A DNA stretch of 33,305 nucleotides from Hyella patelloides LEGE 07179 (GTDB taxonomy: Bacteria; Cyanobacteriota; Cyanobacteriia; Cyanobacteriales; Xenococcaceae), in contig NZ_LR213816.1 of NCBI RefSeq assembly GCF_900659865.1, forward strand, positions 1 to 33,305, read 5' to 3'. The notes beneath the pieces were generated by a model, which made no database searches, was not told the origin of the DNA, and saw only the letters and a program-made list of their open reading frames with translations. The position numbers and the translations under genes are program-made. The first letter of the stretch is position 1; every line of letters begins with the position of its first letter. This document shows positions 1 through 33,305 of the stretch, in pieces.

Positions 1-530
1 TACTTAATTGAACATTCTCTGATTTCCTTTTTGGCAATTACGCCTCATCCTACCCGTATTCGGGGTTTAAACTCTCGTCCGTCTACTTGGGGTTCGACTG
101 TTTTCCAAGACCCGATATACGTTTTTATTTGTTCCGTTCGTTAGATTGTTGTGATGACTTAGGGCGATTCAATTTGCCTATCAAAATCTCTTGAGAGTGC
201 AGCTACCAATACAAAATGCTGCGAGACTTCCTTTGATGATGTCGGTATTGGTTGTTCAAGCTACCGCATTCCTATAAGACACTTTTCTAGAATCTGTTTA
301 CCCATATCATCTCCCCATTAGCGTCAGTGCGGCTACTTGTTTTGCCTCTGATTACGCCCTGCTGCACGCTTTCATCTGTAGGATTCCGAGCCTACTCGTG
401 AGTGCCAGATAGGGAGTCAATCGCTCTCTTCGATGGTAGGGTTTTCACCTACATCCAATGAACAGTTCCAGTTATACTTTATGTTCATAACTGGGGTGGC
501 TCTACCTCTGTAGTCTCTACAGTCTCGCAC
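1..530 (-). mobile_element. Group II intron, 5' RNA domains (partial)
   Basis: Read on the minus strand, this stretch looks like the 5' ribozyme part of a bacterial group II intron. It starts with GTGCG at 530 and continues through structured, non-coding, stop-rich sequence to the window edge. The reverse transcriptase ORF of domain IV would lie beyond position 1. A candidate EBS1 (231-238, CATCAAAG on the minus strand) can pair over six consecutive bases plus one wobble with the exon bases just upstream of the intron start (531-538), as IBS1-EBS1 pairing requires. The general run of conserved-looking text resembles cyanobacterial introns I remember, but this is recall and not an alignment. 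No domain V is visible because the 3' part lies outside the window. Confidence 0.65.
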
Positions 531-540
531 CATCAACAAA

Positions 541-634
541 TCGCACTATATTCGAGTACAAACATTTGACACTGACAACTTGAGTATCAAAATCTATAAT
601 ATCATATAAAGCCGTCCTAAAAGGACGGGGCTTG
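541..634 (-). mobile_element. End of an IS200/IS605-type element (interrupted)
   Basis: A GC-rich hairpin (CCGTCCT at 612-618 pairing with AGGACGG at 622-628, extended by AAG/CTT outside two bulged G) sits in AT-rich sequence. This is typical of the subterminal hairpins of IS200/IS605-family (TnpB or IscB) elements. The adjoining bases at about 568-590 resemble the segment that often lies between such a hairpin and the ORF in cyanobacterial copies. No transposase or TnpB reading frame is visible. The element body would continue to the left on the minus strand but is broken at 530 by the group II intron. The exact family and the other end cannot be decided from this window. Confidence 0.45.
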
Positions 635-712
635 TATCCCATTGTTTTCGGTCATTTATCCCAACACAAACATGAATCTTTTAGGATAGAAAAAACATTT
701 CCAAAAATTTTG

Positions 713-1030
713 ATGCCAAGTCTTACCCAGAATTTAACTCATATAGGGGCTGGTTTTCGCGCTCTTTCAGACCCTTTAAGGTTGCAAATCATTGAATTGC
801 TGAGTTCTCAAGAACTATGTGTGTGTGAACTATGCGAAAAACTAGACGTGAATCAGTCCAAGTTATCTTTTCATCTTAAAAACCTCAAAGAAGCTGATTT
901 GGTGTATTCTCGCCAAGAAGGTCGTTGGATGTACTACAGTCTTAATTTGTCTCAATTTGTAGTTTTAGAACAGTATTTAGCTGATTTTCGACATTTGGAG
1001 GCAATTTTACCAGGGAGAAACTGTGATTAA
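713..1030 (+). CDS. arsR: ArsR-family As(III)-responsive repressor
   Basis: A winged-helix transcriptional repressor of about 105 residues that releases DNA when it binds trivalent arsenic. The metal motif ELCVCELC carries three cysteines (C36, C38, C41), matching the CVC-D/E-LC site of classical arsenite-sensing ArsR proteins. It is followed by the recognition helix (VNQSKLSFHLKNLKEADLV) and the wing (RQEGRWMYYSL). The frame is open upstream to a TTG at 632, but that start lies inside the IS end and would add 27 residues unlike the family, so the ATG at 713 is preferred. No strong ribosome-binding site precedes it. The gene lies upstream of acr3, arsH and arsC on the same strand and probably controls them. 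Its original promoter may have been replaced by the mobile DNA upstream. Confidence 0.92.
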   Translation: MPSLTQNLTHIGAGFRALSDPLRLQIIELLSSQELCVCELCEKLDVNQSKLSFHLKNLKEADLVYSRQEGRWMYYSLNLSQFVVLEQYLADFRHLEAILPGRNCD

Positions 1031-1087
1031 CTAATTATCCCGCTTTGGGCAGAAGGCAAAAGGTTTACCAAAAAAAAGAACTTTTTT

Positions 1088-1138
1088 TTGATATGTTATC
1101 AAAAAAATTTGATACATCAAGATTATTTGATGTAATAT
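1088..1138 (+). promoter_or_regulatory. acr3 promoter with clustered ArsR-type operators
   Basis: Alternating TTGAT and ATCAA half-sites form three overlapping inverted repeats: TTGATA-tgt-TATCAA (1088-1102), TATCAAA-4-TTTGATA (1097-1114) and ACATCAA-6-TTGATGT (1114-1133). A sigma70-like promoter overlaps them, with -35 TTGATA at 1109-1114, an 18-base spacer and -10 TAATAT at 1133-1138. Occupancy would block RNA polymerase, as expected for ArsR. Direct binding is inferred from the layout and the neighbouring arsR. Confidence 0.7.
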
Positions 1139-1287
1139 AGAATCGTTGCTGATACCAAATTAATTAGTGATTGCAATCGATTGATGTCTGGTTATCCGAG
1201 AATTGTCGTTAGCTCTCACAATATTTTTCGCATTTTTTTTTATATTGATGCGAGTTTCAGTGCAGCATATTAATTTCTGATAGCATT

Positions 1288-2442
1288 ATGAGTTTAGAAA
1301 GTCCATCTATTAACGCCAAAGCGGTCAAAGCTGGCAGTCAGCTTAGTTTCTTTGAGAAATATCTTACTCTGTGGGTGGCTCTGTGTATTGCTGCGGGGAT
1401 TGCTTTGGGAAGAATCTTTCCTGGGATAGCTCAAACTTTAGATGGGATGAGTATTTATAACGTTTCGATTCCGATCGCAATTTGCCTGTTTTTTATGATG
1501 TATCCCATCATGGTTAAAATTGACTTTTCGCAATCAGTCCAAGCCGTGCGATCGCCGAAACCTGTATTTTTAACTTTGGTAATTAACTGGCTAATTAAGC
1601 CTTTCACAATGGTGGTGTTTGCCCAGTTTTTTCTGGGTTGGTTATTTCAATCTTGGTTATCGGAAACGGAAGTAATTAGGGGTGTCGAAGTCACATTAGC
1701 CAACTCTTACATTGCAGGGGCGATTTTACTGGGTATAGCTCCTTGTACGGCAATGGTATTGATGTGGGGCTATCTTTCTTACAGTAACCAAGGACATACT
1801 TTGGTAATGGTAGCGGTTAACTCTTTGGCAATGCTGTTTCTCTATGCACCATTGGGAAAATTATTACTCGCAGCTAATAATCTCTCTGTACCTTGGGAAA
1901 CTATTGTGTTGTCGGTTTTAATTTATGTTGGTTTACCCTTAATCGCGGGGATATTCAGCCGTTACTGGATTTTCCGCTACAAAGGAAGACGTTGGTTTGA
2001 AGAGAAGTTTTTAGAATATCTTTCCCCAATTGCGATCGCCTCTTTACTTTTTACTTTAGTACTGATGTTTGCCTTTAAAGGAGAACTCATTGTTAACAAT
2101 CCTCTACACATACTCCTAATTGCAGTTCCCTTATTTTTGCAAACTAACTTTATTTTCTTCATTACCTATGTAGCAGCCCTCAAACTGGGCTTAGATTATG
2201 AAGATGCAGCCCCCGCAGCCTTAATTGGTGCAAGTAATCATTTTGAAGTGGCGATCGCTACAGCCGTTATTTTATTCGGTTTAAATTCTGGTGCAGCTTT
2301 AGCGACAGTAGTTGGGGTATTGATTGAAGTTCCAGTAATGTTAGTGCTGGTGGAATTTTGCAAGCGCACGGCTAATTGGTTTCCCAGACATCCCGAAAAA
2401 GCAACTTTACTCGATCCTCGTTGTATGAGTCCCTATAGATAA
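1288..2442 (+). CDS. acr3: ACR3-family arsenite efflux permease
   Basis: A 384-residue inner-membrane carrier with about ten hydrophobic segments that exports As(OH)3 from the cytoplasm. Family marks include the [12 protein letters not shown] segment near residues 41-52, the [19 protein letters not shown] helix around 62-80, and the conserved cysteine C153 in [16 protein letters not shown], which is essential in characterised Acr3 proteins. Length agrees with bacterial and yeast family members. It is the first gene after the ArsR-type operator cluster, about 150 bases downstream of the predicted -10 element, and arsH follows after 71 bases. Cyanobacterial databases often label this gene arsB, but the sequence is of the Acr3 type and not the E. 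coli ArsB type. Confidence 0.95.
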
Positions 2443-2513
2443 GTCGAGATAATTTTTATTCTGTTTTAATTGTGTTGTCTCAATCAAATTAAAGAATCAA
2501 TCTCAATAAATTA

Positions 2514-3137
2514 ATGTCCAATTTAGCTCATCCACCAAGAATTTTGTTTTTATATGGCTCATTACGAGAGCGTTCTTATAGTCGTCTTTTAGCAGAAGAA
2601 GCAGCCCGAATTATCACAGATATGGGAGCAGAAGTTAAATTTTTTCATCCCCACGAACTACCACTACGGGGACAAGTAGCAGAAACTCATCCCAAAGTGC
2701 AGGAGTTAAGAGAATTAAGCCAATGGTCAGAAGGTCAAGTGTGGTCTTCTCCAGAGATGCACGGTAATGTTACGGGTATTCTGAAAAACCAAATTGACTG
2801 GATACCTCTAGCTATTGGTTCGGTAAGACCAACTCAGGGTAAAACTCTAGCCGTGATGCAGGTTAGTGGTGGTTCGCAATCTTTTAATGCGGTTAATACC
2901 CTGAGAATTTTAGGGCGGTGGATGCGGATGTTTACTGTTCCCAATCAATCTTCTGTAGCCAAAGCCTATCAAGAGTTTAACGAAGACGGCACAATGAAAG
3001 ATTCTGCTTATAGAGACAGAGTAGTAGATGTTATGGAGGAACTATACAAATTTACCTTATTACTGCGAGACAAGATTGATTATTTGACCGACCGTTATAG
3101 CGAACGTAAAGCTCAAGAACAAATTGTAAGTAAATAA
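2514..3137 (+). CDS. arsH: ArsH, NADPH-dependent FMN reductase
   Basis: A 207-residue flavodoxin-like flavoprotein. The FMN phosphate loop [12 protein letters not shown] lies near residues 16-27. The blocks [20 protein letters not shown] and [20 protein letters not shown] are diagnostic of ArsH. Known ArsH proteins reduce quinones, azo dyes, chromate or Fe(III), or oxidise trivalent organoarsenicals. Which activity matters here cannot be read from the sequence. The gene lies between acr3 and arsC with short gaps (71 and 18 bases), so co-transcription and ArsR control are likely. This is the same order as the acr3-arsH-arsC operon known from Synechocystis. Confidence 0.94.
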
Positions 3138-3155
3138 TTTCAGTGACAAAAAAAG

Positions 3156-3551
3156 ATGAAAAAAGTGATGTTTGTTTGTAGAAGAAACTCCTGTCGTTCT
3201 CAAATGGCGGAAGGTTTGGCCAAAACACTGGGAAAAGGCAAAATTAATGTCACATCTTCTGGTTTAGAAGCCAGTCGAGTACATCCCACAGCAGTAAAAG
3301 TCATGTCAGAAATTGGAATTGATATTAGTAATCAAACTTCTGACTCTTTGAGCGATTTTAAGGCTGATGATTATGATGTGGTAATTTCTATGTGTGGTTG
3401 CGGAACTAGTTTACCCTCTGAATGGGTAACACAAGAAGTATTTGAAGATTGGGAATTAGATGACCCTGATGGGCAACCCATAGAGACGTTTCACCGTGTT
3501 AGAGATGAAATCAAAGAGCAAGTAGCTAAACTCATAGATCGACTTAGCTAG
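3156..3551 (+). CDS. arsC: Arsenate reductase ArsC (cyanobacterial hybrid type)
   Basis: A 131-residue reductase of the low-molecular-weight phosphatase fold that converts arsenate to arsenite for export by Acr3. The P-loop CRRNSCR starts at C8 and ends at R14 (CX5R). C80 and C82 lie in SMCGCG. This C8/C80/C82 arrangement matches the Synechocystis enzyme, which combines the thioredoxin-family fold with glutaredoxin/glutathione coupling. The catalytic-loop Asp is probably in the DWELDDPDG segment. It is the last gene of the arsenic cluster, 18 bases after arsH. The next gene, mntP, is convergent. Confidence 0.95.
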   Translation: MKKVMFVCRRNSCRSQMAEGLAKTLGKGKINVTSSGLEASRVHPTAVKVMSEIGIDISNQTSDSLSDFKADDYDVVISMCGCGTSLPSEWVTQEVFEDWELDDPDGQPIETFHRVRDEIKEQVAKLIDRLS

Positions 3552-3681
3552 CGTTTAGAGATTTGAAGTTCCTATTTCTATTAAAGTAGTTTTACTGAAT
3601 ACCGAAAGAGCGATCGCTTTTTGAGAACGTCATCGGTTAAAAAATCAAGGCTATTAATATGTTTATTGTATTGATACTAAT

Positions 3682-4242
3682 TTAGGCAGTTAAATGTTCA
3701 AATAATATTTTGCTGCCGATAAATATCAAAATTAATCCACCCATAATTTCAATTTTATTATTAAATTTATCGCCAATTTTATGACCAATAAACACACCTA
3801 TAAACGACAAACAAAAAGTAATTATACCAATTAAACTTGCTGCTAAAATAATGGAACTTTTCAGTAAAGATAATCCTAAACCAGCAGCCAAAGCATCGAT
3901 GCTAGTTGCGATCGCCAAGATTAAGAGAGTATAAGAATCTAGGGGATTAAATTGTTCTCTTTCGCTTTCTAACTGGCATGATTCATAAATCATCTTTACT
4001 CCAATAAAGCTCAATAACCCAAAGGCAATCCAATGGTCAAATTCAGCAATAAGATGATTAAAATTAATCCCTGCTCCCCAACCAATTAAAGGCATCAAAC
4101 ATTGAAAACCACCAAAAAATAAAGCAATCTTTAGTGCTTTATTAATTTTAATTCTCTGTATTAGCAAACCACTTGTAAGAGAAACAGCAAAAGCATCTGC
4201 TGCTAACCCTAAAGCCAAAAAAATTGTTGAAGTTGAATTCAT
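3682..4242 (-). CDS. mntP: MntP-type Mn2+ efflux pump
   Basis: A 186-residue inner-membrane protein with six predicted helices arranged as two homologous halves. Each half carries a conserved acidic motif: LAADAFAVSL with D16 and SIDALAAG with D116. These correspond to the functionally important Asp residues of E. coli MntP. The family exports Mn2+ and protects against manganese excess, which matters in cyanobacteria that hold large Mn pools for photosystem II. I see no yybP-ykoY (Mn2+) riboswitch in the 184 bases upstream. An 18-base inverted repeat at 4342-4359 in the divergent spacer might be an operator. The gene is monocistronic and convergent with arsC. Confidence 0.9.
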   Translation of the reverse strand: MNSTSTIFLALGLAADAFAVSLTSGLLIQRIKINKALKIALFFGGFQCLMPLIGWGAGINFNHLIAEFDHWIAFGLLSFIGVKMIYESCQLESEREQFNPLDSYTLLILAIATSIDALAAGLGLSLLKSSIILAASLIGIITFCLSFIGVFIGHKIGDKFNNKIEIMGGLILIFIGSKILFEHLTA

Positions 4243-4341
4243 TAATTAGAATTTAAAGTGTTTAAATAATCTTAAATTATTGGTTATTATAGTTGTTTTA
4301 ACTGGCTTTGTTTTATCATAATTATTTCATTTTTAAATCAT

Positions 4342-4359
4342 TGTCATCGATTGATGACA
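4342..4359. promoter_or_regulatory. Inverted repeat in mntP / phosphatase spacer
   Basis: TGTCATC and GATGACA form a perfect 7-base inverted repeat separated by GATT. It lies 100 bases upstream of mntP and 68 bases upstream of the divergent phosphatase gene, so it could be an operator for either. No factor can be assigned. Confidence 0.35.
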
Positions 4360-4426
4360 TTTAATAGAAAACCGTGCAAAAACTATGTGCTTGAGATAGA
4401 AAATGACTCTCGTGGAGAATATATAG

Positions 4427-4885
4427 ATGTCAGTCCAAGTGATCTATCCTGATGATGTTTGGTGGCTCGTGCCAGAAAAATTAGCAGGAATGTCTCGCCC
4501 ACCGTTAGAAGATTTACCCCAACTCTATCAAGCAGGGATGCGGGGTATTGTCTCTGTTATGGATGAGCCTTCGGGTATCGAAGAGTATAAAAAGGAAGGA
4601 TTTCAAGCTCTTTGGTTGCCCATTACAGGAGGCAAACCACCAACTGTAGAACAGGTCAAACAGTTCGTTCAATTTGCCGAACCACTAATAGAGAACAATC
4701 GACCAGTAGTAGTTCACTGTACTAGTGGCAACCGCAGAACGGGAACTCTACTTGCTGCTTATTTGATTGCTAAAGGAGAAAATCTAGAAAAAGCGATCGC
4801 CTTAGTTCAAGAAGTACGTCCTACAGCAGAATTAAGAGATGTTCAAAAGCAATTTTTATTTGATTTACCACAGCTATTAAACTAA
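4427..4885 (+). CDS. Dual-specificity/tyrosine phosphatase-like protein
   Basis: A 152-residue cytosolic protein with the signature loop HCTSGNRRTG. The nucleophile is C98 and the phosphate-binding arginine R104 (CX5R), followed by the GTLLAAYLIAKG helix. The upstream Asp in SVMDEPSG is a possible general acid. Length suits a stand-alone cysteine phosphatase of the dual-specificity group. Substrates may be phosphoproteins, phosphoinositide-like compounds or small molecules; nothing in the context decides. It is divergent from mntP, and a bidirectional hairpin terminator follows it at 4911-4945. Confidence 0.85.
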   Translation: MSVQVIYPDDVWWLVPEKLAGMSRPPLEDLPQLYQAGMRGIVSVMDEPSGIEEYKKEGFQALWLPITGGKPPTVEQVKQFVQFAEPLIENNRPVVVHCTSGNRRTGTLLAAYLIAKGENLEKAIALVQEVRPTAELRDVQKQFLFDLPQLLN

Positions 4886-4910
4886 CAAAACTCAATCTTA
4901 TCAAACCAAA

Positions 4911-4945
4911 AAACACCGACTTCTTATGAAAAAATATCGGTGTTT
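4911..4945. terminator. Bidirectional hairpin terminator
   Basis: AAACACCGA (4911-4919) pairs exactly with TCGGTGTTT (4937-4945), with A-rich sequence before it and CAATTTTT after it. It sits between two convergent genes ending at 4885 and 4985, where a shared intrinsic terminator is expected. Confidence 0.75.
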
Positions 4946-4984
4946 CAATTTTTAACTATCTAACACTGATAAATATTCAATGAT

Positions 4985-5494
4985 TTAGGCTGCTAAGACA
5001 AAATCAACTTCATCTGTACCGCCAGTATTTCCTTGTCCTGAAACAATTTGTTCGCCATTAACATCCACCGCGAAAGAAGTGCCATTTAATTTGAGATTAT
5101 AATCGGTGTTATCTCCTGTATAGCCTACACTGGCCACCATCTCGCGACCTGCATCAGTGTATTTAAAAGCGAGCATTTGGTTCTTATTCTGCTTATTATC
5201 CCTTGCCCAAATTACCATGTATTGCTCGTCTTGATATTCAAACACTTTGGGTGAACGAGTAGGAGTATAACGTCCTGGATCGCCAAAGCTTTTATCCAAA
5301 AAGTCTTGAACAGATTCTGGTTCTACTGTAGCGTAAGCTACTTCATCGGGTGCAGTTGCTTCGGCATCACCTTCTGCTTCGTCAACCACTTCTTCTTTGC
5401 CACGATTTCTAAAATAGTCTACTGCTTTTTTGGTACCGATCGCACCAACAGCAGCCACTCCAGCACCAATTAAAATATTACGTAATTTGCTCAT
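4985..5494 (-). CDS. Hypothetical protein with N-terminal membrane segment
   Basis: A 169-residue protein that I do not recognise. Residues 6-20 (NILIGAGVAAVGAIG) form a short hydrophobic stretch that could anchor the protein or act as an uncleaved signal. A basic patch follows (KKAVDYFRNRGK), then an acidic linker rich in Glu, Asp and Ala (about 33-60), and a C-terminal domain with alternating polar and hydrophobic residues that suggests beta strands (YMVIWARDNK, MLAFKYTDAG, FAVDVNGEQIVSGQG). A 22-base perfect palindrome lies 33-54 bases upstream of the start and could regulate it. The gene is convergent with the phosphatase gene. A surface or stress role is possible but unproven. Confidence 0.75.
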   Translation of the reverse strand: MSKLRNILIGAGVAAVGAIGTKKAVDYFRNRGKEEVVDEAEGDAEATAPDEVAYATVEPESVQDFLDKSFGDPGRYTPTRSPKVFEYQDEQYMVIWARDNKQNKNQMLAFKYTDAGREMVASVGYTGDNTDYNLKLNGTSFAVDVNGEQIVSGQGNTGGTDEVDFVLAA

Positions 5495-5526
5495 GTTTGT
5501 TTTGCTAAATTTAATTCCACAATATA

Positions 5527-5548
5527 TATATCAGATATATCTGATATA
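5527..5548. promoter_or_regulatory. 22-bp perfect palindrome upstream of hypothetical gene
   Basis: The 22 bases are fully self-complementary, centred on the AGATATATCT core, and end 33 bases upstream of the start codon at 5494. The length and position suit the binding site of a dimeric repressor. AT-rich sequence raises the chance of such a palindrome, so confidence is moderate. Confidence 0.35.
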
Positions 5549-5607
5549 CCAGTTAAACCTGAATTTGTACTATACAAAAGTTATTTTGCGTTTTTTTTAA
5601 GATATTG

Positions 5608-6852
5608 TTAGTGGTTGGCTCGGTGACTTGATTGAGATAGCTTTTTCAAGCTGGCGATCGCATATAGCTGAACCATTTTAGTTTCATCCTGTGCCAACTG
5701 TTCCAAGATATCTTGGGCTTCCAATGCTTGTAATTCTCCCAAAGCCGTAGCTAAAGCTTTTCTGCACTCAAAATTGATTGGTGAAGATGATGAAGAGTGC
5801 CAAAATTCTTTTAAGATACTGATTGCTTGGGGCTTTAATTCTGAGAGGGTAATTCTGCCCAAAACAGTAATAATTTCTTGACAAACTAAATTACTTTCTG
5901 TGGTGATGGCTTCTTGTAGATAATCTAGAGCCGAACTGATGTTACTCCAAGCTAAAGCTTTTACTAAATCTAATTTTAAACTTGAAGGTGTGTTTGGCGA
6001 TCGCAAAGCTTCATTCAAAGCCTGATTTGCCAATTCGTCGCTCATTCTTCCCAAAGAGATTGCTGCTTGACGACAGACATCTGGATTCAAATCGTATAGT
6101 AAGGGTTGTAAATGGGTTACTAACTTCAATTCTTGGCAAAGATCGGCACAAAAACCCAGAGCAATTACCGCTTCTTTTCTTACCATGCTGTTGGTATCTT
6201 TTAAGGCTTTAATCAAGATAGGAGAAATTTGCGGATCGTGAAAACTACCCAATGCTTCGACAGCTAATAGCCTAATTTCAGAATTTTCATCCTGGGTTAA
6301 TCCTCGTAAAGCAGGTAATACAGGGGAAAGACGAATATGAGCTAAGGATTTAGCAGCAGCTAGGCGGTAGTTTGGCTCTCGGAGCAAATTCGTTAAAGTT
6401 TCGATTGCAGGAGTGCCGATTGTGGCTAGACTTTTAGCTGCGATCGCAATTAAATCAGATTCCTGGGTATTTTGCAATAATTTTGCTAGAGCAATTACCA
6501 CTCTTTGTTCTGGGAAATGCCCTAAAATACGGGCTACAAACCACTTAGTCTCAGCATCTATAGCTTCATCGTCTATAAGAGTAATTAATGGTGCGATCGC
6601 ATAAGTTTTCATCAAAGGAAAAATCTTGGCAATATTCCATTTCTGTTGAAAGTCACCATCGATCAGGACTGCTATAGCTAATTCTAGAATTTGTTTTTTA
6701 ATCTCTTGCTCTGTCTGTTCAAAACTAGATTTTGTGGCAAAAACAGGTGATTGTTGTAAACAGCAATTAACTTCTAACCAATTGTGAACTGCTGCTTCTT
6801 TCTGAGCTTGATGGATAAATGCTGTCGTCTCTGTTATTTGTTTCGCTTTCAT
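5608..6852 (-). CDS. HEAT-repeat protein
   Basis: A 414-residue, largely helical repeat protein. From about residue 75 to the C-terminus it carries HEAT/PBS-lyase-type units with a recurring pattern such as ALxxLTNLLREPNYRLAAAKSLAHI, LPALRGLTQDENSEIRLLAVEALGSF and ISPILIKALKDTNSMVRKEA. The first 70 residues are helical but not repeat-like. HEAT arrays of this kind act as protein-binding scaffolds, and the bilin lyases CpcE/CpcF belong to the same superfamily. This protein is much longer than CpcE (274 residues here) and lacks its typical N-terminal ARYYAAWWLGKF block, so a lyase role is not supported. It is upstream of, and on the same strand as, the unknown gene at 4985-5494, with a 113-base gap. 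Confidence 0.8.
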   Translation of the reverse strand: MKAKQITETTAFIHQAQKEAAVHNWLEVNCCLQQSPVFATKSSFEQTEQEIKKQILELAIAVLIDGDFQQKWNIAKIFPLMKTYAIAPLITLIDDEAIDAETKWFVARILGHFPEQRVVIALAKLLQNTQESDLIAIAAKSLATIGTPAIETLTNLLREPNYRLAAAKSLAHIRLSPVLPALRGLTQDENSEIRLLAVEALGSFHDPQISPILIKALKDTNSMVRKEAVIALGFCADLCQELKLVTHLQPLLYDLNPDVCRQAAISLGRMSDELANQALNEALRSPNTPSSLKLDLVKALAWSNISSALDYLQEAITTESNLVCQEIITVLGRITLSELKPQAISILKEFWHSSSSSPINFECRKALATALGELQALEAQDILEQLAQDETKMVQLYAIASLKKLSQSSHRANH

Positions 6853-7026
6853 TGTGCGATCGCTATCCTTAAGTTTGTTTTACCTTGCCAATAAAGCCCA
6901 TTCAATCTTAAGTTTTGACAAATTGACAGCCTTAACGCAAGTTTTTTATGCTTAAAACACATGGATATGATGCATTTAACTCATTCTATTCTAGAAAAAT
7001 ATCACTTTCAATCAACGATTAATTAC

Positions 7027-9063
7027 TTATTGTTCGTTGATAATTGTTGGAGATTGCAGATAATTATCTTGTGGCTCACCTCGATCTCTGGTGTAAGCAT
7101 AAATCAAAATACCCAAGCTAACAAGAACAATCGAACTAAGAGTCATAGCAACCAAGAGAAGCTGCAATTTAGAGGAACGGTAGACAGTGCGTAATTGAGT
7201 CTGAGCCTTATCTTGAGTTATGGTTATTTGCTTTGATGGTGTTTGAGCAACATTAACAACCACCTTCGTTTGAGGAAGTTTTGAGTTTCCCGCAATATTT
7301 TTATCAGTCCATAACATTATATCTTCCAAGCCAACTTCTATCTCAGACCAAGTAAGAGCAGTTTTTGTCCGTTCTAATTTTGGTCTAACTTGACAATGAA
7401 CCAAAGCTGCGGTGACATTATCATGACCATTTCTTTCATTGCCAATTTTAATTAAAGTTTCTACTGCTTTTGTGATGTCTAATTTATTATTGAGTACTGG
7501 CATAATGACATCACGCCAATATTGCTCTACCCGATCGAAGTCGCTTAAACCATCACTACAGAGTAAAAATAAACAATCATCATCAACTACCAAACGTTGT
7601 AAATTAGGATGTAACGCTGCCGAATCCCGCATCCCTAAAGCTTGAATCAAAGCTCCAGCAGAAGGATATCTTAAAGCATCTCGATAAACAGCATAACCAA
7701 GCCTGACTTCGCGAGAAGCTAAATCATCATCGGTAGTAAGTTGATGACAGCTATTATGAGTAATCAAGTAAATACGAGAATCTCCCACATTAGTTAGATA
7801 TACTTCATGGTTATGAGCTAAGGTCATGACTAACGTAGTTCCCATACGCTGTCTTTCTTGTCTTTTTTCCCGATCGTTACGCTTACTAATAGCATCGTTG
7901 GCTTCGTTAGTAAACTGACGCAATTGTTGCAAAACATTTTTTGGTGTATTGTCTGGTTGATTCCAAGGAATTGCCGAAACGCGATCGCAAAGATAATTAA
8001 CTGTCTCTTGAGAAGCGATCTCACCTCCTTCATGTCCTCCTACTCCATCACAAACAATCGCCAAAGACTGCTGTGTGACATCATTTTTGATTGGTGTTTC
8101 AGAATTAGGATAGGCAGTATCTTGATTATTATTTCGTGTTGGTCCAGAATCGCTAATGGCACAAATCTCATAAGAATATTCACGGGAATGGGCGCATAAT
8201 TCGAGAATACGATCCAAAATCTCGATGATTTGTTCTATGCGATCGATTGCACCAGATGTTACGCGCTTACTCAACTCAATTAAAACACCTCGAATCTCGA
8301 CATTAGCTCTTAGTGACCATTCTTGCCACAATTTACCTAAATCTTGGAGAGTTGGTGTCGTTTTTCCATTGGTTTCCAACTCCAGCAACTGAATAAAAGA
8401 GCTATTAACCCTAATTAATTCAGGATTGATCAGAGTCGCAGCCATCTTTTTTTCTGATAGTGGCTTCCATAAACCAGCTATTTGTCGCAACCAGTTAACT
8501 TGTCTACAGGATGTGGCTCGACTCCACACAGATGTCATTTGTGGTAATAAATCAGAAAAAGTAAGTTTTCCTTGCCGATTCACTGGTACAGTACCATAAT
8601 CTAGTAACCAAATCTGAGTACCATCTAATTGACCATAAACTTGAGGTATGTGGGGAAAATAAGTAAATAGCTGTAGATAGCTCACGATTTCTTCAGGAAT
8701 TTTGTCAGGAATTTGTGGTGTTTCTCCTGGTTGAGTATCGCAAAAAATGCGATTGCTAATTGCCAAATAACGCTCTGATGAAGGCTCTTCCTGTTTTTGA
8801 TTTGATTTGTTTTGGTGACTATTTTTGTGCGCCCACTCAGCATCTTGCTCTATAATTTTTTCTTGTGGCTTAAAATTATTTCCTGTCTCAGAGTAAGATG
8901 CTTTTTCTCCAATCGCCCAAAGATAGCGTTTAATAACGGGTGTTTTACATCGCTGACAAAAACGCCTGTTAAAGTTGTTGGGGGCTACGCAATGGGGATT
9001 GGAGCATTTAATAGTAGGCTCTGAGTTTGGCATAGACACTGGGGAATTGGACGCAGGTTTCAT
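7027..9063 (-). CDS. PP2C-type Ser/Thr phosphatase with zinc ribbon and C-terminal TM helix
   Basis: A 678-residue, multidomain signalling protein. The N-terminus has a four-cysteine zinc-ribbon-like motif (C20, C25, C36, C39). A helical region of unknown role spans about 100-300. A PP2C phosphatase domain follows, with the metal-site motifs NNNQD (near 310), VCDGVGGHEGGE, GTTLVMTL, NVGDSRIYLI, CSDGLSDFD and NGHDNVTAALV, so the Asp ligands appear intact. A single hydrophobic helix (LLLVAMTLSSIVLVSLGILI) near the C-terminus, followed by about 25 residues, would anchor it to the membrane. It should remove phosphate from Ser/Thr of proteins phosphorylated by Hanks-type kinases; no kinase gene is in the window. 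It is transcribed alone, with 174 bases to the next gene downstream. Confidence 0.9.
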   Translation of the reverse strand: MKPASNSPVSMPNSEPTIKCSNPHCVAPNNFNRRFCQRCKTPVIKRYLWAIGEKASYSETGNNFKPQEKIIEQDAEWAHKNSHQNKSNQKQEEPSSERYLAISNRIFCDTQPGETPQIPDKIPEEIVSYLQLFTYFPHIPQVYGQLDGTQIWLLDYGTVPVNRQGKLTFSDLLPQMTSVWSRATSCRQVNWLRQIAGLWKPLSEKKMAATLINPELIRVNSSFIQLLELETNGKTTPTLQDLGKLWQEWSLRANVEIRGVLIELSKRVTSGAIDRIEQIIEILDRILELCAHSREYSYEICAISDSGPTRNNNQDTAYPNSETPIKNDVTQQSLAIVCDGVGGHEGGEIASQETVNYLCDRVSAIPWNQPDNTPKNVLQQLRQFTNEANDAISKRNDREKRQERQRMGTTLVMTLAHNHEVYLTNVGDSRIYLITHNSCHQLTTDDDLASREVRLGYAVYRDALRYPSAGALIQALGMRDSAALHPNLQRLVVDDDCLFLLCSDGLSDFDRVEQYWRDVIMPVLNNKLDITKAVETLIKIGNERNGHDNVTAALVHCQVRPKLERTKTALTWSEIEVGLEDIMLWTDKNIAGNSKLPQTKVVVNVAQTPSKQITITQDKAQTQLRTVYRSSKLQLLLVAMTLSSIVLVSLGILIYAYTRDRGEPQDNYLQSPTIINEQ

Positions 9064-9265
9064 ATCTTTGCGCCGATTGTAACTTAACTATAGTTTTTAG
9101 GTGACCAGATTGTGCTTACTTTAAAGTAGAAAAGTAAAAAAATTATTGGTAATCACCAATAGAGAAAATAATTATAGATATTACTTTCTCTATAAACCAG
9201 TTTATTATGACCAGAGTTTTCCTGCCTGTGATTTTTGTCTGTAATTAGATTTGAACCAGCATTAT

Positions 9266-9961
9266 TTATACCAATATTTCTTTTGATTGAGGTAATTCAT
9301 GAAGTTCTCGCAATTGAGTTTCTAAAGCTGCTGTCAATTTTTGCGAACTACGACGTACAGACTCCTCTAAATATTCTGCTGCATTAAGGGGAACACCAAT
9401 CTCTATTTTTACATCAGCACCCCAGCTAGGATAAGGGTCGCTATACTTTAAACTTACTGGTAAAATGTTGACCTCTGTTCCTGGTCTATCCACTGCGACA
9501 TCTAGAGCAATTCTGGCTACACCACGTTTGAGGCTATAAACTTTGCGCTCGCGAACAATACCACCTTCAGGAAAAATTACCAGCATTTCATCATTTTGTA
9601 ATAATTCTACACTATGACGCACGCTACTAACTCCAGGTCTTTTTGGGTCTATAGGAAAGCCACCCATGCGACTAATAAACCAGTATTGTAGTCCTTTAGC
9701 TTCATCGGCTGACACCATAAAACGTAGATCTCGCCCACTTACCATTCTGCCCACAGCATAAGGAACAAGCAACGCATCCCAACGAGAACGATGGGTAGGC
9801 GCAACAATAACAGGATTTTTAGTAGGAATATTTTCTTGTCCTGTAATTTCGATTTTGCCAAAGAATCCAGGGATAACAACATAACATCCTAAAGGGTATA
9901 GAAGGCGTGCTAGCCAAGGAGAAATACGAGAATTAGTAGTTAAAGATTGGGACTTGCTCAT
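9266..9961 (-). CDS. PlsC-like 1-acylglycerol-3-phosphate acyltransferase
   Basis: A 231-residue membrane-associated enzyme that transfers an acyl group from acyl-ACP to a lysophosphatidate-type acceptor, making phosphatidic acid for glycerolipids. The catalytic HX4D motif is HRSRWD (H57, D62), and the acceptor motif FPEGG lies at 130-134. SRMGGFPIDPKRPGV is the block between them. The frame opens 16 codons further upstream at 10009, but those codons translate a heptamer repeat, so the ATG at 9961 (MSKSQS) is the better start. The upstream spacer carries a short tandem repeat and a decayed reading frame. Other members of this superfamily use other acceptors, so the substrate is inferred. Confidence 0.87.
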   Translation of the reverse strand: MSKSQSLTTNSRISPWLARLLYPLGCYVVIPGFFGKIEITGQENIPTKNPVIVAPTHRSRWDALLVPYAVGRMVSGRDLRFMVSADEAKGLQYWFISRMGGFPIDPKRPGVSSVRHSVELLQNDEMLVIFPEGGIVRERKVYSLKRGVARIALDVAVDRPGTEVNILPVSLKYSDPYPSWGADVKIEIGVPLNAAEYLEESVRRSSQKLTAALETQLRELHELPQSKEILV

Positions 9962-10482
9962 AGAAAATGGAGTAATAGGTAATAGGTAATAGGTAATGGG
10001 TAAAAGCAATTTTTAATTTCTGATCTTTCCCCTTTAGCAAATAACCTACTTTCTAATGTAGTTTTTCTTGAAACTGATGTTGTCTCCCAAAAGGACAGTT
10101 TTTCTATTGGATAATCAAGTAACTGTGTGAAATTCAATGGAAAATGCCTATAAGATACAAGAGTATTACAAGAAAAAGGACTCAGAATCCACCAAGGGCG
10201 AGTCGATCGCTCCTCTTTGTGATTTGACCATTGCGATAATACAAAAACTTTGTGTTCATCTAATTTATCGGCAATACCTCCTGCAACAAACGAAACGAAA
10301 GGTTCAGCACCTTCCATAGCCCGCTTTCTTAAGTCTGCATTCATACGAGTGAGGTAAGTAGGAAGATGCTCCAAAATTTCGTGGGGTTTCGCAAGTTCAT
10401 CGGCTTCACAAAAAACTTCTAAACGTCTTAGAAGAATTGCTTTTGAGATTTGCTTTCCTATAGTCTCTTCATAACTATCTGT
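9958..10482 (-). pseudogene. Decayed or unrecognised open frame after cpcE
   Basis: Immediately after the cpcE stop codon, the same frame stays open for about 174 codons to 9958. The first 80 codons or so look protein-like (ISKAILLRRLEVFCEADELA, then NADLRKRAMEGAEPFVSFVA). The last 40 run through sequence that includes the heptamer repeat and do not. No ATG precedes the protein-like part; the first ATG is at 10344 and a TTG is at 10374. I do not recognise the protein, and it is not CpcF, the usual partner of CpcE. A gene fragment that lost its start is the simplest reading; a short real protein starting at 10374 or 10344 remains possible. Confidence 0.3.
9973..10000. repeat. Heptamer short tandem repeat (STRR-like)
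   Basis: Three exact TAATAGG units (9973-9979, 9980-9986, 9987-9993) are followed by one variant, TAATGGG (9994-10000). Short tandemly repeated heptamers of this kind are a known feature of cyanobacterial intergenic DNA. It lies just upstream of the plsC-like start codon. A few related bases (ACCTATTACCTG) recur near 22176. Confidence 0.85.
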
Positions 10483-11307
10483 TTATAAAAGAGAATCCAT
10501 TAAATCCATTATTTTGATATTATCTTCTGATAATGCTGAAGTATTTGCTTGTAAATTAGTTTCCAATAAACCTTTGAGAGCGATTAGTTTCATGCTGTTT
10601 TCGGCTAAAGTATCAGCGATCGCCTCTCCTGCGGGAAGATAACCCATCGCAGCCAAATCCATCAGTGCAGAACGACGTAATTGTAAATCTTCTCCTGATA
10701 AAGCCTGAATCAGAATATCTCCGTATTGGGCTTCTTGGGTTAACTGATACATAGCTCTAGCAGCAGCATATTTTACTTTGTCTACTGGATGCTCGATAAA
10801 AGGCTGAATTAGAGGAGTTGCTTCTGTTGCACCTAAAGTTCCCAAAGCTTCAATAACAGCTTCATAAGGCTGTACTAAATGGGGCTTTCCTGGGACAAAT
10901 TGTGCTGCTTCTACTCCTCCCTCTAAAATCTGTATTAAGTAGGGAACACAACTGGTATCATCGAGAGTTTCTAAGGCTTGAGCTGAAGCTTCTCTGACAT
11001 AAAAATCAGGAAACTCTAAACAGCAAATTAAAGGGGGTACTGCTCTTTTATCTCCTAATTTCCCCAACGCTCTAGCTGCATTACGACGCAAGGGATATCC
11101 GCCATCAGGAGCGCGGTCTGATTCATCTTCTAACGCCATAAGCAAAGCATCAATGGCTGCGGGTTCTTTAACTCGAAATTTTCCCAACCACCAAGCAGCG
11201 TAATAACGCGCACCTAAATCTGACTTTTGTTGTAAATTTGCGATCGCTGTTTCTACTGTTAACTGTTCCGCTTCACTAGAGCTTATACTTTTTTCCTCAC
11301 CCTTCAT
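10483..11307 (-). CDS. cpcE: Phycocyanin alpha-subunit bilin lyase subunit CpcE
   Basis: A 274-residue HEAT-repeat protein of the E/F lyase family. The family's N-terminal block is clear (VETAIANLQQKSDLGARYYA followed by AWWLGKF), as are GGYPLRRNAARALGKLGDKR, PDFYVREASAQALE and KPHLVQPYEAVIEALG. CpcE works with CpcF to attach phycocyanobilin to Cys84 of the phycocyanin alpha subunit. The gene lies downstream of cpcB and cpcA on the same strand, which favours CpcE over PecE, although the two are close relatives. No cpcF follows; only a decayed frame is seen, so CpcF must be encoded elsewhere. Two inverted repeats in the 230-base gap to cpcA could tune its expression relative to the abundant cpcBA message. 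Confidence 0.9.
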   Translation of the reverse strand: MKGEEKSISSSEAEQLTVETAIANLQQKSDLGARYYAAWWLGKFRVKEPAAIDALLMALEDESDRAPDGGYPLRRNAARALGKLGDKRAVPPLICCLEFPDFYVREASAQALETLDDTSCVPYLIQILEGGVEAAQFVPGKPHLVQPYEAVIEALGTLGATEATPLIQPFIEHPVDKVKYAAARAMYQLTQEAQYGDILIQALSGEDLQLRRSALMDLAAMGYLPAGEAIADTLAENSMKLIALKGLLETNLQANTSALSEDNIKIMDLMDSLL

Positions 11308-11421
11308 CCTTCATTCCTCATTCTTCCTTAAAATAACAAGACCCAGATAAGTAAACAAATACCAGCAATCTGCACAGTATTCGCATACCTTTCTGGGTAA
11401 TGCTTGTACGGACATCTCACG

Positions 11422-11442
11422 ATTTTGAGGCAACCTCAAAAT
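11422..11442. terminator. Hairpin between cpcA and cpcE (dispersed repeat)
   Basis: ATTTTGAGG (11422-11430) and CCTCAAAAT (11434-11442) form a perfect 9-base stem with a CAA loop. It lies about 100 bases beyond the cpcA stop and could attenuate or process the message so that cpcE is made in smaller amounts. No U-run follows. The same stem with a different loop, also followed by GCTTGT, recurs at 31821-31839, so it may be a dispersed repeat and not a dedicated terminator. A second, weaker hairpin is at 11479-11495. Confidence 0.45.
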
Positions 11443-11537
11443 GCTTGTCCTCCAAAAACTAGGAGCTTTGAATTGAACTTTTACTAGCAGTAAAATACTA
11501 ATCCATATCCCATAGTTAGATAGTTTGGTTCTCTTAA

Positions 11538-12026
11538 CTAGCTAAGAGTGTTGATAGCGTAGTCTAAGTAAGAGTTAGCTTCTACGGCAGGGTCACCTTT
11601 TAAACCATGATTAGCTTTGATATATTTCAGAGCTTCAATATACCAGCTAGGAGATAGTTCGTAAGCACGGTTGATTTCATCTAAACCAGCCACTAAATAC
11701 TCATCCATAGGGCCAGTACCACCAGAAACTAAGCAGTAAGTCACCATGCGTAGATAATAGCCAATGTCACGAGAACATTTAGCTTTACCTTCGGGAGTAG
11801 AAGCGTAGTTAGGACCGGAAGTAGAAGTAGTGTAGGGGAACTTGCTGTAAACAGCGTTAGCTGCACCACTAATTAAGCTTTGGGAATTAGAGGTTAAAGC
11901 TTTAGCAGCTTCTAAGCTGGCAGAAGCTTGACGAAAACGACCAAAAGCAGTTTGAATTTCGGTGCTGCTTAAAAAGCGTCCTTGAGAATCTGCTGCGGAA
12001 ACAGCTTCGGTTAGAGGAGTTTTCAT
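11538..12026 (-). CDS. cpcA: C-phycocyanin alpha subunit
   Basis: A 162-residue globin-like antenna protein, the full family length. The chromophore cysteine is C84 in [14 protein letters not shown]. The N-terminus [20 protein letters not shown] and the C-terminal [10 protein letters not shown] are typical of CpcA. With CpcB it forms alpha-beta monomers that assemble into hexameric rods of the phycobilisome and pass excitation energy toward the reaction centres. It has one bilin site. It follows cpcB after 89 bases on the same strand, the usual order. There is no sign of a second bilin site or of phycoerythrocyanin-specific changes that I can identify by eye. Confidence 0.96.
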
Positions 12027-12115
12027 GGATTAGTTATGTCTCTTGGTTTTCTAAGTTTTACTAAAAAAATTTAGTTCAGTTAACGCACAAAGTTGACGGT
12101 TAACCAAAATTATAA

Positions 12116-12634
12116 TTAAGCAACTGCTGATGCTGCACGGTCGAAGTAGCCAGCAATTTCAGATGCTAAAGCACTGCAATCGCCAGGAGTAATGCTAGTA
12201 GGATCTTTAACAATTGCTAAAGCAGCATCTTTCATTTTTTGAACGCCTACAGCTACGGATGCACCAGGAGTACCTAGAGCAAGATAAGTTTCACGTAAAC
12301 CGTTTAAACAACGATCTTCTAGTACGCTAGCGTCACCAGTGAAGATCGCGTAAGTTACATAACGTAAAATGATTTCCATGTCTCGTAAACAAGCAGCGTT
12401 ACGACGGCTAGTGTAAGCATTTCCACCAGGAGCAATTAACTGAGGCTGTTCTGCAAATAAAGCGCGAGCAGCGTTGGTTACAATTGCGGAAGAGTTGCTA
12501 GTGATGCGGTTAACAGAATCCATGCGCTTGTTGCTTTCTGCAACCATAGCACCCAAAGCATCCAATTGAGACGTGGAAAGAAACTCACCACGAGCATCAG
12601 CTTGGGATACTACTCTAGTAAATGCGTCAAACAT
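12116..12634 (-). CDS. cpcB: C-phycocyanin beta subunit
   Basis: A 172-residue phycobiliprotein subunit of full length. Both chromophore cysteines are present: C82 in [10 protein letters not shown] and C153 in [11 protein letters not shown]72 in GGNAYTSR is the conserved asparagine that is gamma-N-methylated in the family. It forms the alpha-beta unit with CpcA. C82 is normally served by a CpcS/CpcU-type lyase, and a gene of that family lies at 16724-17296; C153 is normally served by CpcT, which is not in the window. The gene has a 468-base upstream region with a hairpin near 12701-12743, suggesting a long leader typical of highly expressed cpc operons. Confidence 0.97.
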
Positions 12635-13102
12635 TTAATTAATCTCCTACTCGATTTAAATTTAGTTTAGTTGAACTTCAAAAAATAATTTTAACCTATG
12701 GTTAGAGTTGAGGTAGCACCACCACGGTGGACTGATCTCTAACTTAAACATATTCAGCTTGCAGCTACATATGTTTTTCAAGTGGACTCCCAACTTTCAG
12801 TTTGTTAGAGCTTTTCTAATTTTCGATGCTTAAGATAAGGTTTTTTAAGCAGCATAAGAAAAGTTTACATTCGGATTGGACAGCCTGATAAAAAAGTTCA
12901 GTGACAATCTCGGCAAAACCGAAATATTTTGGCGGACAGGCAAAGACCTAGGGTAATTAGCGATCGCGGTAAGCCGATTTCGCAATTAGGTAACAACTAG
13001 GTGGAGTTTACCCCCTAAGTAACTTTTATACAATGGCGTTGAACCATTATTTGTTACATCTTGTTAATTTATGCAATATTTAGTCAGCCTATGTTTCTAA
13101 AT
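12635..13102 (-). promoter_or_regulatory. cpcBA upstream region with leader hairpin
   Basis: No gene is seen in these 468 bases. GTTAGAG (12701-12707) pairs with CTCTAAC (12737-12743) around an inner CCACCGTGGTGG-type palindrome, giving a hairpin that would lie about 70-110 bases upstream of cpcB in the RNA leader. It may stabilise the message. A TATAAA on the minus strand near 13030 is a possible -10 element. The transcription start itself cannot be placed with confidence. Confidence 0.5.
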
Positions 13103-13849
13103 CTACAGACTAATTAACCCAAATGCAGATAGGGCTGTAGCCACAATGCCCAAAGTAAGGATACTTGCTCCTGCAATAGTGGCAATCTTAGCTGCTAGAA
13201 GCACAGGTTGCGGAGGAAAATAAAATGTGCCATCCCAAAGAGTATCGATTCTCTTAGGAGAAAAATAGCCTATTTCCTCTAACTTACTACGATAGTCTGC
13301 TCCATAACGAGGCATTCTGGCAAAAGGAAGTTCTCCTTGTTCTCTTTGGGGTAATATGCGCCTTCTCTGATAAGGAACAGTATTCTCGCCAAAGTTATCA
13401 AGATACTCTTCGCTATCTAGCAAGTTATCAATGAAGCCTTCTATGCCTTGAGTTGCTAACACAATTGACCAAGCAAGCTTTTCTTTTTCACCGTAGATAT
13501 TTCTGCCTAAAACTCTCTGGACACACATTTGGACAAAGCGATAATTACTGTTAGGCTCGTAATTGCGTCTGCGAAAAGATTCAGAGAGTATTAGTCCACG
13601 AATTAATTCTCGAGCTGTGATTTGACCAGCTTTTAGCTGTGATTCTAGGGAAGTTTGGCGATTACTAACAAGAATTTGTTGCTCATTAAAAATCTGCCGA
13701 TAAGTTGCCCAGATTATCTGATTTTTCTCTAAGTCAGAAAGTCTTCTATCTGTCCTATAGACTACAGGTTTTTCATCTCCTCCTAATTCATAACCTACTA
13801 CTCGTTGATTTTGCGAAGAAAGATCGTACTCTAATAGCGGAATCGCCAT
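13103..13849 (-). CDS. cpcL: CpcL-type (CpcG2) phycobilisome linker with membrane anchor
   Basis: A 248-residue linker with an N-terminal phycobilisome linker (Pfam PBS_linker_poly) domain over about residues 20-180. Blocks such as VYRTDRRLSDLEKNQIIWAT, GQITARELIRGLILSESFRR and FVQMCVQRVLGRNIYG are characteristic. The C-terminus is a long hydrophobic helix (about residues 214-248, PVLLAAKIATIAGASILTLG onward). That tail marks the CpcL form, which anchors core-less phycocyanin rods to the thylakoid membrane and delivers energy mainly to photosystem I. Ordinary rod-core CpcG proteins lack it. It lies upstream of cpcBA and downstream of pebB on the same strand. I see no CcaR G-box in the 234-base gap, but a hairpin lies at 13953-13985. 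Confidence 0.9.
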   Translation of the reverse strand: MAIPLLEYDLSSQNQRVVGYELGGDEKPVVYRTDRRLSDLEKNQIIWATYRQIFNEQQILVSNRQTSLESQLKAGQITARELIRGLILSESFRRRNYEPNSNYRFVQMCVQRVLGRNIYGEKEKLAWSIVLATQGIEGFIDNLLDSEEYLDNFGENTVPYQRRRILPQREQGELPFARMPRYGADYRSKLEEIGYFSPKRIDTLWDGTFYFPPQPVLLAAKIATIAGASILTLGIVATALSAFGLISL

Positions 13850-13952
13850 TTTTAGTCCCTCTATTGTATGGTTAAAGCCGATTTAGCTTCCCAGAAACTT
13901 AGTTAAGATTTTCTTGCACTCAGAGCTATTAAGGTTTAACTCTTTAATCGAG

Positions 13953-13985
13953 GATAAGCTATTTTGTAACACAAATAAGCTTATC
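13953..13985. terminator. Hairpin between pebB and cpcL
   Basis: GATAAGCT (13953-13960) pairs with AGCTTATC (13978-13985), and the interior adds further A-T pairs with small bulges. It lies about 100 bases downstream of the pebB stop and 104 bases upstream of the cpcL start. It may end the pebAB message, protect its 3' end or sit in the cpcL leader. No clear U-run follows, so classical termination is uncertain. Confidence 0.4.
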
Positions 13986-14083
13986 TTTGTCTATTGTAAA
14001 AAACTGCAAAATACCGCAATGTTTTGCAACCATTTTGATGGTAGATAATTGTCTATTATTAACTATTAACCAGATTGATGTCA

Positions 14084-14836
14084 TTAATTAGCGATCGCTA
14101 ATTTTCTTTCTAGATCGAATAAGAAACCATGAATGTATTCTTCTGTCCATTCAGAGCCATACAGGCGAGTGAACATACCTCTAGCGGGGTCTTTTTCTGC
14201 ACGATAACCAAGGTAGCGTTTTTGAGCTTTTAATATCTCATCTAGTCGTGATTTATCTGTTACTGGTGAGGCAGATTCTACAAGGTCGAGATAAGCAGCC
14301 AAATATTCTTTAAATGCTGAGAAGACTGTGGTTTCGACTACCTCATCTTTTTGAGGACGAGTCCATAAAAAAGCAGGGGAAAAAAATTGTTGTGCTTCTT
14401 CTGGAAAATCTCCACCCCACTCTAAATCTTGCTGATATTTCTCAAAAATAGGCAATACAGGCTTGGTATATTTCTCTTGATACGTAGGATCGTCTCTAAA
14501 CAAAGGTTGCATATCCAGAGCAATTAGGTGTCCTCCAGGAAGTGTTACTAAATCCGCACCAAAAAAGGGTAAATCATAATTTGGTTCGGGAAAAATCACA
14601 AAGTTGAGTACCTGTAAAGAGTTTCCCCCTTGAACGTGAGCAGCCCTAATTTGTCTTAGTTTAGGAGATTTAAAGCCATGACTGGTAGTTAAAACCGCTT
14701 CTTGTCTTTTTCCCTTACCCATAATTCCCTCTTTGCGTTCAAAGCCTTCAGGAATTGGATATAGTGCTAAATCTAAACGCTGCTGTAAAGTAGAGATCGC
14801 GTAATCTAAAAAAGGTTGATATAAAGTCATATTCAT
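14084..14836 (-). CDS. pebB: Phycoerythrobilin:ferredoxin oxidoreductase PebB
   Basis: A 250-residue ferredoxin-dependent bilin reductase. It converts 15,16-dihydrobiliverdin, the product of PebA, to 3Z-phycoerythrobilin. The family core is visible as [20 protein letters not shown], then [12 protein letters not shown], and near the C-terminus [20 protein letters not shown] followed by [10 protein letters not shown]. The GFERKEG N-terminal block and the [20 protein letters not shown] segment suit PebB better than PcyA or HY2, but subfamily assignment by eye is not certain. It lies 90 bases downstream of pebA, so the pair can hand over dihydrobiliverdin directly as known for these enzymes. No phycoerythrin apoprotein gene is in the window. 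Confidence 0.88.
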
Positions 14837-14926
14837 TTATTCAGCAGAGACATATCGCCGATACGTCTCTACAGTTATCAGTTAACAGTTTGGAATCAAA
14901 CAAGTAATTTTTAAAGATGAATTACT

Positions 14927-15658
14927 TTATCTAGTGGAAGCAACTGCTAGGGGTGAAGCATCTTCAAAGAGAAATTCGTAAAGAAATTTGTCTGCCCATT
15001 TTGCGCCAAAATAGCTACTAAATAAGCCATGAGCAGGGTCGCGTTCTGCACTATATTGGTCATAGTCTTTTTGTGCTTTGACGATACGCTGAATATCTTC
15101 TGGATCGGTTAAAGGTTTTGCTTTAGCCAAGGTTTCCCAATATAGTTGAATATATTCTTGATAAGCAGGAAACAACCTATTAACTACAGTATCAGGATCG
15201 GTTTTAGCAAAGAGTAGGTATTTAGAAAAATACTGATTAGCGTCATAAAATTTCATTTCTAAGTTTTGCGCCAATTCATTGTATCTGTCGCGGATTTCCC
15301 GCATTGGTTCGATATACTTTTCTTGATATGCGCGATCGCGAAATAAAGGTTGAAAGTCTAGTACTACCAATATTTTCTTTTTGCCAAAGGAAAGGAAATC
15401 AATTCCCAGGAAAGGAACATCATAGTGATGAGAAGGGTAAATAACACTATTAAATACTTGGGCAGTTTCCCCTGCATCAATATAGGTATAACGAATTTTT
15501 CTTAGTTCAGGAGATTGATAACACCAACTTTGAATTGTGGCTTGATTCTTTCCGCGATCGCTAATATTAGATTCCAACCCTGGAGGAATGGAGCGACTTT
15601 GTAATTCAAAGCGATCAAATAACTCTTTTTCTAAATACTCTTTAAAAGGCCCAAACAT
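14927..15658 (-). CDS. pebA: 15,16-dihydrobiliverdin:ferredoxin oxidoreductase PebA
   Basis: A 243-residue ferredoxin-dependent bilin reductase. It performs the first two-electron reduction of biliverdin IXalpha to 15,16-dihydrobiliverdin. PebA marks are the MFGPFKEYLEKELFDRF start, NSVIYPSHHYDVPFLGIDFL, VVLDFQPLFRD, DANQYFSKYLLFA and YSAERDPAHGLFSSYFGAKW. The frame remains open upstream to 15736, adding 26 residues with no counterpart in the family, so the ATG at 15658 is chosen. It precedes pebB with a 90-base gap. A 411-base AT-rich region separates it from the DUF6940 gene, so it probably has its own promoter. Confidence 0.9.
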   Translation of the reverse strand: MFGPFKEYLEKELFDRFELQSRSIPPGLESNISDRGKNQATIQSWCYQSPELRKIRYTYIDAGETAQVFNSVIYPSHHYDVPFLGIDFLSFGKKKILVVLDFQPLFRDRAYQEKYIEPMREIRDRYNELAQNLEMKFYDANQYFSKYLLFAKTDPDTVVNRLFPAYQEYIQLYWETLAKAKPLTDPEDIQRIVKAQKDYDQYSAERDPAHGLFSSYFGAKWADKFLYEFLFEDASPLAVASTR

Positions 15659-16069
15659 AAATTCTGACTGTAGATAGTAAAACTCACATTGAGCATAGAA
15701 AATATATATCAATCCAGTCTCACTTCTTAAAAACAAAGCAACAATCCGTAATGAAAGAGTAAATTAGTCCTTAAAAACCATAAATAAAATCTAAAGATTT
15801 GCCGTTTTTAGATTATTTTCTAAAAATTTAGGTTACTGCTATGACTCACTATACTTGTATTGCAATAAGCATACGTATATGTGATTCTGTGAACATCAAC
15901 ATATAAACATATAAATGTGTATATGCTCATAAATTCTGAAGCTGCTGAAGAGCTCCAGTTATCAGTAAAAATACTGATTAAAAATCAAAAAAGAATAAAT
16001 AAATATTAGTAGCTTTTTGACAATTATTGAACTACATTTGTATATTTTATTTAGTGTGTTTTCACTAAT
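15659..16069. other. AT-rich spacer upstream of pebA
   Basis: I see no gene or convincing RNA here. The stretch near 15896-15925 repeats ACATATAAACATATAA-like words and is very AT-rich, which could be an UP element or simply low-complexity DNA. The pebA promoter is expected here but I cannot place it. Confidence 0.4.
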
Positions 16070-16699
16070 TCACTTGTATAGTTGAAAACTATAATATTTG
16101 GGATAAGAATCTAATCTAATATGCAGCCAATAAACTCCTAAACCTGATGTGCTAACCCAAATAGGTTTTTGATTGAGATTTTGTTGCACGACTTCCCCTA
16201 CAGTTTTCCACAGTGCTATTTGCTGAGAAAAAGGAGCTTGTCTAACAAAATTGGCAACATGGGTATAAGCCGAGTTTTCTATCAAAGGACATGGTACTAC
16301 TAAAGTTGCATCTTTATGTAGATTGGAAAAAGTAACTATATCTTGCTCTTTAAATGTAGAAGTAAAATACTTTTTAAAAGGATTAGGATTCGGTTTTACT
16401 TGTTGTAGTCGAGGATTATCTACCAACACAAATTCAAATTTTCTATTGATAGTAGATAATGTAATGGGTGGTGTTTCCCAAAAGTAAGCTGAAAAAGGAC
16501 TATTTGCTAGCAAAGAGTTAAAAAATGAGTTAAATTCAGAATCACTTTGCCATAATTCGATGGTCTGACTGTATGTAAGCTGCTGTTGATTAGCAAAAAT
16601 TGTAAATTTCTGAACACGTTTTGATTGTAGAATTTCAACTTCAGATTGCCACATTACATCATATAAAGTACATGTTTGTAATCCTAGTGATTTGCCCAC
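16070..16699 (-). CDS. DUF6940-like protein in bilin cluster
   Basis: A 209-residue protein of unknown function. It resembles the DUF6940 family as I recall it. The middle FNSFFNSLLANSPFSAYFWE segment and the C-terminal run DATLVVPCPLIENSAYTHVA followed by NFVRQAPFSQQIALWKTVGE look most conserved. It has no signal peptide or membrane segment. It lies 24 bases downstream of the CpcS/CpeS lyase gene on the same strand, so the two are likely co-transcribed, and upstream of pebA. Many family members elsewhere are not, to my knowledge, linked to bilins, so the location may be chance. A role in bilin or phycobiliprotein maturation is only a hypothesis. Confidence 0.75.
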   Translation of the reverse strand: MGKSLGLQTCTLYDVMWQSEVEILQSKRVQKFTIFANQQQLTYSQTIELWQSDSEFNSFFNSLLANSPFSAYFWETPPITLSTINRKFEFVLVDNPRLQQVKPNPNPFKKYFTSTFKEQDIVTFSNLHKDATLVVPCPLIENSAYTHVANFVRQAPFSQQIALWKTVGEVVQQNLNQKPIWVSTSGLGVYWLHIRLDSYPKYYSFQLYK

Positions 16700-16723
16700 C
16701 TTGTTTTTACCACTAACGAAAAT

Positions 16724-17296
16724 CTAATTATGATGAGCTAGCATTTGCTCTAACTTAACAGGAGATACACAACGTCTTTCCGAACAATAAGTTACTAGAT
16801 TAACACCATTCATCATCCGCACAGAGCTAACGCGGACACGGAAATCATCATTAATAAACCAAGCTCTTTCTTGTCCTTGGTTATTATCGTAATCAGTGTT
16901 AATAGTCAAAATCCCATCATCCCCAAACCAATAACGGCTCACTACGGGAATTCCTTCGACATATCCTTTATTCCGAATTAGCTTACCTGTTTTTTTACTC
17001 TCATCGTCGGGGATATCAATTAAAATAGCTGCATAGTCGGCATTGGGTTCTTTTTCATCAGTAGTCGCCATCCAACGAAAACTCGCCCCTCCTGTAGCTA
17101 TTTTTGGGTTAACATTTTGTAAGGCACAGACTTCTGCTACTTTGGAACTATCTGGCTCAATAACATCCACAATTAAGTTAGATTCCCCAGATTCATTATC
17201 TGTTACATCAAAATGGTGTACGTTACGTTCGATAAACCAAATGCCTTCACTCTTACGAAAGAAGTCCATCATGGTCATGGGTGGTTTAAAGTGCAT
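16724..17296 (-). CDS. CpcS/CpeS-type phycobiliprotein lyase
   Basis: A 190-residue lipocalin-like beta-barrel protein. The family pattern is clear: MDFFRKSEGIWFIERNVHHF at the N-terminus, the SFRWMATTDEK segment, the KLIRNKGYVEGIPVVSRYWF block, the QERAWFINDDFRVRVSSVRM strand pair and YCSERR near the end. CpcS/CpeS proteins attach bilins to the Cys82-type site of beta subunits and to allophycocyanin or phycoerythrin equivalents. Because pebA and pebB are close by, this member could handle phycoerythrobilin (CpeS-like), but phycocyanobilin is also possible. The start could be at 17296 or at the in-frame ATG at 17278. It is divergent from the SUI1 gene, with 46 bases between them, and probably co-transcribed with the DUF6940 gene. 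Confidence 0.85.
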   Translation of the reverse strand: MHFKPPMTMMDFFRKSEGIWFIERNVHHFDVTDNESGESNLIVDVIEPDSSKVAEVCALQNVNPKIATGGASFRWMATTDEKEPNADYAAILIDIPDDESKKTGKLIRNKGYVEGIPVVSRYWFGDDGILTINTDYDNNQGQERAWFINDDFRVRVSSVRMMNGVNLVTYCSERRCVSPVKLEQMLAHHN

Positions 17297-17342
17297 TGTC
17301 TTAAATCTTTTATTTCTTATCTACTGATTCAACAATAGTAAT

Positions 17343-17684
17343 ATGGCTGGTAAATCAAAGAAAAATAAAATTGCTTATCAAGAATTTGGTACAAGTAGCA
17401 ATCCTGATGCTTTTGCCAAAGCAGTACCAGATTTACCACCCCAGCAACAGAATATTAGAATACAAGCTACAAGGGCGGGACGTAAAGGAAAGACTGTTAC
17501 GATAATTACTGGTTTGCAGCATAATCCAGAAAGTTTAACCAAGTTATTGAAGAAGTTAAAAGCTCAATGTGGTAGCGGTGGTACTGTCAAAGATGACACT
17601 CTCGAAATTCAAGGGGAACATAAACAAAAGTTGTTAGATATCCTTAGTAAACTGGGTTACAAGGCAAAAATTAGTGGAGGGTGA
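17343..17684 (+). CDS. SUI1/eIF1-like translation factor (YciH family)
   Basis: A 113-residue basic protein with an SUI1 domain at residues 37-110. Key features are RIQATRAGRKGKTVTIITGL, the LTKLLKKLKAQCGSGGTVKD loop and the IQGEHKQKLLDILSKLGYKA end, which are standard for bacterial YciH. The first 36 residues are a polar tail. Related proteins bind the small ribosomal subunit and affect start-codon fidelity or translation under stress; this function is inferred for bacteria. It is divergent from the bilin lyase gene and is followed by a perfect inverted repeat at 17707-17732 that probably ends transcription. Confidence 0.9.
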   Translation: MAGKSKKNKIAYQEFGTSSNPDAFAKAVPDLPPQQQNIRIQATRAGRKGKTVTIITGLQHNPESLTKLLKKLKAQCGSGGTVKDDTLEIQGEHKQKLLDILSKLGYKAKISGG

Positions 17685-17706
17685 GTTAAGTAAGGAGGAA
17701 CGAGGA

Positions 17707-17732
17707 ATAGTTAATACTAAAGTATTAACTAT
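17707..17732. terminator. Bidirectional hairpin terminator
   Basis: ATAGTTAATACT (17707-17718) and AGTATTAACTAT (17721-17732) are perfect 12-base arms around AA. It lies between convergent genes ending at 17684 and 17744. The stem is AT-rich and lacks a GC clamp, so it may be a weak terminator. Confidence 0.55.
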
Positions 17733-17743
17733 GAAATGTTTAT

Positions 17744-18838
17744 TTACAATTTTATAATTAAATTTCTAATTTCTTTTTCTTGAGATTCGATACTTTTTGT
17801 TAGCTGAAACTGGACTAAAGCTCGTCTTAAATTATGTTCGGCATAGTTGGTTTTAAAATAAATATCATTATTGAGATAATCAGTAAAAAAGCGTAATCCT
17901 AATTCAAAAGCAATTAAACGAATGCCTTCATAGATATATTCTAATTCTTGTTGAGTGATGAAATTATCGGCGATACTCAAATAACCTTGCAGGATTGCTT
18001 GTGCTAAATTTAAGTCGAATTGCACTTTTTCCCAATTGCTAGTTTCCTCTCCTAATGTATTACAACCAGAGCGCAAACAATCACCAATATCATAATGAAT
18101 TAAACCTGGTTTGATAGTATCTAAATCTACCATAGCGATCGCTTTTTTATCCTGATTATCAATCATGATATTATTAACTTTAGGATCGCCATGAATAGGG
18201 CTTAATTTTAAAATACCTTGAGCTTTAGCTTGCTCTAAAATAGCAACAAAATTAATTCTTTCTTGAATAAATTGCTGACAATAATTGACTTCAGTAGCTT
18301 TTTTCTTAGTGGTTTTTGCTAAAGCCTGATGATATTGTTTAAGATAGCTAGGAGCAATATGAAATCCTGGTAAAGTATCGGCTAATCTCGTAACATCTAA
18401 ATCGCTAATTAAGGTATGAAAAATACCTAATCCATAACCTATTTCTTGAGCGTGTTCTAAATTTTGAATTGTATTATAAGATTGAGCATTTTCAATAAAA
18501 GTTATAGCGCGCCAAAAGCGATTATTGCGATCTAGATAATGATGTTTTGCTGTAGAAGTTAATAAAACTTGGGGTACTTGCCAACAACGATTACTACCCA
18601 GAGATAAACCAGCTAACTTATGATTAACATGATTGGTAAATATCTGGATATTATCCATTATTAACTCTGGTTGAGTAAATACCTGAGTATTAATCTGTTG
18701 TAAAACAAAATGTTTGTTTTCTCCTCGATCTATAACAACCAAAAAAGTTTGATTGATATTTCCCTCTCCTAATTCTCGAACCTTAATAACTTTTCCTCTG
18801 GAGACAAATTGTTCGGCAATAGCAATTAAATCGTTCAT
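17744..18838 (-). CDS. APH-fold phosphotransferase (NahK-like sugar kinase?)
   Basis: A 364-residue kinase of the aminoglycoside phosphotransferase/choline kinase fold. The nucleotide-binding N-lobe starts with IKVRELGEGNINQTFLVVID, and the C-lobe has the catalytic HGDPKVNNIMID loop (Brenner motif) and the VDLDTIKPG metal motif. The DIGDCLRSGCNT segment after it resembles N-acetylhexosamine 1-kinase and related sugar kinases, so a small-molecule hydroxyl, perhaps a hexosamine, is the likely substrate. An antibiotic-resistance role is unlikely. It follows the HtrA gene by 33 bases on the same strand, so the two may be co-transcribed. Confidence 0.8.
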   Translation of the reverse strand: MNDLIAIAEQFVSRGKVIKVRELGEGNINQTFLVVIDRGENKHFVLQQINTQVFTQPELIMDNIQIFTNHVNHKLAGLSLGSNRCWQVPQVLLTSTAKHHYLDRNNRFWRAITFIENAQSYNTIQNLEHAQEIGYGLGIFHTLISDLDVTRLADTLPGFHIAPSYLKQYHQALAKTTKKKATEVNYCQQFIQERINFVAILEQAKAQGILKLSPIHGDPKVNNIMIDNQDKKAIAMVDLDTIKPGLIHYDIGDCLRSGCNTLGEETSNWEKVQFDLNLAQAILQGYLSIADNFITQQELEYIYEGIRLIAFELGLRFFTDYLNNDIYFKTNYAEHNLRRALVQFQLTKSIESQEKEIRNLIIKL

Positions 18839-18871
18839 GGTTCAAAATTTTTTGCTTTAATCTTGAAGCAA

Positions 18872-20074
18872 TCAAGACTCAGGTTCAGATTCAGGAAAAA
18901 TTCCTAGTTTTACTTCAACTACTTCAGTTTTACCATTACGAATAATTTCTACTGCTAAAGCTTGACCAATTTCACTTATTTCAACTTGTTCTTGTACTTG
19001 CAGAGAATTAGCTACGTCTTTTTCTTTAACCTTAACGATAGTATCTCCCTGCTGTAAACCCGCTTTATCTGCTGGAGAGTTGGGAATTACTTTGACAATT
19101 AAAACCCCTTCATCTTCGGTAATTCTAAAACCTAATTCTTCCTGAGAGTTAATTGCTTCTTTACTTTCGGGAGATAAATTAACCATGTGAATTCCCAAAT
19201 AGGGATGATCGGCTTTTCCTTTGACAAATAACTGGTTAGCAATCCTTTGTGCTGTTTCAATAGGAATCGCAAAACCCAAACCTTGAGCATCGGCACGAAT
19301 AGCTGTATTAATACCAATAACTTCTCCTTGGGAATTTAATAAAGGTCCTCCTGAATTACCAGGATTGATCGCTGCATCAGTTTGAATAAAGCGGACTCTT
19401 TTATCAGGAACACCTACTTGAGAACTAGAGCGATCAATGGCACTAATAATGCCCACTGTAACAGTATTATCTAAACCGAGAGGATTGCCAATAGCGATCG
19501 CCCATTCTCCAGGAGTTAATGCTTCCGCATTACCCATTGTGACGACAGGTAGATCTGTCGCCTCAATTTTTAAAACAGCAACATCAGTAATGGGATCTAC
19601 TCCGATAACTTTTCCCTGATAGATTTGACCATCTTTGAGGGTTACTTTAACAGTTTCTGAGCCTTCTACCACATGAGCATTAGTCATTAAACGACCATCA
19701 GAACTTAAAATAAATCCCGAACCAGTACCACGCTCTACTCTATGAGGTACAGCAGAATTGTCTTCCCCAAAAAAACGACGGAAAAAAGGCTGAGTAAATT
19801 TTTCTGGTAGGGAAGAAGTTAATTCGCGAGAAGCATCAATTCTTACTACGGCAGGGCCGACTTTTTGTACGGCTTGAGCAATAAAATTGACATTTTCACT
19901 ACTATTCTGCTGAATCGGAGGACTAACTATTCTAGGGATTCCTCCCGAGTAGACTTGAGGGGTTTCCACTATAGTTGGAGAAGTTTGTAAATGACGACTA
20001 ACCCAAAATCCTGCGCCACCACCCAGTACCAATAAACTGCAACAGACACCTAGCTTATTGAAAGATAATTTCAT
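18872..20074 (-). CDS. HtrA/Deg-family serine protease
   Basis: A 400-residue trypsin-like protease with one PDZ domain. Residues 8-26 form an N-terminal hydrophobic anchor or signal. The catalytic triad is intact: H134 (TNAHVVEG), D164 (ITDVAVLKI) and S241 (NPGNSGGPLL). The PDZ domain covers about 290-390. The size and single PDZ match the cyanobacterial HhoA/HhoB/HtrA group, which degrade misfolded periplasmic or thylakoid-lumen proteins and help survive light and heat stress. Which of the three it is cannot be decided by eye. It is upstream of the APH-fold kinase gene. Its own upstream spacer of 199 bases probably holds its promoter. Confidence 0.92.
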   Translation of the reverse strand: MKLSFNKLGVCCSLLVLGGGAGFWVSRHLQTSPTIVETPQVYSGGIPRIVSPPIQQNSSENVNFIAQAVQKVGPAVVRIDASRELTSSLPEKFTQPFFRRFFGEDNSAVPHRVERGTGSGFILSSDGRLMTNAHVVEGSETVKVTLKDGQIYQGKVIGVDPITDVAVLKIEATDLPVVTMGNAEALTPGEWAIAIGNPLGLDNTVTVGIISAIDRSSSQVGVPDKRVRFIQTDAAINPGNSGGPLLNSQGEVIGINTAIRADAQGLGFAIPIETAQRIANQLFVKGKADHPYLGIHMVNLSPESKEAINSQEELGFRITEDEGVLIVKVIPNSPADKAGLQQGDTIVKVKEKDVANSLQVQEQVEISEIGQALAVEIIRNGKTEVVEVKLGIFPESEPES

Positions 20075-20273
20075 ATTATTTTTGCTGCTTATCGTTAGCT
20101 AACCCCATAGACAAATTATTACAGACAAAACCAGTTAACGGAAACATAGATTGTTGAGAATAGATCATTTTTTCAATATATGAAAGTCAAAAGATGCTTT
20201 TCAATAATAAAAAGATTAATCTGCTTTATCCAAAAGAAAATTACTACAATATATGGCTCTTCTGGATTAAGTT

Positions 20274-21413
20274 TTAAGGTTGACACAGTTTAGGGTCTAA
20301 TTTCTGTAAGCAACTTTGCTTTTCTGCGGTTGTTAAGTCTGTGGAAGAAATATTACGTCTTAAGATTAAACCATTTTCGCCCACAATGAAACGGGGTAAT
20401 TCACTATCTTGGATAATCTCTAAAGTTTTAATGTCATAGGTAGTATAAGTAATGATTTTTGAGGCTGACTCAATGTTCATTAAAGTAAGGGTATTGCGTG
20501 GTGGTAAATCACTACCAATTAATTGTCTTGCACCTTGTCCTAATGCTCCTGCATTAAGTAGCTGCAAAAGACCTTTCTTTCCTGGATAATAAGCGTGATG
20601 ATGTCCACTAATGTAAGCATGAACCTGATATTTTTCTAAAAGCAATCTTAGTTTTTCGGCTTCTGCTAAATATTCTCCTGGTTTATTTTTTTGTTCTGCA
20701 ATAGCATATAGGGGTAAATGTCCGATCGCAATTCTCATTGATGCTTCTTGAGCTACATTACTACTAAGAATTCTTTCTACCCAGGCTAATTGTTTTTCAT
20801 CAATTTTATTGGTAGAAGCGTCCCATACCAGGTAAAAAATATTGTTCTGTTGAAAACTATAATAAAACGGAAAATTAGCTTTATCTACAAAATTTATACC
20901 CGAATTATGGTTCGGGTTATTCCAATAAGCTTTGGCTAAATCTCTTTCTTGAGCAAACACAAATTGTTGGTCTTTAATTGCTCCTGAACCATCATGATTA
21001 CCAATAGTAAAAGCAAAAGGAATCTTACTATCTCTAAGAGGTTTAGCTACATGAACGTCAAAAGATTGCCACATCGCTTTAATTTGTGCCTCTGTTAAAG
21101 ACTTTTTTTGTCCCGCGATCGCATCACCACCTCCTAGTACTAAATCTGGTTGCCATTGATTAGTAATTAGCGAGATTGCTTTATCTATTTCTGGTTCGTA
21201 TTCTGTCGAGCCATACTGACTATTAAGATCGCTAATTATCGCGATTTTAATTTTATCTAATTGAGGATTTTTGAGATTCTTTATTGCTACTGATTTATTG
21301 ATTAGTACTAAATTTTGACAAGCAACACTAATACTAATTAAATATCCTAAAATAAATAATAAATACAGATTTTTATTTAGATAATCAAAGATATTTGATT
21401 TTTTAATAAGCAT
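20274..21413 (-). CDS. Calcineurin-like metallophosphoesterase lipoprotein
   Basis: A 379-residue protein with an N-terminal hydrophobic segment ending in ISVAC, a plausible lipobox that would anchor the protein outside the cytoplasmic membrane. The phosphoesterase core has ISDLN, LVLGGGDA, FTIGNHDGSG, IGHLPLY and ISGHHHAYYPG. The first motif reads D-x-N where most family members have D-x-H, which would remove one metal ligand. Two C-terminal cysteines (SCLQKLDPKLCQP) could form a disulphide. The ATG at 21413 is preferred over 21443; it overlaps the preceding gene by 11 bases, suggesting translational coupling. The substrate may be a nucleotide or phosphodiester but is not indicated. Confidence 0.83.
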   Translation of the reverse strand: MLIKKSNIFDYLNKNLYLLFILGYLISISVACQNLVLINKSVAIKNLKNPQLDKIKIAIISDLNSQYGSTEYEPEIDKAISLITNQWQPDLVLGGGDAIAGQKKSLTEAQIKAMWQSFDVHVAKPLRDSKIPFAFTIGNHDGSGAIKDQQFVFAQERDLAKAYWNNPNHNSGINFVDKANFPFYYSFQQNNIFYLVWDASTNKIDEKQLAWVERILSSNVAQEASMRIAIGHLPLYAIAEQKNKPGEYLAEAEKLRLLLEKYQVHAYISGHHHAYYPGKKGLLQLLNAGALGQGARQLIGSDLPPRNTLTLMNIESASKIITYTTYDIKTLEIIQDSELPRFIVGENGLILRRNISSTDLTTAEKQSCLQKLDPKLCQP

Positions 21414-21900
21414 ACCATTTATGCGAAATAAATCGATAGTCAAAAATCATTTTATTAATAATAGGCTTTAAAGCTTGAGATTTTAAAATATTAATTTCAT
21501 CTGTTTCAGTCAATATAGAAAAATAAGATTTTTTATTTTTATTTAGAAAATCAACTGCAACTAAAAATGAATCACTCTCGCCTGCCCAAATCTCTATAAT
21601 ACTAGCTACGGTAAAGGGAAGTTCTATTTTTTCCGATATCAGAACTGTATCAATAGTCTCGTTAGATTCAAGAGGAAAATTTATTATAAAATCTTGTTTT
21701 CCTGTAATTTTCTTCAATACGGTATATTCTGATGTAACCAAAGTTTCAAAGCAACTATCATTTGATAATACAAAAATGAGAGTATCCGATTCATAATATC
21801 CATTTTCTGTATAATCATTTCCTAAAACAATAAGACGTTGTAAACTAACAATAGTTTGACCGATTAACGGTTGAAAAATATTAATCTCTTTCATTTTCAT
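21403..21900 (-). CDS. Hypothetical protein upstream of phosphoesterase
   Basis: A 165-residue soluble protein that I do not recognise. It starts MKMKEINIFQPLIGQTIVSL and has alternating hydrophobic segments (DTLIFVLSND, ASIIEIWAGE, SFLVAVDFLN) suggesting a mixed alpha/beta or beta-rich fold. No signal peptide, membrane helix or catalytic motif is seen. Its 3' end overlaps the start of the phosphoesterase gene by 11 bases, so the two are almost surely co-transcribed. The start may be M1 or M3. Codon use is as AT-rich as the neighbouring spacers. Confidence 0.7.
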   Translation of the reverse strand: MKMKEINIFQPLIGQTIVSLQRLIVLGNDYTENGYYESDTLIFVLSNDSCFETLVTSEYTVLKKITGKQDFIINFPLESNETIDTVLISEKIELPFTVASIIEIWAGESDSFLVAVDFLNKNKKSYFSILTETDEINILKSQALKPIINKMIFDYRFISHKWYAY

Positions 21901-22196
21901 ACTCTTACTGATTTATTTGTGAAACAATCGCGACCAAATTACTCAACTGAGTTGCGTTAAGTCAAATTAAACACAAAGCTATAATGATACTGAAAGAATT
22001 TAAATTAAAAATTGCGATCGCAAATAAGCCAAGTATAAATTAAGTATGTATCAGATAAAAACCAACTAAATATTATTTCTGAAAGCCAATAAAATCAATG
22101 ACTTTTAAAAAGTCGCCCACGGGATATTAAATTGTGATTATAGATACTAAACATATAAAATAAGTTTTTAAATACCTATTACCTGTTATTTCTAAA

Positions 22197-23018
22197 TTAC
22201 TGCTTTAATTGTTTCTTAGCCTGTTGCCATAACTCTTCTAACTCGTTAATGTCATACTCTTCTAAAGGACGAGATGCGAAGTTTTCCATTATGGTTAATC
22301 TTTGAGTAAACCTTCTATTAGTACCTTGCAAGGCTTCACTAGGGTCTAAATCATACCAGCGAGCAATATTAACAATGGTAAATAATAAGTCTCCTAATTC
22401 TGCTTGTTGTTCTTCTTTATTATTTGTTGCTAAAGCCTCTTTAAATTCGCCTAATTCTTCAGTAAACTTTGCCCAGACACCTGCCGAATCTTCCCATTCA
22501 AAACCAGCACCCGCAGCTTTTTTTGATATTTTCATGGCTGCCATTAAAGCGGGTAAACGACCTACATAGCGTTTTAATTTATTACTTAATAATTGTGCTT
22601 CTGCTACTGATTGTTGTTTTTCTTTTGCTTTAATTTGTTCCCAATTTTTATTAACCTCTTCAGCATTCTTGACTTCTAAATCACCAAACACATGAGGATG
22701 ACGACGAATCAGTTTTTCGGTAATACCTTCTGCGATTTCTTTTAGAGTAAAATCTTGTGCTTCACTGGCAATTTGTGCTTGTAGAATTACCTGTAATAGT
22801 AAATCTCCTAATTCCTCTGCGATCGCTTTTTGCTCTTCACTTCTAATAGCGTCTGCTACTTCATAAGCTTCTTCAATCACATAAGGAATCAGTGTTTGCT
22901 GAGTTTGCGCCAAATCCCAAGGACAACCACCATCAGGGGATCTTAGTTGGGCAACAACATCAATTAAACGCTGTAAAGCTTGCAAAATAGAATCAGTTGT
23001 TGTCGCTGGTAAATTCAT
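22197..23018 (-). CDS. mazG: MazG nucleoside triphosphate pyrophosphohydrolase
   Basis: A 273-residue all-alpha NTP pyrophosphohydrolase that hydrolyses (d)NTPs to monophosphates and pyrophosphate, a house-cleaning role. Length matches full-length two-domain MazG of E. coli. The first metal site is seen as VIEEAYEVADAI and EELGDLLLQVILQ, with the family opening LRSPDGGCPWDLAQTQQTLI. The second domain has EELGEFKEAL and AELGDLLFTIVNIARWYDLD. It stands alone on the minus strand, with 296 bases before the next gene downstream and a 647-base gene-poor region upstream. Confidence 0.95.
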   Translation of the reverse strand: MNLPATTTDSILQALQRLIDVVAQLRSPDGGCPWDLAQTQQTLIPYVIEEAYEVADAIRSEEQKAIAEELGDLLLQVILQAQIASEAQDFTLKEIAEGITEKLIRRHPHVFGDLEVKNAEEVNKNWEQIKAKEKQQSVAEAQLLSNKLKRYVGRLPALMAAMKISKKAAGAGFEWEDSAGVWAKFTEELGEFKEALATNNKEEQQAELGDLLFTIVNIARWYDLDPSEALQGTNRRFTQRLTIMENFASRPLEEYDINELEELWQQAKKQLKQ

Positions 23019-23665
23019 AAATAATCAGAAAGAGCGATGGGTTGAGTGCAGTTGAAGAAACAATCAGAGTTGAATTGTTTATAAATTTTAAAAAATTAAA
23101 AAACAAAATAGACAATAACGGTTTCTAAAATTGATTCAGATTTATGATTAATTGTCAAACAAGCATTTATACTCACAAAAAAAATAACAACCATATTTTG
23201 TGTAGTTTTATTGCGGAAAATCTTTTCTTTTTATAGCTAAATCTTCTATATTTCTTGGTGTTAATAGATTTTGACATTGTGAAGAAAAGTAAACTTAATT
23301 AATTAAGCAATAATTTCCCAATATCTCATCCATACTGTAGCACAATTATTCAACAAAAATTTTATCGACCTCAACTGCTTGTAAACTCGTTGAGCATTTT
23401 TTGCCCGATCTTAATACTATTTTTAGATTTACAAAATTTTCCTAAAAAATTTTAATCAACGAGAATTCTTTGATTTGCAATTTTTCTCTTTTCTCAAAAC
23501 AATTCTTACTTTATTTGATTTTGGACTTAAACAAGAAGTATTGCAGTACCAGTTAGTTGACCTGCGACAAAATAGCCTCCTTGGTGGTTGCGAGTTGCTA
23601 AATCCCCGTAGAGTCTTTATTAGGAGATATAACACTATCTCTTTCTATAAAATCGATCCGAAATT
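23019..23665. other. Gene-poor spacer with possible gene remnant
   Basis: No convincing gene lies here. On the minus strand between about 23680 and 23527, an open frame reads VISPNKDSTGDLATRNHQGG and then YFVAGQLTGTAILLV before a stop. It looks like the C-terminal tail of a longer protein, but I do not recognise it and it has no start. A plus-strand frame at 23475-23699 covers the same DNA and looks random. The rest is AT-rich, with runs of A and T. Confidence 0.35.
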
Positions 23666-23986
23666 TCAATACTCAACTATATTGCCGTCTTGGTCATAAG
23701 TAATAGCTAATTCTGCTAACTCTTCATTCAAGTTAGGTTCGGTTTTATGATTGTATTGCCAATTATCTCCTCTCACTTCCCACATAGCTATTAAACCCAG
23801 CAACTCAGCAGGAGATGTCGCACTAAATCTTCTACCATCTTTTTCAGCTTCGTATTCTGATTTTTCATTCCCATCTTCGTCAACTACGAGATACAGTGTA
23901 ATTTTGTAGTTTTTCGCTTGTATTGCAAGAAGAGTTGGATTCCAGGTATTACCTGCTGTTGTAATATTCAATTTTAAATTGTCCAT
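23666..23986 (-). CDS. Hypothetical small protein
   Basis: A 106-residue acidic protein without signal or membrane segment. The N-terminal half has beta-like segments (NLKLNITTAG, YKITLYLVVDEDGNEKSEYE). The middle has FSATSPAELLGLIAMWEVRG, and the end is YDQDGNIVEY. The composition and the pattern of a substrate-like DGNEKSEYEAEKDGRRF stretch recall small conserved cyanobacterial proteins, but I cannot name a family. It is divergent from the outer-membrane-like protein gene, with 92 bases between start codons. Its length and coding-like composition make it likely to be real. Confidence 0.65.
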   Translation of the reverse strand: MDNLKLNITTAGNTWNPTLLAIQAKNYKITLYLVVDEDGNEKSEYEAEKDGRRFSATSPAELLGLIAMWEVRGDNWQYNHKTEPNLNEELAELAITYDQDGNIVEY

Positions 23987-24078
23987 AAGATATTAATATC
24001 GATCGCAGATTTTATTTTTTCTCGTATAAGCTGAATCAAGATATATTATTTTGGTTGATAACGTTTTTAAATCTCCTG

Positions 24079-24783
24079 ATGCCCAAAAATCGATCTATCT
24101 TTTCGTTATCTTGGCTTACTTATGGCTTCTGCTTTACTTCTATAACAATATTTCCCCGTTTAGCTCAAGCAGAAACCGACTCTCTCTCAGACTTAGATAT
24201 TCCTCCCCAAATCATTAAAGAAAGCCCAGTATTACAAAAATGGTTACAAGAAACGCCGAACGTTTTAGAAGAAATCCGCCACGACCCTAGTTTTCGTAGC
24301 CGTCTCAATTTAGGTTTTTCTCTCTTTCCTTCTAATGAAGATCTTACAGGGGTCAAAATTGCGGTTGAAGATATTTTTTTAGGTCGTACAGGGCTAACTT
24401 GGAGTGCGGATTATCAAACCTCCTTTAATAGCGATCGCGTTAGTACAGGAACAGACTTACACTACTTTATTTTTCCTTTGGGTAACTATATAAATGTGGC
24501 ACCCTTAGTTGGTTATCGCTACGTTCAAAGTAATGATTTTAATACTGATGGTGTTAACTTAGGTTTAAGGCTGATGTTCTCACTATCTCGTACTGGTTCA
24601 GCAGATATTTCCATCGCCCAAAGCTTTATCTCCCCTCAAGGCGATCGAGAAGTGGGGTTATTTTCACTTTCTGTAGGCTATAGCATAACTTCTCATCTTC
24701 GCTTATCAACAGATTGGAAATTACAAAACTCTCAGCAAGACAAGGATGACTCTTTCAGTATTGGTTTACAGTATTTACTTTAA
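24079..24783 (+). CDS. Secreted, beta-barrel-like outer-membrane protein (unknown)
   Basis: A 234-residue protein. The ATG at 24079 (MPKNRSIFSL) gives a classic signal peptide of about 30 residues ending in RLAQAETD. After an acidic helical segment (residues 35-65), the remaining 170 residues consist of alternating strands such as LNLGFSLFP, TGLTWSADYQTS, LHYFIFPLGNYINVAPLVGY, ADISIAQSFI and HLRLSTDWKLQNS, ending in GLQYLL with hydrophobic side chains typical of an outer-membrane beta-barrel end. The frame is open to a TTG at 24055, but that start is less likely. It may be a small porin-like or structural protein; no closer family is recognised. Confidence 0.7.
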   Translation: MPKNRSIFSLSWLTYGFCFTSITIFPRLAQAETDSLSDLDIPPQIIKESPVLQKWLQETPNVLEEIRHDPSFRSRLNLGFSLFPSNEDLTGVKIAVEDIFLGRTGLTWSADYQTSFNSDRVSTGTDLHYFIFPLGNYINVAPLVGYRYVQSNDFNTDGVNLGLRLMFSLSRTGSADISIAQSFISPQGDREVGLFSLSVGYSITSHLRLSTDWKLQNSQQDKDDSFSIGLQYLL

Positions 24784-25024
24784 ATATAAGTATTAATTCA
24801 ATATTTTTACTGATGGCAGATCGCCCTATAATTTGATTCACTTTTAATAAAGCTATAGTTTTACTAATGGTGCTTTTTGCTTAAAACACTACAGGGAAAA
24901 ACTACAACTTTAGATAAACAACGAAAATTAAATATTTTTTATTGTAGATAGTATCGCTGATTATAAATATTTTCAGTTTGTTCAAACAAAAACTGTAATT
25001 TACATCCTAAATTAATTCGGTAAT

Positions 25025-25567
25025 ATGTCCGAGCAAAAGCCTAAACTAACTTTGGCCCAATTTAGCGAAGATAACCTTCAGAAAGGAAGACATATCCTAA
25101 TTATAGAATCTTCCGATTCCAGAAGAGCCGTCGCTCTTAATAGCGCGGTGTTTTCTATTGGTCGCCATCCTCAAAATTCTTTGGTTATCAATAGTAATAT
25201 GATCTCTCGTCATCACGCTACTGTTGCCTGGTTACAATACACCGAACAATCAGAAAAGAGAGAAGACTATTGTTATTGGATTATTGACGGCAAAGGAAAG
25301 AGAAAAAGAAGCCGTAATGGAATTTTGGTGAATGGCGAAAAAAAATCTTTACATCGTTTAAAGTCGGGAGATGTTATTACGATTGGTACAGAAACCAAAA
25401 TCACCTATAACTATATACCCAACACCGCAGAAACTCAGACTTTCTTAAAATATTGCAGTAGCGAAAAGACTGAATATAAATCCAATCAAGAAGTTAATTA
25501 CAAGGAAACAACAGTAGTTACTCAAGCAGAAATTGAAGCAGCAAGAAAGCAATATAGCTCTTCTTAA
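25025..25567 (+). CDS. FHA-domain protein
   Basis: A 180-residue cytosolic protein with one forkhead-associated domain at about residues 36-140. The phosphothreonine-binding motifs are FSIGRHPQNSLVI and MISRHHATVAWL, followed by the SRNGILVNGEKK strand. FHA domains bind pThr peptides, so this protein is probably a reader of Ser/Thr kinase signalling. A PP2C phosphatase is encoded in the same window at 7027-9063 but is not adjacent. The C-terminal 40 residues are polar and carry Thr and Gln runs (ETTVVTQAEI) that could themselves be phosphorylated. The ATG at 25025 fits the domain spacing. Confidence 0.9.
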   Translation: MSEQKPKLTLAQFSEDNLQKGRHILIIESSDSRRAVALNSAVFSIGRHPQNSLVINSNMISRHHATVAWLQYTEQSEKREDYCYWIIDGKGKRKRSRNGILVNGEKKSLHRLKSGDVITIGTETKITYNYIPNTAETQTFLKYCSSEKTEYKSNQEVNYKETTVVTQAEIEAARKQYSSS

Positions 25568-25668
25568 ATGGCATCTAGTTTAAAATCAGGAGATTTTTAG
25601 ATGATGTTTCGAGGGACTAGAGGCTAGAGATTGGGGATCGAGAAATCCAGATCGCTTTTTAGATGTAA

Positions 25669-26859
25669 TTACGCTTGCTTATTTAGCTGATGATAATACT
25701 TGTAAGCAGTATAAGCCAAGGTAACTACCCCTGTGACAATAGCAGTTTCATCTATTTCAAAACGAGGATGGTGTAGAGGATAGTTTTTACCTTCTGCTTT
25801 ACCGACACCAAGGCGGAACATACAACCAGGAATTTGATTAAGGTAAACAGAAAAATCTTCAGCCCCCAAAGAAGGTTCAGCAATTATTTGTACGTGATTA
25901 TTCCCCCAAGCTTCTTGACAAGCAGATTCCAATAATTTAGTTAAATCAAAATCATTTTGTACCGAAGGTACTCCCCGTTGATAGTTTACTTCGCATTTTG
26001 CTCCGTAGGTCTGACAAACACTGGTAACTATGTTAGTAATCCAATCAGGGAGATTAGCGTGGCTGTCAGGATGTAGAGAACGCACTGTTCCAATCATTCT
26101 CACATGATCGGCGATCACATTAGCAGCCCTACCTCCTTCAATTTTGCCAATAGTCAACACAATGGGATGTAAAGGATTTTGGGTTCTACTAATAGATTGT
26201 TGTAGCGTTGTAATTACTTGAGAAGCAATCCAAATCGCATCTATTGCTTGATGAGGGCGCGCCCCGTGTCCTGACTCTCCCTGTATAATGATTTCTAAAT
26301 CGTCGGCTGCTGCGGTTAAAGCACCATAACGAATTCCTACTATACGTGCAGGAATCGACGGAAATACATGAACCCCAAAGATGGCATCTACTCCTGAAGT
26401 TGCACCACTATCTACCATCCATTTAGCACCCTGGGCAATTTCTTCGGCGGGTTGAAACAGAAAACGAACATTTCCTGGTAAAGCTTCTGATAACTGAGAC
26501 AAAATCATCGCCGTACCTAATCCTAAAGTGGTATGAACATCATGACCACAAGCGTGCATTATGCCAGGATTGCGGGAAGCAAAATCTAGCTTAGTTATTT
26601 CTTGAATTGGTAAGGCATCCATATCAGTACGAATCGCTAGAGTAGGGCGATCGCTATTCCCCCCCGATAAATCCCCAATTACTCCAGTTTTACCCACTGC
26701 TTCAGTAACGTGTAAGCCACAGGAAGATAAAACCCCTGCTACATAAGCTGAGGTTTGATGTTCTTCGCCACTTAATTCGGGATGGGCGTGAATATGACGA
26801 CGAATTTCAATTAATCTGGGTGCAAGATTTTCTGCTATGGTTTTAATTTCAGAAAGCAT
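25669..26859 (-). CDS. M20-family amidohydrolase/deacylase
   Basis: A 396-residue zinc-dependent amidohydrolase of the M20D group (hippurate hydrolase, N-acyl-amino-acid and IAA-amino-acid hydrolases). Metal-binding motifs are HACGHDVHTTLGLGTAM (H, D), FQPAEEIAQGAKWM with the catalytic Glu, and the C-terminal EPSLGAEDFSVYL and PLHHPRFEID. The opening RRHIHAHPELSGEEHQTSAY is standard. The substrate is not shown by the sequence. It is followed by the convergent FHA gene and preceded by a 252-base spacer that contains a tiny open frame at 26918-27028. Confidence 0.92.
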   Translation of the reverse strand: MLSEIKTIAENLAPRLIEIRRHIHAHPELSGEEHQTSAYVAGVLSSCGLHVTEAVGKTGVIGDLSGGNSDRPTLAIRTDMDALPIQEITKLDFASRNPGIMHACGHDVHTTLGLGTAMILSQLSEALPGNVRFLFQPAEEIAQGAKWMVDSGATSGVDAIFGVHVFPSIPARIVGIRYGALTAAADDLEIIIQGESGHGARPHQAIDAIWIASQVITTLQQSISRTQNPLHPIVLTIGKIEGGRAANVIADHVRMIGTVRSLHPDSHANLPDWITNIVTSVCQTYGAKCEVNYQRGVPSVQNDFDLTKLLESACQEAWGNNHVQIIAEPSLGAEDFSVYLNQIPGCMFRLGVGKAEGKNYPLHHPRFEIDETAIVTGVVTLAYTAYKYYHQLNKQA

Positions 26860-26917
26860 ATTTGATGAATATGGGTACTTGATTAATCAGTATAGTTAAT
26901 ATTCAAAGTATTCTTAA

Positions 26918-27028
26918 TCAAAAATGTTCTCTGGAACTACCATGTCCATCTAAAATAGCGATCGCGTCTAAGGCATTAATATCTGCTGCTGATTCTTGTT
27001 GAAGGCTGTAGTAGGCAATAGTTGTCAA
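26918..27028 (-). CDS. Possible 36-residue ORF
   Basis: On the minus strand a TTG at 27028 opens a 36-codon frame that reads protein-like: TTIAYYSLQQESAADINALD, then AIAILDGHGSSREHF. A purine-rich TTAGG lies a few bases upstream of the start. It could be a real small protein or the tail of a lost gene, because no longer frame surrounds it. I do not recognise it. It lies upstream of the M20 amidohydrolase on the same strand. Confidence 0.25.
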   Translation of the reverse strand: MTTIAYYSLQQESAADINALDAIAILDGHGSSREHF

Positions 27029-27111
27029 TTTTTAGCCTAATTCTTGCTTGTTAGCGAGATCGACAGTAAATTATTTTCAATTTCAGAAAAAGCTCTTAAA
27101 TCTTTATTTTC

Positions 27112-28614
27112 TCACTTTTTCTTGTCAGAAATCAGCTTTGCTTTTAATTCTGATTTAATGCGATGGAGAATAGATTCTTCGTCTAGAGACTCTAAAATAT
27201 CTTTAACTACGGTTTTTGGTGCTTTATCGCCCCAAGATGCGCCATTGACTAAATAAGTTTTGGTAATTTGCCCAATAGCGTAGGAAGAAACTCCCGCTAT
27301 TGCTCCTTGAGCAATAGCGACTGATAAATAAGGAGCTAAAGATAAGCCTCCTGTCGCAGGGATGGTAATGCCTAATAATCCTTTGAGAGAACCTAACCCC
27401 AAGGTAGCAAGTAATTCACTAGCACCGATACCACCCATACTAAGAGCAATTTTCTGTAAAAGAGCGATCGCCCCTTCTTGGGTCATCGGGATACCGTAGA
27501 GATGAGATAAAGATAAAATCAGCCCCACATCCACAATAGCCCCCGCAAATAAATCAATCGCAGTTACAGGATTTAACGCTGTAGCGGTAGCTTTGAGCAT
27601 TGTTCCTTTATAAATCAAGTCATTGGCTGCGGTTTCCCTAATGTCTAATTTTCGTTGTAAAATTTGCTCATTGACTGTATCTGCATAGAGCATACTATTG
27701 AGCGCAATTAAAGATTTACCTTCTCGATCTAAAAGCTCTAATATTTTGAGTTTCAAATTCTCTATTTGTGGTTTGCCTTTAACTCGCCCTATTGTTAGTT
27801 TGCCATCTTCTGTTTTAACCCCTCGTACTTCTATAGGGGAAGCAGCCACCATTACGATTTCGTCGGGAGAAATTAATTCTTTGACTCTTTCATCACGAAT
27901 TTTGGCATAAATCGCGAGACGATCTGCTGAGGGATATTGATCGATTTTGTTAAATACCAACAACATTGGTTTTCCTGCCGAGCGCAATTGAGATAAAGCA
28001 TCATATTCAACTTGAGTAATATCCCCTGAAACCACAAATAAAATTAAATCTACTTTAGTGGCTAAATTTTTCGCTAAAGCTTCTCTAACTTCTCCATTAA
28101 CTTCATCAATACCAGGAGTATCTAATAGTTGAATTTGGTTTTCGCTTGCTGTTTGGGCAATTGTTAACCGTTTAATATTAGGTGAATGCTTCTCACCCCT
28201 ATTTTCGCTACTTTCTGCTAGCTTTACTCTCTGGTTAAGATGTTTCGCTGAAACTTCTCTACCGATTATTGCTTCTTGTTTTTCTGTCTCCTCGTCTTCG
28301 GTGATTTCCCATTCTGCACTATCAATAGTACGAGTCACTCCATGTAATGCACCTGTGACAAAAATATCTCTACCGACTAATGCATTTAAGACAGAAGATT
28401 TACCTCTTCCTACCATGCCAAAAGCAGCAATTTGCACCACAGAATTTTCTAATTTATCCAACATTGCTGTGAGACGATCTATTTCAGATTCTAAATCTGT
28501 TCTTTCTTCTTGAGTAAGATCGAGATTGCTTAACAGATTTCTCAGCGATCGCTGAGCTTTGCGATAATTAATCTGATTAGTAATTTCGGCAAAATTCCAA
28601 GGAATATTTTTCAA
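27112..28614 (-). CDS. DUF697-type membrane-associated GTPase
   Basis: A 500-residue protein with a GTPase domain of the Era/TrmE-like group at about residues 60-290. Motifs are G1 GMVGRGKSS (66-74), G3 DTPGIDE and G4 NKID. The N-terminal 55 residues are helical. The C-terminal part (about 310-460) has several hydrophobic segments rich in Gly and Ala (VDVGLILSLSHLYGIPM, GSLKGLLGITIPATGGLSLA) typical of DUF697/YcjF-like proteins that associate with membranes. Relatives are common in cyanobacteria and plastids, where thylakoid or envelope roles are suspected. It is alone in its transcription unit. The frame is full length. Confidence 0.85.
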   Translation of the reverse strand: MKNIPWNFAEITNQINYRKAQRSLRNLLSNLDLTQEERTDLESEIDRLTAMLDKLENSVVQIAAFGMVGRGKSSVLNALVGRDIFVTGALHGVTRTIDSAEWEITEDEETEKQEAIIGREVSAKHLNQRVKLAESSENRGEKHSPNIKRLTIAQTASENQIQLLDTPGIDEVNGEVREALAKNLATKVDLILFVVSGDITQVEYDALSQLRSAGKPMLLVFNKIDQYPSADRLAIYAKIRDERVKELISPDEIVMVAASPIEVRGVKTEDGKLTIGRVKGKPQIENLKLKILELLDREGKSLIALNSMLYADTVNEQILQRKLDIRETAANDLIYKGTMLKATATALNPVTAIDLFAGAIVDVGLILSLSHLYGIPMTQEGAIALLQKIALSMGGIGASELLATLGLGSLKGLLGITIPATGGLSLAPYLSVAIAQGAIAGVSSYAIGQITKTYLVNGASWGDKAPKTVVKDILESLDEESILHRIKSELKAKLISDKKK

Positions 28615-28906
28615 TGGGTTAATTTCCTAATTATTGATTTTTATCGAAAGTGAAAAAATATATCTAATTAAAGCCAAAAAAATATGTCTAATTAAAATAT
28701 TGACTGATTTATAATTATTCAAAGTTTCACAAATTATGCAATATTAATAAGTTAGATTTCATAGCATGATGATAATTAATATATAGCGGTTCTCATATTT
28801 GTGGAGTACATTTTACTTTTTCTCTTAGCAGAGCTTCCTATTCCTTAGTTTATGACCCTAAGAAGAGCGATTTTTTATCTTGCCTATCAAAAAAATCTAT
28901 TAAACG

Positions 28907-29671
28907 ATGATTTCAGACAATCAAAATCAATTAATGAATAATTATAATTCTAATCAAAATACAATTCGGATGATTGTAGTTGATGATCGTAAGTTGATCC
29001 GTGAAACATTACAGATATATCTAGAAACGGAATCTGACATTAATATTATTGGTTATGCAGACAGCGCAAGCACAGGATTAGAACAGATTAAGAACCTCGA
29101 TCCTGATATAGCTATTCTCGATTTAGAAATGCCAGATATGAATGGCGTGGCTGCGATTGAGATTATTCGTCAACGTTTTCCGACAACTAAAGTTTTAGTA
29201 TTAAGTGGACATGAAGAACCTGAATATATTAATCAAGCTATCAAAGCAGGAGCAAAAGGTTATTTACTTAAAGGAACTACCCCTCAAGATTTAGCTGATG
29301 CAATACGTTACGTTAATAGGGGGTGTTTCCATTTGGGACCGGGTTTATTGGAAAAATTGGCATTAAGTTCTCTGGATAAGTCCATGGCAGAATCAAAAAG
29401 TGACTTAGAGGATCGATTGAGAAAGCCAATACAACAGCTTAGGTGGGAACTAACTGATGAATGTAAAACTTTAATTGACCAAGGTACAGAAACTACTCAT
29501 CGGCAACTTACTCATATGTTAGAAATGCAACTTTACAATTTAAAAAACAAGCAATCTGAAACTATCGTTAAATATAAAAGGTTACAAAACAAAGTTGATT
29601 TGCTGCTAATTAGTCAAGTTTTATTATTGTTAATAATGGTCGGTTATATGATTATTGATAAGGTATTGTAA
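28907..29671 (+). CDS. Response-regulator receiver with coiled coil and C-terminal membrane anchor
   Basis: A 254-residue protein. Residues 20-140 are a CheY-like receiver closest in style to the NarL/FixJ group: acidic residues VVDD (24-27), phospho-acceptor D72 in AILDLEMPDMNG, S100 in VLVLSGHEEP and K122 in GYLLKGTTP. The NarL-type DNA-binding domain normally found next is absent. Instead, residues 165-232 form a helical, probably coiled-coil segment, and residues 233-250 (LLLISQVLLLLIMVGYMI) form a single membrane helix. The receiver should therefore sit at the membrane and act by protein contact. It is 21 bases upstream of a small conserved gene that may be co-transcribed. No histidine kinase gene is in the window. 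Confidence 0.85.
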   Translation: MISDNQNQLMNNYNSNQNTIRMIVVDDRKLIRETLQIYLETESDINIIGYADSASTGLEQIKNLDPDIAILDLEMPDMNGVAAIEIIRQRFPTTKVLVLSGHEEPEYINQAIKAGAKGYLLKGTTPQDLADAIRYVNRGCFHLGPGLLEKLALSSLDKSMAESKSDLEDRLRKPIQQLRWELTDECKTLIDQGTETTHRQLTHMLEMQLYNLKNKQSETIVKYKRLQNKVDLLLISQVLLLLIMVGYMIIDKVL

Positions 29672-29692
29672 CGAAATGTTGAAAACAGATTA

Positions 29693-29950
29693 ATGGGTGA
29701 TAAATCGAGAACGACAGCTTATCTGCGTATAACTCAGCAATCTTGGCGATTAGGTAAAATTGAAGGAAAAGTCAGTGCAGCAGAGTATCAATGGCAATTT
29801 CAATGGCAATTCCGTCAAGGAAAGTTACTAGTTGAACCTTCTTTAGGAAGAGCTTTAATTCAAGAGCCTTTAGGACGTTTTTTAGAACGTTCTGATTACC
29901 AACTCGAAGCAGGTAATAACTATACTTTTACCATTCGTGCCAAGTTTTAA
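29693..29950 (+). CDS. Small conserved cyanobacterial protein (DUF3146-like?)
   Basis: An 85-residue protein starting MGDKSRTTAYLRITQQSWRL. The sequence suggests a compact beta-rich fold (AYLRITQQSW, YQWQFQWQFRQG, YQLEAGNNYTFTIRAKF). The motif PSLGRALIQEPLGRFLERSD looks conserved, and I recall it from a cyanobacterial family of unknown function, possibly DUF3146. I am not certain of the label. It follows the membrane-anchored receiver gene by 21 bases in the same direction, so the pair may share a message. No membrane segment is present. Confidence 0.7.
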   Translation: MGDKSRTTAYLRITQQSWRLGKIEGKVSAAEYQWQFQWQFRQGKLLVEPSLGRALIQEPLGRFLERSDYQLEAGNNYTFTIRAKF

Positions 29951-30520
29951 TTTAGATTATCTTTAACCAACCCCAAAATAAGGATTTCAGCTTAAGGTAG
30001 TCATGCAGAACTAAATTCACTGCTGAAGGTTAGGCAACGCCTCATCGCCTCATCAATAATAAAAGCGTTTAATTAATTGTGCTGGGGTACTTATCCCGAA
30101 CTCAGGTTAAATAAAAACCACAAAATATAAATTTTTGTTAAGATTACTTGACGTAAATTTTGATTCGGTCATGCTTTGATTGCTATTGACATTTTAATAA
30201 TTGGTTTAATTAGATTGTTTGCAATCGCTATTAAGATGTAGCAATGAAAGAGGGATCGAGTAATATCCCAGACAATATCCTTCAAAAAAATTTTTCACAA
30301 AATTAAATTGTCGAACTAAGTCTATGTTTGCCCATTAACTGAGCAATTAGCACGATCCTACCTCGATCTACTTAAAGCGATCGCTAAGAAGGCTGTTTGC
30401 CACAAATAAAGTTTGTTCTAGGTAGTCGTTGTAGTTATCTTTGGCGAAACTTTGAATTGAGATCGTGACAAATCGATCGCAGATTGGGAAAAAATCAATT
30501 CTAGCTGCTTGATTATGTCT
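29951..30520. other. Spacer with possible gene remnant
   Basis: No full gene is visible in these 570 bases. On the minus strand from 30517 to the stop at 30368, in the same frame as the upstream secreted-protein gene and just past its stop, an open stretch reads DRFVTISIQSFAKDNYNDYL then EQTLFVANSLLSDRFK. It looks like a decayed coding fragment without a start. The rest contains scattered HIP1-type GATCGC words and AT-rich sequence. Confidence 0.35.
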
Positions 30521-31384
30521 TTATGGTTGTGGGATGACTGCACAATGTCCCTCTCCTACATGACCCAGACCAATCACTGCTTTGGTTAATTTTTCTTGTT
30601 CTTCTGGGGACAATTTTTGAGATAAGGTAGCATCATCTACCGACAGGCGATCGCCAGAAGCTAATTCAGCTAAAGGTTGAAAACCCAAAGCACCCACATT
30701 AAGAGAATCATCTGCGCTGGTTTCGCTGTCACCAAAAATATGGTCAAAGTGAAAAGTTGTTTCTACCTCTCCCATGTCTCCTGCTTGAACTATGCCTTTG
30801 CGTTCGTCGCCGACATATTCGCCACAGAGATACTGTATTGGGCGATTTAAACTAATATCGAAATTAATAACCTGTTCGTCTTTACTTGCTTGACCCTGTA
30901 ATACCATAGTTTTGCCAGCCAGGGGGGAGCTTTCACTAGCAGTATCTATTCCCCAAGCCACAGCATTGTAGAACCCAGGAGTAACTTCAGTGTTTACCAC
31001 CATAATTGGTTCGGCATCTGCTTCTCCTTCAGCTAGATTAACAATTTGGGCTGTATCGAGTAAGGAAACTTTTTCCTGATATTCTAGGGTATCAAGGTTG
31101 TCTGTTTCTGTCGGCTCAAAAGGTGCTTGAATTTGGTAAGCAGTCACATCGCTTAAATTTACCTCAACACGATCAAAACTCATTTCCCAGCCATCTTTCG
31201 TCACAAAACCTTGACGAACAAAATCCTCTCCATTGGCTATTAAGTTAAGAGTAGCTTTACTTTGATTATCCACAGCAGTAGAAGGCTCGTCATTACTGCT
31301 ATTTGCCTCGCTACTGTTACTAAAACTAACTATTAGCAGAGACAAGAGAGCCAGAGTATTGAGTTTGATAAAATTTTGGTTCAT
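30521..31384 (-). CDS. Secreted protein of unknown function under a cobalamin riboswitch
   Basis: A 287-residue protein with an N-terminal hydrophobic signal (LNTLALLSLLIVSFSNSSEA), so it should be exported. The mature part opens with KATLNLIANGEDFVRQGFVT and a DGWEMSFDRVEVNLSDVTAY motif, recalling secreted proteins of unknown function in several phyla. In the middle, TTFHFDHIFGD carries two His and two Asp that could bind metal. Two cysteines (YLCGEY and GHCAVIP) might form a disulphide. A cobalamin riboswitch lies about 345 bases upstream on the same strand with no gene between, so expression should fall when B12 is plentiful. A role in cobalt or corrinoid capture is suggested by this control but not shown. 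Confidence 0.8.
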   Translation of the reverse strand: MNQNFIKLNTLALLSLLIVSFSNSSEANSSNDEPSTAVDNQSKATLNLIANGEDFVRQGFVTKDGWEMSFDRVEVNLSDVTAYQIQAPFEPTETDNLDTLEYQEKVSLLDTAQIVNLAEGEADAEPIMVVNTEVTPGFYNAVAWGIDTASESSPLAGKTMVLQGQASKDEQVINFDISLNRPIQYLCGEYVGDERKGIVQAGDMGEVETTFHFDHIFGDSETSADDSLNVGALGFQPLAELASGDRLSVDDATLSQKLSPEEQEKLTKAVIGLGHVGEGHCAVIPQP

Positions 31385-31410
31385 AGTGTCTTCATTTTTG
31401 ATGGTTGATT

Positions 31411-31437
31411 AACGATTTTTCCCAGTAAAAAATCGTT
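31411..31437 (-). promoter_or_regulatory. Hairpin just upstream of start codon (possible expression platform)
   Basis: AACGATTTTT (31411-31420) and AAAAATCGTT (31428-31437) form a perfect 10-base stem with a 7-base loop, ending 27 bases upstream of the start at 31384. It could serve as part of the riboswitch expression platform, acting at translation or termination, but it is far from the aptamer and no U-run follows, so this is uncertain. Confidence 0.35.
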
Positions 31438-31727
31438 TTAGCCCAAAACATTCATTTTAGGTTTTGATTGTTTGAAGTTGAGTAATCGCAAAAGCTCAAT
31501 AAAATTGCGAACAGCTTACTAGCACATATGCGATCGCAGAATATTTGATTTTATTTATAGATTGTAATTATGGAATAAATAGCGCAACAAAATTATTGGC
31601 ACTTAGTTAGTTTTCGTAACGTAGTTAATAAGTAACTAACAATTTTAAGTATTAAAAAACTTTTAACCATCTGTACCTCGCAGATATGCATATTTATCTA
31701 TAGTTAGACGCGAAATTTACCTCTATA

Positions 31728-31935
31728 CTGGCATCGGCGGGCATCCTGACTAAGAGATTTATTGAGATTTATTAGTTAATCATCTCGCGCGTTCCCTGAG
31801 CGTCTTACGGAGTGGCTGTCTTTTGAGGTCTCCTCAAAAGCTTGTACGCCACGTCCGACGCGGGGTCGCTCGTCTCATCACAGTTGCGGGACAGCGTCGG
31901 ATTTACACCGAATTTTCCCCATTACTTTTAATGGC
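31728..31935 (-). ncRNA. Cobalamin (B12) riboswitch aptamer
   Basis: Read on the minus strand, the conserved cobalamin-aptamer words occur in order: GGGGAAAATTCGGTGTAAAT (31901-31920), CCGACGCTG, CCCGCAACTGT (31880-31890), AGCCACT (31811-31817) and GTCAGGATGCCCGCC (31736-31750). This order and spacing match the AdoCbl-type riboswitch, including the B12-box core. The arm between CCCGCAACTGT and AGCCACT is long and contains a hairpin (31821-31839) that also occurs at 11422-11442 in the cpc operon, so it may hold an inserted repeat. The regulated gene downstream is the secreted protein at 30521-31384. Exact ends of the aptamer are estimated. Confidence 0.85.
31821..31839. repeat. Dispersed hairpin repeat inside riboswitch
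   Basis: TTTTGAGG-TCT-CCTCAAAA (31821-31839), followed by GCTTGTAC, matches the hairpin TTTTGAGG-CAA-CCTCAAAA at 11423-11441, also followed (after one T) by GCTTGT. Two copies with the same stem, different loops and shared flank, both in intergenic RNA-coding DNA, indicate a dispersed element. Confidence 0.5.
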
Positions 31936-32029
31936 TGTTCCCCATTAAAACCGACTAGTTTGATGTCTTTAGTTTAATAATACCTTTAATGGGATTTATT
32001 GAAAGTAAAAAAATAGTTTAAGTTTCAAT

Positions 32030-32081
32030 AATTAAGGGAGTTTGGCAAGCTTCTCACTTGTAAAACCAAACTCCCTTAATT
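32030..32081. terminator. 16-bp perfect inverted repeat
   Basis: AATTAAGGGAGTTTGG (32030-32045) and CCAAACTCCCTTAATT (32066-32081) are exact complements around a 20-base loop whose ends (CAAG/CTTG) can pair further. A T-run follows on the plus strand. It separates the HLIP gene from the riboswitch transcript. It most likely terminates the minus-strand HLIP message, but a small RNA or a small repeat element cannot be excluded. Confidence 0.65.
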
Positions 32082-32188
32082 TTTTGTACAGATTAGATAC
32101 TATGATTGCAGCTAACAGTTTTTGTGTACTAAACACTAATTGAAACTGCTCTTAGTCATTAGCTCTCTAGGCTTGACAAGCTAACATA

Positions 32189-32332
32189 CTACATTATCCC
32201 TAACTGAGAGAGAATTCCTTTGCCAGTAAGTAATTCAGTAGCAACGGCAATAACAAAGCCTAACATAGCTAGACGACCGTTCCAGTTTTCTGCGAATTGA
32301 GTAAAGCCGAGTTTGTTTTCTTGGTTTTCCAT
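32189..32332 (-). CDS. High-light-inducible protein (HLIP/SCP), one-helix Cab-like
   Basis: A 47-residue thylakoid protein. It has the chlorophyll-a/b-binding-like helix with the signature ENWNGRLAMLGFVIAVATEL (residues 15-34), where E15, N18 and R20 are the conserved ligand and salt-bridge residues. It then ends GKGILSQLGIM. HLIPs bind chlorophyll and carotenoids, help photosystem II assembly and quench excess energy, and are induced by strong light. The ATG at 32332 is preceded by GAGG. A -10 TACAAT (32366-32371) and a -35 TTGCAA (32389-32394) on the minus strand are 17 bases apart. Confidence 0.93.
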   Translation of the reverse strand: MENQENKLGFTQFAENWNGRLAMLGFVIAVATELLTGKGILSQLGIM

Positions 32333-32365
32333 AAGTTGAAACCTCATTAAGAATCATTACTTTTT

Positions 32366-32394
32366 ATTGTACTCAATTTTAATTTTTGTTGCAA
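32366..32394 (-). promoter_or_regulatory. Predicted HLIP promoter
   Basis: On the minus strand, TTGCAA (32389-32394) and TACAAT (32366-32371) are separated by exactly 17 bases, placing transcription about 25-30 bases upstream of the HLIP start codon. The match to a sigma70-type promoter is good. The binding sites of light regulators such as RpaB were not identified. Confidence 0.5.
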
Positions 32395-32449
32395 AAACTT
32401 GACGCATTTTTTTCGCTTAATTAGCTCGATCTTGAGTGACAGTCACAGA

Positions 32450-32659
32450 TTACTTCAATTTCTTGTCTATCCATTGCTTGGCTTGGCGAATTGCATCTAT
32501 TGTAGTCATGGCCCTAGGTACAGCAACAGCGCATCCTCGGTCATGATTAACCCAAGCAGCGTAAATAAATTGTCCATCTAATTCATCGCGATCTATTTCT
32601 ACCTTGAAGCCCCGATAAGCAAAAGAAAGAATAATTTGAGGATAATGAGGCTCTGCCAT
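32450..32659 (-). CDS. Small conserved hypothetical protein
   Basis: A 69-residue soluble protein. It reads as a small alpha/beta unit: strands PQIILSFAYRGFKVEIDRDE and GQFIYAAWVNHDRGCAVAV, then the helix TIDAIRQAKQWIDKKLK. No catalytic motif or membrane segment is present. I do not recognise a family, but the sequence is regular and well composed, so a real gene is likely. It lies between sodB (81 bases upstream) and the HLIP gene, all on the minus strand; a hairpin at 32695-32725 separates it from sodB. Confidence 0.65.
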   Translation of the reverse strand: MAEPHYPQIILSFAYRGFKVEIDRDELDGQFIYAAWVNHDRGCAVAVPRAMTTIDAIRQAKQWIDKKLK

Positions 32660-32694
32660 TATTTATTCGATTAAAGTACCTATAAACAACCAAT

Positions 32695-32725
32695 TAAGCG
32701 GATATTGTAGTTAAATATCCGCTTA
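32695..32725. terminator. Hairpin terminator downstream of sodB
   Basis: TAAGCGGATATT (32695-32706) and AATATCCGCTTA (32714-32725) form a perfect 12-base stem with a 7-base loop, starting 15 bases beyond the sodB stop on the minus strand. It is well placed to end the sodB message, although only a short U-rich tract follows. Confidence 0.7.
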
Positions 32726-32739
32726 AATCTAATTTATAC

Positions 32740-33305
32740 TTACGCAGCAGCTAGGTTTTGAGCGACAAAATCCCAATTGACTAATTTACCAAGAAAATCA
32801 TCAATGTAAGCAGGACGTTTATTTTGATAATCGAGATAGTAGGCATGCTCCCAAACATCCATAGTTAACAGAGGAACTTGTCCGCTAGTTAGGGGATTAT
32901 CAGCATTAAGGGTTTTAGTGACTTTAAGTGTATCGCCATCTAGGACTAACCAAGCCCAACCACTCCCAAACTGAGTTGCACCTGCATTTTTGAAAGCTTC
33001 GACAAACTTGTCAAAACTACCAAAGTCAGCCTCAATTTTTTTCGCCAATTCCCCTGTGGGAGTACCACCGCCATTCGGTTTCATACATTGCCAATAAAAA
33101 GTATGATTCCAAGCTTGAGCAGCATTATTAAACAGTCCAGTTTTACTAGCATCTCCTGCGATCGCTTTGATAACTTCTTCAAGGGATTTGCTATCAAATT
33201 CTGTTCCTTGAACTGCGTTATTGTACTTACTGACATATGCAGCATGGTGTTTATCGTGATGAAATTCCAAGGTGCTTTTAGAAATTAATGGTTCTAAAGC
33301 CTTGT
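32740..33305 (-). CDS. sodB: Iron superoxide dismutase (5' end cut by window)
   Basis: The C-terminal 187 residues or so of an Fe/Mn-type superoxide dismutase; the start codon and the first few residues lie beyond the window. The metal ligands are visible: His in EFHHDKHHAAYVSKY, His in AWNHTFYWQCMKPNGGG, and DVWEHAYYLDYQNKRP with Asp and His. The AWNHTFYWQCM and FGSGWAWLVLDG blocks are typical of the Fe-SOD (SodB) group, the cytosolic form in cyanobacteria, which removes superoxide made by photosynthetic electron transport. Metal choice cannot be proven by eye. The internal TTG at 33270 is not a start. A hairpin terminator follows. Confidence 0.93.
   Translation of the reverse strand, partial: KALEPLISKSTLEFHHDKHHAAYVSKYNNAVQGTEFDSKSLEEVIKAIAGDASKTGLFNNAAQAWNHTFYWQCMKPNGGGTPTGELAKKIEADFGSFDKFVEAFKNAGATQFGSGWAWLVLDGDTLKVTKTLNADNPLTSGQVPLLTMDVWEHAYYLDYQNKRPAYIDDFLGKLVNWDFVAQNLAAA

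Follow-up and report, generated by a model that had tools for sequence, protein, structure and literature searches.

K-A, an exported protein of 287 amino acids encoded behind a cobalamin riboswitch in the cyanobacterium Hyella patelloides LEGE 07179, is probably a B12-repressed, NikK-like extracytoplasmic metal-capture subunit that is used for cobalt and was duplicated out of a K-L-M-Q-O transporter operon. The riboswitch before K-A probably lets the cell catch cobalt when B12 is low. The stretch analysed here, referred to as the window, comprises 33,305 nucleotides of contig C51 in a genome assembly (G000) of 8.06 Mb and 675 contigs, and its features are collected in Table 1. A sequence-only reading of this DNA had proposed a player in corrinoid or cobalt acquisition; the evidence points to cobalt, and nothing points to the binding of corrinoids.

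Table 1. Features of the riboswitch and K-A region, in positions of the window
Feature	Position	Strand	Basis or remark
Fe/Mn superoxide dismutase, upstream neighbour, cut by the window edge	32740..33303	(-)	Pfam Sod_Fe_C 2.2e-41
Small protein of 47 aa, of the high-light-inducible type; upstream neighbour	32189..32332	(-)	sequence reading
Cobalamin riboswitch aptamer, RF00174	31719..31968	(-)	cmscan
Expression-platform hairpin TCTGCGAGGTACAGA	31670..31684	(-)	Shine-Dalgarno GAGG in the loop; an ATG begins at the last A of the hairpin
25-codon ORF MVKSFLILKIVSYLLTTLRKLTKCQ, possible leader ORF	31593..31670	(-)	direct reading; directly behind the platform
Leader between the short ORF and K-A	31385..31592	(-)	sequence reading and folding
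K-A (P0001), 287 aa, exported and putatively NikK-like, from the nickel/cobalt ECF transporter family	30521..31384	(-)	operon context of the family, tree, dN/dS, predicted fold
N-terminal signal sequence	31304..31384	(-)	lipobox in orthologues, e.g. LIVSC; LIVSF in the window copy
Candidate metal site HFDH (residues 212-215) within E.TFHFDH.FGD	30740..30751	(-)	conservation
C281, part of the second conserved His/Cys cluster (LGHVGEGHC)	30542..30544	(-)	conservation

The B12 aptamer previously proposed on the minus strand passes the Infernal/Rfam check: the RF00174 Cobalamin model is matched over its full length (positions 1-189) with 51.3 bits against a cut-off of 31.5 (E 3.7e-10), and it is the sole Rfam family that cmscan reports in the window. 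Five cobalamin riboswitches are present in the genome, on contigs C53, C6, C51, C95, and C76, with that on C51 being the one in the window. The C6 copy precedes cbiX and the C95 copy precedes cbiM-cbiN-cbiQ-cbiO. The riboswitch on C53 (L001) lies before a shortened hupE-like ORF that is followed by a cobW-like gene, and the one on C76 (L005) is an orphan that has neither an obvious target nor the platform hairpin. The aptamer in the window is itself ordinary, and the novelty is its target, a detached duplicate of a NikK-like subunit.

K-A is the next long ORF downstream of the riboswitch on the minus strand, with its start codon 334 bases from the end of the aptamer and, by inspection, a hydrophobic N-terminal signal sequence. 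Comparison with six orthologues yields dN/dS values of 0.08-0.17, and this purifying selection indicates that K-A is a real, maintained gene. Direct reading confirms the earlier description of an exported protein with an HFDH cluster at residues 212-215 and two cysteines, C187 and C281. The cysteine of the lipobox that is typical of the orthologues is replaced by F in K-A, which thus lacks the simple lipobox pattern matched by 86 of 122 family members. Across these 122 members, H212, D214, and H215 are each conserved at 97%, and the second cluster is retained at 94% for H275, 93% for H280, and 91% for C281. The nearly invariant blocks of the family are ANGEDFVRQGF..KDGW, YNA..W, CGE[YF]VG..RKG, E.TFHFDH.FGD, and LGHVGEGHC.

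Sequence searches of Pfam, NCBIfam, and PDB return no match for P0001, and three other members of the family likewise match nothing in NCBIfam, so that there is no hit to a curated NikK-type model. The fold of K-A predicted by AlphaFold2 from 60 homologues has a pLDDT of 95.2. Among solved structures, the model best matches MbnP of Methylosinus trichosporium (PDB 7L6G), well above the rest, with a Z of 11.1 (VIA-align), an rmsd of 3.5 over 188 aligned residues, and a Foldseek E of 2.6e-3. MbnP is an extracytoplasmic metal-associated protein. The predicted fold of K-A may resemble that of MbnP overall, the identity in sequence is 7%, and membership of K-A in the MbnP family was rejected, there being no match to the Pfam family (PF20243) and an hhalign probability of 1.4% against nine MbnP proteins. 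Such a resemblance would fit a role in periplasmic metal capture and is no proof of it.

The family to which K-A belongs has more than 120 members in Cyanobacteriota, Chloroflexota, Bacillota, Thermodesulfobacteriota, and Fermentibacterota. Eighty homologue loci come from named genomes, with many Dehalococcoidia among the Chloroflexota. Genes of the CbiM/CbiQ/CbiO type are found at 72 of these 80 loci and a NikL-like partner at 67, in the order K-L-M-Q-O with K first. The suggestion that K-A is a protein of no known kind thus does not hold, as its family heads the operons of nickel/cobalt ECF transporters. Operon members match Pfam CbiM (2.7e-52) and CbiQ (1.9e-39), and M exceeds the cut-off of the NCBIfam CbiM models; the exported partner L, of 150-160 aa, matches the NCBIfam model "NikL family nickel/cobalt ECF transporter subunit" at 5.6e-11, which is below the model's cut-off. 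Because this layout is that of the Synechocystis NikKLMQO, the family is called NikK-like, by operon position rather than by a curated sequence family. Neither Pfam nor NCBIfam has a model of this family, which in this way gains a defined place, in cobalt/nickel import, in several phyla including the Dehalococcoidia.

Among the loci scanned, a B12 riboswitch accompanies K in one lineage. An Rfam scan of the 80 homologue loci, with at least 1.5 kb of flank in most, found a cobalamin riboswitch at just one of them, in Xenococcus PCC 7305 (L036), and at none of the 79 others; none of the scanned K operons of other phyla has a cobalamin riboswitch nearby. The K-A clade consists of the window and its six closest orthologues at 70-75% identity (G390, G392, G396, G399, G402, and G405; the G392 sequence matches the Xenococcus contig), and in each of the seven a riboswitch lies on the strand of K, 0.3-1.6 kb ahead of it. 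The earlier question of whether homologues carry B12 control thus has an answer that differs by clade, the riboswitch being present throughout the window's clade and absent from the other loci scanned. In the tree this clade has 100% SH-aLRT support and is nested inside the operon-borne cyanobacterial type, indicating that K-A arose by duplication and moved out of the K-L-M-Q-O operon.

Four of the seven members (G390, G399, G402, and G405) have the order riboswitch, cbiX, K, in which cbiX encodes a cobaltochelatase (Pfam CbiX, 3.9e-57). The Xenococcus riboswitch is separated from K by sodB and a small ORF, and in the window and G396 riboswitch and K are neighbours, with no cbiX between them. 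In the G396 gap, the alignment runs through the riboswitch into the beginning of cbiX and resumes in the final bases ahead of K, a deletion scar. Immediately upstream of the G396 riboswitch is an ORF that on inspection looks TnpB-like (L222 302-1513), a possible agent of rearrangement at this locus. Genomes with a cbiX-K operon have two cbiX copies and G000, G392, and G396 have one each, indicating the loss of a redundant copy. The window's own gap holds no cbiX remnant beyond the platform region, and the deletion there is inferred from G396 and from synteny. A gene similar to the 47-aa upstream neighbour also lies upstream of the riboswitch in G402, and a Fe/Mn superoxide dismutase gene is found near the corresponding riboswitch in G390 and in Xenococcus PCC 7305. 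An early idea, prompted by short ORFs, that a decayed hupE follows the window riboswitch was dropped, as the relatives have cbiX in that place.

Between aptamer and K-A lies a hairpin whose loop contains a Shine-Dalgarno sequence. A search of 149 genomes of the order found the 15-mer TCTGCGAGGTACAGA in 81 and a reversed-pattern control in none; the 15-mer also stands behind three other riboswitches of the Hyella genome, those before cbiX, cbiM, and the hupE-like ORF. Of the distinct copies of the hairpin, 65 in number, 54 can form the closing pair (A-T in 38, T-A in 10, G-T in 5, and G-C in 1), and a start codon lies at most seven bases from the hairpin in 64, with 31 of them at its last A. 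Since the closing pairs are kept and the start codon is so regularly close, the hairpin is best read, from these sequence comparisons, as a platform that governs the start of translation. It is near-invariant behind cobalamin riboswitches of the order (loci L145-L174), where it serves hupE, cbiX, cbiM, cobW, and short ORFs. In the literature on these riboswitches, we found no description of the TCTGCGAGGTACAGA platform. Cobalamin riboswitches of cyanobacteria are known to precede hupE and CbiMNQO genes (PMC4284471). The one in the window shares with them its aptamer family and has the same platform as before cbiX and cbiM in its own genome, but differs in its NikK-like target and in the short ORF and 208 bases that separate platform from gene.

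The ATG of the platform in the window does not open K-A but a 25-codon ORF ending at 31593, so the 287-aa gene is not the first open frame behind the riboswitch: the ribosome-binding hairpin and this ORF precede it. ORFs of similar length follow the platform in other genomes, with lengths near chance expectation, and the notion that they encode conserved peptides was dropped, since random A+T-rich sequence would also yield frames of roughly 15-39 codons. In many genomes (loci L116, L122, L125, L150, L155, L160, L163, and L165), the platform start codon likewise opens just an ORF of 17-39 codons before the next gene, and numerous cyanobacterial cobalamin riboswitches may act via short leader ORFs. 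Within the 208 bases from the end of the 25-codon ORF to the start of K-A, folding places a hairpin rich in A+T near 31411-31437, and the stop codon of a 4-codon ORF (ATGAAGACACTATGA) overlaps the K-A start codon (ATGA). A consensus scan found no intrinsic terminator between aptamer and K-A. As the platform serves an ORF that ends 208 bases before K-A, control of K-A must pass either via this ORF or via transcription, a route we infer from the arrangement of the DNA. The ppe2 riboswitch of M. tuberculosis acts via an upstream ORF that is translated, with stop and start overlapping as AUGA (PMC11260477). In both cases, the ribosome-binding site of the riboswitch starts a short ORF upstream of the gene that is controlled in ppe2 and may be controlled in the window, and an AUGA overlap lies at the start of that gene; in ppe2, however, the short ORF itself runs into the target, whereas in the window the 25-codon ORF stops about 208 bases before K-A and a separate 4-codon ORF makes the overlap.

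The history and function that we consider probable would run as follows. The K gene heading K-L-M-Q-O would have been duplicated in this cyanobacterial lineage, and the duplicate placed behind a cobalamin riboswitch and cbiX; in Hyella the intervening cbiX would then have been lost, leaving the riboswitch alone before K-A. At low adenosylcobalamin, the riboswitch would allow ribosomes to bind at the GAGG hairpin, with expression continuing into K-A; the exported protein would bind Co2+ through the conserved HFDH and HC clusters and hand it to the membrane part L-M-Q-O (contig C191), supplying B12 synthesis, and at high B12, expression would fall. Against this reading stand the 25-codon ORF that the platform start codon opens and the position of K-A away from the transporter genes.

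The first of these objections is also the starting point of an alternative that we regard as unlikely, namely that the window riboswitch is the relic of a lost riboswitch-cbiX unit, now ending in a useless 25-codon ORF, and that K-A is expressed from a promoter in its own leader with no B12 control. The disappearance of cbiX from between riboswitch and K-A, its presence elsewhere with a riboswitch of its own, and the orphan on C76 that lacks the platform agree with such decay, as does the start of a short ORF, rather than K-A, at the platform. Unlike the decayed C76 copy, however, the window has an intact aptamer and an intact 15-base platform, and the linkage of riboswitch to K is kept in all seven clade members despite rearrangement, including in layouts without cbiX. 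Moreover, a scan of the minus strand from the riboswitch to K-A, weak as such a scan is, found no promoter-like site.

As to the transporter that K-A serves, K-A is detached from any transporter operon, with the Hyella L-M-Q-O genes located on C191. The K of that operon is a broken fragment (L228 4771-5109), and L, M, Q, and O appear intact. G392, G396, and G399 likewise combine a broken operon K with retained L and M genes, so that in four of the seven K-A genomes, G000 included, K-A is the sole intact K. Among 13 family genomes that have the operon K alone, at most one K looks broken (Fisher p 0.007-0.03, uncorrected for relatedness). The Nik-type M is found in 14 of 14 searched genomes with K and in none of five without it. 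The same search revealed no CbiMNQO-type M in G392, G396, G399, G402, or G405, and in view of these five genomes, it is most likely, judging by gene content, that K-A serves the Nik-type core. It is possible, though less likely than not, that a single ECF core, L-M-Q-O, pairs with either of two exported K subunits, that of the operon for nickel and a B12-repressed one for cobalt, and that the B12-controlled K has replaced the original in some genomes, Hyella included.

The identity of the metal is where known systems pull in both directions. In Synechocystis PCC 6803, deletion of NikKLMQO (sll0381-sll0385) showed nickel import, and cobalt did not rescue the mutant (PMC5904137), so the nearest experimental system counts against the cobalt reading. 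The five-gene layout and the CbiM/Q/O-type membrane and ATPase parts are the same; in Synechocystis, however, K sits inside the operon and the metal is nickel, whereas K-A is detached, lies behind a cobalamin riboswitch, and was once joined to cbiX, the comparison of Sll0381 with K-A here being one of operon layout. It seems rather improbable that K-A is a B12-controlled subunit for nickel, or for both nickel and cobalt, whose B12 control merely reflects its capture by a cbiX operon. Besides the Synechocystis importer, this would accord with the hypA/hypB-like genes (named by inspection) just downstream of K-L-M-Q-O in Syntrophomonas. Urease, a nickel enzyme, is found in 19 of 19 genomes tested, those with K-A included, and a NiFe-hydrogenase was not found in G000; the need for nickel thus persists, and K-A may have a part in meeting it; in four of the genomes K-A is the only intact K. 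On the other hand, B12 repression of the sole K would risk starving urease of nickel, and linkage to cbiX and to a B12 riboswitch is typical of cobalt genes. NikK and NikL are described as extra subunits of such importers, and in five proteobacteria, the riboswitch-linked NikKMLQO operons were read as cobalt importers (Zhang 2009, PMC2667541). Those NikK1ML1QO systems resemble the present case in that a Nik-type K-L-M-Q-O set is linked to B12 genes or a B12 riboswitch, which was read as a switch to cobalt, and differ in that the whole operon is linked there and only a duplicated K here.

That K-A is a surface scavenger of corrinoids is very improbable: genes for corrinoid uptake are often under B12 riboswitches, but the family operons hold metal ECF transporters, no corrinoid-uptake gene is among the recurrent neighbours, and no corrinoid-binding family or solved structure was matched, MbnP being the nearest fold.

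In the literature on NikKLMQO importers, we found no account of the task of the K subunit. A K that is split from its transporter and placed behind a sensor of the end product of cobalt metabolism offers a direct test of whether K sets the metal or affects affinity only.

No plasmid-borne homologues of the family were found, and a published Synechocystis primer pattern had no match in 391 genomes. A Fur-type regulator often precedes K in Chloroflexota and Fermentibacterota. In one Fermentibacterota relative (L106 2698-5821), K-L-M-Q-O is preceded by such a regulator and also by a TonB-dependent receptor, a layout that suggests, from gene order, a complete metal route from the outer to the inner membrane. 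In Syntrophomonadaceae, the hypA/hypB-like genes downstream of K-L-M-Q-O have molybdenum/tungsten riboswitches immediately in front of them at two loci (L081 6556-6985 and L095 11606-11726). Finally, an Anaerolineae genome encodes a 984-aa exported protein that contains four tandem NikK-like domains (L076 5185-8139).
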